Positions 1 through 64,000 of a stretch of 64,000 bases of DNA are shown piece by piece. The notes beneath the pieces are model-generated. The model was not told the origin of the DNA. It saw nothing but the letters and a program-made list of their open reading frames with translations, and ran no database searches. Location: assembly GCF_008086165.1 (NCBI RefSeq), contig NZ_VSKL01000004.1:186001-250000 (forward strand), written 5' to 3'. How positions within the stretch are numbered: the stretch's first letter is position 1; the number at the start of each line of letters is the position of its first letter. The DNA is from Algorimicrobium algoritergicola. Lineage in GTDB: Bacteria; Bacteroidota; Bacteroidia; Flavobacteriales; Flavobacteriaceae. The position numbers and the translations under genes were made by a program.

Positions 1-165
1 ATCAAAATTTTGATATTTTGTTTTGAAATCAATTTGTGAGAGATTGTCATTACCATCAATAGTTAGATAGGTTTTTTCTAATTCACCTTCCAAACGCACA
101 TTTAAATTGGGCTGTAAAAATTTATTTAAATAGGAGGCTTTTAAATTTAAAATGTTTTTTAACAT
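1..165 (-). pseudogene. Truncated duplicate of the AsmA-like gene, running off the left edge
   Basis: On the minus strand a frame opens with ATG at 163-165. From about base 141 down to base 1 it encodes a segment nearly identical to residues about 404-450 of the intact AsmA-like protein at 1538-3097, including the stretch KASYLNKFLQPNLNVRLEG. Bases 1-132 match 1748-1879 with one mismatch (C at 112, T at 1859), and weaker match continues to about 141. The long N-terminal part of the intact protein is missing, so this is a 5'-truncated copy, although its reading frame stays open to the window edge. The rest of the gap, 166-355, holds only short inverted repeats (AGACAC at 208-213 with GTGTCT at 223-228; palindrome CTCGCGAG at 233-240). 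I see no gene there. Confidence 0.75.
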
Positions 166-355
166 AATGTAAAAATTTATAAAATTATATTTGCCGTGGA
201 CATTTTAAGACACTCACGGTTTGTGTCTATTGCTCGCGAGAGAATACTTTAAAATAATTGAATTCAAATTTCCATTAGCATTTAATTAATTCCTTTTAAA
301 TTAAGCTAGCGCTTACTTACCAATTTTTATTTATACTACCATTAGAAAGTAATCA

Positions 356-1465
356 CTAATTCAATACTGATTTTTTGTTAAAAGGTTTTGAACTTTGCTG
401 CGTCGATTCTTCAAGGATATTCTTCAAATCTTCCATGCTAATATCAACTGCTATAATAACACCATTTTCATCAAATAAAACATTGGAAGGTAAAAACGTA
501 ATGTTATAACTCGCTCCAATTTTACTCATCATACCATCAAGTTCAACAACGTTATCCCATTCTAACTTATCGTCTTCCAATGCAGAAATCCATTTTTCAT
601 AATTCGTATCGAAAGAAACACCTAACACTTTAAAATTTTTATCTTGATAGGATTTATAAATATCAGATAATACAACATTTTGCTTTCTACAAGGCGCACA
701 CCAACTTGCCCAGAAGTCTATTAACAACATGGATCCCCTATAATCAGTAGTGTTAATTGTTATAGCATCCTTATTTGGCAATTTAAAATCAATAATAGTA
801 TTACCTACATGTATTTCCCTTAAAGGCTCAATGATTCTGCGGATATATTCCATACTAAATTTGGATGGATTCAAACTATCTAAATTTTTATATAAAATTT
901 TTACTTGTTTAATATCTATAGTAGAATCATTTACAAATTCACTAACTAAATCTGCACTATAATGATGTTTAGGATATAGTTTTGTAATACTGTCAATTTT
1001 TAAAAACAGCTTAGACCGCCATTCTTTTGTATCCGAATACTTCGTTTTAAATACTTCGAAATCGGTTTGCATTAAATTTGTTTTTGTACCACTAATGTCA
1101 TTTACTTTAATAAAATTAACATCGTAGCCTTTATATTCCCTTTGATCCACATTAATATCCATATCTATTGAAGTGTTTTCCAAATAAAAAGGTGCATCCA
1201 TTGATGAAATAGGTCCGAAAGTTAAATTTGCTGCAATAGGATATTCAGCTTTACCTTTAAAGTAAAAGGTTTTACTGGTCACTAATGAGCTATCACTTTT
1301 ACTGCCGTATTTTAAATAGATATAACCAGGTAAATCGTTATTGACTGTTCCTTTTAATTCAAAGAAATCTTGTTTTTCATTGCTTTTACAACTAGAAACC
1401 ATGAATCCAATTATGATTCCTAATGAATATAGGAAGGTGGTTTTAATTTTTGGGGATATTTTCAT
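356..1465 (-). CDS. TlpA/ResA-like thiol-disulfide lipoprotein with DUF4369-type N-terminus
   Basis: This 369-residue protein is probably an envelope thiol-disulfide oxidoreductase anchored by lipid. It starts with a signal peptide ending in a lipobox (VSSC, Cys26). Residues about 35-120 are beta-rich and resemble the DUF4369 domain that precedes thioredoxin domains in many Bacteroidota lipoproteins. A helical linker follows, then a thioredoxin/AhpC-TSA fold from about residue 220. The redox motif WCAPC (Cys256 and Cys259) and the cis-proline region (TFLPS, Pro326) are intact, so it should be redox active. It lies 72 bases downstream of the AsmA-like gene on the same strand. The substrate is unknown. 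Compare the relative at 31632, which has lost the cysteines. Confidence 0.85.
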   Translation of the reverse strand: MKISPKIKTTFLYSLGIIIGFMVSSCKSNEKQDFFELKGTVNNDLPGYIYLKYGSKSDSSLVTSKTFYFKGKAEYPIAANLTFGPISSMDAPFYLENTSIDMDINVDQREYKGYDVNFIKVNDISGTKTNLMQTDFEVFKTKYSDTKEWRSKLFLKIDSITKLYPKHHYSADLVSEFVNDSTIDIKQVKILYKNLDSLNPSKFSMEYIRRIIEPLREIHVGNTIIDFKLPNKDAITINTTDYRGSMLLIDFWASWCAPCRKQNVVLSDIYKSYQDKNFKVLGVSFDTNYEKWISALEDDKLEWDNVVELDGMMSKIGASYNITFLPSNVLFDENGVIIAVDISMEDLKNILEESTQQSSKPFNKKSVLN

Positions 1466-1537
1466 AGGTCTTGTCTAAGGTTAGTTTTTTGAGTATTTTA
1501 ATCTATAGATTTAATAAGTTAATTCTTATTTGGAAAA

Positions 1538-3097
1538 TTATTCAAACGTCATAGCTTTGAGTAAACCAGCTCGTGTATTAATCCAGATATAATTGAAAAC
1601 CGATTGGTTTTTGTTTCTTTCTATTCCTTGTTTGGTAACTTCTTTAAATTGAGATTCGCGTTTATTACTGTTTTTGGAAACAAAAATGTTTACCACATCT
1701 GATAAAAATTTATTCTTTTCTTTACCACCTTCTCGCAGTACAACCACATCAAAATTTTGATATTTTGTTTTGAAATCAATTTGTGAGAGATTGTCATTAC
1801 CATCAATAGTTAGATAGGTTTTTTCTAATTCACCTTCCAAACGCACATTTAAATTGGGTTGTAAAAATTTATTTAAATACGATGCTTTCAATAAATCTAT
1901 TTCTGCCTGGAATAGGAATCTATCTTGAATATCATTCACATCAAACTCCCAATTGGCATGCAATGGTGCATGATCCATAAATTGGGTTTTAATATCCAAT
2001 GTTGTTTTTGTTGGTGACACATAGGTGTTACTCACATTTTTTATTGTGGCTTGAAAATCATTAAAATTAACAGTTCCGGCTTGACGGTCTGCTTTTACTT
2101 TTTCGGAATAACTAATTTTGGTGTCAGCAATTTTGACCTCATCTATGGCTAAATCAAACTTTAAATCTCGTAGCATTTTGCTGTAAAGTGGTTTGATGCT
2201 CATATCATCAGCTACCAATTTATCACGATATATGTCTGCATCAATTTCCGAAATTAACACCTGTGGACTTTTAATTTGAAGAATAGAATCCTGACGAAAA
2301 CCATAATTAAAATCCTTTAGTTGAAGTGATTTTATGGTTACATCATAATGATCTCGTTCTACTTTTATAACGCGAGACAATTCTTCTTTTGAATATTTTG
2401 TTTTTATTGAAACATCTTGCAAATTAATTTGTTCATTTTGAATACTAGATTTTCCTGCTCTTAAATCATCATATTCACCCATTCTAAAAAACAAACTATC
2501 AAAAATTAGATTTAAATTTTCATAAGCTATTGGGATTTTCTGATTTTTCGTTTTTTCGTCAAAACGAATATTTTCTAATGAAAACTGGGTGTTTTTAACT
2601 TGTAGCATTAAGGAATCTGTTGACACATCATTAATTTGGATGCTTCCGTTTTCTATATTAAAATCATCCAACTTCACGATTTTATTAAACGGTTTGTTAG
2701 ATTTGGGTTGGTATGCAGACTTTTGCACTTTAGGGTTGTGGTTATATAAAACATCTGGGCTATCTAATTCCAAATCGGAAATATGAATGGTATTATTCAT
2801 TACATAGTTCCAATAACCAACATCTTTTACCAATAACTGATTAAGTTTCAGCGTCATTAATGTATCATTGGTTGTTTCGCCTATTCTAGAAAATTTAAGT
2901 TTATTTACCTCCAAACTACCAGAAAAAATGTTCACACGTAAATCTGAATACGTGACCTTCATGGTTTTAGGAAGTTCGTTTTCAAGAAAACTTGTCAGTT
3001 TATTTTGTATAAACCACTGTGCAACAAATAATAATATTAAAAAACCAATAATTATTCCGAGTCCTATTTTTAACCACTTTTTTCCAGATTTGCCCAT
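1538..3097 (-). CDS. AsmA/DUF748-like membrane-anchored protein
   Basis: A 519-residue protein with one N-terminal transmembrane helix (residues about 10-28, rich in Ile, Leu and Phe after a KSGKKWLK basic stretch) and a long beta-rich periplasmic region. The organisation resembles AsmA/DUF748 family proteins, which span the periplasm and are linked to outer-membrane lipid homeostasis in other Gram-negatives. The family assignment rests on overall pattern (repeated short strands, phrases such as LDSPDVLYNHNPK and LKASYLNKFL), not on a catalytic motif. It is divergent from the glutamate-synthase-like gene at 3160, with 62 bases between them. Part of its C-terminal third is duplicated at 1-141. 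Confidence 0.6.
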   Translation of the reverse strand: MGKSGKKWLKIGLGIIIGFLILLFVAQWFIQNKLTSFLENELPKTMKVTYSDLRVNIFSGSLEVNKLKFSRIGETTNDTLMTLKLNQLLVKDVGYWNYVMNNTIHISDLELDSPDVLYNHNPKVQKSAYQPKSNKPFNKIVKLDDFNIENGSIQINDVSTDSLMLQVKNTQFSLENIRFDEKTKNQKIPIAYENLNLIFDSLFFRMGEYDDLRAGKSSIQNEQINLQDVSIKTKYSKEELSRVIKVERDHYDVTIKSLQLKDFNYGFRQDSILQIKSPQVLISEIDADIYRDKLVADDMSIKPLYSKMLRDLKFDLAIDEVKIADTKISYSEKVKADRQAGTVNFNDFQATIKNVSNTYVSPTKTTLDIKTQFMDHAPLHANWEFDVNDIQDRFLFQAEIDLLKASYLNKFLQPNLNVRLEGELEKTYLTIDGNDNLSQIDFKTKYQNFDVVVLREGGKEKNKFLSDVVNIFVSKNSNKRESQFKEVTKQGIERNKNQSVFNYIWINTRAGLLKAMTFE

Positions 3098-3159
3098 TTT
3101 ATAAAGATATCTAATTTTTCAGATTATTTTTAAATATCTTTACGTAAAAATTTTACTCT

Positions 3160-4719
3160 ATGAATGCTTTCCTTGATTTTTTAGGCGACATATCTTGGTG
3201 GATGTGGATACTAATCGCTTTAGTTTTAGTTGCAATTCGCGATGTATTTTTTCAGAAACACCACACAATAAGTCATAATTTTCCTATTGTAGGTCATTTT
3301 AGATATATTCTGGAAAAAATTGGCCCCGAATTAAGACAATATTTAGTTGCCAATAACCGAGAGGAACTTCCTTTTAACCGTATTGAACGTGGCTGGATTT
3401 ATGCCTCTGCAAAGCACGAAAACAATTACGAAGGCTTTGGAACTGATAGAGATATTTATGCACATCAGCATATTTTTATTAATAATGCCATGATGCCTTT
3501 TAAACTTCCCGAAAATCATCCGCACCTAGCAGATCCTACATTTTTACCTTGCGCCAAGGTTATGGGACTTCATAACAACCGAAGAAAACCGTTTAGACCA
3601 GCATCTATTATTAATGTGAGTGCCATGAGTTTTGGTTCGTTATCAGCCAAAGCGGTGGAATCTATGAACAAAGGTGTAAAAATTGCTAACGCCTATCACA
3701 ATACTGGTGAAGGTGGTTTATCTCCATACCATTCGCATGGTGGTGATGTTGTGTTTCACTTTGGAACCGGATATTTTGGTGTCCGAAGTGATGATGGTAC
3801 TTTTTCTATGGAAAAATTAATTGCTTTAGTGGATAATAATCCATTTGTAAAAGCTATTGAAATAAAACTATCACAAGGTGCTAAACCTGGGAAAGGCGGT
3901 GTTTTACCAGGCGCTAAAATTACACAAGAAATATCAGATATAAGACATGTACCTTTAGGCAAAGATGTCCTATCTCCTCCTAACCATTCTGCGTTTTCAA
4001 ATGTACCAGAAATGATGGTTTTTATAGAACAAATTGCAGAAGCAACGGGATTACCTGTTGGTATAAAAGCGGCCATTGGTAAATTAGAGCAATGGGAAGA
4101 ATTGGCAGACATTATGGTTAAAACTGGCAAAGGCCCAGATTTTATAACTGTAGATGGTGGCGAAGGTGGAACAGGTGCTGCGCCTCCAAGTTTTGCCGAT
4201 CATGTTTCTTTACCTTGGGTTTTTGGTTTTAGTGACTTATATAAAGTATTTAAAAACAGAAACTTAACTGAACGCATTGTTTTTGTTGGTAGTGGAAAGT
4301 TAGGTTTTCCAGCCAAAGCAGCTATGGCTTTTGCTATGGGAGCCGACTGTATAAATGTAGCACGTGAAGCCATGATGAGTATTGGCTGTATTCAGGCGCA
4401 AATTTGCCATACCAATCGTTGTCCAAGTGGTGTTGCTACACAGAGCAAATGGTTGCAAAGCGGTATTGATCCTACCTTAAAGTCTGAAAGGTTAGGACAA
4501 TATTTTAAAACCTTTAGAAAAGAATTTATTGAAATTACACATGCTGCTGGATATGAACATCCTTGTCAGTTTAAAATGAGTGATGTGGCTGTAAATGTGG
4601 ACGACCAAACGTTAACTAAAGAATTAGACAGAACGTATATGTACAACAAAACTGTTGTTCCTTTTACTAGCGTTCAAGACTTGAAAGATTGTCAGTATTT
4701 AGGAGGTTCTAAAGCCTAA
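3160..4719 (+). CDS. FMN-binding glutamate synthase family protein, membrane anchored
   Basis: This 519-residue protein has an N-terminal membrane helix (residues about 12-28) followed by a glutamate synthase central/FMN barrel domain. Features seen are the GEGGLSPYH segment, VDGGEGGTGAAP near the middle, and a three-cysteine Fe-S motif CxxxxxCxxxxC (Cys410, Cys416, Cys421, in the context CHTNRCPSG). In true GOGAT large subunits this domain forms glutamate from 2-oxoglutarate and ammonia. Here the glutaminase and GXGXG domains are absent, so it belongs to the stand-alone FMN-binding family, whose substrate is not settled. Its end overlaps the convergent LytTR gene by 4 bases. Confidence 0.85.
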   Translation: MNAFLDFLGDISWWMWILIALVLVAIRDVFFQKHHTISHNFPIVGHFRYILEKIGPELRQYLVANNREELPFNRIERGWIYASAKHENNYEGFGTDRDIYAHQHIFINNAMMPFKLPENHPHLADPTFLPCAKVMGLHNNRRKPFRPASIINVSAMSFGSLSAKAVESMNKGVKIANAYHNTGEGGLSPYHSHGGDVVFHFGTGYFGVRSDDGTFSMEKLIALVDNNPFVKAIEIKLSQGAKPGKGGVLPGAKITQEISDIRHVPLGKDVLSPPNHSAFSNVPEMMVFIEQIAEATGLPVGIKAAIGKLEQWEELADIMVKTGKGPDFITVDGGEGGTGAAPPSFADHVSLPWVFGFSDLYKVFKNRNLTERIVFVGSGKLGFPAKAAMAFAMGADCINVAREAMMSIGCIQAQICHTNRCPSGVATQSKWLQSGIDPTLKSERLGQYFKTFRKEFIEITHAAGYEHPCQFKMSDVAVNVDDQTLTKELDRTYMYNKTVVPFTSVQDLKDCQYLGGSKA

Positions 4720-5456
4720 TTAAATAAATTTAGAAAAGCTTTTTTGTTTGTTTTAGATATGGGTACTCGGTATTCATTGTCTAAAACAACATAGCCTTCG
4801 TTTTCAAAATGACGTACTTTTTCTAAATTTATAATATGCGATTTATGACATTTAAAAAAATTAGCGCTTAATAATTTTTCAAACTTTCCTAAATTGTAAG
4901 AGCTTGTTATGGTTACACCATTTGTAATATGAATTTTGGTATAACCTTCATAACCTTCTAAATGAAGAACCTCATCTTGAGGTATAAAGGAAATCCCTTT
5001 TTGAGTTGGAATAATGACTTTATTATTTTTAGAAATATTCTCTTCTAAAAGGTTCACTAATTTTAAATTACTAGCACTTTCATTCTTCAATTTAATAACA
5101 TCCAGCGCTTTATTGATGGCAATAACCAGATCGTCATTATCTATAGGTTTCAACACATAATCAATTGCCGATTTTTTAAAAGCTTCAATAGCATACTCAC
5201 TATACGCCGTAACAAAAATGACTTGAAAATTAACATCTGTAAGTTTTGAAAGTAATTCAAAGCCATTTATTCTTGGCATTTGAATATCTAAAAACAGAAT
5301 ATGAACCTCTTGTTTTTCTAATGCAACAATAGCATCTTCAGGTTTCTGATAAGCGCCTAGGATTTGAATTTCTGGAAACAAATTTTCAATCTTTTTCTGT
5401 AACCCTTTGAGATTGGAAATTTCATCATCGACTAATATGGCTGTTATGTTTTTCAT
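4716..5456 (-). CDS. LytTR-family response regulator
   Basis: A 246-residue two-component regulator. The receiver domain occupies residues 1 to about 120, with acidic pocket residues Asp10 and Asp11 (LVDDE), the phosphoacceptor Asp57 (FLDIQMP), and the Thr and Lys of VTAYSEYA and YVLKPI. The C-terminal LytTR DNA-binding domain (about 150-246) includes FKCHKSHIIN and the typical RVPISK ending. Its ATG overlaps the stop of the sensor kinase by 4 bases, so the two are probably translationally coupled and form one signalling pair. The target genes are unknown. The lipoprotein operon upstream (8494-10723) is a neighbour but only a guess as a target. Confidence 0.92.
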   Translation of the reverse strand: MKNITAILVDDEISNLKGLQKKIENLFPEIQILGAYQKPEDAIVALEKQEVHILFLDIQMPRINGFELLSKLTDVNFQVIFVTAYSEYAIEAFKKSAIDYVLKPIDNDDLVIAINKALDVIKLKNESASNLKLVNLLEENISKNNKVIIPTQKGISFIPQDEVLHLEGYEGYTKIHITNGVTITSSYNLGKFEKLLSANFFKCHKSHIINLEKVRHFENEGYVVLDNEYRVPISKTNKKAFLNLFN

Positions 5457-8398
5457 TTTTGTTTTTTAGTAATTATAAACACAGATTTGTTGCCTTTGTC
5501 TACCCTATTTGGATTTAACTCTTCCGCTTTATAATCTATTTCCCATTTTTCAGAATAATTTAAAAAATGCAATCTATCATGCAACACATTAGACGATTTT
5601 ACGTCATCACTTTGTCTGTTATTGGTATTTGCAAAACCTACACCATCATCTATTATTTCTACTTTAAAGGTGTGTTCATCTATGTATATAAAATTTAAGG
5701 TAACTAAACCATTATCCATTTTGTTAAATACACCATGGTTTACGGCATTTTCAACTATAGGCTGCAATAGCATGGTTGGAATTTTGGTGTGCTTTGTAAC
5801 CAAATTAGGATCTACATTAAGCACAAAGTTTAATTTCTCTTTAAAGCGAAGTTTCTCAATTTCTAAATAGTTTTGAAGCAAGCTAACTTCTGTTTCTAAT
5901 GAAATTTCGTTTTCTTTTGAAAGCTCAAAAAATTGCCGAATGAGCTTGGAAAACTTCACTAAATACAACTCGGAAGTTTCAAAATTATTTTCTCCTATAT
6001 AATACTGAATCGCTGAAAGGGAATTGAATACAAAATGCGGATTCATTTGAGAACGTAAGGCTTTTAGCTGTAATTCAGATAAACGCTTATCCTCAAAAAT
6101 TTTCTGATGCTTTTTAAATTGGGCGCGTTTTACAAAATACCTTGATATTAAAACGATGATACTAATAGCTAGTAACACCATGAAAGCTTTATACCAAAAT
6201 TTCTGCCACCACAAGGGCTTAATAATAAAGCTTACTTGATCAGTAAACCCTTGAGTCTCTATGAAAAGCGTGTAGCTGTCTGGTTGAAGGTCATTAAAAT
6301 TCAGGTTATTAGTGGATGTTTGGGTCCAATCCTGATATATGGGTTCTAGTTTGTAATTAAAGGATAAATTCGTCTGCCTTTCAGAATAATCTATATTAGA
6401 GATTTTAAAGTTTATACTACTATTGTCTTCATACTGAAACACCGAATTACGCGTTGTAATGGGTTGATTATTAAATAGTGCTTCCTCAATATAAACATCT
6501 AATAATTGTGGAGTGTGCTTTTGATTTTTTGGTAAAATAGCGATTCCGTTATTGGTACCTATCATAAGTTTCTCTTCATGAACGAGTATATTGTTTACAC
6601 TATTAGATGGCAATCCGTTGTCTTTATCTAATAGCATTTGAAAAACGAACGTATCATTTTCTTTTGTGTATTTTAATACACCAGACTCGGTTGCTAACCA
6701 AATGGTATTGTTTTCTAAATAGGCATTATTTACAATTAGAAATTCGGATTTAGGTAACTGCTTAATGGTTTTTAAATCTGTAATATAAGTGCCAAATCCG
6801 TCAGTATTTAACAAAATCTCTGTGTCTGAAATTTTAGTAATACTTAATATGGATTGATTAAATTCTTTGTTATCAAATTGAATTGAAGAAATCACCTCTT
6901 CTTTAAATTCCTTTAAACCACTTGATGTGGCTACTAAAAACCTATCATTGAATATTAACAATTCATTAATCCCACTTTGTAGATATTCGTTCTCAATACT
7001 AAATTTTTCAGGGTTAATTTTATTGATTCCTACGGAGAATTGCCCAAACAAATAATCATTGTAATAAACAAGCTGACGTGCCTTGTCATTCATTAAATAA
7101 ATACGGTCTTGAACATCAATATCTATAATCGCATTATTTTTTCCCATTTTAATATGACGTTTAGACATGTAAAATTCAGTGTCTAATTCCTCTACATAAG
7201 TGGCCTTAAATAGATATTCGTCTTCGTCTATAAATGGCAAAAATTCATTTTTAGACTGGTTAAACTTATAAAAACCCTTATTAAAAACATTAGCAATAAT
7301 TTTATCATTTACCTTCCCGATATTATTTATTTTCTCGCCGGTTAAACAATATTTTATATTTTGTTTTTCTATTGGTAAGTGGTAAACTCCATCTGTAAAA
7401 GTGCTTATCCAGATAGATCCTGTTTTGTCTATAAGCGCAAAATGGGCTTTTAAATGTTCAGGTATATAGTACGTGTTTCTAATGTGAAAATTTTCATCCA
7501 AAACACCAACAAATCCGTTTCCAGAGATCTGGATTTTATTGTTTACTATATTTATTCTTACGTGTTTAGATTGCTCTAATGCTAGTTCATCCTTAAAATT
7601 CCGATTATGTAATTTTAAAGTATTCAAATTAAGAATAGAATATTGCTTATCATTTACCCAATAAAACAGACTGTCTGTAATTTGACCCCTTTTATGAATT
7701 CTATTCAAGACATCTTTAAAACCATAGCTTTTAATGGTTTTATTGTTTTTATCTTGAACAAAAACAGAGTCCAATAATTCTGTCGTTTTAAAACTAGAAA
7801 TAGTAGGATGGTCAATAAAGCTATTTGCAGCAATAGAGTCTCCTAATCGATACTTGATTAAAAGCTTCCACTTTTCATTTTTTAAAACATGAAATGTATT
7901 AGAACTCGTTAAGAACATTTTATTTCCGACTTGACTTGAATAAATAGGATTAAAAATTTCGCCTTTTAGCTCACTTTCAAAAGCATGAACACTATCATTT
8001 TCAATATATCCTAATTTGGATGATTTAGAGAGGTACCATAATTTTCCATCTGGAGTGGGAAAAACTTCCCAAACATCGTTAGTTGCAAGCCCATCTTTGG
8101 TGGTAAATATTTTCATGGTATTACCATTATACTTAACCAAACCTTTATCTGTAGCAATCCATAAAAACCCTTTTTCGTCTTGGGCTATTTTATAGATATG
8201 GTTACTTGGTAAGCCGTCTTTTGTAGAGTAATTGGTGAACTGTTGCGCGTATGCAAATGCATTTAGGAAAAGAAATACATATAAAAAATAAGCATGCTGT
8301 ATGCTGTGCTCCTGTTTTTTAAAAACATAATATGAAATAGAAAAAAAACGCCATACCAAAATGCATGTTATTCTGATATAGCGTTGTATTTGTTTCAA
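5453..8398 (-). CDS. Two-component regulator propeller (Reg_prop/Y_Y_Y) sensor histidine kinase
   Basis: A 981-residue membrane sensor. After an N-terminal hydrophobic signal (residues about 37-52, ending AYAQQ) comes a large periplasmic beta-propeller built from Reg_prop-type repeats (TKDGLPSN, GFLWIATDKGL). A Y_Y_Y immunoglobulin-like domain (about 640-720) and one transmembrane helix (about 735-752) follow. The cytoplasmic part has a LytS/YehU-type His_kinase domain with the phosphoacceptor His near residue 788 (QMNPHFVFN), an N-box (PIVENAVNHG) and a G-box (DDGVGF). It lacks the fused AraC regulator of hybrid kinases and instead pairs with the overlapping LytTR gene. The first 30 residues before the signal are unusually basic, so the true start may be somewhat later. 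A decayed relative lies at 12291-12392. Confidence 0.92.
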   Translation of the reverse strand: MKQIQRYIRITCILVWRFFSISYYVFKKQEHSIQHAYFLYVFLFLNAFAYAQQFTNYSTKDGLPSNHIYKIAQDEKGFLWIATDKGLVKYNGNTMKIFTTKDGLATNDVWEVFPTPDGKLWYLSKSSKLGYIENDSVHAFESELKGEIFNPIYSSQVGNKMFLTSSNTFHVLKNEKWKLLIKYRLGDSIAANSFIDHPTISSFKTTELLDSVFVQDKNNKTIKSYGFKDVLNRIHKRGQITDSLFYWVNDKQYSILNLNTLKLHNRNFKDELALEQSKHVRINIVNNKIQISGNGFVGVLDENFHIRNTYYIPEHLKAHFALIDKTGSIWISTFTDGVYHLPIEKQNIKYCLTGEKINNIGKVNDKIIANVFNKGFYKFNQSKNEFLPFIDEDEYLFKATYVEELDTEFYMSKRHIKMGKNNAIIDIDVQDRIYLMNDKARQLVYYNDYLFGQFSVGINKINPEKFSIENEYLQSGINELLIFNDRFLVATSSGLKEFKEEVISSIQFDNKEFNQSILSITKISDTEILLNTDGFGTYITDLKTIKQLPKSEFLIVNNAYLENNTIWLATESGVLKYTKENDTFVFQMLLDKDNGLPSNSVNNILVHEEKLMIGTNNGIAILPKNQKHTPQLLDVYIEEALFNNQPITTRNSVFQYEDNSSINFKISNIDYSERQTNLSFNYKLEPIYQDWTQTSTNNLNFNDLQPDSYTLFIETQGFTDQVSFIIKPLWWQKFWYKAFMVLLAISIIVLISRYFVKRAQFKKHQKIFEDKRLSELQLKALRSQMNPHFVFNSLSAIQYYIGENNFETSELYLVKFSKLIRQFFELSKENEISLETEVSLLQNYLEIEKLRFKEKLNFVLNVDPNLVTKHTKIPTMLLQPIVENAVNHGVFNKMDNGLVTLNFIYIDEHTFKVEIIDDGVGFANTNNRQSDDVKSSNVLHDRLHFLNYSEKWEIDYKAEELNPNRVDKGNKSVFIITKKQK

Positions 8399-8493
8399 TA
8401 TATTTAGTTTTAATTTACTTATTTCAAAAGTAAGTGTTTTTTACTTTAGCTGAAATAGTTTTGATGACGTTTGAGATCAATTTATTATATTAA

Positions 8494-9141
8494 CTAATCT
8501 AAAATTACACCAAAAGTTCCTTCGTAATGCCCTACTATGGTTTCTCCATTCTGATTCAGAAAAACATAATCTGCATTTACAGTACTTTCGGTAGGATTAT
8601 TATTATCAATATTAATAGCATTTATTGTAATGCTTGGTCCTTGTGTTCCTGGAAAATTAAAAACACCCACATTTTCATTTCCCATTCCAAATTCAACATT
8701 ACTAGTAATATAAACTGGCGATAAGGCATCAATTTGTGCATTTTCAATTATTACGGTATCTGTAATACTAGACACCACATACGTGTTTCCTGGAAGTGGT
8801 CCAGCCGCATCCAAAGACGGATTATCCGATACTTGGACATTTAAATACACCCAATTTGTGGTATTTAAAGAAAATAGATAATCGCCAGAAGAGCTATTTA
8901 CATTCGCATCATTATCAAACATTCTTCCATTGGAGAAGAAAAAGCTGTAACTATCTGGCATTCCATTGTTATCCACATCTCCATCATCTATTTCAAAATA
9001 CGCATTTGGCGTTGGGTAAAATACGTTGTTATGCGTAAAACCTTCTGTGGGCGTTATAGGATCCGTCTGCAAATCATCATTATTATCACAACTAAAAACT
9101 GTGAATATCAATAAAACTAAAAGTGTTTTTAAGTTTTTCAT
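8494..9141 (-). CDS. Lipoprotein of unknown function
   Basis: A 215-residue protein with a signal peptide and lipobox (FTVFSC, Cys18) followed by an acidic linker (DNNDD), as in exported Bacteroidota lipoproteins. The mature part is Asn/Asp-rich and beta-rich, with a VDNNGMPDSYSFFFSNG segment resembling a loop that could bind calcium. No family is recognised. It is the last gene of an apparent three-gene operon with the two lipoproteins upstream (16- and 66-base gaps). Confidence 0.75.
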   Translation of the reverse strand: MKNLKTLLVLLIFTVFSCDNNDDLQTDPITPTEGFTHNNVFYPTPNAYFEIDDGDVDNNGMPDSYSFFFSNGRMFDNDANVNSSSGDYLFSLNTTNWVYLNVQVSDNPSLDAAGPLPGNTYVVSSITDTVIIENAQIDALSPVYITSNVEFGMGNENVGVFNFPGTQGPSITINAINIDNNNPTESTVNADYVFLNQNGETIVGHYEGTFGVILD

Positions 9142-9157
9142 AATTTTAAATACTGTT

Positions 9158-9607
9158 TTATGGCGTTACATCATCAATTATGACACATAATTCTGCTTCA
9201 AAGCCATTATCCAAAAGAATATCGAACCTTAACTCATCTCCAACGGCACTTCCTGCTCTTTGGCAAGTAATAACTCCTGCATAATCCGCACCGTCTATTC
9301 GAATTTCTGGATTAGAATCTACAGCGCCTAAAGTAAGCGCTCTCGTTACGATAAAAGTTGTACCAGGATCGGTGGTGTAAAAAACTTCTACAACCGGTAT
9401 ACCTGGACCATCATTGTTAGGGAAATAATCTGTTTGTAATTCAGCTTCAGGAATTAATGTTTGTGTATTATTTATAAGCGCTGTTAAGCCCTGATAGTTA
9501 CAAACATTCTCATTTGGTGATGTAAGTGGGTCGCCATCGTCATTATCACAGTTAAAAATTGCTAATGCAAAAACTAGTAGGCATAGAGATTTGATTATTG
9601 TTTTCAT
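9158..9607 (-). CDS. Small lipoprotein of unknown function
   Basis: A 149-residue protein with a signal peptide and lipobox (AIFNC, Cys20), followed by the acidic run DNDDGD. The mature domain carries three more cysteines (in NVCNYQ, VITCQR and ELCVII), of which two could form a disulfide. The sequence is otherwise unfamiliar. It is the middle gene of the 10723-to-8494 operon. Confidence 0.7.
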   Translation of the reverse strand: MKTIIKSLCLLVFALAIFNCDNDDGDPLTSPNENVCNYQGLTALINNTQTLIPEAELQTDYFPNNDGPGIPVVEVFYTTDPGTTFIVTRALTLGAVDSNPEIRIDGADYAGVITCQRAGSAVGDELRFDILLDNGFEAELCVIIDDVTP

Positions 9608-9673
9608 AAATTTTAATTTTTGAGTTATTTTTGAGTTATTTTTAAGTTATTGTTATTTAATATCGTGTGTCAA

Positions 9674-10723
9674 TTATTGTCCGAGCGTTATAAAATTACC
9701 AAAACCACTGGCTAAACTGGCTTGCAATACAAAGTTATTTCCAGATATATCATAAATATGCAGTCCATCACCATCCGTTACATAGGCATGATTATCGTGT
9801 AAGGCCACGCCGCTAGTTTTATTCAGAGATTTCAAATCTACCAATGATAAGGTTGCTAGATCATACATTCTAACTCCATCGTAACTGTTTTGTAAAGGGG
9901 CATTAGTACTAGCTTTCATGGTTACAAAAGCATGACCATTATGAATAGCAAAGGCCGTTGGATAACCTTCTAAAGACACTTCATTAATTAATATTAATGT
10001 GGCCGCATCAAATTGCTTTATTTTTTTATCAATTGTATTTGCTACAAAAAGATGAACGCCATCCGTTTCAACCCAGCTATGGTAGTGGCCAAAAGGTGAG
10101 TCGCTGTAAAAAGCCACATCAATATCTGTATTATTTAAAGTTCCAGTGGCTGTTGGAATACCTGGATTTGTAACATTATAACCATGCAAACCACTGGCCT
10201 GATCTATTACAAATAGTTCGTTTTGCACGTTTGTGAGACTCATGGCAGCTCCTCCCAAATTAACTTGAGAACTAAAGTTGAAATTAGCTAAATCTAATAC
10301 ATGCAATCCCCGAAAAATATCGGTTATATACCCCACATTATTTACTGTGTACATATCGCTTAACAAACTAAAAGCAAGCGAATTGTCCTTTGGAATTGTA
10401 AGCGAAACCGCTGGAGCTGTTGCAATACTAATATCTATTAAACTTAAATAAGGCGCCGTAGCATCGTACTGTGCTACATAGGCAACATTGGGCGATACAC
10501 TTACAAAATAGGATGTGTTTACTGAAATACTGCTCGCAAAAACGGGTGCTGTAGGCGTTGCAACATTTATAATTTTTAAATCGTTACCATCCGTTATATA
10601 CGCATATTGTGGCGTAATTGTACTTCCCGAAGGACTTGAGGAGCTATTATCGCTACAACCGAGTACCAGCGTGAGTAAAACTGTAACAGTTAGTAATGTT
10701 TTAGCTTTGATAGTAATTTTCAT
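9674..10723 (-). CDS. LVIVD-repeat beta-propeller lipoprotein
   Basis: A 349-residue surface or periplasmic lipoprotein. The signal peptide ends in a lipobox (LVLGC, Cys23) followed by a Ser-rich linker. The mature part consists of repeats with the pattern aYvtdg..L.i.nvs.P..p (for example YAYITDGNDLKIINV, GYITDIFRGLHVLDL, HAYVTDGDGLHIYDI), which is the LVIVD propeller signature. Such propellers usually bind partners and have no catalytic role. It is the first gene of the lipoprotein operon and reads toward the sensor kinase gene. A 400-base region without an intact gene lies upstream. Confidence 0.8.
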   Translation of the reverse strand: MKITIKAKTLLTVTVLLTLVLGCSDNSSSSPSGSTITPQYAYITDGNDLKIINVATPTAPVFASSISVNTSYFVSVSPNVAYVAQYDATAPYLSLIDISIATAPAVSLTIPKDNSLAFSLLSDMYTVNNVGYITDIFRGLHVLDLANFNFSSQVNLGGAAMSLTNVQNELFVIDQASGLHGYNVTNPGIPTATGTLNNTDIDVAFYSDSPFGHYHSWVETDGVHLFVANTIDKKIKQFDAATLILINEVSLEGYPTAFAIHNGHAFVTMKASTNAPLQNSYDGVRMYDLATLSLVDLKSLNKTSGVALHDNHAYVTDGDGLHIYDISGNNFVLQASLASGFGNFITLGQ

Positions 10724-10776
10724 GTATTTTATTTTAAAATAATTAGTTTCAATTTATAACATGTTTTCCCTTATAC

Positions 10777-10945
10777 TATAATTTGAAAACTGTTAGACTA
10801 TAATCATCCGATTTTAATGAATTTTTACAGATGAATTTTTTAAATAGTTCATCTATAATACCATCGCAATCATTATCAATACCATCCTCAATTTCAAGTT
10901 CCTAGGGATGAATATCTCCATTAGAACATATTACCTAGATTTTTC
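10777..10945 (-). pseudogene. Remnant of a MopE-type metal-binding repeat
   Basis: The 10724-11124 interval has no intact gene, but on the minus strand one frame reads NGDIHP, a TAG stop, then ELEIEDGIDNDCDGIIDE and about 25 further residues to a stop. The motif DGIDNDCDG.ID is the signature of the putative metal-binding (PF11617/MopE-like) repeat carried intact by the gene at 12434-13126. In-frame stops (plus-strand CTA at 10902-10904 and another upstream near 10934) and the absence of a start or signal peptide show this is a dead fragment. Nothing else is recognisable between 10946 and 11124 apart from AT-rich sequence. Confidence 0.6.
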
Positions 10946-11124
10946 CTGATTTTCAATACTCTTTTTGCTACAAAAATTAAGGTAAAGAGTAAGGTTTTTA
11001 AAATATTTTTTTTTACTGTTTAGTTAAACAAACATCGTTTTTGTATTAGCGAAAAACAATAGCTATTTAAACAAACGTGCATTTGTTGCAAGGAACTGTC
11101 CTTTGTATTTAACGAAAATAAATT

Positions 11125-12054
11125 TTAAAAATAAATATCAAATTTTTGAATAATTGCCATAAAATCCATTAAAAATGCGACTCCTATATGAATAATAATT
11201 CCGCCAATAATAGATTTACTGTGCAAAGAAATAATCCCTAAAAGATAACCGCCAAATATTGAGCCTATAATCTCTCCAGTAGGTTTTCCAACATGAAAAA
11301 AAACATATAATGCTACCATAGGTAAAATAGACTTTGAGCCCAAAATTTTAACCATACTTAAAACAAGAAATCCTCTAAAAAACCATTCTATAGAAATAAA
11401 ATCTAATAAATATGCAGGTTCATAAATAGCTAAAGCATTCATCTTATTTATGGTGTTACCTGTATAACCAATTGAAGGATATTGATTTAAAAAACTAGGT
11501 TGAAATGATGCAAAAATAATAACAGGAATTACAAATAGCAAGAGTAAAAAATATGGTTTCCCACTTAAATTTTTCGTTGAAAAACCATAAAAATTGGTGT
11601 TATATTTTTCAAAAAAATAATAGAAAAATAAAATTCCGAAGGAAAATATAATGGTACGCATTGCTCTTGTAGCAATTTTAATATAAAAAAAAGCTTTTTC
11701 AGGTGCAATATTTTCATAAATCCATTTGTAGTGTTCTAAAAATCCTAATCGTAAACTCACTAAAAGAATAGCAAATATGCTAGTAAACCAAAAACCACGC
11801 GATTTTATAAAGCTATAATCTGATTTTGTAAAAACTATTATTGCTATTGTAGCGTAATAAGCAAATCCAAAAAATAAAAAATAAGACACTACAAGTAATG
11901 GCGTATTTATAGTATGACTTAAAAAATTTACAGCAAAATCTGTAACATGATTTATAGAGATAAAAACACTTAAAAACAATATAAAAATCAGGTATGTAGA
12001 GGTCTTATAATCTTCTTTTAGATGTGTTCTTATATATTTTACTATGGTTTTCAT
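11125..12054 (-). CDS. CPBP-family (Abi/Rce1-like) membrane protein with altered active site
   Basis: A 309-residue polytopic protein with about eight hydrophobic helices. The C-terminal third resembles CPBP/CAAX intramembrane endopeptidases: IEWFFRGF (222-229) corresponds to motif EExxxR, FFH at 252-254 to FxxxH, and His289 to HxxxN. The first glutamate of EExxxR, which is catalytic in the Rce1 family, is Ile222 here. The usual Phe of motif two is Tyr250, and the Asn of motif four is Ala293. It may therefore lack protease activity or be a diverged branch. The gene is noticeably AT-rich and sits between two stretches of MopE-repeat and sensor-kinase debris, so it may have been inserted there. 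Confidence 0.65.
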   Translation of the reverse strand: MKTIVKYIRTHLKEDYKTSTYLIFILFLSVFISINHVTDFAVNFLSHTINTPLLVVSYFLFFGFAYYATIAIIVFTKSDYSFIKSRGFWFTSIFAILLVSLRLGFLEHYKWIYENIAPEKAFFYIKIATRAMRTIIFSFGILFFYYFFEKYNTNFYGFSTKNLSGKPYFLLLLFVIPVIIFASFQPSFLNQYPSIGYTGNTINKMNALAIYEPAYLLDFISIEWFFRGFLVLSMVKILGSKSILPMVALYVFFHVGKPTGEIIGSIFGGYLLGIISLHSKSIIGGIIIHIGVAFLMDFMAIIQKFDIYF

Positions 12055-12084
12055 TCTTAAATAGATTTAAAAAATTATTAGTTT

Positions 12085-12392
12085 TATAAATTTTCATCTA
12101 TCATGATATTACAAGTATTATCCATACCGTTTTTTACTTCAATTGCATAAGTTTGTATTAGTATCATCACCTATTGCATTTTCATAAATTTCATAGATGT
12201 CTGTACCTTCATTTCGACTATTGTCTATTCCATTACTTTTAATTTTATTCGCTTATGGAATAAGAGTTTTGTAATCATCTTATAATCACAGATTCTGTTC
12301 ATGTTGTTGCTTGGTAAACCAGTACCTATAAAATAATTGGTAATTTATTGGGCAATAGAAAAACTCCATATCAATAGTAAATAAATTGTGAT
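12085..12392 (-). pseudogene. Composite remnant: sensor-kinase N-terminus followed by MopE repeats
   Basis: On the minus strand, 12392 to 12291 encodes a signal-peptide end and first propeller strand: SFSIAQ, a stop, then ITNYFIGTGLPSN. This aligns position by position with AYAQQFTNYSTKDGLPSN of the kinase at 5453-8398. From 12279 on, another frame reads DDYKTLIP, a stop, ANKIKSNGIDNSRNEGTD, DDTNTN. After one further frameshift it reads EVKNGMDNTCNIMIDE and a stop. These match the DCDDxNxxIxP...GIDxxCDGxID repeat of the gene at 12434. At least two stops and two frame changes make it non-functional. No other gene is visible in the 12055-12433 gap. Confidence 0.6.
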
Positions 12393-12402
12393 ATGGAGTT
12401 TT
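12360..12402 (-). terminator. Hairpin terminator after the MopE-like gene
   Basis: A perfect 14-base inverted repeat (AAAACTCCATATCA at 12360-12373 and its complement at 12389-12402) with a 15-base loop. Read on the minus strand it ends in GGAGTTTTTC, and it lies 32 bases after the MopE-like stop. A factor-independent terminator is the likely role. The left arm also overlaps the kinase remnant. Confidence 0.6.
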
Positions 12403-12433
12403 AAAGGTTTCAAAGTCTAGTTTGTGCTATTTT

Positions 12434-13126
12434 CTAGGTATTATCTTCACCATCACAATTACTGTCTATCCCATCATTTAAGAATTCTCTAGTATATGGG
12501 TGAATATTAGCATTAGTATCATCACAATCTAAATTATTATTTACACCTGCTGCTGGTGGAGGCAAAGCACTACCTGCTCCATAACCATCGCCATCTTCGT
12601 CTGTGTAATATTCTACGATGTCTATATCTCCATCACAGTTATCGTCTATTCCATTACCTACAATTTCATCGGCTAATGGATTTATAGCTGCATCATCATC
12701 ATTACAGTCTCCTGCATAATATGAATATCCGCTAGGTATACTTTCATCTACCAGTAATTCTAAAACTTCTGTTTCTTTCCCAAAACCATCTCCATCTGCA
12801 TCTACAAATAAAGTGATAGATATGTAACCATTACAATCCTCATCAACTCCATTATCAAGAATTTCTGTTGCTCCTGGATATACAGTTGCATCGTTGTCAT
12901 TACAATCGGTGTTATCCATGACGTAATTTGCAGGAACGTAACTAGTTGCGTAAGAAGTAGGAGATTCAGATGCATCGCCATAGCCATCTTGATCTATGTC
13001 TGGCCAATAATTTTGGAAATCTTGAGGTGGACTACTTATACCATCCCCACATCCTGAACCTATTATAAATACTGCTGTTACTAATAGTAGACCAGGTAAA
13101 ATTGTTTTTAAAAATCGTTTTTTCAT
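12434..13126 (-). CDS. MopE-like lipoprotein with three putative metal-binding repeats
   Basis: A 230-residue lipoprotein with a signal peptide and lipobox (GSGC, Cys26). The mature part has three units. Each has an Asp-rich loop (DIDQDGYGD near 43, DADGDGFG near 109, DEDGDGYG near 176) followed by DCND/DCDD (74, 140, 200) and then a GxDxxCxG motif (93-100, 158-165, 218-225). This is the PF11617 'putative metal-binding motif', found in MopE, the copper-repressed surface protein of Methylococcus. Binding of calcium or copper here is inference. The start lies 4 bases after the stop of the Lgt-like gene, so they form an operon. Related dead repeats lie at 12085-12279 and 10777-10945. Confidence 0.85.
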   Translation of the reverse strand: MKKRFLKTILPGLLLVTAVFIIGSGCGDGISSPPQDFQNYWPDIDQDGYGDASESPTSYATSYVPANYVMDNTDCNDNDATVYPGATEILDNGVDEDCNGYISITLFVDADGDGFGKETEVLELLVDESIPSGYSYYAGDCNDDDAAINPLADEIVGNGIDDNCDGDIDIVEYYTDEDGDGYGAGSALPPPAAGVNNNLDCDDTNANIHPYTREFLNDGIDSNCDGEDNT

Positions 13127-13130
13127 AATG

Positions 13131-13931
13131 TTAAGTATTAAGTGTGTTAATATTAATTTGTTTATAGAATTTATAATAGAAATAAGCGGATACAGAAATA
13201 AGGCAAAGCGCTATGAATTGGGAATGAGATAGTAAGTTATCTATAATATAGCCGCGTTCATCGCCTCGAAAAAGCTCTAAAATTCCTCTTCCAAAAGCAT
13301 ATAACATTAAATAGATTAGGAATACCTGACCTTTAAATTGTTGATGCTTTTTAACAAGTAACAGTATTAACATAATAGTAAATATCATACTGCTCTCATA
13401 CAATTGCGTTGGGTGAACTGCCATATTTTGTGCTGTTGGAAAAACCAATCCGAATCCACTTTCTGTTGGAGAACCATAGCAACATCCTGCCGCAAAACAG
13501 CCTAGTCGTCCAATAGCATGTACAATAGTTGTTGTTATTGCAAAAATATCTAGCATGGGCAAAACTGGTATTTTATGCCTTTTTAAATACCAGATGATAT
13601 AAGGGATGATTACGACAAATGAACCATAAAACACAAAGCCGCCTGAAAAGTTATCAGACATTAAGCTTGGATTTTGAAGATATAGCAATGGGTCTTGTAG
13701 GTAATAAAATAGTTTACCTCCCACAAAACCAGCAATAAAAATGCAATAGAAAAATGTGTTTGATAGATTGTTGATTCCCAATTCCTTTTTTGCACGCCAT
13801 CTTGTATAAATTGCAGCCACCAATGTTCCTAGTGCAATTAAGGCCGCATAAGAGTATATAGTGATTTCCTGTATTCCAAGAATACGTGATAGAAAATCGG
13901 GTAGTGAAAAGCTAAAAAGTTCTGTAAACAT
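13131..13931 (-). CDS. Prolipoprotein diacylglyceryl transferase-like membrane protein
   Basis: A 266-residue polytopic protein with about seven hydrophobic helices and the general plan of Lgt, which attaches diacylglycerol to prolipoprotein cysteines. Lgt-like features are HAIGRLGCFAAGCCYG (138-153), HPTQLYE (173-179) and a C-terminal GRGILELFRGDERG segment. It differs from canonical Lgt in two ways. The HGGL motif, whose His is essential in E. coli Lgt, is SGGF at 96-99. The GRxGNFxNxE signature is replaced by the Cys-containing version. It is therefore likely a paralogue with its own role. It lies between a T9SS-exported protein (5-base gap) and a MopE lipoprotein (4-base gap), so a dedicated partner is plausible. 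Confidence 0.75.
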   Translation of the reverse strand: MFTELFSFSLPDFLSRILGIQEITIYSYAALIALGTLVAAIYTRWRAKKELGINNLSNTFFYCIFIAGFVGGKLFYYLQDPLLYLQNPSLMSDNFSGGFVFYGSFVVIIPYIIWYLKRHKIPVLPMLDIFAITTTIVHAIGRLGCFAAGCCYGSPTESGFGLVFPTAQNMAVHPTQLYESSMIFTIMLILLLVKKHQQFKGQVFLIYLMLYAFGRGILELFRGDERGYIIDNLLSHSQFIALCLISVSAYFYYKFYKQININTLNT

Positions 13932-13936
13932 CGAAA

Positions 13937-15829
13937 CTATTGTTTAATTATTTTTTTGGTTGAAATACCTTGCCTAGTTTCTACTTGTAAAAAGTATAAT
14001 CCGTTGGATAGGTTTGAAATATTTAAAGAATTTGCACCTGATTGAAGTTTCCCTTGTTTAATAACTTGACCGTTTAAAGTGATTAAACTATAATGTGCTT
14101 CATTTTTAATAGAAATTGTAAATTGATTATTTACGGGATTGGGGTATATATCAATTGAGTTTTCAATGTTATTAGCATCTTCCAAAGAAAGCGTTGCATC
14201 TATTTGTGTCGTTGCCGTATTTGTTATAATCGGTAAATTATAATCGAAATAAATATCTGCTGAACATTCTACAATATCTCCAATTACAAAACCAGATACA
14301 GTTTTAGCTTTAAAAACCACAAAACCATGACTGTTAGGTTCATCTGAAGTACTATCTGCTAGATTAATATTATCAAATTTAAAATTTACTTGATCCCCAT
14401 TTATAGACGTAACATAACTATGCGATGCATAAATTGGCATAAACGTAGACCAATCTATATCTGCATCTAAAACCGTGTTTACATTAATATTGATGGCAGA
14501 AGCTGTACCTGTATTCTGAAAACGAATTCTAAAGTATAAATCATCTAAAGCTTGCGAGGCTGAAATTAATGGTCCTTGTAATACAACGGCGTCGTTAGGA
14601 TCATAGGATCCAATTGTTATTTGTTGTAAAATAAACGTGTTATTTGCTGAATTTGCATCACTGCTTGGACTTATAGCCGCATCAAACAATAATACATCTC
14701 CATTAGTTACTGTTGGAGGTGTATTAATATTAAAGAATACATGAATAACTCTAGTTTCAAATGGCAATAAATTTGAATAATTCCAAGACAATGAGTTTGA
14801 GGTGGAAGTATCTTCAATTGGAGCTGAAGATAAATGATTTACTGTAGTATTATCAAAAGACAAATCAACAGAGCCTGAAGCTGCAGTGTCTCCATTATTA
14901 GTATAAACGATACTATATCCACTATTAAATCCTGGTCTTGCATCTGTAGTTGGCACAATTACAACTTCTACATCTGCGCCTGAAAGGTTGGATGTAATAC
15001 AAAAATCCTGATTTGAAACCGCTTGACTTGTAGTGAATGTATTAGAATAATTAGCAGGATTAGATGTTATTACGGCATTGGAAATTTCAGTTGTAACAGT
15101 TCCTGCTTCATCAAAAAGAAACCCATAATTACCTAAAGTATTTGTATTAGAAAAATATACATTACCACTAGTAGAAGCCGTGCTTTTAACTTGAATATTT
15201 TCCGGCGTATATGTTGAAGTGGCACAGTTATCTGCGTTATCATCATAACTTACCTTTCCATATATGCCATGTGGCGAATTATCTTTATATAAGTTAATTG
15301 ATCCAAAGTTATAGGTCGTATCGTAATTGTTAGAATCTAAATTTCCTATTGTTCCGGATAATTCTAAATAATAATTTCCTGTTGTATCGATTAAAAAAGG
15401 AGAGCTTTCGCAAAAATCCATTTGTCCAGGACCTCCAAAATACGCAGTGCAATCTAAATTAAACGTTTGCACTACAGCACCTGAGGCGTTTTTTAAAACC
15501 ACACTAGACAAAGTCCCCATTTGACTTGCACCCATCATAGCATCAAAATAATAATAACCGTATTCTGTAAAGAAAACATAGTTTTCATTTGCGAATAATG
15601 GAAATAATGATGATTGAATTACAAATGGCTCCTCATTAAAAGTGGCATTCTCTAATGCCAAAACACCACTTGTATAGGATGTGTTAGAGTTAGACATACT
15701 AACGTTATTTCCAGTTAGCGTCCAACCATTTAAATCGGTGGCAAAATCAAAATTTGGAATATTAATATTTTGAGCCTTAATGAAATATAGATTGCAAATT
15801 AATGCAAGAAAAAGTAATTTTATTTTCAT
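13937..15829 (-). CDS. T9SS-exported protein with type A C-terminal sorting domain
   Basis: A 630-residue protein with a signal peptide (cleavage near residue 19, FIKAQ) and a beta-sandwich, Asn/Thr/Ser-rich body. A conserved-repeat type domain (YDPNDAVVLQGP to SADIYFDYNLP), common just before sorting domains, comes next. The C-terminal sorting domain (about 556-630) has IYPNPVNNQFTI and ends in TKKIIKQ. It should cross the outer membrane by the type IX system and be attached to the surface or released. No catalytic motif is visible. The first part (about 20-180) resembles a carbohydrate-binding-type jelly roll. It appears to be the first gene of the operon with the Lgt-like and MopE-like genes. 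Confidence 0.85.
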   Translation of the reverse strand: MKIKLLFLALICNLYFIKAQNINIPNFDFATDLNGWTLTGNNVSMSNSNTSYTSGVLALENATFNEEPFVIQSSLFPLFANENYVFFTEYGYYYFDAMMGASQMGTLSSVVLKNASGAVVQTFNLDCTAYFGGPGQMDFCESSPFLIDTTGNYYLELSGTIGNLDSNNYDTTYNFGSINLYKDNSPHGIYGKVSYDDNADNCATSTYTPENIQVKSTASTSGNVYFSNTNTLGNYGFLFDEAGTVTTEISNAVITSNPANYSNTFTTSQAVSNQDFCITSNLSGADVEVVIVPTTDARPGFNSGYSIVYTNNGDTAASGSVDLSFDNTTVNHLSSAPIEDTSTSNSLSWNYSNLLPFETRVIHVFFNINTPPTVTNGDVLLFDAAISPSSDANSANNTFILQQITIGSYDPNDAVVLQGPLISASQALDDLYFRIRFQNTGTASAININVNTVLDADIDWSTFMPIYASHSYVTSINGDQVNFKFDNINLADSTSDEPNSHGFVVFKAKTVSGFVIGDIVECSADIYFDYNLPIITNTATTQIDATLSLEDANNIENSIDIYPNPVNNQFTISIKNEAHYSLITLNGQVIKQGKLQSGANSLNISNLSNGLYFLQVETRQGISTKKIIKQ

Positions 15830-15844
15830 GATAAGTAGGTTGAA

Positions 15845-15885
15845 AAAATCGCCAGCAAAAAAAATGAATTTCTACTGACGATTTT
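15845..15885 (-). promoter_or_regulatory. Hairpin in the leader of the T9SS-protein operon
   Basis: AAAATCGCCAG (15845-15855) can pair with CTGACGATTTT (15875-15885) with one wobble, 16 bases upstream of the T9SS gene's ATG. It could be a leader attenuator or only a chance stem. No riboswitch class is recognised. Confidence 0.3.
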
Positions 15886-16004
15886 GGGGTTTATCGATTA
15901 ATAGCTCATGCAAAATAAGCTGTAATACAAAGACTACAAATCCCTATGAAAGGAAGTAGCCTTTCCATCCAAGGAACGTTAGCTTTCATTCTACGAAGTG
16001 AATA

Positions 16005-16036
16005 TTTGTGCTATAATAAAAAACGACTTATGTTTG
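16005..16036 (+). promoter_or_regulatory. Bacteroidota-type promoter for the gene at 16057
   Basis: TTTG at 16005-16008, a 20-base spacer and TATGTTTG at 16029-16036 fit the TTTG / TAnnTTTG housekeeping pattern of this phylum. Predicted transcription starts near 16043, 14 bases before the ATG. Confidence 0.65.
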
Positions 16037-16056
16037 TGTTCTCATAAATCAGAACC

Positions 16057-16575
16057 ATGGAAGGACAAATAATAAACCTATTAATGTTTACAATTCCAGC
16101 AATTATTACTGGATTAATTGCTTATTACTTTTTTAAAGAACATACAAAGAATGAAGACGGCAGACGCCGGTTTTTACTGCATAAAGACATGCAAACAAAC
16201 AGCATGCCTATTCGTTTGCAGGCTTATGAGCGTATGGCACTTTTTCTAGAACGTATTACGCCTTCAAAATTACTGATTCGTGTAGCCCCACTTTCTGCTA
16301 ATAAGGAAGATTACGAGTCTTTATTAATTCAAAGTATAGAGCAAGAATTTGAACACAACCTATCCCAGCAAATATATTTGACGGACGATTGCTGGAATAT
16401 TATTACAGCTGCCAAAAATGCAACCATGCAACTTATTAGAAAAGCCGCGTTGTTAGAAAAAACAGATACTGCTAATAAACTACGCGAAGTAGTCCTGACG
16501 GAAATGATGGAAAAGCGTGCGCCTAGTGATGCCGCTTTATCATTTATTAAACAAGAAGTTGGCGAAATGTGGTAG
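16057..16575 (+). CDS. Conserved flavobacterial membrane protein, unknown function (possibly DUF7935)
   Basis: A 172-residue protein with one N-terminal transmembrane helix (about 5-26, LLMFTIPAIITGLIAYYFF) and a soluble, mainly helical domain. Conserved-looking phrases are RLQAYERMALFLERI and EFEHNLSQQIY followed by CWN. I recall this as a family of unknown function in Flavobacteriia, possibly DUF7935, but cannot confirm the number. It has its own promoter and is followed by a trio of unrelated-looking membrane proteins. Confidence 0.75.
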   Translation: MEGQIINLLMFTIPAIITGLIAYYFFKEHTKNEDGRRRFLLHKDMQTNSMPIRLQAYERMALFLERITPSKLLIRVAPLSANKEDYESLLIQSIEQEFEHNLSQQIYLTDDCWNIITAAKNATMQLIRKAALLEKTDTANKLREVVLTEMMEKRAPSDAALSFIKQEVGEMW

Positions 16576-16618
16576 GTTTTAATTATGTTAGGTGATCTAA
16601 AAAATTTGAAAAATAGAA

Positions 16619-17272
16619 ATGAATTTTGACGAAAAATTTAAAGCTTATACTTGGAAAAATTGGATGCATTTACATTGGATTATAAACCCAGGTCTTGTAA
16701 TTAACGAATTATTTTTGGGGCAAAGAGTTCCTAAAATAACGTTAATTGACAAAACTACTGATAAACCAAAATACGAGAGATTATTTATTCCTTGTCCACA
16801 TTGTGAAACTATTCACGATGCGAGAACTTGGTCAACAACAAATGGAACGGCTTTTAAAAATTGGTTCGGTTTATTCTGTCCGAAGTGTAATCAAATTATT
16901 CCTTGTTTAACTAATATATTTACCTATATAATTTTAGCCATAACGTACCCAATCTGGAATTGGTTCCAAAAAAAGTTAAAAAATAAATGGCTGGAAAAGC
17001 AACCTAAAAGATTTATTAATCTTGATTTAACTAATCAACCTAATCCTTTTGAAGGAAATGGGTGGATTAAACAAGGTTTAAGTTGGGGACTATTTATGTT
17101 TGTATTTATGACTTTTATTCTCCACTTAATCCAAGGAGAAAAAATTACTTTATGGAGTGTTTTAATTGGAGTGCCAATATGGACTATTGGAGGCATGGGA
17201 TTTGGCTATACAATGAAATCATTAATGGGAAAACCGAAAAGAAATAAAAATAATTTTGGTAATAGTTTATAA
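16619..17272 (+). CDS. Membrane protein with a zinc-ribbon-like pair of CxxC motifs
   Basis: A 217-residue protein of unknown function. Two CxxC pairs (Cys59/Cys62 in CPHC and Cys87/Cys90 in CPKC) could bind zinc. Three hydrophobic helices follow (about 96-117, 158-177 and 181-202). No family is recognised. It lies 43 bases after the preceding gene and may be expressed with it. Confidence 0.65.
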   Translation: MNFDEKFKAYTWKNWMHLHWIINPGLVINELFLGQRVPKITLIDKTTDKPKYERLFIPCPHCETIHDARTWSTTNGTAFKNWFGLFCPKCNQIIPCLTNIFTYIILAITYPIWNWFQKKLKNKWLEKQPKRFINLDLTNQPNPFEGNGWIKQGLSWGLFMFVFMTFILHLIQGEKITLWSVLIGVPIWTIGGMGFGYTMKSLMGKPKRNKNNFGNSL

Positions 17273-17395
17273 CTGCAATATAAACATGTAATTAACGGTT
17301 ATAAAAGACCTTTCTTTTGAAACTGGAAAAATAAGTTCATTCGAAATCATATTTACATTATTATCGCTTAAATTGCAATATCAAACTAACAGAAA

Positions 17396-17872
17396 ATGAT
17401 TGACAAATTACTAAACACTAAAAAAATAAATTACACTTCAAGCTTGAAGGTTGATAATTTAAAACAAAAAATAGAAGAACTTTTTAATCAAAGTACGTCT
17501 ACATTTGTTGGAAATTTTACCAATCAAAATGAATTTTCTGCTTATGATAAATGGTCGGTTATAGCCTGGTACGTACCGAATTTTAAAAGGAAGTCAGCTT
17601 ATTTAAAAGGCGAAATCTTAAAGTCAGGAAAAGGAACGGTGTTAAATTTAAACATGAAACCAAATACCATGTTGTCCGTTGGCCCTATCCTTTCTGTATT
17701 ATTTGGAATAATTCTCATAATAGCAACTGGATTGAATACAGGCAATTCCCGTTTCTTATTTATTGGCTTGTTCTTTATTTTAGTAGGCATTTTATATTAC
17801 GCGTTTGGCATATATTCAAGAAATAGACTGCGAAACAATTTTGAGAAAAATTTGGGCTTACAAAAGGTTTAA
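17396..17872 (+). CDS. Hypothetical two-helix membrane protein
   Basis: A 158-residue protein of unknown function. The first 85 residues are soluble and mixed alpha/beta (KINYTSSLKVDNLKQKIEELF). Two transmembrane helices follow (about 92-113 and 119-140) and a short basic tail. The next gene starts 8 bases later, so the two are probably co-expressed. Confidence 0.6.
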   Translation: MIDKLLNTKKINYTSSLKVDNLKQKIEELFNQSTSTFVGNFTNQNEFSAYDKWSVIAWYVPNFKRKSAYLKGEILKSGKGTVLNLNMKPNTMLSVGPILSVLFGIILIIATGLNTGNSRFLFIGLFFILVGILYYAFGIYSRNRLRNNFEKNLGLQKV

Positions 17873-17880
17873 CTAGAAAA

Positions 17881-18261
17881 ATGAAAGCAGCATTTTTTAA
17901 ATTACCAGAATACTACTTAATCATATTAGCTGTTTTGGCTGGTTATTCGCCACCATTTACCATGAATCCCATTTTTATTGCCATCGTGGGAATCTTAATA
18001 CTTCAAATTATTTTTAAAAACAGAATTTCAGGAATAGCGCTTGGAATTCTTTTCTTTTTAGCCAACCTGTATTTTTTAGGAGCTTTACTTTCAGAATTTA
18101 ACGAATTCACGGAGTTTAATAATCACGCAAAACAAATACTGTTTGTCGGTTTAACCATTTGGATTGTAAACATCATATTATCATTGATTATGATTTATAA
18201 ATACGCAACCAATAACGTTAAAAAGAGTTCTCAAATAGAATTAGACCAGCAAGGTATATAG
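17881..18261 (+). CDS. Hypothetical small membrane protein
   Basis: A 126-residue, very hydrophobic protein with about four helices (YYLIILAVLAGYS, FIAIVGILILQIIF, GILFFLANLYFLGALL, IWIVNIILSLIMIY) and a short hydrophilic C-terminus. No family is recognised. Probably an operon with the gene 8 bases upstream. Confidence 0.6.
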   Translation: MKAAFFKLPEYYLIILAVLAGYSPPFTMNPIFIAIVGILILQIIFKNRISGIALGILFFLANLYFLGALLSEFNEFTEFNNHAKQILFVGLTIWIVNIILSLIMIYKYATNNVKKSSQIELDQQGI

Positions 18262-18311
18262 TCAAAAAACAGGATTGGGTTGCCAGTCATTAAGTATTAA
18301 TACCTAATCGC

Positions 18312-19205
18312 CTATTCCTTATTTTTTGTATGCCTTTTCTCTGCATACTCATAGCCTTGCTGCCACCATGCGGTCATTAGTCGTTTACTAAATATCAACG
18401 AATTCTCTGTTAAGCTTGATGGTGTGTAATATAAATTGAGTTTAACACCTCTATTTTTTGCAGCCAATTTGCCAATTATAATATCATTTCGTTCTACCTG
18501 ATTTAATAAATGTCCAAATAGGTTAATCATTAATGAAAACGGATTTTTCCCAAGTACTTTTTGATGCTCAATATTTTCCGCTTCTAATATAATGGCATCC
18601 ACTTCCGTGGCACCTCTATTTATGGCTTCACGGATTGGCACTACACAGCCCAAACCACCATCTGCATATTCAAACCCATTAACTTTTGCAATGGACATAA
18701 ACGGAATATAGTTGCATGAAATCCAAATCCAATTACAGAACTCATCATAGGTACAATCTTTAATCGACTTATACTCGACTGAATTTTTAGACAAATTTGA
18801 AACAGTAGCAACAACGTCCTTATTTTCTGCTCGAATTTTTAGGTATTCTTCTTTCGTGAAATTCCGTTTAATATGGCGCCTTAAGGCTTTACTCTCCCCA
18901 AAGGTTCGTTTTCTTCGAATAAATTGCCATATTGAATTTACAAAATCAATAGACACATATTCGCGATCTCCTTTTTTACGTTGCACAAATGGACTAACAC
19001 TAAAAATATCATGTTGTTGCACATTGGTATACATATCATACAGTTTTGGAATATTATTAACCGCTAAATGTGGAATTAATAAACTCCCTGTAGATGTTCC
19101 TAAAAACATATCGTAGGTTTTACCCTCTTTCTCCATTAAATATTGTGCTACACCTCCAGCATAAGCACCTTTACTTCCTCCTCCTGATATGACTAATGCT
19201 TTCAT
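18312..19205 (-). CDS. Patatin-like phospholipase (second of a tandem pair)
   Basis: A 297-residue patatin-family serine hydrolase. It has the oxyanion-hole motif GGGSKGA (8-14), the nucleophile elbow GTSTG with Ser38, and the catalytic dyad Asp182 in ADGG. There is no signal peptide, so it is probably cytoplasmic or membrane-associated and acts on phospholipids or other lipid esters. Its ATG overlaps the stop of the upstream paralogue by 4 bases, so they are translationally coupled. The two are colinear along their whole length (for example KSIKD/KSIND and WIWISCNY in both), the product of a tandem duplication. Confidence 0.9.
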   Translation of the reverse strand: MKALVISGGGSKGAYAGGVAQYLMEKEGKTYDMFLGTSTGSLLIPHLAVNNIPKLYDMYTNVQQHDIFSVSPFVQRKKGDREYVSIDFVNSIWQFIRRKRTFGESKALRRHIKRNFTKEEYLKIRAENKDVVATVSNLSKNSVEYKSIKDCTYDEFCNWIWISCNYIPFMSIAKVNGFEYADGGLGCVVPIREAINRGATEVDAIILEAENIEHQKVLGKNPFSLMINLFGHLLNQVERNDIIIGKLAAKNRGVKLNLYYTPSSLTENSLIFSKRLMTAWWQQGYEYAEKRHTKNKE

Positions 19206-20128
19206 TGCTCTGGTATCGTTTCAGTTTCTATTTCTAACGGGCTTGTTTCTGTGTTTTTATATTTGGCAAAATCGAAACCACTTTGCCACCATTTAGTCAT
19301 TTTCTCCTTATCAAAAACTAACGAATTGGTTGTTAAAACCGTTGGTGTATAATAAAAATTAATTATCGCATTTTGATTATTAGCAACAAACTTCCCTATC
19401 CGCACATTCTGACTTTCAATTCTATCCAACATAAACGCAAACATATTAGTTAGTAGTGAAAATGCGTTAATGGATGGCATTCTATTAAAAGAGGTCACTT
19501 CCGTTTGCAATATAATAGCATCAACCGTTGTGGCACCACGTCTAATAGCTTCTTCAATAGGAACCATGGAACCCAATCCACCATCCGCATATTCACAGCC
19601 ATCCTTTTTAACTAGCGTCATAAAAGGCGTATAATTACACGAAATCCAGATCCATTCGCAATATTCCTCATAGCTAAAATCGTTAATTGATTTATATTCC
19701 ACCTGGTTTAAAGATAAATTTGAAACCGTTACCACCACATCCGTTTTTGAGGCTTTTAAAACGCCAAATTCACTTTCTGAAAGCGTATTCTGAATCAGCT
19801 TTTTTAAATTATGACTTTCGCCAAATGTTTTACTGCCTCGAAATAAATTCCGAAGGACATTAAAGTGATTAATACCAATAGTTTCAACCCCTTTTTTCTT
19901 TTTGATGGTAAATGGACGACGATTAAAAATAGCATTCTGATTCACATTGGTGTAAACCTGCTTTATTTTCTCCGCATTTTTTAATCCCAAATGGGATACG
20001 AGTAAACTCCCTGTGGATGTCCCGATAAGCAAATCATACTCATGCCCTTTTTCTTCAATTAAATATTGCGCCACACCTCCTGCAAACGCACCTTTACTTC
20101 CTCCTCCTGAAATGACTAAAGCACGCAT
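19202..20128 (-). CDS. Patatin-like phospholipase (first of a tandem pair)
   Basis: A 308-residue patatin-family hydrolase with GGGSKGA (8-14), GTSTG with nucleophile Ser38, and the ADGGLG Asp motif about two thirds along. All catalytic elements are intact. It differs from the downstream copy in having a longer acidic tail (ETETIPEQ at the end). The M1 aminopeptidase gene ends 2 bases before its start only in the sense of map order: the peptidase is upstream on the same strand and its stop is at 20131, giving a tight three-gene unit. Confidence 0.9.
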   Translation of the reverse strand: MRALVISGGGSKGAFAGGVAQYLIEEKGHEYDLLIGTSTGSLLVSHLGLKNAEKIKQVYTNVNQNAIFNRRPFTIKKKKGVETIGINHFNVLRNLFRGSKTFGESHNLKKLIQNTLSESEFGVLKASKTDVVVTVSNLSLNQVEYKSINDFSYEEYCEWIWISCNYTPFMTLVKKDGCEYADGGLGSMVPIEEAIRRGATTVDAIILQTEVTSFNRMPSINAFSLLTNMFAFMLDRIESQNVRIGKFVANNQNAIINFYYTPTVLTTNSLVFDKEKMTKWWQSGFDFAKYKNTETSPLEIETETIPEQ

Positions 20129-20130
20129 AT

Positions 20131-22134
20131 TTATTGATTTTTCATAGTTAAACGTTGAATAATATCGTCGTATTTTTCTGTGTTGGATAAGACTTCTAAT
20201 AAATTTTTAGCAAACGATTTAAATCGCCAATTATAATGATGTGATGCATCAATTAAATTTAAAATAGCCCGTTCTGTAAATACCTGTAATGCATTTAAAT
20301 ATGAAAAAGCACCTTGACGAACCTCAAAACCATAATCTGCAGATGTATAGGATGCCAATTCATCAAAATACAATTGCTTATTTGCATCGTCATATTCTGG
20401 TGTTGATAATGCTAAAACCAACCACAACAATCGCACATTTTTATCATTAAACCCAACAATTGCTTTTGTCTGATTTAAATAGTCTACACGCTTTTCTGGA
20501 AAATTCACCCATAAATTATACAGCGCAGATTCTATCGTAATGTAAGATTTATCAGTTAATAAAGATTCATAATTTGTTTTTAATCCTAACGGTATTTTTG
20601 TAAGGTTTTTTGCGATGGCTTGACGCACTTTTAAACCATCATCAAAAACATTAGCAGTTATCCGTTCTGGTACTTGGGCAACAATTTTAGCTTTCGCTTC
20701 AGCAGATAATGGTGCTGACAAGTAATAATCGCATTTGGCGTTTTTAGCTTCGCAATCTGCCATCAGATATTCTTGAATGAACTGCGATTGCTCCAAACTT
20801 GCCAACGCTTCATTATAAGGAAATGTTTCGGCCTCAAACCAAACAGCAACAAAAGCATCCAGATTTTGCCCACTTGTCTTTTCAGCTTCATGAATAAAGT
20901 TGGTTGTTTCTACGTTTTTAAATTGATAGATTTCTAAATAGTTTTTTACGGCTGTTTTAAACGCGTCATCGCCTATTTTTTCACGCAAAGCATGCAAAAC
21001 CCAAGCACCTTTTTTATAAAATGTGGCACTACTCGATTTCGGGTTTAATAAAGAAGTCCCTTCCTTGCGACTATCTTGCTCTAATAATTCCTGCGCATAT
21101 TCATACAAACGCATATAATAATAATTTTTACCAAAAACGTCCTGTTCCGCTAATAGCGCATAATACGTAGCAAAACCTTCTTGCAACCAATGATGTGTTC
21201 CAGACGTTTCTGTTACCAAATTACCAAACCATTGATGTGCTAACTCGTGCGCATTTACATTCACATAATTTCTGTCGTTAAACGCAATAGAATCTATTAC
21301 AAACGAATCTGCAAAAATAGTAGTTCCCGTATTTTCCATACCTGAATACAAAAAATCATGAACAGGAACTTGCTTATAATTTTGCCATGGATATGAAACA
21401 CCAATTTCAGTTTCTAGAAAATTAAACATCTGCGTAGTATACCTGTAGGTTGGTTCCGCTTTTAATGAATCTTCTGGATAATAATACATCTCTAACGGAA
21501 TTCCGCTTTCCGATATGTCTTCACTTTTATCATAATTACCAATAGCTAAAGCCACTAAATAGCTAGCCATGGGCTGTTTCATATTATAACTCCAAATTGT
21601 ATTAGCACCTAAAACCTGTTTATCAATTAGTTTCCCGTTTGCAATAACCTGATAGTTTGAATCGAATTCAACGGTTATATCGAATTCCAATTTATCATTC
21701 ATATCATCTATACTCGGCAACCAATTACTGGTGTATTTCCCTTGTCCTTGACTCCAAATTTGATTAGGCGCATTGGTATCCCAACCAACAAAATACAATG
21801 CCTTTTTAGGAACAGCAGTATATTGAAACATTATTTTGTTTTCTAGCGAAGGTTTAAAAGAATTAAATAGAATGAGTCTTTTACCATCATTTTTAAACGT
21901 GATTTTATTTCCATTCAATAAAACTTTAGAAAACGTCATGTTTTGTGAATCTAAAAAAATAGAGTCAGCAGATTTTAAAATATCAAAAACAATAGTGAGG
22001 TTTCCCGAAATACTTTTAGTGGAATCATCTGGCACAACATACGCTTGAATCTGTTTAAAATCCACATAATCTGTTTGTTGCGAAAAAGCAATGCTGCTGA
22101 ATAAGAAACCAAGTAGGGCAAATAAATATTTCAT
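20131..22134 (-). CDS. M1 family metallo-aminopeptidase, secreted
   Basis: A gluzincin aminopeptidase that removes N-terminal residues from peptides. I place the start at 22132-22134, because MKYLFALLGFLFSSIAFSQ is a clear signal peptide. A longer in-frame ATG at 22227 would add 31 non-signal residues and overlap the divergent recG start. From the chosen start the protein has 667 residues. The zinc motif HELAH lies at 296-300 (followed by QWFGNLVT), with the third ligand Glu in WLQEGFATYYA about 20 residues later. The exopeptidase motif appears as GMENTGT. It probably acts in the periplasm or at the surface. It is co-directional and nearly contiguous with the patatin pair. Confidence 0.9.
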   Translation of the reverse strand: MKYLFALLGFLFSSIAFSQQTDYVDFKQIQAYVVPDDSTKSISGNLTIVFDILKSADSIFLDSQNMTFSKVLLNGNKITFKNDGKRLILFNSFKPSLENKIMFQYTAVPKKALYFVGWDTNAPNQIWSQGQGKYTSNWLPSIDDMNDKLEFDITVEFDSNYQVIANGKLIDKQVLGANTIWSYNMKQPMASYLVALAIGNYDKSEDISESGIPLEMYYYPEDSLKAEPTYRYTTQMFNFLETEIGVSYPWQNYKQVPVHDFLYSGMENTGTTIFADSFVIDSIAFNDRNYVNVNAHELAHQWFGNLVTETSGTHHWLQEGFATYYALLAEQDVFGKNYYYMRLYEYAQELLEQDSRKEGTSLLNPKSSSATFYKKGAWVLHALREKIGDDAFKTAVKNYLEIYQFKNVETTNFIHEAEKTSGQNLDAFVAVWFEAETFPYNEALASLEQSQFIQEYLMADCEAKNAKCDYYLSAPLSAEAKAKIVAQVPERITANVFDDGLKVRQAIAKNLTKIPLGLKTNYESLLTDKSYITIESALYNLWVNFPEKRVDYLNQTKAIVGFNDKNVRLLWLVLALSTPEYDDANKQLYFDELASYTSADYGFEVRQGAFSYLNALQVFTERAILNLIDASHHYNWRFKSFAKNLLEVLSNTEKYDDIIQRLTMKNQ

Positions 22135-22215
22135 AGTGTAATTTAAGCAAAGACTGCTCCAAAATACAAAAAATTGCATTTTATGAATTGATTGAAATGA
22201 CTTAAATTCGCTTTT

Positions 22216-24369
22216 ATGAATACCCATTTACAAACTCCCATCGATTACCTGAAAGGCGTTGGTCCTAATCGTGCCGATTTACTTCGGAAGGAACTCGGTA
22301 TTCATACCTATCAAGATTTAATAAACTTATTCCCGAATCGGTATTTAGACCGAACGAAATACTTTAAAATAAACGAATTACAGCAAAACAATGCAGAAGT
22401 TCAAGTTATAGGAAAACTGATAAAGTTTGAAGAAATCGCTCAAAAACGCGGCAAACGATTAGTCGCCACCTTTCAAGACGACACGGGAACCATGGAATTG
22501 GTTTGGTTTCGTGGGCAAAAATGGATTCGCGATAGCTTAAAACTCCAAACACCTTATGTCATTTTTGGGAAAACAAATTTTTATAGTGGTAAATTCAGTG
22601 TGCCACATCCAGAAATGGAACTTTTAGCAGAACATGAAGCTAGTTTACGTTCGGCCATGCAACCCATTTATCCATCAACTGAAAAATTGAACAATAAGGG
22701 AATCACGAATCGTGTGGTGAACAAAATTATGCAACAATTGTTTGTTGAAACCAAAGGCAGATTTGTTGAAACCTTATCTCCAGAACTTTTAGAAAGTCAG
22801 AAATTAATCTCCAAAAGTGAGGCGCTTTTTAACATCCATTTTCCAAAAAATCAAGACCTTTTAGCACGTGCTCAATACCGGTTAAAATTTGAAGAATTAT
22901 TCTATATTCAACTGCAATTAATTTTAAAAAACCTCATTCATAAATCGAAAATAAAAGGGCTTCCTTTTGAAAAAGTCGGAAGCAATTTTAACACCTTTTA
23001 CAATTCACATTTACCCTTTGAATTAACCAATGCACAGAAGCGCGTTTTAAAAGAAATCCGTCAAGATTTAGGAAGCCATGCGCAAATGAACCGGCTTTTA
23101 CAAGGAGATGTGGGTTCTGGAAAAACTATAGTCGCCTTCATGTCAATGCTCATGGCACTTGACAACGGTTTTCAAGCGTGCTTAATAGCTCCTACTGCTA
23201 TTTTGTCAGTACAACACTATAACGGATTATCCGAATGGTGTAATCAATTAAATATCAGCATAAAACTGCTCACAGGTTCAAGTAAAACTTCAGAACGAAG
23301 AGAAATTCATAAAGCGTTAGAAAATGGCGAATTACAGATCCTAGTTGGCACACATGCCCTATTAGAAGACAAGGTGAAATTTCAAAATTTAGGGCTCGCA
23401 ATTATAGATGAGCAACATCGTTTTGGCGTAGAACAACGCAGTAAATTATGGCACAAAGGACCAAAAATAAGCCTACCTGAATCCGTCCAAAATAATGAGG
23501 CAAAAGGAGCTATAATCCCACCACACATTTTGGTCATGACAGCCACACCTATTCCACGTACTTTAGCCATGTCTGTTTATGGTGATTTGGATATCTCTGT
23601 TATTGATGAATTACCACCAGGAAGACAAGCTATAAAAACGGTGCATCGGTATGATAAAAACAGATTAGACGTTTTCCGTTTTATACGTGATGAAATTGAA
23701 AAAGGGCGACAAATTTATATCGTTTATCCATTGATTCAAGAGAGCGAAAAAATGGATTATAAAGATTTAATGGATGGCTACGAAAGTATTTCACGAGATT
23801 TTCCTATGCCAAAATATCAAATTTCTATTGTTCATGGTAAAATGAAAGCTGCCGATAAAGATTTCGAGATGCAACGCTTTATAAAAGGCGAAACCCAAAT
23901 TATGGTTGCCACAACCGTTATAGAAGTGGGTGTAAACGTTCCAAATGCTTCTGTGATGATTATTGAAAGTGCTGAACGTTTCGGGCTTTCGCAATTACAC
24001 CAATTACGTGGTCGTGTTGGTCGTGGTGCGGAACAAAGCTATTGCATCCTCATGACGAGCCACAAATTAAGCAGCGACAGTAAAACGCGTTTGGAGACTA
24101 TGACGAGGACCAATGACGGCTTTGATATAGCAGAAGTCGACTTAAAACTACGTGGACCTGGTGATATTATGGGAAAACAACAAAGTGGTATTCTAAATTT
24201 AAGAATAGCAGATATTATTAAGGATGGTGATATTTTAAAAACGGCTCGTTTTTATGCCAAACAGATTTTAAACACAGACCCTAGCCTATCCAAACCCAAT
24301 AATAAAGCTATTTTACATACCTATCAGCAAATGAGCAAATACAAGAACATCTGGAATTATATTTCATAA
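22216..24369 (+). CDS. recG: ATP-dependent DNA helicase RecG
   Basis: A 717-residue replication-fork-reversal helicase. It has an N-terminal wedge/OB domain (residues about 60-150), Walker A GDVGSGKT near 297-304, the DEQH box (DEQHRFG) near 398, the TATPIPRTLAMSVYGDLD motif, and the C-terminal helicase motifs (TTVIEVGVNVPNA, QLHQLRGRVGRG) with the LKLRGPGDIMGKQQSG segment typical of RecG. Full length for the family. Divergent from the aminopeptidase with 81 bases between. Confidence 0.97.
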   Translation: MNTHLQTPIDYLKGVGPNRADLLRKELGIHTYQDLINLFPNRYLDRTKYFKINELQQNNAEVQVIGKLIKFEEIAQKRGKRLVATFQDDTGTMELVWFRGQKWIRDSLKLQTPYVIFGKTNFYSGKFSVPHPEMELLAEHEASLRSAMQPIYPSTEKLNNKGITNRVVNKIMQQLFVETKGRFVETLSPELLESQKLISKSEALFNIHFPKNQDLLARAQYRLKFEELFYIQLQLILKNLIHKSKIKGLPFEKVGSNFNTFYNSHLPFELTNAQKRVLKEIRQDLGSHAQMNRLLQGDVGSGKTIVAFMSMLMALDNGFQACLIAPTAILSVQHYNGLSEWCNQLNISIKLLTGSSKTSERREIHKALENGELQILVGTHALLEDKVKFQNLGLAIIDEQHRFGVEQRSKLWHKGPKISLPESVQNNEAKGAIIPPHILVMTATPIPRTLAMSVYGDLDISVIDELPPGRQAIKTVHRYDKNRLDVFRFIRDEIEKGRQIYIVYPLIQESEKMDYKDLMDGYESISRDFPMPKYQISIVHGKMKAADKDFEMQRFIKGETQIMVATTVIEVGVNVPNASVMIIESAERFGLSQLHQLRGRVGRGAEQSYCILMTSHKLSSDSKTRLETMTRTNDGFDIAEVDLKLRGPGDIMGKQQSGILNLRIADIIKDGDILKTARFYAKQILNTDPSLSKPNNKAILHTYQQMSKYKNIWNYIS

Positions 24370-24432
24370 TTTTATACGCAAACGCTCAAAAAACGGCTTT
24401 TATAAAAACAATCTAATATTTAAAATTAAAAA

Positions 24433-24906
24433 ATGGCATTAAACATTGTACTTATAGAACCCGAAATACCTAATAACACCGGAAATATTGGCCGATTAGC
24501 ATTGGCTTCTGGATCCAATCTTCATTTGGTAAAACCTTTTGGTTTTGAAATTACAGATGCACGATTGAAACGCGCCGGGTTAGACTATTGGCAACATTTA
24601 AATCTACACTATTATGAGAATTTAGAGGAATTTTTCAGTAAAAACAAAGACGCTAACATGGTATTTCTATCTAGTCATGGCGAAAAGAACCATTGGGATA
24701 TTTCTTTTGAAGACAATATGTTTCTGGTATTTGGTAAAGAATCGGTTGGTTTACCCAAAGCACTTTTACAAAAACATGAAAACAAATTATTTAAAATCCC
24801 ATTATATAGCAACCATGTAAGAAGTTTAAATTTAGCAAACGCTGTAAGTATCGTGGTTTACGAAGGGATTAGACAGATTCAAATTTTAAATTCCATTAAA
24901 AGATAA
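24433..24906 (+). CDS. trmL: tRNA (cytidine(34)-2'-O)-methyltransferase
   Basis: A 157-residue SPOUT methyltransferase of the TrmL type, which methylates the wobble-position ribose of certain tRNA-Leu species. Seen: PEIPNNTGNIGR near the N-terminus, LVFGKESVGLP, and the knot motif RSLNLANAVSIVVYE near the C-terminus. Length is normal for the family. Its last 11 bases overlap the convergent gene at 24896. Confidence 0.93.
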   Translation: MALNIVLIEPEIPNNTGNIGRLALASGSNLHLVKPFGFEITDARLKRAGLDYWQHLNLHYYENLEEFFSKNKDANMVFLSSHGEKNHWDISFEDNMFLVFGKESVGLPKALLQKHENKLFKIPLYSNHVRSLNLANAVSIVVYEGIRQIQILNSIKR

Positions 24907-25501
24907 ACCCAAGACTTAAACCGACACCATTTACTTTAATAATATCATCAGAAGTTCCAATGCCTTCATTGGTTAAACTCACGGTTTTATGCGAGTAGAA
25001 AATATCCGAAACCAGGAATAATCTGTTTCCAACCTTAAATTTATAACCAACACCGAAATTAAACGCAATTCCTTTTTTAAAATCAGAATCAGCACCTCCA
25101 AAACTTAAATTTGGACCTATATCCAAGTAGAAATAGGTTGAATCTTCGGCATCTGAAAAATACCCCCTTAGGTCTAGAAATAAGGGGAGTGTTTTAAAAT
25201 TAGGCCTATTATACCCATCAATACCAACACCTAATCCAAGCGAAAAATAGCAGGAAACAAAATATCCATTTATCGTCTGAACACTCCAGGCATGAGCACC
25301 TGCGGCATCTAAATCAGAAAAAATATTCCCAACCCCTTCAATAAAACGTTCTTGTTTTAATCCTGTAATAGCAGAGAAACTTACTTTAGTAATATTAAAA
25401 AAACCACTATTTTTATTCGTGTCCTTTAAAGAATTAGTCGAATTATCTTGTCCAAATGAATATATTGAAATAAAAAATAGTAGATATATCGCTTTTTTCA
25501 T
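24896..25501 (-). CDS. Outer membrane beta-barrel-like protein of unknown function
   Basis: A 201-residue secreted protein with a signal peptide (IYLLFFISIYSFGQ). Alternating hydrophobic strands and a C-terminal GLSLGFIF ending in Phe resemble small outer-membrane beta-barrels of Bacteroidota. Repeated strand patterns include LGLGVGIDGYN, FYLDIGPNLSFGG and FNFGVGYKFKVGN. No specific family is recognised. It overlaps the end of trmL by 11 bases. Confidence 0.65.
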   Translation of the reverse strand: MKKAIYLLFFISIYSFGQDNSTNSLKDTNKNSGFFNITKVSFSAITGLKQERFIEGVGNIFSDLDAAGAHAWSVQTINGYFVSCYFSLGLGVGIDGYNRPNFKTLPLFLDLRGYFSDAEDSTYFYLDIGPNLSFGGADSDFKKGIAFNFGVGYKFKVGNRLFLVSDIFYSHKTVSLTNEGIGTSDDIIKVNGVGLSLGFIF

Positions 25502-25691
25502 GGAAATTGATTTTCTAGTTAAAACTTCACTGTGTCAAAAAAAGTAAAAACACATCAATAAACAAGATAAAAACTAATTTTTCAGCTCAAACTAAAAGCC
25601 TTTAAAATTCATCAAGAGAAATTTGTATTAAACACAATTGGAACACGCGATATTTTCAATCGCATTTAAATCCACATTTTTACAACCATTG

Positions 25692-25722
25692 TTTGAATGC
25701 TCATGCCAATATTTTATCTTTG
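25692..25722 (+). promoter_or_regulatory. Promoter for pheT
   Basis: TTTG at 25692-25695, a 19-base spacer and TATCTTTG at 25715-25722 match the Bacteroidota housekeeping consensus. Transcription would start near 25730, some 16 bases before the pheT ATG. Confidence 0.75.
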
Positions 25723-25745
25723 CAAACTTAATTAACCCATGATTC

Positions 25746-28172
25746 ATGAAGATTTCTTATAACTGGCTTAAACAATTCATAAAAACGGATTGGAATCCAG
25801 AGCAAATTAGTGAACTTTTAACCGATTTAGGTCTTGAAGTAGAAGGCTTAAACGCATATCAATCTGTAAAAGGCGGATTGGAAGGCATTGTAGTTGGCGA
25901 AGTATTAACTTGTGTACAACACCCAAATGCAGATCGACTAAAAGTAACCACTGTTTCCATTGGTACAGATGCACCTTTGCAAATAGTTTGTGGTGCACCT
26001 AACGTTGCTGCTGGACAGAAAGTACCTGTAGCCACGATTGGAACAACACTTTATACAGCAGAAGGCGAAGCATGGACGATAAAAAAAGGTAAAATTCGTG
26101 GTGAGGAAAGTCACGGAATGATTTGCGCTGAAGATGAACTAGGTTTAGGAAAAGGTCATGACGGCATCATGGTTTTAGATTCTAAAATCAAAGTTGGGTC
26201 ACGAGCGGCCGATATATTCAACATTGAAAATGACCAAGTTTTTGAAATTGGCTTAACACCTAATCGTTCAGACGCTATGAGTCATTATGGCGTGGCGCGA
26301 GATTTACGTGCTGGTTTCACACAAAAAGAAATTAATACAGAACTTATTACACCTTCGGTCAGTGCATTTCAAGTGGAAAACAGAGCATTACGGATTGATG
26401 TTGATGTGATAAATAAAAATTTAGCACCGCGTTATTGTGGTTTAACCATATCAAACATAAAGGTAACGGATTCGCCAGCATGGCTACAAAACCGTTTAAA
26501 AGCCATAGGTCTGACACCTAAAAACAACATTGTTGATGCTACTAATTATGTGCTTCATGAATTAGGCCAGCCCTTACACGCTTTTGATGCTAACAAAATA
26601 ACAGGCAATAAAATAGAAGTTAAAACACTTCCACAAGGCACCAAATTCATCACGTTAGACGGTGTTGAACGTGAACTTCATGAAGAAGATTTAATGATTT
26701 GTAACGCAGAAAAACCCATGTGTATTGCAGGTGTTTTTGGCGGAATAGATTCTGGAGTAACTGAAAATACAACGAGTATATTTTTAGAAAGTGCGTATTT
26801 TAATCCTGTAAGTGTTCGAAAAACAGCCAAACGCCACAATTTAAATACTGATGCGTCTTTCCGTTTTGAACGTGGTATTGATCCAAATATTACAGAATAC
26901 GCTTTAAAACGTGCTGCCATTTTAATTACAGAAATAGCAGGCGGTCTAGTATCAAGCGAAATTATTGATTTTTACCCAAATAAGTTTGAAGATTTTCAAG
27001 TACGCTTAAGTTTTGATAATGCTAAAAAACTAATTGGAGAAGAAATTCCAAAAGATATCATTAAACGTATTCTAATGTCTTTAGATATTAGAATTAATAA
27101 TGTAACCGAAACAGGACTAGGCTTAACGGTTCCTGCATACAGAAATGATGTGCAACGTGAAGCTGATATTATAGAAGAAGTTCTACGTGTTTACGGCTAT
27201 AACAATATAAAAACAACGGAGAAATTAAACGCTTCTATTTCCAATACCGGAAAATTTGAAGACTATAAACTCCAAAACATTATTGGCAACCAATTGGTTT
27301 CACAAGGTTTCTATGAAACTTTAACCAACTCGTTAACATCCCCAGACTATGTGCCATTACATGCTGATTTAAAAGCAGAGCACAATGTAGAAATGCTAAA
27401 CCCATTAAGCATAGATTTAAGTGTTTTAAGGCAGTCTATGTTGTTTTCTGGACTAGAAAGTTTACGACATAATTTAAATCGTCGTCGTGAGGATTTAAAA
27501 CTATTTGAATTTGGAAAAACGTACCATAGCTACACAGACAGTCGTGAGGAATTTAAACATTTATCAATTCTGATTACAGGAGATCGTTATGAAAATCGTT
27601 GGAATACAGAAAGCAAACCAAGTGACTTCTTCTATTTAAAAGGAACGATTGAAACTATTTTTGCACGATTAGGCATAACGAAACTAAAAGCGTCTCCAGT
27701 AAAATCTGCTGTTTTTAGCGAAGGTATGATGCTATCCTTTGGTAAAACGAAGTTGGTAGAATTCGGATTGGTTAAAAAATCTATCTTGAAGCATTTTGAT
27801 ATTTCAAAACCTGTTTTATTTGCCGATTTTAATTGGGATGATGTGATTGAAACCGCCAAATACAACCGTGTTTCATATAGCGCCATTTCAAAATATCCAG
27901 AAATTCGTCGGGATTTTGCTTTACTTATAGACCATTCAGTTTCTTTTGAAAGTATTCACACCATTGCCAAACAGTCTGAAAAACACTTATTAAAAAGCAT
28001 CAACCTTTTTGATGTATACCAAGGAAGTAATTTACCCGCTGGCAAAAAGAGTTATGCGGTAAGTTTCACCTTTCAAGATGCGAATAAAACCTTGACAGAT
28101 AAACAAATTGATAAGATTATGAGCAAACTACAAGCGAGTTTTGAAAATCAGCTAGGTGCTGAATTGCGATAA
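25746..28172 (+). CDS. pheT: Phenylalanine--tRNA ligase beta subunit
   Basis: An 808-residue subunit of the alpha2-beta2 synthetase that charges tRNA-Phe. Domains in order: EMAP-like tRNA-binding domain (about 40-150, with HPNADRLKVTTVSIG and VCGAPNV), B3/B4 editing domain (about 215-380, GVFGG and HNLNTDASFRFERGIDP), B5 domain, a class-II-like core, and the C-terminal anticodon-binding FDX-ACB domain (about 715-808, YPEIRRDFALLI). Full length. The partner pheS is not in this window. Confidence 0.97.
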   Translation: MKISYNWLKQFIKTDWNPEQISELLTDLGLEVEGLNAYQSVKGGLEGIVVGEVLTCVQHPNADRLKVTTVSIGTDAPLQIVCGAPNVAAGQKVPVATIGTTLYTAEGEAWTIKKGKIRGEESHGMICAEDELGLGKGHDGIMVLDSKIKVGSRAADIFNIENDQVFEIGLTPNRSDAMSHYGVARDLRAGFTQKEINTELITPSVSAFQVENRALRIDVDVINKNLAPRYCGLTISNIKVTDSPAWLQNRLKAIGLTPKNNIVDATNYVLHELGQPLHAFDANKITGNKIEVKTLPQGTKFITLDGVERELHEEDLMICNAEKPMCIAGVFGGIDSGVTENTTSIFLESAYFNPVSVRKTAKRHNLNTDASFRFERGIDPNITEYALKRAAILITEIAGGLVSSEIIDFYPNKFEDFQVRLSFDNAKKLIGEEIPKDIIKRILMSLDIRINNVTETGLGLTVPAYRNDVQREADIIEEVLRVYGYNNIKTTEKLNASISNTGKFEDYKLQNIIGNQLVSQGFYETLTNSLTSPDYVPLHADLKAEHNVEMLNPLSIDLSVLRQSMLFSGLESLRHNLNRRREDLKLFEFGKTYHSYTDSREEFKHLSILITGDRYENRWNTESKPSDFFYLKGTIETIFARLGITKLKASPVKSAVFSEGMMLSFGKTKLVEFGLVKKSILKHFDISKPVLFADFNWDDVIETAKYNRVSYSAISKYPEIRRDFALLIDHSVSFESIHTIAKQSEKHLLKSINLFDVYQGSNLPAGKKSYAVSFTFQDANKTLTDKQIDKIMSKLQASFENQLGAELR

Positions 28173-28180
28173 AATTCAAA

Positions 28181-29020
28181 TTGAAGTCTCTATTATATAT
28201 TATAATAAGCTTATTTAGCTTTTCACTTTGCGCTCAAAACAACTTTGGCTTAGAGCGTGAAAGGGACACAACTTTTTGGGAATTATTAAAATACGATTCA
28301 AAAAAAACAGCTCAAGGTATTGGATATGCTTTTAGTAGACCTGCCCACTGGAACGAAACGGACTTTAGAAAGCTAACAACACTTGCTGTTGGTGTGTTTG
28401 CATTATCCTTAGCTGATGAAGAAATTAATAGATTTACAACCAGCCAAGTTGATACTTACCCACAAATAGGGCGAGATTTCGGATTTAAATTGGGTAAACC
28501 GCAAACCTTCTTTCTATTAAATGCAGGACTATATGGTTTTGGTCTGTTTACTAAAAATGAGGCTGTTAGAAAAACTAGTGTTCTAATCATATCATCAGCT
28601 ATAACGGCAGGAACTATTCAAAGCGTTAGCAAAACCGTTTTTGGTCGTGCCAGACCAAATTCAGGATTTGATTATAACGATTTTAAGCCTTTTTCCAATG
28701 AAGCTAATTTCCATTCGTTTCCATCTGGACATACCGTTTTATCAGTTACTCTTGCCCATTCATTGGCTAAACAATTTGATAATATTTGGGTTAAAGTCGG
28801 TATTTACTCTTTAGGTTCCATAACGCCAATTACCCGTTTAGTTGAAGGTGCACATTGGTTAACAGATGTTGCCATAGGAACAATTTTAAGTGTTGTAGTG
28901 GTTGATAGTATAGACAAATTCTTATCCAAGACAAATGCTTATACTTATAAGAAAAATCAACATATTAGCTGGAATTTAACGCTTTCTGGAAATCAACTAG
29001 GTGTAATAGGTGTTTTTTAA
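28181..29020 (+). CDS. PAP2-family phosphatase, secreted
   Basis: A 279-residue phosphatase of the phosphatidic-acid-phosphatase type 2 superfamily, likely acting on a lipid phosphate at the inner membrane. Its three motifs are intact: KTVFGRARP, PSGH (SFPSGHTVLSVTLAH) and TRLVEGAHWLTD. An N-terminal signal peptide (LLYIIISLFSFSLCAQ) is present. The only start that keeps this signal is TTG at 28181, 8 bases after pheT, so coupling to pheT translation is plausible. A strong terminator follows at 29025-29058. Confidence 0.88.
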   Translation: MKSLLYIIISLFSFSLCAQNNFGLERERDTTFWELLKYDSKKTAQGIGYAFSRPAHWNETDFRKLTTLAVGVFALSLADEEINRFTTSQVDTYPQIGRDFGFKLGKPQTFFLLNAGLYGFGLFTKNEAVRKTSVLIISSAITAGTIQSVSKTVFGRARPNSGFDYNDFKPFSNEANFHSFPSGHTVLSVTLAHSLAKQFDNIWVKVGIYSLGSITPITRLVEGAHWLTDVAIGTILSVVVVDSIDKFLSKTNAYTYKKNQHISWNLTLSGNQLGVIGVF

Positions 29021-29024
29021 ACAT

Positions 29025-29058
29025 AAAAAAGCCTCGAATAATTCGAGGCTTTTTTTTT
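29025..29058. terminator. Bidirectional intrinsic terminator
   Basis: GCCTCGAAT (29031-29039) pairs with ATTCGAGGC (29041-29049), with an A-run before and a run of nine T after. It can end both the PAP2 transcript and the convergent cold-shock transcript. Confidence 0.9.
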
Positions 29059-29080
29059 CGGTCAATAAGTTAAATATAAA

Positions 29081-29272
29081 TTATATTACTTTAACGTTTA
29101 TTGCATTAAGTCCTTTTCTTCCTTCTTCTAAATCGAATTCTACTGCATCACCTTCACGAACTTCGTCGATTAATCCAGAAATGTGAACAAAATGTTCTTT
29201 GTTTGTGTCATCTTCTACGATAAATCCAAATCCTTTAGAATCGTTGAAGAATTTTACTGTTCCTTTACTCAT
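29081..29272 (-). CDS. Cold-shock domain protein (CspA family)
   Basis: A 63-residue single cold-shock domain that binds single-stranded RNA/DNA. RNP1 (KGFGFI) and RNP2 (HFVHIS) are present. Upstream on the minus strand a TATATTTG box (29302-29309 on the plus strand as its complement) may be the -7 element, though no clear -33 TTG is seen. It converges on the PAP2 gene across a shared terminator. Confidence 0.95.
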   Translation of the reverse strand: MSKGTVKFFNDSKGFGFIVEDDTNKEHFVHISGLIDEVREGDAVEFDLEEGRKGLNAINVKVI

Positions 29273-29472
29273 TGTAATAGTTTAAAAATTTTAATAATAC
29301 ACAAATATAATTATATAAACGGATGTTCTGAACTTTTTAGAACATTTTTTTATAATCACAAAACCAAAACTGAAGAAAAAAGCTACTTTTTTATGGTTTA
29401 ATTTCACTCAAAAAGTAGGCAAGGATACGGTTATTTCGTATATTAATGAGTCTTAATTAAGACATCGAAAAT

Positions 29473-29709
29473 ATGGATTCTGACTATAAAAAAATTTACA
29501 CTGGCAGTTTTATTATTGCCCAATTAATTGTTGATAAACTGGATGCTATTGGTATTTCCGCAATCGTTAAAGATGAAAGTGAATCTGGTAGATTAGCTGG
29601 TTTTGGCGCTTCTATTTCAGGATCGCAAGATATTTATGTGAATATTGAAGAACTCTCTGAAGCTATTCCTGTTGTGGATAGTGTAACCTCTGAACTTGGC
29701 GCACATTAA
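29473..29709 (+). CDS. DUF2007-type small signal-transduction-like protein
   Basis: A 78-residue soluble protein that resembles the DUF2007 family: a small ferredoxin-like fold with an IYTGSFIIAQLIVDKLDAIGI helix and a GSQDIYVNIEELSEA end. The family has no settled function. Free-standing gene. Confidence 0.8.
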   Translation: MDSDYKKIYTGSFIIAQLIVDKLDAIGISAIVKDESESGRLAGFGASISGSQDIYVNIEELSEAIPVVDSVTSELGAH

Positions 29710-29754
29710 AAACAAATCACTTTCCGAATTTTTCAAAAATTTATCTAAGTCCGT

Positions 29755-29812
29755 TTGAGCGCAGTCGAAAACAATTCAATTTTTGAATTTTAATCATTTC
29801 GACTACGCTCAA
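29755..29812. repeat. Inverted-repeat intergenic element of the flavobacterial TTGAGCG..GTCGAAA type
   Basis: TTGAGCGCAGTCGAAA (29755-29770) and TTTCGACTACGCTCAA (29797-29812) are reverse complements except one position. The 26-base loop contains its own small inverted repeat (AATTCAA and TTGAATT). The element lies between the 3' ends of two convergent genes, so a folded RNA could act as an end signal on both strands. From memory, similar TTGAGCG..AGTCGAA sequences followed by ATGTGACA are scattered in many Flavobacteriaceae genomes. Confidence 0.7.
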
Positions 29813-29851
29813 TGTGACAGATTTAAATACTTTATGGGCAACCTTTTAAAG

Positions 29852-31477
29852 TTAAACTGTAACGGAATACATTTTTTGACGCATTTCCTTAATTTTAGGA
29901 TCCTGCATATACTCATCAAAAGTTGTATATCTGTCAATAACACCTGTAGGTGTCAATTCCACAACACGGTTAGCAACCGTTTGTGCAAATTCATGATCAT
30001 GGGTTGAAAATAACACCGTTCCTTTAAAGTTTTTAAGCGAATTATTAAAGGCTGTAATACTTTCTAAATCCAAGTGGTTTGTTGGTTCATCTAACTGTAA
30101 TACATTGGCACGCATCATCATCATGCGACTTAACATACAACGTACTTTTTCACCTCCAGATAATACATTGGATTTTTTCAACGCTTCTTCACCACTAAAA
30201 ATCATTTTTCCAAGGAAACCACGAATATGAACTTCCTCGCGTTCTTCTTCCGTTTTAGCCCATTGACGTAACCAATCAACCAAGGTTAAATTATTCTCAA
30301 AAAACGAACTGTTATCTAAAGGCAAATAGGATTGGGTTGTTGTAATTCCCCAATCAAATTTTCCGGCATCAGCTTGATCTTTTCCATTTAAAATTTGATA
30401 AAATGCCGTTGTAGCTCTGGAATCTTTAGAGTACAATACCACTTTATCTCCTTTGTTTAAATTCAAATCGATATTACTAAAAAGTACGTCACCATCAATA
30501 GATGCTGCAAGTCCTTGAACATTTAAAATTTGATCTCCAGCTTCACGTTCACGCTCAAAAATAATGGCAGGATAACGACGACTGGTTCTTCTAATTTCAG
30601 ATATATCTAGTTTATCAATCATTTTCTTTCTACTAGTAGCTTGTTTGCTCTTCGCTACGTTGGCAGAAAAACGACGTATAAATTCTTCTAATTCTTTCTT
30701 TTTTTCTTCAGCTTTTTTATTCTGCTGTGCATGTTGTCTGGCTGCTAATTGAGACGATTCATACCAAAACGTATAATTTCCAGAAAAGTGATTTATTTTT
30801 CCAAAATCAATATCAGAAATATGGGTACAAACAGCATCTAAAAAGTGTCTATCGTGAGATACAACAATGACACAATTTTCATAATTAGCTAAAAAGTTTT
30901 CTAACCACGAAATGGTTTCATAATCCAAGTCGTTAGTAGGCTCATCCATAATAAGCACATCTGGGTTTCCAAATAAAGCTTGCGCTAAAAGCACCCGCAC
31001 TTTTTGCTTACCATCCAAATCCTTCATTAGCGTATAATGGTGCTCTTCTGAAATCCCTAGGTTAGATAGCATGGCAGCTGCATCACTATCCGCATTCCAA
31101 CCGTTCATTTCTTCAAATAACACCTGAAGCTCGCCAATTTTTTCGGCATTTTCATCTGTATAATCCGCATAAAGTGCATCTATTTGAGATTTCAATTTAT
31201 GAAGTGGCTTATTCCCCTGAATTACAGTTTCCAAAACCGTATCTTCATCATGAAGGTTGTGATCCTGCTCTAAAACAGACATACGCTTACCTGGTTCTAA
31301 ATGCACACGTCCAGAAGTTGGATCCTGCTTTCCAGAAATAATTTTTAAAAACGTAGACTTTCCTGCTCCATTGGCCCCTATAATCCCGTAGCAATTACCA
31401 TTATTAAATGTGGTACTCACTTCGTCAAAAAGGACGCGCTTGCCAAATTGAACTGATAAATTTGAAACTGATAACAT
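29852..31477 (-). CDS. ABC-F family ATPase, YbiT-like
   Basis: A 541-residue soluble protein with two ABC ATPase domains joined by a charged linker (KKAEEKKKELEEFI), as in ABC-F translation factors that bind the ribosomal E site. The first domain has Walker A GANGAGKS (34-41), a diverged signature (LDGKQKVR) and Walker B VLIMDEPTNDLD. In the second, the Walker A position is LYSKDSRATT, lacking GxGK, while the LSGGEKVR signature and VLQLDEPTNHLD are intact. This mixture resembles the YbiT branch. No transmembrane part. A TACTTTTG box (complement at 31498-31505) may be its -7 element. Confidence 0.9.
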   Translation of the reverse strand: MLSVSNLSVQFGKRVLFDEVSTTFNNGNCYGIIGANGAGKSTFLKIISGKQDPTSGRVHLEPGKRMSVLEQDHNLHDEDTVLETVIQGNKPLHKLKSQIDALYADYTDENAEKIGELQVLFEEMNGWNADSDAAAMLSNLGISEEHHYTLMKDLDGKQKVRVLLAQALFGNPDVLIMDEPTNDLDYETISWLENFLANYENCVIVVSHDRHFLDAVCTHISDIDFGKINHFSGNYTFWYESSQLAARQHAQQNKKAEEKKKELEEFIRRFSANVAKSKQATSRKKMIDKLDISEIRRTSRRYPAIIFEREREAGDQILNVQGLAASIDGDVLFSNIDLNLNKGDKVVLYSKDSRATTAFYQILNGKDQADAGKFDWGITTTQSYLPLDNSSFFENNLTLVDWLRQWAKTEEEREEVHIRGFLGKMIFSGEEALKKSNVLSGGEKVRCMLSRMMMMRANVLQLDEPTNHLDLESITAFNNSLKNFKGTVLFSTHDHEFAQTVANRVVELTPTGVIDRYTTFDEYMQDPKIKEMRQKMYSVTV

Positions 31478-31631
31478 GTATAACTTTTTAATTTTTGCAA
31501 AAGTACTAAAAAGCCTTCATAAGTCGAAACAAATCCAACTATATTAATATTTAACAACGTGTTAACAGCATGTGACAGGTACAACTTTTACATTTGTGAA
31601 TTAAGTCCACAATCTATTCGATAATATATCT

Positions 31632-33068
31632 ATGAGGGAATTTAAACTTATTTGCGCTTTAGTTGTATCTACCTTTGCTTTAATATCTTGTAAAAAAGAT
31701 ACTAAAGCTGATGAAGGTGCTGCATATTTTGGTGGCGAAGTTGTAAACCCTAAAAATAGTTTTGTAATCTTATCCAAATCTGAAAAGATATTGGATACCA
31801 TTCGGTTAGATGAAAACAATCGGTTTCTGTACAAAATAGAAAATGTTGAAAAAGGGCTTTATACCTTTCGCTTATGGGCTTCTGAAGGATTAGAATATCA
31901 AATGGTTTTATTGGAACCTAATGACAGTATTCTTTTTAGACTCAACACATTGGAGTTTGATGAATCTTTAGTGTACACCGGAAATGGTGCAAAAAAGAAC
32001 AATTACTTAATTAATCTTTTTTTAGATGGTGAAGCAGAAGACAAAACCATATTAGGTTTTAGCCAATTAACTCCAATGGAATTTGAACGTCGTTTGGATT
32101 CTATACGAGACCATAAACTACGGCGATTGAAGCAGTTTAATGCGAAAAACCCATCATCTGACACCTTTAACAATTTAATAAAAGGTAATATTAATTACGA
32201 TTACTATTTAAGCAAGGAAGTTTATCCATTTGTAAATTATGGCAATACAGAACGTGCCAATTTTAATGAACTTCCTGAAGACTTTTATGATTATAGAAAG
32301 GATATTAATTACAATTATTGTGAGTTAATGGATTACTTCCCTTACTACTCCTTCCTTAAACATCATTTTGAAAATCTAGCATTATCTGAACATTTCAAAA
32401 CATCAGAGGATAGCATTTTTAATTTGAAATCTTTAGACTACAACCTTATTAAAATGAATTTAATTGATAGTTTAATGGTTAATGATTCCATTAAGAATTC
32501 ATTATTAGCACAAACCGCTGTGGAGTTTATGAGCAATAGTAAAAACACAGATGACTATGATAAAGTATTGCATTCATTCTCCGCCAAAAACACGAATGAA
32601 AAGAACGACCATTATGTAACAAATATGGTTAATTCATTAAAAGGATTGAAAGCAGGTCAACGCTTACCAGAAGTTACAGTTCTAAATTATAATAGCAAAG
32701 AATTAATTTTAGATAAAATAATTAAAAGGCCAACGGTTATTTATTTTTGGTCTTCAGTATATCGTTCTCATAGCGATAGCCACAGAAAAGCTACTGAATT
32801 AAAAATAAAGTATCCTGAAGTCGATTTTATAGCTATTAATGCAACCGCTACTAATCTACCTAATTGGAAAAAACAGCTTTCTCAATATAATTATTCAAAA
32901 TTTGACGAGTTTATATTTAAAGAGCCTGAAATAGCCAAACACAAATTAGCTATTTCGCCAATAAATAAAGTGATGATTATAGATAAGAATGGCAAGGTTG
33001 TCAATGCACATACCAATATGTTTTCCATTATGTTTGAAGAAGAATTACTGGGATTGCTTAATCAATAA
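31632..33068 (+). CDS. Thioredoxin-fold lipoprotein lacking the CxxC pair
   Basis: A 478-residue lipoprotein (lipobox ALISC, Cys20). The N-terminal part (about 30-110) is beta-rich like DUF4369. A long helical middle region follows, and the last 140 residues look like a TlpA/AhpC thioredoxin fold (GQRLPEVTVLNYNSKEL, TVIYFWSSVYRSH, INKVMIIDKNGKVV). At the place of the redox CxxC stands VYRS, and no cysteine is nearby, so it cannot be a thiol oxidoreductase. A binding or structural role is more likely. Compare the intact relative at 356-1465. Confidence 0.75.
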   Translation: MREFKLICALVVSTFALISCKKDTKADEGAAYFGGEVVNPKNSFVILSKSEKILDTIRLDENNRFLYKIENVEKGLYTFRLWASEGLEYQMVLLEPNDSILFRLNTLEFDESLVYTGNGAKKNNYLINLFLDGEAEDKTILGFSQLTPMEFERRLDSIRDHKLRRLKQFNAKNPSSDTFNNLIKGNINYDYYLSKEVYPFVNYGNTERANFNELPEDFYDYRKDINYNYCELMDYFPYYSFLKHHFENLALSEHFKTSEDSIFNLKSLDYNLIKMNLIDSLMVNDSIKNSLLAQTAVEFMSNSKNTDDYDKVLHSFSAKNTNEKNDHYVTNMVNSLKGLKAGQRLPEVTVLNYNSKELILDKIIKRPTVIYFWSSVYRSHSDSHRKATELKIKYPEVDFIAINATATNLPNWKKQLSQYNYSKFDEFIFKEPEIAKHKLAISPINKVMIIDKNGKVVNAHTNMFSIMFEEELLGLLNQ

Positions 33069-33086
33069 CCTATAAAAACACAGCAT

Positions 33087-33121
33087 AAAAAAAGCCTTAA
33101 CTATCATGTTAAGGCTTTTTT
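33087..33121. terminator. Bidirectional intrinsic terminator
   Basis: GCCTTAAC (33094-33101) pairs with GTTAAGGC (33108-33115), flanked by an A-run and a T-run. It separates the convergent lipoprotein and transaldolase-type genes. Confidence 0.88.
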
Positions 33122-33140
33122 ATTTTATAAATTCTTCAGT

Positions 33141-33794
33141 CTAATTTCCTTTTTTGAAATCCTCTAAAAATTTCGCTAATCCAATATCGGTTAAAGGGTG
33201 TTTTAGCAACCCTTCAATAGCACTTAATGGACCAGTCATAACATCAGCTCCTAATTTTGCACAATCAATAATATGCATGGTATGACGAACAGATGCCGCT
33301 AATATTTCAGTATCAAAATCATAGTTGTCATAAATGTGACGAATTTCAGAAATCAGGTTTAAACCATCTGTTGAAATATCATCCAAACGACCAATAAAAG
33401 GCGACACATAGGTGGCTCCTGCTTTGGCTGCTAATAAGGCTTGACCAGCTGAAAATACTAATGTTACATTGGTTTTGATCCCTTTATCTGAAAAATACTT
33501 ACAGGCTTTTATGCCGTCCTTAATCATTGGTAATTTCACCACAATTTGCTCATGTAATTCTGCCAATGCTTCGCCTTCGCGAACCATACCATCATAATCC
33601 GTTGCAATAACTTCGGCACTAACATCACCATCTACAATCTTGCAAATGTCAACATAATGCTTCATAATATTGTCATGACCTGTAATGCCTTCTTTAGCCA
33701 TTAATGACGGATTGGTAGTTACACCATCCAAAACACCTAAATCTTGTGCTTCACGAATCTGATCTAAATTAGCTGTATCAATAAAAAATTTCAT
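33141..33794 (-). CDS. fsa: Transaldolase / fructose-6-phosphate aldolase
   Basis: A 217-residue small transaldolase-family enzyme. It has [13 protein letters not shown] at the start, [13 protein letters not shown], the Schiff-base Lys87 in [27 protein letters not shown] and SPFIGRLDD. Length matches the short bacterial transaldolase/FSA group. From sequence alone I cannot decide between transaldolase (pentose phosphate pathway) and true fructose-6-phosphate aldolase activity. Confidence 0.9.
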
Positions 33795-33874
33795 AAGTAA
33801 AAGTTTGTCTATTCTGCGTTTGCAGATATATTAATATATAGTTGTGTGTGTTCCCTTTATTTAGGATTGTAAAA

Positions 33875-34678
33875 TTACAATTTATAATGATTCATTAGGA
33901 GTTTTTCATAAACTTTATCTGGCAGAATTCGCTTTAAAACAATCGAAAATTTTTGCATAAACTCCCCTACTTTATAATGAACTTTAGGATTTGGCGTATT
34001 GATTATTTTATGAATTGCCTTCGCCATCTCTAAAGGATCTTTGCCAGTATCTACATGCGTATCCATTAATCTCAAAGTATTCCCATAAGGCCCTTTATAC
34101 GGTGAACCTTCTAAAACAGGTGCATGATAACGACCAGATGCTATATTGGTTGCAAAATCGCCTGGTGCTACATTGGTCATCTGAATATTAAATGCCTTTA
34201 TTTCCATGCGGAATGCTTCTGTAATCAGTTCTAGAGCACCTTTACTCGCTGAATAAACGCCGCGATATGGCAATCCCATATAACCCGCAATTGAGGTTAC
34301 GTTAATAATTAAACCGGATTGTTGCTTACGCATTTGTGGCAAAACGGCTTTGATAACATTAATAGGACCAAAAAAATTGGTCTCAAAATTATTTCGGATT
34401 TCTTCTTCGGGAATTTCCTCAATAGGTCCAGTAATTCCAACACCTGCATTATTAATCACAACATCTAACCGACCTGCTTTTTCAATAACGCGATTTACGG
34501 TATCAATAATCGTATAAGATTTGTTAACATCTAAACCTAGAATAGGAAAATTACTAGTCGTATACTTTTCTGGTGAACGACTTGTACCAAAAACTGTGAA
34601 TCCTTTAAGCGTTAAGTAATCTCCTACCGACTTCCCAATTCCAGATGAACCTCCTGTTATTAAAACAACTTTAGACAT
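33875..34678 (-). CDS. Short-chain dehydrogenase/reductase
   Basis: A 267-residue SDR oxidoreductase with the nucleotide-binding TGGSSGIG near the N-terminus, NNAGVG, the catalytic Ser in INVTSIAGYMG, and YSASKGA (YxxxK). The classical family size fits. The substrate is not predictable. The C-terminal region (VLKRILPDKVYEKLLMNHY) is like that of SDRs annotated as sterol or ketone reductases. It is 80 bases upstream of the transaldolase gene on the same strand. Confidence 0.9.
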   Translation of the reverse strand: MSKVVLITGGSSGIGKSVGDYLTLKGFTVFGTSRSPEKYTTSNFPILGLDVNKSYTIIDTVNRVIEKAGRLDVVINNAGVGITGPIEEIPEEEIRNNFETNFFGPINVIKAVLPQMRKQQSGLIINVTSIAGYMGLPYRGVYSASKGALELITEAFRMEIKAFNIQMTNVAPGDFATNIASGRYHAPVLEGSPYKGPYGNTLRLMDTHVDTGKDPLEMAKAIHKIINTPNPKVHYKVGEFMQKFSIVLKRILPDKVYEKLLMNHYKL

Positions 34679-34826
34679 ATATAATAAAATTAATCCTGTA
34701 AAATTAAGAATGTATTATTGAAAAAGTCTATAAAAAGAAAAAGATTTGCAAACTAACAGTCTACAAATCTTATTTATAAAAAAATCCTTTCGTATTTGTG
34801 AAAGGAAAAGTAAAGGCACAAAAAAA

Positions 34827-34921
34827 GGCAAGCTACCTACATCACACCGCTACGACCATCTACCTTTGCTGCGTTCCCGCCCTGGAGGATTCAACAGGAG
34901 CTGGTTGTGTAGGACTTGCCC
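34827..34921 (-). ncRNA. ffs: Signal recognition particle RNA (4.5S type)
   Basis: Read on the minus strand, this about 95-base RNA has the SRP domain IV core: CAGG, then GCG-GGAA-CGC (a stem with a GGAA tetraloop), then AGCA. These are the symmetric and asymmetric loops bound by Ffh. The ends pair (GGCAAG at the 5' end with CTTGCC at the 3' end) and are followed by seven T, a terminator. A consensus promoter lies just upstream. It fills the 331-base gap between the SDR and glutaminyl cyclase genes. No peptide gene is supported there. Confidence 0.88.
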
Positions 34922-34925
34922 GCTG

Positions 34926-34955
34926 CAAAGATACAATCTTTTAAATTTTTCACAA
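34926..34955 (-). promoter_or_regulatory. Promoter of the SRP RNA gene
   Basis: On the minus strand TTG (complement at 34953-34955), 19 bases, then TATCTTTG (complement at 34926-34933). The predicted start falls at about 34921, exactly at the first paired base of the RNA. Confidence 0.75.
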
Positions 34956-35009
34956 TGATTTTTTAAACTGAATTTTAATAAATATCTTGCTCCAAATAAC
35001 TAACAACTC

Positions 35010-36044
35010 ATGAAGCTTTATAAGTCTCTTACTATCATAATTTTATGCCTCACTTTGGTTGCTTGCGGCACCAATATTAATGAAGCAAAAAAGGATATTT
35101 CTATCAAAACCAATGTATCAAATGATGCTTTTACGCTTGGTGACGACTTGAAACTGTCCATTTCTAATCCTAAAAATCATGAAATAGGTTCGGTAAATTA
35201 TACTTTGGACGGAAAGGACATCCAATCTTCAGAAACACTTAATAATATGAAATTAGGTATTCATGAATTAGTTGCATCTTTTAGTTTGAATGGGGAATCA
35301 ACTAGCATTTCTAAAAGCATTACCATTTTAAATAACCAAACACCCAAAATTTATACCTATACAATTATTAACGAATATCCACACGACCAAACGTCCTACA
35401 CACAAGGGTTGGAATTTCACAATGGCGAATTATATGAAGGTACTGGACAATATGGTGGCTCCAAGCTTCGAAAAGTAGATTATAAAACTGGTGAAGTTTT
35501 AAAAAACATCGATTTATCAAACGAATATTTTGGCGAAGGCATTACCATACTTAATGATAAAGTGTATCAACTAACATGGAAAAAAGGCACGGGCTTTGTT
35601 TACAACGTGAATACCTTTGAAAAAACTGGTAGCTTTAAATATGGTGAAAGTTTAGAAGGCTGGGGAATTTGCAACGATGGCTCTAAATTATATAAGAGCG
35701 ATGGTACCGAAAAAATTTGGACTCTTAATCCAGAAACCTTAACCGAAGAAGGTTACATCCAAGCCTACCACAGCAAAGGAAAAGTAGTAGAATTAAATGA
35801 ACTAGAATGGGTTAATGGCAAAATATATGCGAACCGTTGGAATAAAAATGGTGTAGCAATTATTAATCCTGAAAATGGTGCTGTTGAAGGTGTGATTGAT
35901 TTTACACCACTTCATAATATGGTAACCAAACACCCTAAATTAGATGTGTTAAATGGAATTGCCTACAACCCAGACACTAAAACCATTTTTGTAACTGGAA
36001 AATATTGGGATAAACTCTTTGAGGTTGAAATAACTGAAAAGTAG
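35010..36044 (+). CDS. Glutaminyl-peptide cyclotransferase, lipoprotein
   Basis: A 344-residue lipoprotein (lipobox LVAC, Cys19). After an immunoglobulin-like N-terminal part (about 30-110), the rest is a five-bladed propeller of the bacterial/plant glutaminyl cyclase type (Glu_cyclase_2): PHDQTSYTQGLEFHNGELYEGTGQYGGSKLRK, LEGWGICNDGSKLYKSDGT and LNELEWVNGKIYANRW. Such enzymes convert N-terminal Gln to pyroglutamate. In Bacteroidota they matter because signal-peptidase cleavage often leaves an N-terminal Gln (the ..AQ sites seen in several genes here). Confidence 0.9.
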   Translation: MKLYKSLTIIILCLTLVACGTNINEAKKDISIKTNVSNDAFTLGDDLKLSISNPKNHEIGSVNYTLDGKDIQSSETLNNMKLGIHELVASFSLNGESTSISKSITILNNQTPKIYTYTIINEYPHDQTSYTQGLEFHNGELYEGTGQYGGSKLRKVDYKTGEVLKNIDLSNEYFGEGITILNDKVYQLTWKKGTGFVYNVNTFEKTGSFKYGESLEGWGICNDGSKLYKSDGTEKIWTLNPETLTEEGYIQAYHSKGKVVELNELEWVNGKIYANRWNKNGVAIINPENGAVEGVIDFTPLHNMVTKHPKLDVLNGIAYNPDTKTIFVTGKYWDKLFEVEITEK

Positions 36045-36128
36045 TTTAAAATATGTCTATTAAACGTTTAAGGTTTGCCTTATGTTACATTTGATGCATT
36101 AGCTTTGCCAGGAAAACACCTTGATACT

Positions 36129-36512
36129 ATGCAAACATTTGAAACTAAAATCACAGTCACTTCAGACGATATTGATAATCTAAATCACGTTAATAACGTA
36201 CGTTATGTGCAATGGGTTGAAGACGTTGCTAAAATGCATTGGTTTACAAAGGCACCAAACTCCATAACTGATAATTATTTATGGATTATGCTGTCGCATC
36301 ATATTAGCTACAAAAAGCCAGCATTTTTAAATGATGAGATTACACTAAAAACATACGTCCCAAACTCGGAAGGTGTTACGTGCACACGTGTTGTTGAAAT
36401 ATTAAAAGATAACATTCTATTAGCGAAATCTGAAACCACATGGTGTTTTATGGATAGTAACCGCATGCGTCCAACGCGAATAACCGATGAAATAAAAAAT
36501 ATATTTCTCTAA
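36129..36512 (+). CDS. Acyl-CoA thioesterase of the 4HBT hot-dog family
   Basis: A 127-residue protein with a hot-dog thioesterase fold: a DIDNLNHVNNVRYVQWVEDVAK segment in the place of the 4HBT catalytic region (Asp/Asn-His near the start of the central helix) and a C-terminal FMDSNRMRPTRI. I choose ATG at 36129 (MQTFETKITV). A TTG at 36075 would add 18 residues unlike the family. It probably hydrolyses acyl-CoA or acyl-ACP thioesters. The start is 84 bases after the glutaminyl cyclase gene. Confidence 0.85.
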   Translation: MQTFETKITVTSDDIDNLNHVNNVRYVQWVEDVAKMHWFTKAPNSITDNYLWIMLSHHISYKKPAFLNDEITLKTYVPNSEGVTCTRVVEILKDNILLAKSETTWCFMDSNRMRPTRITDEIKNIFL

Positions 36513-36659
36513 TTTTTATAGCTTTCATACGAAATCATCAATTCAAAAGTTATATTTTTGAACAAATTGATATCATCTAATAAAACGAGCATGCTAGAAG
36601 CTTTATCACCTAAAGGATTGATTAATAGCATGTGACAATTAAAACAATAAAATAATCAC

Positions 36660-38207
36660 ATGAAACGTATTATTTACTTTCTTTTTTGCATTGGCTTTTT
36701 AATGCTATGGAGTTCTTGTCGTAAAGATTTAGAATTTTCTCGAAGCTCTGGAAATCTAGAGTTTTCAAAAGACACGGTTTATTTAGACACTGTTTTTACC
36801 AATATAGGCTCTAGCACGTACAATTTAAAAGTCTACAACCGCAGTAATGATGACATCAGTATTCCAAGCATCACTTTGGCCGCTGGTATGAATTCTGAAT
36901 ACCGACTGAACGTAGATGGGATGTCTGGAAATTCCTTTGAAAATGTCGAGATTCTAGCTAAAGATAGTATGTTCGTTTTTATTGAAACGACTATAGATAT
37001 CAACAACCTACCAAATACTGGCGAGTTTTTATACACAGATAAAATTGTATTCGATTCAGGTGCCAACATGCAAGATGTGGATTTGGTTACCTTGGTAAAA
37101 GATGCCGTTTTTATTTATCCAAACCGTGATAATAGCACAGGGATTATAGAAACACTAACCTTAAATGTGGGAGGCGAAATATTAGAAACAGATATTCAAG
37201 GACGCTATTTAATGCCTGACGAATATACATTTACCAACGATAGACCTTACGTAGTTTATGGGTATGCAGCGGTTCCAAATGGTGAAACTTTAACTATTAA
37301 TGCAGGAACACGTGTTCATTTTCACGCGAATTCTGGGTTATTAGTTTCTGAAGGTGCATCCTTGAATGTGAATGGTGCTTTAAGTTTAGACCAAGACGTA
37401 TTAGAAAACGAAGTTATTTTTGAAGGCGACCGTTTAGAACCAGGATTTAGTGATATTCCTGGACAATGGGGTTCTATTTGGTTATTTCAAGGAAGTGTAA
37501 ATAATGTTATTAATTATGCAACTATTAAAAATGCAGGTGTTGGTATTTTAAGTGATAGTAATGCCGATGAACCAATTGCTAAACTTACGATTACCAATTC
37601 GCAAATTTATAACAGTAGTAATTTTGGCATATTAGGAAGAAACACCTCTATTTTAGCGGAAAACGTTGTGATTAACAATTCCGGACAATCTTCATTTGCC
37701 GGAACCGAAGGTGGAAACTATAATTTTACACATTGCACCATTGCTAATTACTGGAATAATAGTTTCAGACAGTTCCCTTCCCTACTCCTTAATAATTTCC
37801 GCGAAACTGAAGATGCTATTTTGTTATTCGATTTAACGGAAGCTAACTTCAACAATTGTATTATTTACGGTAATGATAATCCAGAATTCATTTTAGATGA
37901 AGTAGCAGATCCAGGGAATATTTTCAATTTTAAATTCACCAATTCGTTGGCACGTTTCCAAGATCCGAATAATAATTTTTCAGGAAATAATTATGATTTT
38001 GATAATCCATTGCGTTATGAGAACATGCGCTTTAATAATGATCCTGATTTCAAAAACCCAAGAAACAATGAAATGATTATTGGTTTAGATTCGGGAGCAT
38101 TAAATATTGGTCCTAATGCATTTTCAAATGATGTCTCTACTGATATTTTAGACAAACCTAGAACAGGTGCTCCAGATGCTGGTGCTTATCAACATACGGA
38201 ATTTTAG
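36660..38207 (+). CDS. Right-handed beta-helix lipoprotein
   Basis: A 515-residue lipoprotein (lipobox WSSC, Cys20). The N-terminal third is immunoglobulin-like (LEFSKDTVYLDTVFTNIGSS..LKVYNRS). A parallel beta-helix follows, recognisable from repeated short turns (INAGTRVHFHANSGLLVSEG, INYATIKNAGVGIL, ITNSQIYNSSNFGIL). The C-terminus ends in a PRTGAPDAGAYQH motif, as in polysaccharide-lyase-like and choice-of-anchor beta-helix proteins. It may bind or cleave a polysaccharide, but no catalytic residues can be assigned. The downstream small lipoprotein follows after 2 bases. Confidence 0.8.
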   Translation: MKRIIYFLFCIGFLMLWSSCRKDLEFSRSSGNLEFSKDTVYLDTVFTNIGSSTYNLKVYNRSNDDISIPSITLAAGMNSEYRLNVDGMSGNSFENVEILAKDSMFVFIETTIDINNLPNTGEFLYTDKIVFDSGANMQDVDLVTLVKDAVFIYPNRDNSTGIIETLTLNVGGEILETDIQGRYLMPDEYTFTNDRPYVVYGYAAVPNGETLTINAGTRVHFHANSGLLVSEGASLNVNGALSLDQDVLENEVIFEGDRLEPGFSDIPGQWGSIWLFQGSVNNVINYATIKNAGVGILSDSNADEPIAKLTITNSQIYNSSNFGILGRNTSILAENVVINNSGQSSFAGTEGGNYNFTHCTIANYWNNSFRQFPSLLLNNFRETEDAILLFDLTEANFNNCIIYGNDNPEFILDEVADPGNIFNFKFTNSLARFQDPNNNFSGNNYDFDNPLRYENMRFNNDPDFKNPRNNEMIIGLDSGALNIGPNAFSNDVSTDILDKPRTGAPDAGAYQHTEF

Positions 38208-38209
38208 AA

Positions 38210-38764
38210 ATGAGGAAAATATTATATGCAATATTATGCGTGATGTTTATTGGTTGTAAAACAGCGGATACTAATTCAACTGAAAAACTTCATGTTAGTG
38301 GCTTTAAGAAAGGCGTAACAATAAAAAAAGCTGACTCACCCATATATATTAATGGATTTGAGAGTGCTAAAATTATTCATGACCAAGCGGGTCTTGCTGA
38401 AAGCGAATTGCAATTTCACTATACTTCTACCATTGTTCAAACTAGTATGGTAATGGTTAATAATTTCGGAATATGGAAAAAACGCATACCATTTCATAGC
38501 GAAAAACATCCAGCTTTCGTCTGGGAAGATGTCCAACTCCTAAAAAGTAGTTCTGAAAAATTTACTGTTATAACTGATGGCAACGAAGCCGATGGTTTAC
38601 AATTTTCTTCTGTTATGGTTATAGATTCTGAAAACAATGATTGTTTGGCTAAAGGATATGAAATGAGGAATGCCATTATTTCATTTTTTTCTGAAGAGCT
38701 TAAAAAAAAGCAATCTTATAAATTAATGCAGAAAGCTTACAAAGACTTCTCAAAAACAAATTGA
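38210..38764 (+). CDS. Small lipoprotein of unknown function
   Basis: A 184-residue protein with a signal peptide and lipobox (FIGC, Cys16). The mature part is mixed alpha/beta with two conspicuous Trp residues (FGIWKKR, FVWEDV) and a Lys-rich C-terminal helix. No family is recognised. Its start is 2 bases after the beta-helix gene, so the two are co-expressed. Confidence 0.75.
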   Translation: MRKILYAILCVMFIGCKTADTNSTEKLHVSGFKKGVTIKKADSPIYINGFESAKIIHDQAGLAESELQFHYTSTIVQTSMVMVNNFGIWKKRIPFHSEKHPAFVWEDVQLLKSSSEKFTVITDGNEADGLQFSSVMVIDSENNDCLAKGYEMRNAIISFFSEELKKKQSYKLMQKAYKDFSKTN

Positions 38765-38786
38765 AGTACTAAAATTCGACCTAAAT

Positions 38787-38814
38787 GAGATTCTTCAGGG
38801 CGTTCTGAATGACA
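38787..38814. repeat. Short intergenic repeat fragment of the TTCAG..CTGAATGACA type
   Basis: GAGATTCTTCAGG followed by GCGTTCTGAATGACA. TTCAG (38794-38798) pairs with CTGAA (38805-38809). Sequences like this are scattered between genes in Bacteroidota from memory. It ends like the 29755 element (ATGTGACA compared with ATGACA). Only this copy is seen in the window. Confidence 0.4.
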
Positions 38815-38828
38815 AAAAACATCATATA

Positions 38829-38863
38829 AAAAACCTGCTTGAATTAACAAGCAGGTTTTTTTA
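38829..38863. terminator. Bidirectional intrinsic terminator
   Basis: AACCTGCTTG (38833-38842) pairs with CAAGCAGGTT (38849-38858), flanked by A- and T-runs. It serves both the small lipoprotein gene and convergent glyA. Confidence 0.88.
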
Positions 38864-38882
38864 TTTTATAAGTTGAATCGCC

Positions 38883-40154
38883 TTAAACAAATAGTGGCAA
38901 GTGACTCATCATAGCATTTACTTTGTCGCTAATAGCTTCTAGTTTTGCTTCATCTTCATAGTTCATAATGACCTCATCCACCAAAGCTACAATAGCTTCC
39001 ATATCGGCTTCTTTTAAACCACGTGTGGTAATCGCTGGTGTTCCAATTCGGATTCCAGAAGTTACAAATGGGCTTTTATCATCAAAAGGCACCATGTTTT
39101 TATTTACGGTAATATCAGCTTTCACCAGTGCGTTTTCAGCATCTTTTCCAGTAATATTCTTATTTCGTAAATCAATTAACATCATATGATTATCGGTTCC
39201 ACCAGAAATAATATGGTAATCTCTATCTACAAAAGCCTTTGCCATAGCAGCTGCATTTTTCTTTACTTGTAACATATAGTGCATAAAGTCTTCTGTTAAA
39301 GCTTCACCAAAAGCAATAGCTTTAGCTGCAATAATATGCTCTAATGGCCCACCTTGATTTCCTGGAAACACACCAGAATCTAACAACGAGGACATTTTAC
39401 GCAAGTTGCCATTTTTCAATTTTAAACCAAATGGATTATCAAAATCTTGCCCCATCATAATCATTCCTCCTCGAGGTCCACGTAAGGTTTTATGTGTTGT
39501 GGTTGTAACAATATGACAATGCGGTAATGGATCGTTTAAAATACCTTTAGCAATTAAACCCGCTGGATGTGAAATATCACCTAATAATAAAGCACCAACG
39601 CTATCTGCAATTTCGCGAAAACGTTTAAAATCCATATCACGAGAATAAGCTGATGCACCACAAATAATCATTTTTGGTTTTTCACGTTCAGCAACTTCGG
39701 CTACATGGTCATAATCTATAATTCCCGTTTCTTTTTTAACACCGTAAAAAACAGGATTGTATAATTTTCCTGAAAAGTTAACAGGCGAACCATGCGTTAA
39801 ATGACCACCATGCGATAAATCGAAACCCAAAATAGTATCACCTGGTTTTAAACACGCTGAATAAACAGCTGTATTTGCCTGACTTCCCGAGTGTGGTTGT
39901 ACATTTACGTAAGCAGCACCAAATAAAGTTTTGGCACGATCTATAGCCAATTGTTCTACTTCATCTACCACTTCGCAACCACCATAATAGCGTTTGCCAG
40001 GATAACCTTCAGCATATTTATTGGTTAAAACAGAACCTGCAGCTTCCATTACTTGGTCGCTTACAAAGTTTTCTGATGCAATGAGTTCTATACCATGAAG
40101 CTGTCTTTGTTTTTCAGCTTCTATTAATTCAAAAATCTGTTCGTCGCGTTGCAT
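38883..40154 (-). CDS. glyA: Serine hydroxymethyltransferase
   Basis: A 423-residue PLP enzyme that converts serine and tetrahydrofolate to glycine and methylene-tetrahydrofolate. Seen: [11 protein letters not shown] near the start, [17 protein letters not shown], the PLP lysine Lys222 in [14 protein letters not shown], and [16 protein letters not shown]. Full family length. A TATTTTTG box (complement at 40182-40189) upstream may be the -7 element, with a rather distant TTG. Confidence 0.97.
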
Positions 40155-40353
40155 AAATTTTGGTTATTGTTAAATAGAATTCAAAAATAAGAAATACATT
40201 AGTTTAATTCATCAAAAAACATATATTTACTTGACAGATATAATTTTTCGGAAAGGTTAAAGTATTGCTATATTTTACATCATAAATTAGTATAAAAACG
40301 AAAAGTTATGTAGGTTTGATTAGAATTTTACAAACACAAAACCACCCTTAGTT

Positions 40354-41646
40354 ATGTCACTTACAGCTAACAATCCAGATAGAAAATCCTGGTTACACGT
40401 AGATAAAAACTCCGATTTCCCAATTCAAAACATTCCATTTGGTGTGTTCCTTACACGTGATGATATTATCACGATCGGTACACGAATTGGAGATACGGCT
40501 ATAGATTTAGGTGCTTTACACCAATTAGGGTATTTTGAAGGTATTCCGTTAACTGATGATATTTTTCTTCAAGATTCGTTAAACGATTTTATTGCAGACG
40601 GCAGAAAAACATGGCGTTTGGTTAGAAACCGAATTGCTGAAATTTTTGATGCAGAAAACAGTGAATTAAAAGACAATAAGAAAAATAAAGAAACGGTTTT
40701 GTTCCGTTTGGATGAGATTGAAATGCAATTACCTGTCCAGATTGGTGATTATACCGATTTCTATTCAAGCATAGAACACGCTACAAATGTGGGCACCATG
40801 TTCCGCGATCCTGAAAATGCATTAATGCCAAATTGGCTGCATATTCCGGTTGGATATCATGGCAGAAGTTCATCTATTATACCTTCGGGAATTCCAATAC
40901 ACAGACCTCAAGGTCAAACATTGCCAGCTGGTAGTGACACGCCTATTTTTGGTCCAAGTAAATTGGTGGATTTTGAATTAGAAATGGCATTCATAACAAC
41001 AGATGCTAACGATTTAGGTGAACCGATTCCTATTGCTGAAGCCGAAGAGTATATTTTCGGATTGGTTTTATTCAATGACTGGTCTGCTCGTGATATTCAA
41101 AAATGGGAATATGTACCATTAGGACCGTTTTTAGCGAAAAGTTTTGCGTCGTCCATTTCACCTTGGATTGTAACATTAGATGCTTTAGAGCCATTCCGAG
41201 TGGAAAGTCCGAAGCCATTAAAACCACAATTACCTTATTTACAATATAAAGGCAAAAAGAGTTACGACATTAAATTAGAAGTTGCTATTAAGCCAAAAAC
41301 AGCTAAAGAAACGGTTGTTAGTAAGTCCAATTTCAAATATATGTATTGGAATATGTCTCAACAATTAGCACACCACACTGTTAATGGTTGTCCTGTAAAT
41401 TCAGGTGACATGATGGGTAGCGGTACCATCTCGGGTTCTACACCAGATTCTTATGGATCTATGTTAGAATTGAGTTGGAGAGGTGAAAAACCTGTTAAAT
41501 TACAAGATGGTTCAGAACGTAAATTTATAAATGATTATGATACCGTAATCATGCGCGGCCATTGTGAAAAAGATGGTACACGAATTGGTTTTGGTGAAGT
41601 TTCAACGGAATTATTGCCTATTTATGTTCCCAAAAGCAATAAGTAA
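40354..41646 (+). CDS. fahA: Fumarylacetoacetase
   Basis: A 430-residue enzyme of the FAH family, the last step of tyrosine/homogentisate breakdown (fumarylacetoacetate to fumarate and acetoacetate). Seen: an N-terminal domain, then YTDFYSSIEHATNVG, GYHGRSSSIIPSG, the metal site around DFELEMAF, FNDWSARDIQKWEYVPLGPF, and a C-terminal GSGTISG. Length is normal. Other pathway genes are not in this window. Confidence 0.95.
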   Translation: MSLTANNPDRKSWLHVDKNSDFPIQNIPFGVFLTRDDIITIGTRIGDTAIDLGALHQLGYFEGIPLTDDIFLQDSLNDFIADGRKTWRLVRNRIAEIFDAENSELKDNKKNKETVLFRLDEIEMQLPVQIGDYTDFYSSIEHATNVGTMFRDPENALMPNWLHIPVGYHGRSSSIIPSGIPIHRPQGQTLPAGSDTPIFGPSKLVDFELEMAFITTDANDLGEPIPIAEAEEYIFGLVLFNDWSARDIQKWEYVPLGPFLAKSFASSISPWIVTLDALEPFRVESPKPLKPQLPYLQYKGKKSYDIKLEVAIKPKTAKETVVSKSNFKYMYWNMSQQLAHHTVNGCPVNSGDMMGSGTISGSTPDSYGSMLELSWRGEKPVKLQDGSERKFINDYDTVIMRGHCEKDGTRIGFGEVSTELLPIYVPKSNK

Positions 41647-41668
41647 AAACACCCTTATTATAAAATAG

Positions 41669-41707
41669 AAAAGCCCACAAATATCATAATTTGTGGGCTT
41701 TTTTTTT
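41669..41707. terminator. Bidirectional intrinsic terminator
   Basis: AAGCCCACAAAT (41671-41682) pairs with ATTTGTGGGCTT (41689-41700), with a T-run after it. It lies between the fumarylacetoacetase gene and the convergent transporter gene. Confidence 0.9.
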
Positions 41708-41749
41708 ATGTCTTTCCATTATATGCGCTAACTCCTGTGTGATATAAAA

Positions 41750-42724
41750 TTACGCATCAAGAACCTTGCTTTTTGCAAGCCTACCTGCAACGACACTAAT
41801 TATTAAAATTTGTATGGCATGAAATAACATTAATGGCAATAATATCATGCCCAGTATCGCCATATTCCCAAATAGTATTTTAGAAAAAACAGTACCGTGC
41901 ACTAATGATTTTTTAGTCCCGCAAAACTGCGCGGTAATTTGATCTTCTTTTTTGAGCTTTAATTTTCGAGAAATAAAACCCGTTAAAGTAAAGGCAACAA
42001 CAAATAACATTAAGACACCAACAAAAATGGCGCTTAAATCCAAAAATGAGACCACACTAAAAATATTGTTATTAAAAGATTCTGCGAAGCTCTTATAAAT
42101 TATCAATACGATTACAGACTTATCAAATACCGTTAATTTGCTACTGTATTTATGTGCTAATTCACCTAAAAAACGCTGTAATACAAGACCTAAAATTACA
42201 GGTATAATGATTTGAACGATGAGTTTGAGGTAAATATCGGTAAAATCAAAATCTGTTTGTGTATTTACAACAAACAAGCCCATCCAGAGTGGCGTAATGA
42301 CAATTCCAATAATTCCAGATATACTAGCGTTAAAAATGGCTGCTGGTACATTTCCTTTAGCCATAGACACCATAACAACCGATGATGATACCGTTGATGG
42401 CAATGCCGCCAAGAAAAAGAAAGCCAACCAAATAGTTTCCTGTTCCTCATTTTGAATCCATGGCCGAAATAACAAAACTAATATTGGAAACATTATAAAT
42501 GTAGCACCTTGCACTAAAAGATGTAATTTCCAGTTTTGAAGTCCCGCTTTTAACTGTGTCGGATTTAATTTAAGCCCGTAGAAAAAGAATATAAGCGAAA
42601 TCCCTATCACACTAATAGTATCGATAGGAACATTACTTTCTTGAGCTCCCCATTGTGGAAAAAAATAAGCAATTATAATAGTCCCAATGATAGATAAAAC
42701 AAATTTATCAATCTTAAATTTCAT
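41750..42724 (-). CDS. Bile acid:sodium symporter-family (SBF-like) transporter
   Basis: A 324-residue polytopic protein with about ten hydrophobic segments, matching the SBF-like/ASBT fold: FFFYGLKLNP (third helix region), FFLAALPSTVSSSVVMVSMAKGN (sodium-site region) and AQFCGTKKSLVHG. It probably carries an organic anion with sodium. The actual substrate is unknown, and bile acids are unlikely in a free-living bacterium. Confidence 0.87.
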   Translation of the reverse strand: MKFKIDKFVLSIIGTIIIAYFFPQWGAQESNVPIDTISVIGISLIFFFYGLKLNPTQLKAGLQNWKLHLLVQGATFIMFPILVLLFRPWIQNEEQETIWLAFFFLAALPSTVSSSVVMVSMAKGNVPAAIFNASISGIIGIVITPLWMGLFVVNTQTDFDFTDIYLKLIVQIIIPVILGLVLQRFLGELAHKYSSKLTVFDKSVIVLIIYKSFAESFNNNIFSVVSFLDLSAIFVGVLMLFVVAFTLTGFISRKLKLKKEDQITAQFCGTKKSLVHGTVFSKILFGNMAILGMILLPLMLFHAIQILIISVVAGRLAKSKVLDA

Positions 42725-42874
42725 GATAGTTCCTTTACTTCTAAATGCTAAATTAAATATTTCCTACAAAACAATAAAAAGTAGTTTAAGAACAAAAATA
42801 AGCAACTTTCAATCTTAACAGCTCATTTATAAATTCTACTATTTATTTTTTTAAAGCGCTAGTATTAAATGAAA

Positions 42875-42909
42875 AAGCACGGTTTATTTTACTGCTATAA
42901 ACCGTGCTT
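42875..42909 (-). terminator. Intrinsic terminator after the 45574-to-42934 operon
   Basis: On the minus strand AAGCACGGTTTA and TAAACCGTGCTT (42898-42909 and 42875-42886) form a 12-base stem followed by T5. It lies 25 bases after the stop of the gene at 42934. Confidence 0.85.
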
Positions 42910-42933
42910 CTTAAAAAGTGTTCTCAATTTACA

Positions 42934-44376
42934 TTAATTCGGGAAATTACTCATATCCATTAATGACATGGTATTATCACGATGATAACGTGCTAATTTT
43001 AAAATTCTACTATCTGGCGAATAATGCATTAATTGATTAACAAAAACACCATAATCGCTTAATGTAGAGTACCCAAAAAGTTTACGTCCATATTCGTCAT
43101 CTAAATCATTTAACTGGCTTGGCTTATACAAGCCATAATACCAACCGGTATTGATATAAAAATCACCTTGAACATTAATAATTCCTAATGAATTAGAAAT
43201 TTCTGGTAACATACCAACACTTGTTTTAAGTGTCGTAGCATTCATAACTTTTCCGGCCATATCCATTTGTAATACGTAACCAACTCCATATTTAATTAAA
43301 TCTTGTTCAATAGTAGCAGAACTTCCCGCATACATAGGTTTTTCAACAGTACCTGCTTTATACATAGATTCTAAAACTAAATACATGCTCTCGTCTTTAA
43401 AAATGAGTTCCGAAATTTTGACATCTGTAATTTCTGCTGGCGAAAAACCCGTTAAACTTTTATATTGCGTTAACGCTTCCACTTTATTATCATTCAACAC
43501 TTTCTGGTCTGTAATGCTATACATTAAAAGGCGATTGAATTTTCCGGCACTAACACCAAAAGATTTATCTTCATAAAAAGCTATAAAATAATCCTGACTG
43601 CCTATTGAAAATACTTTAGGTTCAAATAAAGCCGTCTTTTCAGGAAATGCTAATTGTTTCATTCCTGCTGAAGTCACTTCAATAACTTGATTCGTTTCCG
43701 CTTTAAAACCTTTTTCAATGCGCACTAAAAGTACGTTTCCTGAATTGGTAACAGCTACATGCTTTTCAGTTGTATCTTCAAAAACCACCTCGTTGCTCCA
43801 AACTTCGTCACCATTTGTTGTATTATAAACATGGACGATTGTATTTTTCGGCTCTTTACGTTTAGAATAAGGTGTGTAAACTACCGCTGCAAAATGACCA
43901 TTTTCTGAAATACGAAATGACATATCGCCAGATTTAGAATTAGACTCAATAGCATGCGTGAAAATTAAACGTGAGGTAAAGGCATCCGTTGTTTTATCGA
44001 AAACAATTTCATGAACCTCCATTTTGTCGGTCTTACCAGTATAACCATGTGTATAAGCCACCACTTGATTTTCGTTACGTTGATACATACCTAAAAAATT
44101 GTACAACGTGCTTGCGCCCATTCCTGGGAATTCAAAGTTAAACGTATCAACCAAGGCATTTTTCTGATCGAATTTGCGTAAAATAATATCATGCTGACTT
44201 TGCATGCCATGTTCATTTATCTGGCTGAATAAATAGGTGTTATAATTATCAGCTAAAACAAATTGAGCTTCTTTTTCAGATTCTGGATTAAACGGAAATT
44301 TATCGCCATAACTAAAGTTTTGCGCTTGTAATCCGCTAATAACAGCAAAAAGTAAAATTACTAATGTATGTTTCAT
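42934..44376 (-). CDS. Secreted propeller-like protein of unknown function
   Basis: A 480-residue protein with a signal peptide (LVILLFAVISGLQAQ). The rest shows repeated strand patterns (IILRKFDQKNALVDTFNF, VYNTTNGDEVWSNEVVFED, YVLQMDMAGKVMNATTL) that suggest a beta-propeller, without a named family. It starts 4 bases after the stop of the coiled-coil protein gene, so the two form an operon and may work together in the periplasm. Confidence 0.75.
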   Translation of the reverse strand: MKHTLVILLFAVISGLQAQNFSYGDKFPFNPESEKEAQFVLADNYNTYLFSQINEHGMQSQHDIILRKFDQKNALVDTFNFEFPGMGASTLYNFLGMYQRNENQVVAYTHGYTGKTDKMEVHEIVFDKTTDAFTSRLIFTHAIESNSKSGDMSFRISENGHFAAVVYTPYSKRKEPKNTIVHVYNTTNGDEVWSNEVVFEDTTEKHVAVTNSGNVLLVRIEKGFKAETNQVIEVTSAGMKQLAFPEKTALFEPKVFSIGSQDYFIAFYEDKSFGVSAGKFNRLLMYSITDQKVLNDNKVEALTQYKSLTGFSPAEITDVKISELIFKDESMYLVLESMYKAGTVEKPMYAGSSATIEQDLIKYGVGYVLQMDMAGKVMNATTLKTSVGMLPEISNSLGIINVQGDFYINTGWYYGLYKPSQLNDLDDEYGRKLFGYSTLSDYGVFVNQLMHYSPDSRILKLARYHRDNTMSLMDMSNFPN

Positions 44377-44380
44377 AAGT

Positions 44381-45574
44381 TTAATTATTATAGATTTCTT
44401 GTTCTAAACGTTCCAATGTTTTTTCATCATCATAGGATAGTTTAATGTTCACTAAATTTTCTTGTAAATCGTTTAAATACTGCTCTGCTTCTACTTTTCT
44501 ATTTAAAGCAACATGTAGTTTTATCAGGTTGAAATAAACGTATTGTGCTATTTTAGCATTGTAATCCGCTTTGGAGTCTTTGTAATCCACTAAAGTCAAT
44601 ACATTATTCCAAATATCAATTCCTTTTTGCATGTTTTCCATAGCCGAAATGGTCATTCTTGAATTTGGATCTTCTTGAATTTTCTTCAAATTCGTTAAAA
44701 CATAAATATGTGCTTTCTCTAACTCGTCATAGGTGTTTTTACGATTTTTAACCACTTCCAAATACATCGATTTTCTTTGATTGATATAACCATAACGCTC
44801 ATTCAAAAGTTGGTTGATTTTTCGCATAACCTTTTCCAAATATTTCTTCTCTTCCCTATTCTTATTAATATTATTTGTTGGGTAATTAGAAATCATTTCG
44901 AATTCCGTAAATAAATCCGTTTTGAAATTTTCCTCACCATTTAACGTCACCACAATTTTTGTAGGTTGATTAGCAAAAGATTGTCCAGCATTATCTTGAA
45001 AATTCACTTTATCAATTTCTACTTGAACATTTAGAATATTCTGACCACGTTCCAAACCATTAATTACAATTTTACTAGCCAAAATGATGTTATCAACAAT
45101 GACGTAATCATTTAAATCTGGATCTCTATAAATCGGTTCTGCTGGCTTATAATAGGTTGGTCTATTAGGTAAAACTAATGTCGGTTTTTTTCCTTGATCT
45201 GTTAAAGCTAATCGTTCTAATAGTGTTAACTCGCTAAATTCTTTCGATTCTAATTCGAATTTTTCCTTCGCCAGCGTAATATCCGTTTCGTGCTGTTCTA
45301 ATTTTGTTTTGTATTCTGCTTCACTATCAATTACTTTTTGATCGTAAGCTTCTAATTCATTTTGAAAATCAGTTTTAGATTGCGCAATAACATCTTCAGT
45401 TGTAACATTGTATGGTGAATTAACGGTTACAGCATAAAATTGCTGATCGGCTGGAATGGAAACTTCTGGCAATTGCGACACATTAAACTCCACTTTTTCA
45501 CCTGTAATTCCCTGAGCCAAAATCATTTGAATACTCACAAAAAATAGGCATACTATTAAATAATACTTTTTCAT
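44381..45574 (-). CDS. Secreted coiled-coil protein of unknown function
   Basis: A 397-residue protein with a signal peptide (FFVSIQMILAQ). Residues about 65-115 are Glu/Lys-rich with heptad-like spacing (a coiled coil), followed by a Pro-rich stretch (LPNRPTYYKPAEPIYRDP), a beta-rich middle and helical repeats in the last 150 residues that may be TPR-like (KAHIYVLTNLKKIQED, KVEAEQYLNDLQ). No family is recognised. First gene of a two-gene operon. Confidence 0.75.
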   Translation of the reverse strand: MKKYYLIVCLFFVSIQMILAQGITGEKVEFNVSQLPEVSIPADQQFYAVTVNSPYNVTTEDVIAQSKTDFQNELEAYDQKVIDSEAEYKTKLEQHETDITLAKEKFELESKEFSELTLLERLALTDQGKKPTLVLPNRPTYYKPAEPIYRDPDLNDYVIVDNIILASKIVINGLERGQNILNVQVEIDKVNFQDNAGQSFANQPTKIVVTLNGEENFKTDLFTEFEMISNYPTNNINKNREEKKYLEKVMRKINQLLNERYGYINQRKSMYLEVVKNRKNTYDELEKAHIYVLTNLKKIQEDPNSRMTISAMENMQKGIDIWNNVLTLVDYKDSKADYNAKIAQYVYFNLIKLHVALNRKVEAEQYLNDLQENLVNIKLSYDDEKTLERLEQEIYNN

Positions 45575-45705
45575 TCTTTTTCTTTTTAAATAGTGTGCAA
45601 AAATACGAGTTTTTTAGTGATATAAATGGAATGATGTGGACTATTCAAAATTAGTGTAACAACCAAGATGAAAACGCCTTGTAAATCTGTCTCTAACTAA
45701 AGTTC

Positions 45706-45739
45706 AAAAAAAAACTCTCAATATTTAAATTGAGAGTTT
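45706..45739 (-). terminator. Intrinsic terminator after the amidohydrolase gene
   Basis: AAACTCTCAAT (45712-45722) and ATTGAGAGTTT (45729-45739) form a stem. On the minus strand a run of nine T follows. It lies 29 bases after the amidohydrolase stop. Confidence 0.85.
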
Positions 45740-45768
45740 CTTCATAATAATTTACTCAAGACAAAAAT

Positions 45769-47487
45769 CTATTCTTTTTTGTAAATAGTAGTCCCTTCTT
45801 TAATAGTTTCCATAACAGAAATATCTTTGATTTCCATTGGCGATACTTTAAGTGGATTTTTATCTAGAATTACTAAATCGGCTAACAAACCTGTTTTGAG
45901 CATACCTTTTCTATCTTCCTCAAAATACTGGTAAGCTGCATTACTTGTTATGGCTTGTAAAGCATGAAATGGTGAAATACGTTCATCAGCTCCAATGACT
46001 TCGCCTTTTCTGGACAGACGATTTACCGCAGACCAAACAACAAACAACTGATCAATTGGCACTACATTAAAATCTGTATGATTTGTTGGTTTCAACCCTT
46101 TAGAAATAGCTGTTTTCATAGGACTAATAAAGGAAGTTTGTTCCAAACCGCGATTTTCAATATGTGCATCAGCAAAAAAGAAGGTATGTTCTGTATATAA
46201 TGAAGGTATCATTTTATATTCAACATATTTATCAAGTTGATCTGCTCTTACAAATTGTGAATGAACAATAGTTGTTCGTCTTTCTTTTGCTGGGTTTCCG
46301 TTACTTGCAAATTCGTGTGCTTTTATACACATATCAATGGCTCCATCTCCATTTGCATGAAAAGTAGATTGCAAGTTATTATCATATACTTTTTTCAACA
46401 TAGCATTCACCTCATCTTGCGAAAAAGTAGACTCACCTAACCAATCCGTCTCGCCACTTGGTCCACCTGTTAAATACGGTGTTGTAAATAAAGCTGTACG
46501 TCCTTGGGGTGATCCATCAATGGTGATTTTAATTCCTCCTAATTTAAATTTATTGTCATAATTTCCAAAAGCATCTACGCCATATGTACTTAAAACACTA
46601 TCTAATTCTGTAATAAACGGATATGAAACAACATCAATAAACAAGGCGTTATCATCAGCTGCTTTTTTCAGAATAATCACATCAGACAAGTGAGACAATC
46701 CCTCTTGAGCGGTTGTAATTCCTGCTTCGGCATAAATCATTTGCCCATCCTTTATTTGTTGCACCAATTCGGCTTCAGATGGTTTTGGTAAATCTTCAAA
46801 AATAGGAAGAAATGCCGTTTCCATAATTAATCCGTAAGGTTCATTTGTTCCTGGCTTTCTAACAATGATTCCACCTGGAGGCGTTTCCGTTTTATCCGAA
46901 ATGTTGAATTTTTCCATGGCTTTAGAGTTAATTACTGCGCCATGTAATGATACGTGCATAACCAAAACTGGATTATTTGGAAAAGCCGCATCCAAATCAT
47001 CTCTGTTTAGGAGCTTTCCATCTGGCATAATTGTATCATCATAGCCATATCCAATAATTAGTTCGCCTTCAGGAATACTTTTTTCTGTTTGAATATTTTT
47101 TAAAGCCTCTACAATACCAGCAACATCATTGGCATTACCAACAGGAGATGGTGAGCAATTAGCTTGGTTACTCATAGATAAGGCATTAATAAAATGACTG
47201 TGTGGATCTATAAATCCTGGCAATAAGGTTTTACCTTCAAGATCTATTACTTTATATGAACCAGTAGTTTTCAGCGCTTCGTCAAAACTTCCAGCGAAAC
47301 TAATTTTTCCGTCCGTTACAACTAGAGATTCAACATACTCAGCAGTTTCGCCAGACATGGTAATAATATCACCATTGTAATAAACGGTTGAAATAGATTT
47401 ATTTTCGGTGACATTCTTTGAAGTTTCTGAATCTTTGCAGGCAAAAACTAGAAAAGTTATAAAAATGAGAGTAAGTAGTTTTTTCAT
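45769..47487 (-). CDS. Amidohydrolase-family (YtcJ-like) lipoprotein
   Basis: A 572-residue metal-dependent hydrolase of the amidohydrolase-3 type, with a signal peptide and lipobox (LVFAC, Cys17). Seen: GKTLLPGFIDPHSHF (metal-binding HxH), KITIDGSPQGRTA, FHANGDGAIDMCI, RRTTIVHSQFV and HTDFNV, followed by a C-terminal LADLVILDKNPL. It would cleave an amide or related bond outside the cytoplasm. The substrate is unknown. YtcJ relatives are often cytoplasmic, so lipid anchoring is notable. Confidence 0.9.
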   Translation of the reverse strand: MKKLLTLIFITFLVFACKDSETSKNVTENKSISTVYYNGDIITMSGETAEYVESLVVTDGKISFAGSFDEALKTTGSYKVIDLEGKTLLPGFIDPHSHFINALSMSNQANCSPSPVGNANDVAGIVEALKNIQTEKSIPEGELIIGYGYDDTIMPDGKLLNRDDLDAAFPNNPVLVMHVSLHGAVINSKAMEKFNISDKTETPPGGIIVRKPGTNEPYGLIMETAFLPIFEDLPKPSEAELVQQIKDGQMIYAEAGITTAQEGLSHLSDVIILKKAADDNALFIDVVSYPFITELDSVLSTYGVDAFGNYDNKFKLGGIKITIDGSPQGRTALFTTPYLTGGPSGETDWLGESTFSQDEVNAMLKKVYDNNLQSTFHANGDGAIDMCIKAHEFASNGNPAKERRTTIVHSQFVRADQLDKYVEYKMIPSLYTEHTFFFADAHIENRGLEQTSFISPMKTAISKGLKPTNHTDFNVVPIDQLFVVWSAVNRLSRKGEVIGADERISPFHALQAITSNAAYQYFEEDRKGMLKTGLLADLVILDKNPLKVSPMEIKDISVMETIKEGTTIYKKE

Positions 47488-47572
47488 TGAAATTTGGGTT
47501 AATGTTAGTTATAATTCTCTAACAAACATAATTAAAATCAACGTGAATCCTCCATAAAACTAGTTGATTATA

Positions 47573-47959
47573 CTAAAGATATCTATTTAGCTCTAATGCA
47601 TTAATTCCACCATGACTGGCATGGGCAACGGCTGTGCCATTTCTAATAATTAATAATTGTGGCGACTCATGAAGCACTTGAAACTTATAACCTGTTTCAT
47701 GACTAACATCACGATAATTCAATAAATCTAAATAATATAAATCCGCATTTAAATCTACATCAAATGCATCAACAAACTGATTCATCACCATTTTACTAAT
47801 ACCACAGCGTGTAGAATGTTTAAATATCATTTGCGTTTTGGTGTTAGATTTTTTAGCAATTTCATCTAATTGTCCAACCGTGGTTAAAGCTTTCCAAGGC
47901 AATAACTTTTCCTCTTTAGGCTCACTGGAACCGCCAAATAACTTATTTATAAAACCCAT
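47573..47959 (-). CDS. ytxJ: Bacillithiol-system thioredoxin-like protein YtxJ
   Basis: A 128-residue thioredoxin-fold protein with a single active-site-like cysteine in HSTRCGISKMVM (CxxS), the hallmark of YtxJ, a putative monothiol bacilliredoxin. Downstream strand motifs (YYLDLLNYRDVSH, VLHESPQLLIIRNG) fit. The protein is cytoplasmic. It implies that the organism uses bacillithiol. Divergent from clpB. Confidence 0.87.
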   Translation of the reverse strand: MGFINKLFGGSSEPKEEKLLPWKALTTVGQLDEIAKKSNTKTQMIFKHSTRCGISKMVMNQFVDAFDVDLNADLYYLDLLNYRDVSHETGYKFQVLHESPQLLIIRNGTAVAHASHGGINALELNRYL

Positions 47960-48053
47960 TTTTCTAATTCTAAAATTTGTATCTTAAAGGTAAGTCGAAA
48001 CAAGTTTACAAATCTTACAAACTGACTAAACGTCACGCTACAACTAGCTTTAC

Positions 48054-48068
48054 GCGACATTTTGTCGC
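48054..48068. promoter_or_regulatory. Short palindrome upstream of clpB
   Basis: GCGACA (48054-48059), a 3-base loop and TGTCGC (48063-48068), about 100 bases before clpB. It could be an operator or an RNA hairpin. It is not the HrcA/CIRCE sequence, and no CIRCE element is seen in the 211-base gap. Confidence 0.3.
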
Positions 48069-48170
48069 TAAACATGAAGTGGTAAGATTATTGACTTATA
48101 GCTATCAAACACAACAACTAGTAATAACAAAACATATAAACACATCCCTTAAAACGGATTATATACTATT

Positions 48171-50780
48171 ATGAATTTAAATAATTATACCATAAAATCA
48201 CAAGAAGCCATTCAGCAAGCCCAACAGCTTGCCCAAGGGTTTGGACATCAACAAATAGAAAATGAACATATTTTTAAAGCGCTTTTTAATATTGATGAAA
48301 ACGTTTTACCGTTTCTATTAAAAAAGTTGAATGTAAACATTCCAATTTTAGAACAGGCTCTAGATAAGCAACTAGAAAGCTTTGCTAAAGTATCTGGTGG
48401 CGAAATTATGCTTTCACGAGAAGCAGGAAAAACCTTAAATGAAGCAGCAATAGTGGCAAAAAAAATGACCGATGAATATGTTTCAATCGAACATTTAATA
48501 TTGGCTATTTTTAAATCGACCAGTAAAATTGCCCAAATGCTAAAAGATCAAGGTGTTTCTGAAAAGCACTTAAAAGCTGCTATTGAAGAATTACGTCAAG
48601 GTGATCGTGTAACATCTCAAAGTCAAGAAGAAACGTATAATTCATTGAATAAATACGCCAAAAACCTGAACCAGTTAGCCAAAGAAGGTAAATTAGATCC
48701 AGTTATTGGTCGTGATGAAGAAATACGACGCATACTTCAAATTTTATCTCGAAGAACCAAAAACAACCCCATTTTAGTAGGTGAACCAGGAACTGGTAAA
48801 ACCGCTATTGCGGAAGGTTTAGCACATAGAATTGTAGATGGTGATATTCCTGAAAATTTAATCGACAAACAAATTTTCGCTTTAGATATGGGAGCTCTTA
48901 TTGCAGGCGCCAAATATAAAGGTGAATTTGAAGAACGTTTAAAAGCTGTTATCAAAGAAGTAACAACTAGCGAAGGCGACATTGTTCTTTTTATTGATGA
49001 GATCCATACCCTTGTAGGTGCAGGTGGTGGTCAAGGCGCTATGGATGCTGCCAATATTTTAAAGCCAGCATTAGCGCGTGGTGAACTACGTGCTATTGGA
49101 GCTACAACTTTGGACGAGTATCAAAAATACTTTGAAAAAGATAAAGCATTGGAACGTCGTTTTCAGAAAGTAATGGTGGATGAGCCAGATACGGAAAGCG
49201 CCATTTCTATCCTTCGTGGAATTAAAGAGAAGTATGAAACACACCATAAAGTTCGTATAAAAGATGAAGCTATCATTGGTGCTGTGGAATTATCAGAACG
49301 ATACATTACCAACCGTTTTTTACCAGATAAAGCTATTGACTTAATGGACGAAGCAGCTGCTAAATTACGAATGGAAATCAATTCCAAACCAGAAGAATTA
49401 GATGTGCTGGATAGAAAAGTGATGCAGTTGGAAATTGAAATTGAAGCCATTAAGCGTGAAAAAGATGAAACGAAATTAAAAACGTTACGTGCTGATTTAG
49501 CAAACTTAAAAGAAGAACGCAACGAGCTGAATGCCAAATGGAAAAGCGAAAAAGAAGTCGTAGATAATATCCAAACGGCAAAATCCGATATTGAAGAATT
49601 TAAACTAGAAGCCGAACGCGCTGAACGAGATGGTGACTATGGCAAAGTAGCTGAAATTCGCTATGGAAAAATAAAAGAAGCACAAGAACGTTTGGAAACC
49701 CTTCAAAAGGAATTGCAAGCCAATCAAAGTGAAAGTTCCTTAATAAAAGAAGAAGTCACTTATGATGATATTGCCGAAGTGGTAGCTAAATGGACGGGTA
49801 TTCCAGTAACTAAAATGTTACAGAGTGAACGTGAAAAGCTTTTAAAATTAGAAGACGAACTTCACAAACGTGTTGTTGGTCAAGAAGAAGCTATTGTTGC
49901 GGTTAGTGATGCCGTAAGACGCTCTAGAGCTGGTTTACAAAATCCACAAAAACCGATTGGTACCTTCCTGTTTTTAGGAACAACAGGTGTGGGTAAAACG
50001 GAATTAGCAAAAGCATTGGCTGAATATTTATTCGATGATGAAGCGGCTATGACCAGAATTGACATGAGTGAATACCAAGAGCGTCATGCGGTGAGCAGAT
50101 TGGTTGGTGCACCTCCAGGATACGTTGGTTATGATGAAGGTGGTCAGTTAACAGAGGCTGTAAGACGTAAGCCATATTCAGTTGTTTTATTAGATGAAAT
50201 TGAAAAGGCGCACCCGGATACTTTCAATATTTTATTGCAAGTATTGGACGAAGGTCATTTAACGGATAATAAAGGGCGACTTGCAGATTTTAAAAACACG
50301 ATTATCATTATGACCTCCAATATGGGAAGTCAGATAATTCAAGAGAAATTTGAAGCGACAAAAGATGTTGATGCCGCTATGGAACTAGCAAAAATAGAAG
50401 TGCTTGGTTTGCTAAAACAAAGCGTGAGACCTGAATTTTTAAACCGTATTGATGATACCATTATGTTTACACCTTTAACCCAGGAAAACATAACAGAAAT
50501 TGTAGGACTACAATTAAAAGGCATTACCAAAATGATAGGAAAACAAGGCATCACGTTTGATGCAACACCAGAAGCCATTGCCTATTTAGCTAAAAAAGGC
50601 TACAATCCAGAATATGGTGCGCGACCGGTTAAACGTGTGATTCAGAAAGAAGTTTTAAATGAATTAAGTAAAGAAATTTTATCTGGAACTGTTTCAACAG
50701 ACAGTATTATTCTACTAGATGCTTTTGATGATAAATTAGTTTTTAGAAATCAAGGTGATTTAGTAAACGAAGACTATTAA
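48171..50780 (+). CDS. clpB: ATP-dependent disaggregase ClpB
   Basis: An 869-residue Hsp100 chaperone that, with DnaK, dissolves protein aggregates. The N-domain (1 to about 150) has two Clp_N repeats. The first AAA+ domain has Walker A GEPGTGKT (about 204-211). The long middle domain (about 405-530) is a coiled coil (KREKDETKLKTLRADLANL). The second AAA+ domain has GTTGVGKT (about 603-610), and the C-terminal D2-small domain ends near RPVKRVIQKEV. Full length. Expression is probably heat-inducible in life, but no specific element is recognised here. Confidence 0.97.
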   Translation: MNLNNYTIKSQEAIQQAQQLAQGFGHQQIENEHIFKALFNIDENVLPFLLKKLNVNIPILEQALDKQLESFAKVSGGEIMLSREAGKTLNEAAIVAKKMTDEYVSIEHLILAIFKSTSKIAQMLKDQGVSEKHLKAAIEELRQGDRVTSQSQEETYNSLNKYAKNLNQLAKEGKLDPVIGRDEEIRRILQILSRRTKNNPILVGEPGTGKTAIAEGLAHRIVDGDIPENLIDKQIFALDMGALIAGAKYKGEFEERLKAVIKEVTTSEGDIVLFIDEIHTLVGAGGGQGAMDAANILKPALARGELRAIGATTLDEYQKYFEKDKALERRFQKVMVDEPDTESAISILRGIKEKYETHHKVRIKDEAIIGAVELSERYITNRFLPDKAIDLMDEAAAKLRMEINSKPEELDVLDRKVMQLEIEIEAIKREKDETKLKTLRADLANLKEERNELNAKWKSEKEVVDNIQTAKSDIEEFKLEAERAERDGDYGKVAEIRYGKIKEAQERLETLQKELQANQSESSLIKEEVTYDDIAEVVAKWTGIPVTKMLQSEREKLLKLEDELHKRVVGQEEAIVAVSDAVRRSRAGLQNPQKPIGTFLFLGTTGVGKTELAKALAEYLFDDEAAMTRIDMSEYQERHAVSRLVGAPPGYVGYDEGGQLTEAVRRKPYSVVLLDEIEKAHPDTFNILLQVLDEGHLTDNKGRLADFKNTIIIMTSNMGSQIIQEKFEATKDVDAAMELAKIEVLGLLKQSVRPEFLNRIDDTIMFTPLTQENITEIVGLQLKGITKMIGKQGITFDATPEAIAYLAKKGYNPEYGARPVKRVIQKEVLNELSKEILSGTVSTDSIILLDAFDDKLVFRNQGDLVNEDY

Positions 50781-50848
50781 AGTTTCCTTAAAACGAAAAT
50801 AAATAATCCGAAAGAACGTTTTCATTAATAAGTTGGTTAGTTAGTTTG

Positions 50849-50893
50849 AAAAAGCAATGTAAATCCCTAAAGGGATGCACGTTGCTTTTTTTT
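50849..50893 (+). terminator. Intrinsic terminator after clpB
   Basis: A compound stem: AAAGCAA (from 50851) with TTGCTTT, and an inner ATCCCT/AGGGAT, followed by a run of eight T (50886-50893). Confidence 0.85.
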
Positions 50894-51026
50894 ATATGAG
50901 TTTTTGAGATTTTGCATTTCAAAAATTTTTGCTTATTTTCTTAGTATATACAGTTATAACATTAAAATCAACATTTAAGAATAAAATAGCGTAAGTTTAT
51001 TTTAGCTTAAAATTAAAACAAAAGAT

Positions 51027-51413
51027 ATGGGCATGTTTCATTATTACGATTTACCAGGTGCTGAAATTTTTGTTTTTGACGATTTTCTTATTTGCCAAAT
51101 AGGTGAAGGCATGGAAATCCATCCAGAACATAATACAAACTTAAAAGAAGTGATTGAAAAGCATTTTTTAGGTAAACATATTGGCTATATATCCAATCGC
51201 GTAAACTCCTATTCAGTAGACCCGCTGACTTATGTTGAAACGGAAAAAATCCCCAATTTATTAGCTATGGCTATAATTCCTGAAACCGAAATTATGCGAA
51301 AGAATGCCGAATATGAACGTAATTTTTATGATAAACCTTATGAAATATTCGATTGTTTAGGTGATGCTATTAATTGGATTCATTGTCTTATTAGAGAAAA
51401 AACAAATTCATAA
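51027..51413 (+). CDS. Small soluble protein of unknown function (STAS/SpoIIAA-like fold possible)
   Basis: A 128-residue soluble protein. The alternation of strands and helices (FVFDDFLICQIGEG, LKEVIEKHFLGKHIGYISNR, AMAIIPETEIMRKNAEYER, CLGDAINWIHCLI) resembles the SpoIIAA/STAS-like proteins common in Bacteroidota, but I cannot confirm it. Free-standing gene with its own terminator. Confidence 0.65.
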   Translation: MGMFHYYDLPGAEIFVFDDFLICQIGEGMEIHPEHNTNLKEVIEKHFLGKHIGYISNRVNSYSVDPLTYVETEKIPNLLAMAIIPETEIMRKNAEYERNFYDKPYEIFDCLGDAINWIHCLIREKTNS

Positions 51414-51417
51414 ATAG

Positions 51418-51443
51418 AAAAAGCCGCATACAAGCGGCTTTTT
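51418..51443. terminator. Bidirectional intrinsic terminator
   Basis: AAGCCGC (51421-51427) pairs with GCGGCTT (51434-51440), flanked by an A-run and T5. It lies between convergent genes. Confidence 0.85.
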
Positions 51444-51468
51444 CTATTTTGATAATTTAGCAAGTCAA

Positions 51469-52098
51469 TTAGAATTTTCTACCAATACCCAAACCAACTA
51501 CTAATGGGTTAATATCTACCTCTACTGGTAAAATACCTGCTCCAGTATTTACTTCAACATCTGTTGAAATTAATAATTGTTTCACATCTAGGTTTAAAAA
51601 CCACTTGTCATTTAGATTGTAATCAACTCCTACTTGAAATGAAAATCCAACCGTGTTCTCATAGTCCATATCAACAACATCACCTTCATCTATACCGTAA
51701 AAAATGGTGTAATTAATACCAGCACCTAAATAAGGTTTAAAATCACCAAAATAAAAGTGGTATTGTAAATTTAATGTTGGAGGCAATAACCACGCATGAC
51801 CTAAATCGGTTGTTCCTAAATTGTTACCAACTTCCACATCGTGTTTAGTAGTTGCTAAAATTAATTCAGCAGCTATGTTTTTAGTAAAGAAGTATGTAAA
51901 ATCTAATTCTGGAACAAAAGTCGTGGAAATATCCACATCCGCACCTGGTAAATTATCTCCTGGTTGAGGGATAACAGCAATCACTCTAAAACGTGCTTGC
52001 CACTTACTGTAATCATCATTGGAAGATTGAACCTCTTGAGCCTGCGCATTAAACACAAATGCAAACACTAATAATGCACTAAAAATTATTTTTTTCAT
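51469..52098 (-). CDS. OmpW-family outer membrane protein
   Basis: A 209-residue outer-membrane barrel. I place the start at 52096-52098, giving MKKIIFSALLVFAFVFNAQAQ, a clean signal peptide. An upstream in-frame ATG at 52231-52233 would add 45 residues before it. Features of OmpW: FRVIAVIPQ near the N-terminus, TYFFTKNIAAELILATTKHDV, LPPTLNLQYHF, PYLGAGINYTIFY, and a terminal Phe (VVGLGIGRKF). It would form a small 8-stranded hydrophobic-substrate channel. Confidence 0.88.
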   Translation of the reverse strand: MKKIIFSALLVFAFVFNAQAQEVQSSNDDYSKWQARFRVIAVIPQPGDNLPGADVDISTTFVPELDFTYFFTKNIAAELILATTKHDVEVGNNLGTTDLGHAWLLPPTLNLQYHFYFGDFKPYLGAGINYTIFYGIDEGDVVDMDYENTVGFSFQVGVDYNLNDKWFLNLDVKQLLISTDVEVNTGAGILPVEVDINPLVVGLGIGRKF

Positions 52099-52342
52099 GA
52101 TATAAAGTTTAAAATTATACCTCAAAAGTAATTTCAATAAAACCTTTAAATACTGACAAAAATCATAGATGAAAATTCCACCCACTAATATGCTATGAGT
52201 CAATGAACTAAATTTGCTAAATAAATTAAACATTCTAAACCCGTATAAAATTTGCTAAATTTTTAATAAAGTTTATCGATTAAGTTAAAAAGATAAGCAG
52301 TTAATCGTATTTTTACAGCACCTTAACCTAATTATCTCAATC

Positions 52343-52996
52343 ATGAACATTAATAATTATATTGATCACACACTCCTTAAACCTACTGCTACACAAAAAG
52401 AAATAAAAACCCTTTGTGACGAAGCCAAAGAACATCGTTTCTTTAGTGTTTGTGTTAATGGTTTTTATGTACCTTTAGCTAAAGAACTTTTAACAAAATC
52501 CAATGTTAAAGTATGTGCTGTTGTTGGCTTTCCATTAGGAGCCATGACAACCGAAACAAAAGTTTTTGAAGCAAAGAAAGCTATTGAAGATGGTGCTGAT
52601 GAAATTGATATGGTTATTAATATTGGTATGCTTAAAAGCAAAAGTTACGTTAATGTTTATACAGATATTCGCGATGTAAAAGTGGCTATTGGCGCTAAAA
52701 CGTTAAAAGTAATATTAGAAATTAGTGAATTATCAAAAAACGAAATCATTAAAGCTTGTCAGATTTGTCTGGATGCTAAAGCCGATTTTATAAAAACATC
52801 AACTGGATTTTCAAAAGGTGGTGCTACATTAACGGCTGTTAAAATGATTCGTAAAACGATAAAAGATGGTGCAAAAATAAAAGCATCAGGCGGTATTCGT
52901 AATCTAGGAACTGCTAAAAAATATATTGAAGCTGGTGTAGACAGAATAGGTGCATCATCAGGTGTTTCTATAATGGAGGAATTAGCCAAGCAATAA
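52343..52996 (+). CDS. deoC: Deoxyribose-phosphate aldolase
   Basis: A 217-residue class I aldolase splitting 2-deoxyribose-5-phosphate to glyceraldehyde-3-phosphate and acetaldehyde. It has IDHTLLKPTAT at the start, VVGFPLGAM, the Schiff-base Lys151 in DFIKTSTGF, and the second Lys in KASGGIRN. Full family length. It is 18 bases before deoD, so the two form a deoxynucleoside-catabolism operon. Confidence 0.95.
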   Translation: MNINNYIDHTLLKPTATQKEIKTLCDEAKEHRFFSVCVNGFYVPLAKELLTKSNVKVCAVVGFPLGAMTTETKVFEAKKAIEDGADEIDMVINIGMLKSKSYVNVYTDIRDVKVAIGAKTLKVILEISELSKNEIIKACQICLDAKADFIKTSTGFSKGGATLTAVKMIRKTIKDGAKIKASGGIRNLGTAKKYIEAGVDRIGASSGVSIMEELAKQ

Positions 52997-53014
52997 CAAA
53001 AAATCAATCAGATT

Positions 53015-53713
53015 ATGAGTGTACATATTGAAGCCAAAAAAGGAGAAATTGCTGAAACCATTCTTTTACCTGGCGATCCACTTCGTGCAAAATGGATAGC
53101 CGAAACGTTTTTAGACAACCCAAAATGTTTCAATAAAGTCCGCAATATGTTTGGTTATACAGGAACTTTTAATGGGAAACCAATATCTGTTATGGGTACC
53201 GGAATGGGGGTTCCAAGCATTTCTATTTATGCACATGAACTTATTAATGAATTTGGTGTAAAAAACTTAATTCGTGTTGGTAGCGCTGGTTCATACCAAG
53301 AACATGTAAAAGTTAGAGATATTGTTTTAGCCATGGCTGCATCATCAAATTCTGGTGTTAATGAATTACGTTTTGGTGGTGCCGATTACGCACCAACCGC
53401 CGATTATAATTTATTCCAAAAGGCAGTTGATATAGCCAAAACCAAAAACATTCCTATTAAAGCAGGAAACGTTTTTACTTCGGATGAGTTTTATGCCGAC
53501 AATTTTGAGTCTTATAAAAAGTGGTCTAAATTTGGTGTCCTTTGTGTAGAAATGGAAACCGCTGGATTATACACCATTGCTGCCAAACACAATGTTAATG
53601 CATTGACTATTTTAACCATTTCAGATTCTTTAGTAACTGGTGAACGTACCACAAGTCAAGAACGCGAAACCACATTTAAAGACATGATTTCTATTGCTTT
53701 AGATTTAGCTTAA
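53015..53713 (+). CDS. deoD: Purine-nucleoside phosphorylase
   Basis: A 232-residue hexameric PNP of the DeoD type that cleaves purine (deoxy)nucleosides with phosphate. Seen: [14 protein letters not shown] (phosphate site), [22 protein letters not shown]-like [19 protein letters not shown] and the catalytic Asp region [10 protein letters not shown]. It follows deoC by 18 bases and precedes a lipoprotein phosphatase gene by 17 (from its preferred start). Confidence 0.95.
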
Positions 53714-53730
53714 TCATAAATATGATGCAT

Positions 53731-54246
53731 ATGAAATTTTTAATACCTCTTATTCTTATTGGTTTCTTTACTGTATCAAGTTGTGCAATAAAATCGGATG
53801 ATACCACATTAACAACTCTCTACTTTATACGTCACGCAGAAAAAGACCGAAGCAATCTAGAAAACAAAAACCCACATTTAACAGCTAAAGGAAACGAGAG
53901 AGCCAAATACTGGGCGGAAGTTCTTAAAAATGTGAAATTTGATGCTATTTATTCAACTGATTATACACGAACTATTGAAACAGCTTCACCAACGGCCAAA
54001 AACAATAATCTAAAAATTCAGATTTACGATGCTAACACATTAAATGCTGATAAATTGTTAAGAGAAAATAGAGGTAACAACGTGCTTATTGTTGGCCATA
54101 GTGATACGACACCCAAATTTGTAAATAAATTTTTAGGAACTGAAAGTTATCAAGATATTGATGATAGTAACAATGGAAATTTGTACATCCTAACGATTAC
54201 AAATACCATGATCACGGATTTACTTCTGAATGTGGACCCTCAATGA
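53731..54246 (+). CDS. SixA/PGM-like histidine phosphatase lipoprotein
   Basis: A 171-residue lipoprotein (signal peptide ending in VSSC) with a histidine-phosphatase fold: the RHAEKD motif with the phosphate-accepting His, SGE-like positions replaced by STDYTRTIETA, and VGHSDTTP carrying the second His. ATG at 53731 is chosen because it gives a compact signal (MKFLIPLILIGFF). An ATG at 53722 adds MMH. It probably dephosphorylates a small molecule in the periplasm. The 3' end overlaps the convergent gene by 35 bases. Confidence 0.85.
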   Translation: MKFLIPLILIGFFTVSSCAIKSDDTTLTTLYFIRHAEKDRSNLENKNPHLTAKGNERAKYWAEVLKNVKFDAIYSTDYTRTIETASPTAKNNNLKIQIYDANTLNADKLLRENRGNNVLIVGHSDTTPKFVNKFLGTESYQDIDDSNNGNLYILTITNTMITDLLLNVDPQ

Positions 54247-54973
54247 TATTCTCCAATTTTATTTTAGAGAGCAATTTTAATTGTTGTTTTTCAAACAAAT
54301 CATCCAAATCTTCTACTGAAACACCTTCGGCTTCTGATTTATAATTATTGTAATCCACAAAGCGCAAACCTGCTACATAGCGTTCGTTAAAGGCTTCACG
54401 GAAACGAAATCCAACGCCATCTTCTTCTTGATACGAATAGGCTAAATAATCTACTTTAAAGGTTTTGGTTTGAATCCAATATATAAATTCGTCTTCAAAA
54501 TCTTCTCCGCCACCCTCTTCATTAAAAGTGACTTTAATTTTGTAGTATGGCACGTCTTTTATTGTAACCTTCCCTATTAATTGCTTATTTACAGCAGCAT
54601 CATTTAAACCATGAGGTAGTATGGCGAAATAATGAACTGAATTCACAGACGCACTTAATTTTGCTGCAGTAGTATCAGCTAACATAACCTGTTTTTCGTC
54701 AATATATCGTTCAAATCCATTATTATCAATATAGTCTTGAACAAACCCAACAGAATCTTTATGAAACTCCCTAATCAAAGAATAATAACCATTATAACGA
54801 GCGGCATGATATTGTATATCTCTAAATTGAAAGGAATAAGACGACCTGTCCAACTTATTACCACCAGCAACTTTTATGGCTTTTTTTACAATTTCGTTAG
54901 CTGTCAGTTCTTTTTTAGAAGACTCACAACTAGCCATAAATAAAACGATTAATATAAGGGCTATATGTTTCAT
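54212..54973 (-). CDS. Lipoprotein of unknown function (resembles DUF6503)
   Basis: A 253-residue lipoprotein (lipobox FMASC, Cys15). The pattern ANEIVKKAIKVAGGNKLDRSSYSFQFRD followed by outer-membrane-lipoprotein-carrier-like strands (KVTIKDVPYYKIKVTFNEEGGG, EFIYWIQTKTFKVDYLAYSYQE) resembles the DUF6503 family of Bacteroidota from memory. The role is unknown. It overlaps the end of the phosphatase gene by 35 bases. Confidence 0.75.
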   Translation of the reverse strand: MKHIALILIVLFMASCESSKKELTANEIVKKAIKVAGGNKLDRSSYSFQFRDIQYHAARYNGYYSLIREFHKDSVGFVQDYIDNNGFERYIDEKQVMLADTTAAKLSASVNSVHYFAILPHGLNDAAVNKQLIGKVTIKDVPYYKIKVTFNEEGGGEDFEDEFIYWIQTKTFKVDYLAYSYQEEDGVGFRFREAFNERYVAGLRFVDYNNYKSEAEGVSVEDLDDLFEKQQLKLLSKIKLENIIEGPHSEVNP

Positions 54974-55065
54974 GTTTAATATATTTCTAATTTCTGTCGT
55001 AAATCTAATGAATACTTACAGCATAAATTCGAAAAGCAATCATAATTTATTTACCTTTGAATTCT

Positions 55066-55521
55066 ATGCAGAATACCATAAACATAAAGAATAAAAAGGC
55101 TAAATTTCAATATGAAATTTTAGATAAATACACTGCTGGTATAGTATTGACTGGTACTGAAATAAAATCTATTAGAGATAGTAAAGCGTCCATAGCAGAA
55201 AGTTTTTGCGAGTTTAATGAACAAGGCGAATTATTCGTTATCAATATGACGGTTGAAGAATATATGTATGGCACATATTATAACCACAGACCAAAAGCAG
55301 AACGTAAATTATTACTGAACAAACGTGAACTTAAAAAATTGGAAAAAGAGGTTAGAAATACGGGTTTAACCATTATTCCATTACGTTTATTCATTAATGA
55401 TAAGGGCTACGCAAAACTCGTTATTGCTTTGGCTAGAGGTAAAAAATTATTCGACAAACGTGAAACCATTAAAGATCGGGATAATAAAGTCCGTTTAGAT
55501 CGTATTAAGAAAAGCTTTTAA
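55066..55521 (+). CDS. smpB: SsrA-binding protein SmpB
   Basis: A 151-residue protein that brings tmRNA to stalled ribosomes. It has KNKKAKFQYEILDKYTAGIVLTGTEIKSIR and KLLLNKRELKKLEKEV, and the C-terminal tail KRETIKDRDNKVRLDRIKKSF. I take ATG at 55066. A TTG at 55057 would add 3 residues. A TACCTTTG box at 55052-55059 ends only 6 bases before the ATG, so the message may be almost leaderless, though no good TTG lies 19 bases upstream. The ssrA gene itself is not in this window. Confidence 0.95.
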   Translation: MQNTINIKNKKAKFQYEILDKYTAGIVLTGTEIKSIRDSKASIAESFCEFNEQGELFVINMTVEEYMYGTYYNHRPKAERKLLLNKRELKKLEKEVRNTGLTIIPLRLFINDKGYAKLVIALARGKKLFDKRETIKDRDNKVRLDRIKKSF

Positions 55522-55530
55522 AGTATACTC

Positions 55531-56055
55531 ATGAAGAAAACCCTCGTAATTATGGTCTTTTTAATGACTGTTTCGCAAATTCATGCTCAAATTCTATTAG
55601 ATCCAAATTCTCGAAAAGTTGGTAGTGTTGATGCTATTATTAATGAACTTTACAACGTTAATTCTGGTAAAAAAGGATACGACCGTAATTGGTCCGATTT
55701 TAAATATTTATTTTATCCAGGCGCAAAAATTATCCCTACAGGCACCAGTTTAGACGGGAATCATTTAGCAAAATTCATGACACCTGATGAGTATAAAAAA
55801 AACTCTGAAGAATGGTTAAAAGAAAATGGGTATTATGAGAAAGAAATAAATCGAAAAATGGAAGTTTTCGGTAATATTGCTCATGTTTTCAGCACGTTTG
55901 AAGCCTACCATAGCCCTACAGATCCTTATCCTGCACTTCGCGGCATTAAAAGTATTCAGCTATTGAATGATGGTTTACGTTGGTGGATTGTTAACGTTTA
56001 TTGGATGCAGGAAACCCGTACTAAACCAATTCCACGCGATTATTTACCAGATTAA
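55531..56055 (+). CDS. Secreted NTF2/SnoaL-like protein
   Basis: A 174-residue protein with a signal peptide (VIMVFLMTVSQIHAQ). It looks like an NTF2-like fold (AIINELYNVNSGKKGYDRNWSDFKYLFYPGAKIIP, FGNIAHVFSTFEAY, GLRWWIVNVYWMQE). Such proteins are often enzymes or binders. No catalytic residue can be assigned. It is 9 bases after smpB. Confidence 0.75.
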   Translation: MKKTLVIMVFLMTVSQIHAQILLDPNSRKVGSVDAIINELYNVNSGKKGYDRNWSDFKYLFYPGAKIIPTGTSLDGNHLAKFMTPDEYKKNSEEWLKENGYYEKEINRKMEVFGNIAHVFSTFEAYHSPTDPYPALRGIKSIQLLNDGLRWWIVNVYWMQETRTKPIPRDYLPD

Positions 56056-56079
56056 TTATCTCACATTATTTATCAGGAT

Positions 56080-56598
56080 ATGTTTTATGAGAATAGGCCG
56101 AAAATTACTTTAGAGAAATCGACATTAGATATTTTTCTCGATGTTTTTTCGTTTGGAATTCTTCTTCTAGCCCTATTGTATACCATTTTAAATTATAGCC
56201 AATTACCAGAACAAGTTCCGATGCATTTTAACCATTCTGGGAAAATAACCCGTTATGGCGATAAAAGTAGTATTTGGTTTCTTAATTTAATAGGTTTTGC
56301 AACCGTTTATGGACTTTTTTATTTGAATAAATTTCCGCATATTTTTAATTATGCACAGAAAATTACCACCGAAAATGCCAAGAAATTATATGTAGAAGCT
56401 ACGCGATTAATACGTTTTTTAAACGTCAGTATTGCTTTATTATTTGCAATCATTTCTTTTGAAATCGTTCAAGTCAGCTTAGATAAAACCGAATCTATAA
56501 GTCGTTTTTCCAATTACCTATTAATGGGAATTGTTATCTTAATGACCATAGGTCCATTAAGATATGTCGTATTGAGTTTAATAAAGAAAAAGATCTAG
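56080..56598 (+). CDS. DUF1648-type membrane protein
   Basis: A 172-residue protein with about four helices (residues about 22-42, 68-86, 115-133 and 146-166). The segment YSQLPEQVPMHFNHSGKITRYGDKSSIWFL is the DUF1648 signature (LP..VP.HFN..G..). DUF1648 proteins are common in Firmicutes and Bacteroidota and lack a clear function. It overlaps convergent pcm by 4 bases. Confidence 0.82.
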   Translation: MFYENRPKITLEKSTLDIFLDVFSFGILLLALLYTILNYSQLPEQVPMHFNHSGKITRYGDKSSIWFLNLIGFATVYGLFYLNKFPHIFNYAQKITTENAKKLYVEATRLIRFLNVSIALLFAIISFEIVQVSLDKTESISRFSNYLLMGIVILMTIGPLRYVVLSLIKKKI

Positions 56599-57236
56599 TT
56601 TTTATCTTCTAATAGAGGTACAAATCTAAATTCGCCGTACTCATGTTTTTCGAATTCTTTGATACCTTTTCTAATAAATAAGGTCATGGTTTGAACATCA
56701 TCTCCAACAGGAATAACCAATCGTCCACCAATTGCCAATTGACTCAATAACGGATTAGGAACAAACGGCGCGCCAGCCGTAACAATAATTCCTTTAAATG
56801 GTGCTTCTTCTTTTAGGCCAATGTAGCCATCACCAAAAATTAATTTTTTAGCACGATATCCTAATTTCGGTAAAAATTTACTTGTTTTTTTAAACAGTTC
56901 ATGCTGCCTTTCAATGCTGTAAACTTGTGCACCAAGCTCACATAAAACAGCTGTCTGATAGCCACTTCCGGTACCAATTTCTAAAATTTTATCACCTTTT
57001 TCTATTTGTAGTAATTCCGATTGAAATGCCACTGTGTACGGTTGCGAAATAGTTTGGTCTGCAGCAATAGGGAACGCTTTATCTTGATAGGCATGATCTA
57101 AAAAACCAGAATCCATAAACAAATGACGCGGAATTTTACCAATAGCATTTAGTACTTCAGTATTTGTAATTCCTTTATCTTTAACAACCTGAACTAGCTG
57201 TTGGCGCATGCCTTTATGCTTAAATGTATCCTTCAA
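56595..57236 (-). CDS. pcm: Protein-L-isoaspartate O-methyltransferase
   Basis: A 213-residue SAM-dependent repair enzyme that methylates isoaspartyl residues in damaged proteins. Seen: the substrate-binding QTISQPYTVAFQSELL, the SAM motif ILEIGTGSGYQTAVL, and IIVTAGAPFVP. Length is normal. Divergent from the Gfo/Idh/MocA gene. Confidence 0.94.
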   Translation of the reverse strand: MKDTFKHKGMRQQLVQVVKDKGITNTEVLNAIGKIPRHLFMDSGFLDHAYQDKAFPIAADQTISQPYTVAFQSELLQIEKGDKILEIGTGSGYQTAVLCELGAQVYSIERQHELFKKTSKFLPKLGYRAKKLIFGDGYIGLKEEAPFKGIIVTAGAPFVPNPLLSQLAIGGRLVIPVGDDVQTMTLFIRKGIKEFEKHEYGEFRFVPLLEDKN

Positions 57237-57390
57237 AATATCTTTTTTTTAAAGTCTAAAATTACACAAACATTTCATGGGTTAAAATTAAAATCAGTCT
57301 AAATTATCCACATTTTAGAATCTTATATTTTATGTCAATTTTCACAGAAATAAATAGCGAAAACCTTATTTTTGTTCAAAACGATAAAAA

Positions 57391-58350
57391 ATGATAAAAG
57401 CTGGTGTTTTAGGCGCAGGCCATTTGGGTAAAATTCATTTACGATTATTAAACCAATCTGATAAATACGAATTAGTTGGTTTTTACGATGCCGATGAAGA
57501 AAATGCAAAGAAAGTAGAAGCTGAATTTGGATATAAATACTTCAACTCTATTGAAGCGCTTATTGCAGCTGTTGATATGGTAGATATTGTAACTCCTACC
57601 CTTTCGCATTACGATTGTGCCAAAAAAGCGATTGCACAAGGCAAGCATATTTTTATTGAAAAACCCATTACTAATACGGTTGAAGAAGCAGAAGAAATTC
57701 GCGAACTTCTTGCCCAACACAATATTCGTGGGCAAGTTGGACATGTGGAACGTTTTAATCCGGCTTTTATAGCGGTTAAAGATAAAATTGAAAACCCAAT
57801 GTTTATTGAAGCGCATCGTTTGGCCGAATTTAATCCGCGTGGCACAGATGTTCCTGTCGTATTAGATTTAATGATTCATGATATTGATATTATTTTGAGT
57901 GTCGTGAAATCTAAAGTTAAAAGTGTCTCAGCTAGTGGTGTTTCGGTTATTAGTGACACACCAGATATTGCCAATGCCCGAATTGAGTTTGAAAATGGCT
58001 GCGTTGCCAATTTAACAGCAAGTCGTATTTCTTTAAAAAATATGCGTAAAACACGTTTCTTTCAACGTGATGCTTATATTTCTGTTGATTTTCTAGAAAA
58101 GAAATGTGAAGTTGTCAAAATGAAGGATGCACCAGAAATTCCTGGTGATTTTGATATGGTATTACAAAATGCTGAAGGTATCAAAAAGCAAATCTATTTT
58201 GACAATCCAGAAGTAACAAATAATAACGCCATTTTAGACGAATTGGAAACTTTTGCTGATGCTATCAACAACAACACCACACCCGTAGTTACACTTCATG
58301 ATGGTACAGAAGCTTTACGTGTAGCAACAATGATAATTGACCAATTTTAA
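57391..58350 (+). CDS. Gfo/Idh/MocA-family oxidoreductase
   Basis: A 319-residue NAD(P)-dependent oxidoreductase: Rossmann motif GAGHLGKIHLRLL at the start, EKPITNT (the EKP lysine), and the second-domain MIHDIDIILSVV. The family covers sugar and inositol dehydrogenases and biliverdin reductase-like proteins. The substrate is not predictable. It lies 154 bases before the 3-hydroxyacyl-CoA dehydrogenase gene. Confidence 0.92.
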   Translation: MIKAGVLGAGHLGKIHLRLLNQSDKYELVGFYDADEENAKKVEAEFGYKYFNSIEALIAAVDMVDIVTPTLSHYDCAKKAIAQGKHIFIEKPITNTVEEAEEIRELLAQHNIRGQVGHVERFNPAFIAVKDKIENPMFIEAHRLAEFNPRGTDVPVVLDLMIHDIDIILSVVKSKVKSVSASGVSVISDTPDIANARIEFENGCVANLTASRISLKNMRKTRFFQRDAYISVDFLEKKCEVVKMKDAPEIPGDFDMVLQNAEGIKKQIYFDNPEVTNNNAILDELETFADAINNNTTPVVTLHDGTEALRVATMIIDQF

Positions 58351-58469
58351 TCCCATTCTTAATACTTTCCTATCGGGAAGAAGTGGAAAAAGATACATTT
58401 CTATAGGTTTAAAAAACAAACATATCAGTTCCAGATTAGTCCAGAACTAAAAAATATAACATTAACAGC

Positions 58470-58489
58470 ATTCCTTTTTTGAAAGGAAT
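58470..58489 (+). promoter_or_regulatory. Leader hairpin before the 3-hydroxyacyl-CoA dehydrogenase gene
   Basis: ATTCCTTT (58470-58477) pairs with AAAGGAAT (58482-58489) across TTTG. An A-run and then eight T (58497-58504) lead directly into the ATG at 58505. It may be a weak terminator of the upstream gene or a translation-control hairpin. Confidence 0.35.
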
Positions 58490-58504
58490 AAAAAGATTTT
58501 TTTT

Positions 58505-59395
58505 ATGAAAAACATTGCAGTAATAGGAGCCGGAACCATGGGAAATGGTATTGCACATACCTTTGCCCAAAGCGGTTTTAAAGTTCAATTAATTGATATT
58601 AGTGAAGCCTCATTAAAAAGAGGCATGGATACCATTTCTAAAAATTTAGATCGTATGGTTTCAAAAGAAAAAATTACAGAAGCTCAAAAGCAAGAAACGT
58701 TAAATAATATTACCACCTATACAGATGTGGCTGAAGGCGTTGAATATGCGAGTTTAGTAGTGGAAGCAGCAACAGAAAATATTGATTTGAAGCTTAAAAT
58801 TTTCAAGCAACTGGATGAGGCTTGTTCAGAAGATACGATTTTGGCAACCAACACATCGTCTATTTCTATTACACAAATAGCAGCGGTTACAAACAGACCA
58901 AGTCAAGTAATTGGCATGCATTTTATGAATCCCGTTCCGATTATGAAGTTAGTTGAAATTATTCGTGGTTATAACACGAGTGATGATGTAACAAATACCA
59001 TTATGGATCTATCTAGAAAATTAGGAAAAACCCCAACGGAAGTTAATGATTATCCTGGTTTTGTGGCCAACCGAATTTTAATGCCTATGCTAAATGAATC
59101 TATTGAAACGTTATACAATGGTGTTGCTGGTGTTGAAGAAATTGATACGGTTATGAAATTAGGTATGGCACACCCAATGGGTCCATTACAGTTAGCTGAT
59201 TTTATTGGATTAGATATCTGTTTATCTATTCTAAATGTGATGTATGACGGCTTTAAAAACCCAAAATATGCACCTTGCCCATTGTTAGTAAATATGGTAA
59301 GAGCTGGTAAACTAGGTGTTAAATCTGGTGAAGGTTTTTATGATTATTCTGAAAGTCGTAAGGCCGAACATGTGGCGAAGCAGTTCCTAAAATAA
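58505..59395 (+). CDS. 3-hydroxybutyryl/3-hydroxyacyl-CoA dehydrogenase
   Basis: A 296-residue NAD-dependent dehydrogenase: GAGTMGNGIAHTFAQSGF, SSISITQIA, the catalytic His/Glu pair around IGMHFMNPVPIMKLVEII, DYPGFVANRILMPMLNESIE, and the C-terminal GEGFYDYS. Length and motifs fit the hbd/paaH type. It acts on 3-hydroxybutyryl-CoA or similar acyl-CoA. Confidence 0.93.
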   Translation: MKNIAVIGAGTMGNGIAHTFAQSGFKVQLIDISEASLKRGMDTISKNLDRMVSKEKITEAQKQETLNNITTYTDVAEGVEYASLVVEAATENIDLKLKIFKQLDEACSEDTILATNTSSISITQIAAVTNRPSQVIGMHFMNPVPIMKLVEIIRGYNTSDDVTNTIMDLSRKLGKTPTEVNDYPGFVANRILMPMLNESIETLYNGVAGVEEIDTVMKLGMAHPMGPLQLADFIGLDICLSILNVMYDGFKNPKYAPCPLLVNMVRAGKLGVKSGEGFYDYSESRKAEHVAKQFLK

Positions 59396-59452
59396 GAGTT
59401 GAGGTTTGAGGTGACTTGACACTACGACAAATTAATAACTAGTAAAATGAGA

Positions 59453-59470
59453 TTTCCGCTTTCGCGGAAA
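59453..59470. repeat. Short inverted-repeat element TTTCCGC..GCGGAAA
   Basis: TTTCCGC (59453-59459) and GCGGAAA (59464-59470) with a four-base loop TTTC. From memory this core (TTTCCGCTTTCGCGGAAA) recurs between genes in several Flavobacteriaceae genomes. It falls between two possible starts of the DUF1015 gene, supporting the later start as the real one. Confidence 0.55.
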
Positions 59471-59476
59471 GTAAAC

Positions 59477-60715
59477 ATGGCTAAAATAATTCCTTTTAAA
59501 GCAGTTCGTCCAACGCGAGACAAAGTCAGTCTTGTTGCTGCGCGATCCTATCAAAGCTATACGCTAGAACAACGAGAATCTCGTTTACGCGATAATCCGT
59601 TTTCATTTTTACATATAGTAAATCCTGGCTATCGTTTTGACAAAGAAATATCTGGCATTGAGCGCTATTCGTTAGTTAAGAACAGATATTTGGAATTTAA
59701 GGAAGATTCTATTTTTGTCCAAGATGAGCAGCCTGCTTATTACGTATATAAAATTGTAGATCGGGAAAATCAGGAATTTAATGGTATTGTAGCTGCTGTG
59801 AGTGCCGTAGATTATGAAAATAATGTAATTAGAAAACACGAGGATACCATTGAAAATCGTGAAGTAATTTTTAAAGATTACCTTAAAACAGTTGGTTTTA
59901 ATGCCGAACCTGTACTCCTAACCTATCCTGATAATTCCGTTATAAAAGGCATAATTTCTAAAAAACAAAAGGAACGCGCGGAATACGAATTTACAACTAC
60001 CTACAGAGATACGCATTACTTATGGAAGGTTGATAAACCAGAACTACTTGATAGCATTGAAGCAGAATTTAAAAAAATGCCTCATATTTATATTGCAGAT
60101 GGTCATCATAGATCATCATCGTCCTATTTGTTATATAAGGATTTGAAAGCTGCAAATCCAGACCATCAAGGCAATGAACCGTATAGTTTTTTCATGAGCT
60201 ATTTGATTCCAGAATCGGATTTACGGATTCATGAATTCAACCGGTTGATTAAAGATTTGAATGGTTTATCTAAAGAAGCGTTTTTAATTGAATTAGATAC
60301 CATGTATCGAATTGAAAATCGCGGTACAATTCCTTATAAACCGTCTAAAAAACATCATTTTAGCATGTATTTAGATGGTGAATTTTATTCACTTTATTTA
60401 CGGAAATCGGCCTACAATACCGGAACCTCATTAGATGGTTTGGATGCTCAAATTCTTTTTAAAACCATTTTAGAGCCTATTTTAGGAATTGAAGATTTAC
60501 GAAACGATAACCGCATTATGTATATAAATGGCAAAAAAGACATTGTAAACATAAAGAATAATGTGGATAGCGGCAATTTTTCTGTTGGGTTTGGTATGGT
60601 TCCTGTTACTATAGAGGAAATGAAACAAATTGCTGACGACGGTTTAAAAATGCCACCAAAATCGACATTTATTGAGCCTAAATTACGCAGTGGTGTCACC
60701 ATTTACGAATTTTAA
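59477..60715 (+). CDS. DUF1015-family protein
   Basis: A 412-residue protein counted from ATG 59477 (MAKIIPFKAVRPTRDK), typical of DUF1015 starts. An upstream ATG at 59447 would encode 10 residues inside the inverted repeat. The family resembles ParB/SerK-like nucleases and kinases around the conserved IADGHHRSSSSYLLY motif (DGHHR), and C-terminal phrases such as LDAQILFKTILEP. Its biochemical role is not settled. The next gene starts on its stop codon (1-base overlap). Confidence 0.88.
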   Translation: MAKIIPFKAVRPTRDKVSLVAARSYQSYTLEQRESRLRDNPFSFLHIVNPGYRFDKEISGIERYSLVKNRYLEFKEDSIFVQDEQPAYYVYKIVDRENQEFNGIVAAVSAVDYENNVIRKHEDTIENREVIFKDYLKTVGFNAEPVLLTYPDNSVIKGIISKKQKERAEYEFTTTYRDTHYLWKVDKPELLDSIEAEFKKMPHIYIADGHHRSSSSYLLYKDLKAANPDHQGNEPYSFFMSYLIPESDLRIHEFNRLIKDLNGLSKEAFLIELDTMYRIENRGTIPYKPSKKHHFSMYLDGEFYSLYLRKSAYNTGTSLDGLDAQILFKTILEPILGIEDLRNDNRIMYINGKKDIVNIKNNVDSGNFSVGFGMVPVTIEEMKQIADDGLKMPPKSTFIEPKLRSGVTIYEF

Positions 60716-61614
60716 TGAAATACTTTTATTTTCTCATATTTAGTATAATTACAGGCGCTGTATGTTCTCAAAATGTACGCGACACAACGATTCATGAAAT
60801 CATTTATCCGTCATTATATGCTAACTATGAATTGGCTAAAAGTGAAATATTAAAGCTAGAAGAAACGTATGGTTATGAAACTAATTTAAAGTATTTTCTT
60901 TTAGACCGAAGTTTTGAAAATGGTGATATAGAATTTTTTAAAACCGAATTAACGATTCTCGTTAGAGATTATGGCTTTAATTTAGCCTACGAACCCGAAG
61001 ACAAAACCTATTATGAATCTATTACAACTGGTGATTTAGCAAATTGGTTTAAACCCATGTACCTGAAAAATCATTTTATCTGGTTGGATAACAACTTTTT
61101 AAAGCAAGCCGATTTACAACAGTTAAATAGTTTAAAAGACAAAACAGGCATGTATTCCAAGGTACGTTATGCCCTGGATCAAAAAGTCACATTAGATTCT
61201 GTGCAAAAACAAGAACAGGAAAAAGTATTTGAAGATATAGCATTCGAGAATTTATCTGAGTTATATGCACTAACCAGAAAAATTGATAAATATCCAACTG
61301 GGAAAAATTTCGCATTAATTCAAAATAGTTTCGCACTATTAGAATATCAAAATTTTGGGATTGAGCGTAATTTTGAAAGAACGTGGATACTTTTTGAACC
61401 CTTTTATAAAAAGGCTTATTTAGAACACGCTATAGATTATATCATTTATAAAAATTATGATAATTATAGTTTCATTCATTATAAAAATCAGCGCTACGGT
61501 TTAATATCCATTTTTGATATTCCGGAAGACTATCAAGACGATTTGTTTTCAATTCCCATTCGCGATTTAGAATTTGCCAATAAAATAAAATCAGATTTTA
61601 ATTGGAAAAAATAA
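60715..61614 (+). CDS. Secreted protein of unknown function
   Basis: A 299-residue protein with a signal peptide (FLIFSIITGAVCSQ). It is largely helical with charged and aromatic runs (YLKNHFIWLDNNFLKQADLQQLNSL, KKAYLEHAIDYIIYKNYDNY). No family is recognised. Coupled to the DUF1015 gene at its start. Confidence 0.7.
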   Translation: MKYFYFLIFSIITGAVCSQNVRDTTIHEIIYPSLYANYELAKSEILKLEETYGYETNLKYFLLDRSFENGDIEFFKTELTILVRDYGFNLAYEPEDKTYYESITTGDLANWFKPMYLKNHFIWLDNNFLKQADLQQLNSLKDKTGMYSKVRYALDQKVTLDSVQKQEQEKVFEDIAFENLSELYALTRKIDKYPTGKNFALIQNSFALLEYQNFGIERNFERTWILFEPFYKKAYLEHAIDYIIYKNYDNYSFIHYKNQRYGLISIFDIPEDYQDDLFSIPIRDLEFANKIKSDFNWKK

Positions 61615-61622
61615 CATATACC

Positions 61623-62279
61623 ATGTCCATTAAACAGAATTTACTAGATATAAAAACACAAACCCCAGAACATGTAACACTTGTGGCTGTCTCGAAAACA
61701 AAACCCAATAGTGATATTATGGAAGCCTATGATGCTGGTCAGCGTGTTTTTGGCGAAAATAAAATTCAGGAAATGGCTGATAAATTTGAAGCCTTACCGA
61801 AAGATATTTCTTGGCACATGATTGGACATGTACAGCGCAATAAAGTGAAGTATATGGCGTCATTTGTGAACTTAATTCATGGCATGGATAGTTTTAAACT
61901 CCTTAAAGAGATTAACAAACAAGCCAAAAAAGAGACACGCGTTATAGACTGCCTCTTACAGATAAAAATTGCAGAAGAAGATGCTAAATTTGGTATGGCA
62001 AAAGTAGATGCTATAAACATGTTGCAATCTGATGCCTTCAAGGAGCTTCAAAATGTTCGGATCACTGGTGTTATGGGAATGGCAACCTTTACGGATGACC
62101 AGAAACAAGTTACGGCAGAATTCAACAGACTAAAAACCATTTTTGACGAACTCAAAACCCTTCACTCTAATTTAGAAATTATTTCTATGGGCATGAGTGG
62201 TGATTATGAGTTAGCAATAAACTGCGGAAGTAATATGATTCGTGTAGGAAGTAGTATCTTTGGCGAACGAAATTATTAA
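61623..62279 (+). CDS. YggS-family PLP-binding protein
   Basis: A 218-residue PLP homeostasis protein of the YggS/PROSC family. The PLP lysine is in VAVSKTKP near residue 23, followed by GENKIQEMADKFEAL, WHMIGHVQRNKVKYM, ITGVMGMATFTDD, and SMGMSGDYELAINCGSNMIRVGSSIFG. I choose ATG at 61623. A TTG at 61602 adds 7 residues and overlaps the preceding gene. It keeps free PLP in check and has no known catalytic activity. Confidence 0.94.
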   Translation: MSIKQNLLDIKTQTPEHVTLVAVSKTKPNSDIMEAYDAGQRVFGENKIQEMADKFEALPKDISWHMIGHVQRNKVKYMASFVNLIHGMDSFKLLKEINKQAKKETRVIDCLLQIKIAEEDAKFGMAKVDAINMLQSDAFKELQNVRITGVMGMATFTDDQKQVTAEFNRLKTIFDELKTLHSNLEIISMGMSGDYELAINCGSNMIRVGSSIFGERNY

Positions 62280-62329
62280 AGCTTAAAAAAACAAATTACA
62301 TCTAATACAAATTAAATAATAGCAAACTT

Positions 62330-63697
62330 ATTTACGCAATTCTCGACATAGAAACCACTGGTGGAAAATACAATGAAGAAGGTATTACTGAAATAGCCAT
62401 TTACAAATTTGATGGTCATAAGGTGGTGGACCAATTTATTAGTTTAGTAAACCCCGAACGTGAAATTCAGCCCTTTGTGGTTAACCTAACAGGTATTAAC
62501 AGTAAAATGTTACGTACAGCTCCCAAGTTTTATGAGGTAGCTAAACGTATTGTTGAAATGACTGAAGATTGCATTATTGTTGCGCACAATTCACAATTTG
62601 ATTATCGGATTTTAAAAACTGAATTCACACGATTAGGGTTTCCGTTTAAACGCAAAACGCTATGTACGGTCGAGTTATCAAAAATATTAATTCCAGGACA
62701 AGACTCTTACAGTTTAGGAAAGTTAGCACGTTCATTGGGAATTCCAGTAAGCGACAGACATCGCGCCAATGGTGATGCCATGGCAACGGTGAAATTATTT
62801 AAAATGTTGCTTTCAAGGGATTTAGAGAAGTTAATTGTAAAAGATGCTATTCAAGTTGAAGCGAAAAAAGAAATTGCTGCTAACCTAAAAAACATTATTA
62901 AAGAGCTTCCTCATATTACTGGGGTTTATTACATTTATAATGCAGATGGTACTATTATTTATATTGGAAAAAGCAATAATATTAAAAACAGAATCAGTCA
63001 GCATTTTACCAGCAGTAGTACGAAATCAAAAAAACTTCAACGGGATGCCGCTGCGGTAACATACGAACATACGGGTAGCGAATTGGTTGCATTATTAAAA
63101 GAAAGCGAGGAAATAAAACGAAATAAACCCATATTTAATAGGGCTCTACGCCGAAATATTTTTACTCATGCGCTGTATTCTTTCAAGGATGCTAATGGAT
63201 ATATTAATTTAATGATAGATAAGGCCGATGGTCGTAAAAAACCAATCACAACCTTTACAAATAGACAAAGTGCGAAAAGTTTCTTATTTAATGCGGTAGA
63301 AGAATTTCAATTGTGTCAGAAATTAACAGGACTCTATCCAACAAAAAATAGTTGTTTTAATTATGATATTAAACAATGTTTAGGCGCTTGCATACAAGAG
63401 GAATCTCCGGAAGATTATAATAAACGTGTTTTACAGTTAATTGCTAAAAATAGCTATAGTGATCAAAATATCGTTATTATTGATCGCGCGCGTGAGGTGG
63501 ATGAACGCAGTGCTATTCTTATTGAAAATGGCCTTTTTAAAGGTGTAGGGTATTTCAATTTAAATTATCAAATAACGAATATGGATGTATTACAATCTGT
63601 AATTACACCCATGGAAAACAATCGTGACGCCCAACATATTATCAAGAGTTATATAAGGAAAAATAAAAAACTGAAAATTATAAAACTGAATAACTAA
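62330..63697 (+). CDS. DnaQ-like exonuclease fused to a GIY-YIG (UvrC-type) nuclease, likely ATT start
   Basis: A 455-residue protein. The conserved first exonuclease motif, YAILDIETTGG (Exo I Asp and Glu), is encoded from 62330 in the same frame as the rest, but only an ATT codon is available there. An ORF beginning at GTG 62423 would lose this motif. Later exonuclease motifs (AHNSQFDYRIL, HRANGDAMATVKLF) and a GIY-YIG domain (about 195-285, GVYYIYNADGTIIYIGKSNNI, SELVALLKESEEIKRNKP) follow. The C-terminus has CxxKxC..C-like sequence (NYDIKQCLGAC), as in UvrC/Cho. A repair role is likely by homology to Cho. Confidence 0.85.
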   Translation: MYAILDIETTGGKYNEEGITEIAIYKFDGHKVVDQFISLVNPEREIQPFVVNLTGINSKMLRTAPKFYEVAKRIVEMTEDCIIVAHNSQFDYRILKTEFTRLGFPFKRKTLCTVELSKILIPGQDSYSLGKLARSLGIPVSDRHRANGDAMATVKLFKMLLSRDLEKLIVKDAIQVEAKKEIAANLKNIIKELPHITGVYYIYNADGTIIYIGKSNNIKNRISQHFTSSSTKSKKLQRDAAAVTYEHTGSELVALLKESEEIKRNKPIFNRALRRNIFTHALYSFKDANGYINLMIDKADGRKKPITTFTNRQSAKSFLFNAVEEFQLCQKLTGLYPTKNSCFNYDIKQCLGACIQEESPEDYNKRVLQLIAKNSYSDQNIVIIDRAREVDERSAILIENGLFKGVGYFNLNYQITNMDVLQSVITPMENNRDAQHIIKSYIRKNKKLKIIKLNN

Positions 63698-63731
63698 ATA
63701 GTTGTTATAAACTTTTAGTATTTTTAAAATT

Positions 63732-64000
63732 ATGGGTACAAAACCTTATAAGAGATGGCAAGGTAGACTTCATGAAATAATTTATGAGGCAGATACACCT
63801 GCTGGAAAATTATTTGATGTTGTTTTACTGATTGTAATTATTGCCAGTATCCTGTTGGTAATGCTAGAAAGTGTTAAGAGCATTGATGCGCAATACCACA
63901 TGTTTTTAAATATTTCGGAGTGGATAATTACAATACTCTTTACCATTGAATATATTCTACGAATCGTTACAGTAAAAAAGCCACTAAAATATATTACTAG
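63732..64000 (+). CDS. Voltage-gated ion channel-like protein, 5' part only
   Basis: The first 89 residues of an ion transporter that runs off the right edge. After a basic start (PYKRWQGRLHEIIYEADTPAG) come two hydrophobic helices in S1-S2 arrangement (LFDVVLLIVIIASILLVMLE and WIITILFTIEYILRIV), with the S2 Glu/Arg typical of voltage-sensor domains. It is likely a potassium-channel-type protein. The pore is outside the window. Confidence 0.85.
   Translation, partial: MGTKPYKRWQGRLHEIIYEADTPAGKLFDVVLLIVIIASILLVMLESVKSIDAQYHMFLNISEWIITILFTIEYILRIVTVKKPLKYIT

Follow-up and report, generated by a model that had tools for sequence, protein, structure and literature searches.

We show that the conserved unit at this locus is a pair of genes, a second prolipoprotein diacylglyceryl transferase (Lgt2) and the lipoprotein encoded next to it, rather than a set of three. 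Judged from the sequence, it is rather probable that Lgt2 is a specialised enzyme dedicated to recognising and lipidating a single private prolipoprotein, the product of the following gene.

Lgt2 and the adjacent lipoprotein gene form a conserved pair

Three genes are closely packed on the minus strand of the window (the whole stretch of 64,000 nucleotides analysed). They encode a 630 aa T9SS type A cargo protein with a DUF7619 domain (13937..15829; PF24595, PF18962, TIGR04183), the 266 aa Lgt2 (13131..13931), and a 230 aa partner lipoprotein with three MopE-type PF11617 repeats (12434..13126). The gaps measure 5 bases between the T9SS gene and Lgt2 and 4 bases between Lgt2 and the partner, which confirms the layout given in an earlier sequence-only reading (three tightly packed genes, gaps of 4-5 bases).

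A lipoprotein gene followed Lgt2 directly in all 21 related loci; together with the window these make 22 rows that share ancestry, so 21/21 does not represent 21 independent events. The gap was exactly 4 bases in 16 of the 21, and the adjacency exceeds what is expected by chance. The dedicated Lgt-lipoprotein partnership proposed from the sequence gained support, both from this adjacency and from a near-constant partner signal. Four rows (L039, L043, L045 and L048) had been dropped as the same loci as L024, L025, L029 and L035, and a fifth (L047) because its contig ends within Lgt2.

The T9SS protein matched DUF7619 (159.8 bits), Por_Secre_tail (56.9 bits) and the C-terminal sorting domain TIGR04183 (52.4 bits, cut-off 23), which identifies it as type A cargo. 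Its gene lay directly upstream of Lgt2 in 4 of the 22 rows including the window, once as a 75-aa remnant, and changed 4 times on the tree. We therefore rejected the triplet as a conserved unit, and the T9SS protein lost its place as a constant member. The sequence-only reading had stated that rare adjacency in related genomes would make the linkage chance; this holds for the T9SS gene but is refuted for Lgt2 and the lipoprotein. A longer T9SS relative sits farther upstream in L038 and L040.

The partner keeps its signal peptide and exchanges its mature domain

The putative cognate signal peptide of the window partner (13049..13126, minus strand) comprises 26 aa with Pro11, Gly at -3 and Cys26. 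Partner signals typically have 26 residues and combine Pro11 with a Gly-3 lipobox and a hydrophobic stretch that is conserved; they end in [IV]-G-x-[GS]-C in 21/21 loci (IIGSGC in the window). Compared with the consensus lipobox [LVI][ASTVI][GAS]C cited in PMC4728403, the Gly at -3 departs in the window and all 21 loci, while the Cys, position -1 and the hydrophobic region fit. Of the 69 other lipoprotein calls in the same loci, 1 had Gly-3. The signal of the L035 partner is 25 aa long and lacks Pro11, and the partner gene of L033 lacks an in-frame ATG. The acidic export signal of surface-exported lipoproteins (LES) directly follows the Cys, as C-X-K-(D/E)2 or, for F. johnsoniae, SDDFE; in the partners, positions +2 to +6 were variable (GDGIS, TGDPS, PADDG and others).

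Among pairs with 50-70% mature identity, partner signals were 0.70 identical (75 pairs) versus 0.39-0.55 for the neighbouring lipoprotein lip149 (37 pairs). Since 38% of the codons for identical signal residues differ synonymously, selection acts on the peptide.

A signal-pattern search gave 149 matches, 74 of which were looked at. One further plausible Gly-3 case, SLIFLGTSC, was present in a 400 kb sample of the same genome, L250 in the Lgt2-less genome G307 carries ILIGSGC, and L031 has a second lipoprotein with IGTSC. As these few ordinary lipoproteins share Gly-3, the housekeeping Lgt may accept it too, and Lgt2 and its partner may not be strictly orthogonal.

The window partner matched PF11617 with 92.2 bits over its three repeats. 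The anticipated linkage of Lgt to PF11617 proteins was found in part: 16 of the 21 partners are MopE-type, and the other five carry different domains. On the tree the mature domain changes four times with the signal kept throughout. The lip149 domain can occupy the slot as well (L030, L044); its homologues have ordinary boxes in 7/7 Lgt2-less genomes and IGSGC when in the partner slot. Thus, the constant feature of the partner is its signal peptide, not the MopE domain. In the window, the remnant of a MopE-type C-terminus with a stop (10848..10922, minus strand) is probably a displaced old end.

Lgt2 is a predicted cysteine-type diacylglyceryl transferase

Lgt2 scored 177.3 bits against the PF01790 LGT profile (cut-off 24.9) and 103.5 bits against the NCBIfam lgt equivalog TIGR00544, under the cut-off of 118.9. 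Its model (pLDDT 74.9) has the Lgt fold: E. coli Lgt, 5azb, was the sole PDB match at E<=0.001 (E 1.4e-8, TM 0.69). Equivalents of E. coli Y26, R143, G154, E202, Y235, R239, E243 and R246 are retained and invariant in 22/22 rows; those of Y26, R143, R239 and G154 are Lgt2 Y28, R142, R215 and G153. The signature reads G-R-L-G-C-F-A-A-G-C-C-Y-G. Two E. coli residues, H103 and N146, are replaced by Tyr102 and Cys145, so that Lgt2 is not of the E. coli type. Since other Lgts carry replacements of this kind, according to the available part of PMC13251419, they bar this subtype only. Lgt2 forms its own clade (support 100/99), distinct from the housekeeping Lgt of the same genome, and has a head region of 19 residues versus 53 in the latter. 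Homology and fold thus point to a predicted diacylglyceryl transferase activity.

Lgt2 is an additional and sporadic enzyme of some marine bacteria: it was found in 12 of 397 Flavobacteriaceae genomes, and 2-4 Lgt genes were present in 9/9 Lgt2-bearing family genomes tested (one in the Lgt2-less G002). At order level, 1 of 395 genomes had an Lgt2 relative, namely the own genome, and at phylum level 6 of 395 with the own genome included; with an alignment query these wider searches score six candidates per genome, so weak relatives may be missed. No IGSGC partner occurred among the neighbours of three f22 and two f38 relatives. In 3 of 7 donor-like genomes a cysteine-type Lgt was the only Lgt found, and in 5/5 loci scanned such an Lgt adjoined lspA, so that this type can act as the main Lgt. 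None of the lipobox calls in cysteine-type Lgt genomes had Gly-3, with only 10 calls over 67 loci.

The surrounding island

The unit continues downstream of the partner, beyond what the sequence-only reading listed. A CPBP protease-like gene comes first, then genes for three lipoproteins, and last those for a histidine kinase of the propeller type and a LytTR response regulator, all on the minus strand. The CPBP/Rce1-like membrane protease (11125..12054; PF02517, 26.3 bits) has counterparts in 3 of the 21 loci (L023, L026 and L040). C-terminal sorting by this protease was rejected (NF040590, 40.5 bits, cut-off 200), and so was its role as a core part, given its rarity and a partner without a C-terminal membrane helix.

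All three lipoproteins have ordinary lipoboxes: an LVIVD-repeat protein (9674..10723; PF08309, 31.5 bits), lip149 (9158..9607) and lip215 (8494..9141). For lip149, an all-beta model (pLDDT 84.8) gave no Foldseek match at E<=0.001, and its best VIA-align hit (LpqH, Z 7.5) falls inside the range common for unrelated models, so that no function was drawn from it. The histidine kinase with a two-component regulator propeller (5453..8398; PF06580 73.7 bits, PF07494 47.1 bits) was in view in 16/21 loci. The LytTR response regulator (4716..5456) carries PF00072 and PF04397.

Two plus-strand genes flank the island, a glutamate synthase-domain gene (3160..4719; PF01645, 271 bits) and a DUF7935 gene (16057..16575; PF25589, 211.7 bits), which adjoins the island in 15/21 loci. 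These two genes abut directly in G002 and G005. The surrounding lipoprotein and two-component island is present in G300 with Lgt2 and partner both missing, and two other relatives are devoid of island, Lgt2 and partner alike. That is, the pair is present or absent jointly.

A proposed private route for one lipoprotein, and its alternatives

If Lgt2 serves its neighbour, the recognition tag would be the entire partner signal peptide. Following its export by Sec, the prolipoprotein would receive diacylglycerol on Cys26 from Lgt2, be cleaved by general signal peptidase II and then proceed along the general route. Mature cargoes would be interchangeable, and the module is probably controlled or read by the propeller kinase and LytTR regulator linked to it. 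More tentatively, the whole could be a private lipidation channel, in which an Lgt of the cysteine type, acquired from elsewhere, and its cognate N-terminal signal of 26 residues, with exchangeable cargo, operate beside the housekeeping Lgt under their own two-component control.

Lgt2 might instead be a redundant or broad enzyme that arrived with the cassette, either Lgt lipidating the partner and the signal staying constant through co-inheritance. The few ordinary lipoproteins with Gly-3 and the co-inheritance of Lgt2 and partner fit this account, but it is unlikely: co-inheritance alone leaves unexplained why the signal was retained despite four mature-domain replacements, the synonymous sites of the signal have diverged, and the island's neighbouring lipoproteins keep ordinary boxes (68/69). 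We regard it as very improbable that Lgt2 uses another lipid donor, leading to a different anchor and destination, with the signal separating lipoprotein classes. Tyr in place of H103, Cys in place of N146 and the short head would suit such a role, as arm-2, H103 and the head are named as substrate-specificity determinants in the available part of PMC13251419. However, cysteine-type Lgts serve as housekeeping enzymes beside lspA elsewhere, and these changes thus need not imply another donor.

Also very improbable is the surface module for metal handling of the sequence-only reading, in which a copper-binding MopE-type lipoprotein acts with the T9SS protein and Lgt is a helper. The PF11617 repeats of the window and most other partners favour it, and acidic repeats could bind Ca2+. 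However, the copper site of MopE, as described in the available part of PMC3423442, consists of two His and a kynurenine made from Trp, whereas the 230 aa of the window partner include 1 His and 1 Trp. With too few ligands, and with non-MopE domains in 5 of 21 slots and the T9SS gene in so few rows, the copper proposal was abandoned.

Comparison with known systems

Lgt is usually regarded as a generalist that recognises its substrates by a lipobox of four residues. If Lgt2 is indeed dedicated to its partner, substrate choice by Lgt becomes directly testable, since one cell would naturally provide two enzymes and two signals. Lipoprotein classes would be separable at the first modification step, sorting would start at Lgt by signal identity, and a naturally modular tag would be at hand for the study and engineering of lipoprotein display. 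A search of the open-access literature turned up no earlier example of an Lgt devoted to its own cognate signal.

Lgt2 resembles E. coli Lgt (5azb, PF01790) in family, fold and most essential residues. It differs in being an extra copy, in three replacements (N146 to Cys, E151 to Cys, H103 to Tyr), in its short head and in a fixed neighbour with a distinct signal. With the cysteine-type Lgts of Acidobacteriota and Nitrospirota it shares the signature G-R-x-G-C-F and a large clade (100/100); the Leptospira type is also cysteine-type according to the available part of PMC13251419. Elsewhere such enzymes often lie beside lspA, whereas Lgt2 lies beside a private lipoprotein in genomes that have an asparagine-type Lgt too. 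Extra lgt copies, sometimes near lipoprotein genes, are described for Streptomyces, M. smegmatis and B. cereus-group plasmids, an account that mentions no cognate signal peptide in its available part (PMC13251419).

Similar in logic is AatD-CexE of the Aat system, where, in the available part of PMC7943197, the system's own acyltransferase modifies its own secreted protein; unlike Lgt2, AatD is not an Lgt and acylates an N-terminal glycine. Exosortase/PEP-CTERM and myxosortase, as far as the available descriptions go, likewise pair a processing enzyme with a homology tag on varied cargo. Their tags are C-terminal and cut by a protease, whereas the tag of the Lgt2 partner would be an N-terminal lipoprotein signal.

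Lgt2 is a cysteine-type Lgt

The sequence-only reading had placed three closely spaced genes here, and our analysis bore them out, on the minus strand. The T9SS gene (13937..15829, DUF7619 plus T9SS sorting domain), Lgt2 (13131..13931, PF01790 LGT) and its lipoprotein partner (12434..13126) are separated by 5 and 4 bases, and the partner carries PF11617 (MopE-type) repeats after a signal ending in IIGSGC. The 3.54 Mb genome holds two PF01790 genes. The second, the housekeeping Lgt, is of the asparagine type (IRIGNFINSEIIG), and the Lgt2 signature G-R-L-G-C-F-A-A-G-C-C-Y-G is of the cysteine type. Lgt2 shares 91% identity with one from Xanthomarina sp. F2636L, and the genome therefore likely belongs to the Xanthomarina/Bizionia group of Flavobacteriaceae.

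In an alignment with E. coli Lgt, its residues Y26, R143, E202, Y235, R239, E243 and R246 have identical counterparts in Lgt2 (Y28, R142, E179, Y211, R215, E219 and R222), all seven invariant in 22/22 rows (21 related loci plus the window). H103, N146 and E151 are replaced by Tyr102, Cys145 and Cys150, and the stretch from the signature to HP[AT]QLYE measures 19 residues versus 53 in the housekeeping Lgt. The AlphaFold model (pLDDT 74.9) matched a single PDB entry at E<=0.001, E. coli Lgt 5azb. PMC13251419 records Lgts with N146 changed to Cys, attributes specificity to arm-2, H103 and the head, and counts about 1,300 genomes with two lgt copies.

The partner keeps its signal and changes its cargo

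We compared 21 distinct related loci, after setting aside four duplicate loci and one that was truncated. In all 21, the gene immediately 3' of Lgt2 has a signal ending in [IV]-G-x-[GS]-C, and the gap is 4 bases in 16. The signal measures exactly 26 residues with Pro11 in 19 loci and in the window; that of L035 has 25 residues and lacks Pro11, and the L033 partner has no in-frame ATG. The mature part is MopE-type in 16 loci and resembles the island lipoprotein lip149 (window 9158..9607, minus strand) in L030 and L044. L031 and L035 have a mature part of one common 166-aa type, and that of L034 is weakly Ig-like. Together these types require four changes of cargo class on the tree.

The L030 and L044 partners share 0.49 identity with other lip149 proteins in the mature part and 0.41 in the signal, versus 0.28 and 0.59 with MopE-type partners. 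At 50-70% mature identity, signal identity was 0.70 among partners (75 pairs); lip149 pairs gave 0.39 (21 pairs) and 0.55 (16 pairs) in the same comparison. Since 1,108 of 2,926 comparisons (38%) of identical-residue codons in partner signals differed synonymously, the peptide is what is kept.

A MopE C-terminal remnant (ELEIEDGIDNDCDGIIDELF, then a stop) lies at window 10848-10922 (minus strand). Because it resembles the partner C-termini of relatives, and the end of the present window partner differs, it suggests replacement of the cargo end.

Glycine at position -3 from the lipobox cysteine (Gly-3) occurred in one of 69 other lipoprotein calls in the 21 loci, a partner-like IGTSC signal in L031 (Fisher p 1.3e-19 against partners, relatedness ignored). 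A 400 kb sample of the window's genome gave 39 lipoprotein calls, three with Gly-3: the partner, one metabolic-looking false call and SLIFLGTSC. Genome-wide, the DNA pattern for [IMVFL]-G-[SA]-G-C matched three times there, the partner being the only signal. A stricter pattern yielded, among those listed, 149 matches in 117 of 397 family genomes. Seven were partners; partner signals of the remaining five Lgt2 genomes fall outside this pattern. We examined 70 of the 149 contexts, three of them partners; the other 67 included one that is plausible as a lipoprotein signal and starts at a non-ATG codon (L250, in the Lgt2-less genome G307).

Lgt2 and partner come and go together

The usual island order is DUF7935, (T9SS gene), Lgt2, partner, more lipoproteins, propeller histidine kinase and LytTR regulator. 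DUF7935 stands at the edge in 15/21 loci. The viewed part of the locus includes the kinase in 16/21 and, on the far side, a glutamate-synthase-domain gene in 4/21 plus the window. Four islands (L023, L036, L037, L032) consist almost entirely of Lgt2, partner and two-component system. DUF7935 directly adjoins the glutamate-synthase gene in the Lgt2-less genomes G002 and G005. The site in G300, congeneric with the Lgt2-bearing G098, has lipoproteins, kinase and regulator; neither Lgt2 nor a Gly-3 lipoprotein was found there. Lip149 occurs in 14/378 genomes, seven of them without Lgt2, and has ordinary boxes in all seven. Thus, Lgt2 and the special-signal lipoprotein are gained and lost together, and the rest of the island can persist without them.

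The window and the related loci hold other features. A CPBP-type membrane protease (window 11125-12054, minus strand) weakly matches archaeomyxosortase MrtA (40.5 bits, cut-off 200); such proteases accompany one MopE sub-type (L023, L026, L040). L036:7768-7995 encodes a 75-aa T9SS cargo remnant, with the start and end of the window's 630-aa protein and the middle missing. L027 and L030 carry island lipoproteins of 366-377 aa with collagen-like repeats (GVDGVDGQDG). Window 18312-20128 (minus strand) encodes two adjoining similar proteins starting M-[KR]-A-L-V-I-S-G-G-G-S-K-G, which by eye we take to be patatin-like.

Origin of Lgt2

In a tree of 64 proteins, cysteine-type and asparagine-type Lgts were split (100/100). 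Lgt2 formed a single clade (100/99) nested in the cysteine type, nearest to three f22 genomes of the same class (100/98). Beyond Flavobacteriaceae the cysteine type can be a housekeeping enzyme, because signal peptidase II lies immediately upstream in 5/5 loci scanned and it was the sole Lgt found in 3/7 genomes tested; a pseudouridine synthase lies downstream in the single locus scanned for it. Within Flavobacteriaceae Lgt2 is sporadic (12/397 genomes; 4/6 within the genus). Lgt2-bearing family genomes have 2-4 Lgt genes (9/9 tested), and the Lgt2-less G002 has one. One family member, G338, holds four PF01790 genes. In L149 and L151 (genomes G800 and G921) a cysteine-type Lgt lies directly downstream of a lipoprotein whose box, LLQC, is unusual in having Gln at -1; the two may form a further dedicated pair.

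A predicted dedicated Lgt

Judged from sequence, Lgt2 is most likely an enzyme that chooses its substrate by the partner's signal peptide. It would recognise this peptide and place diacylglycerol on the partner's cysteine; the general signal peptidase II would act next, followed by transport onward. The island kinase and regulator probably govern this module or react to it. If Lgt2 selects its substrate by signal and not by cargo, this would account for a fixed signal on an exchangeable mature domain. The main rival is that Lgt2 is a redundant second Lgt retained through linkage. Second Lgts and cysteine-type Lgts are already known; we found no dedicated Lgt with a cognate signal in the open-access literature searched. 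By analogy, the predicted pairing would work like AatD-CexE, in which, according to PMC7943197, AatD is an acyltransferase for its own system's substrate, although the two systems are unrelated.
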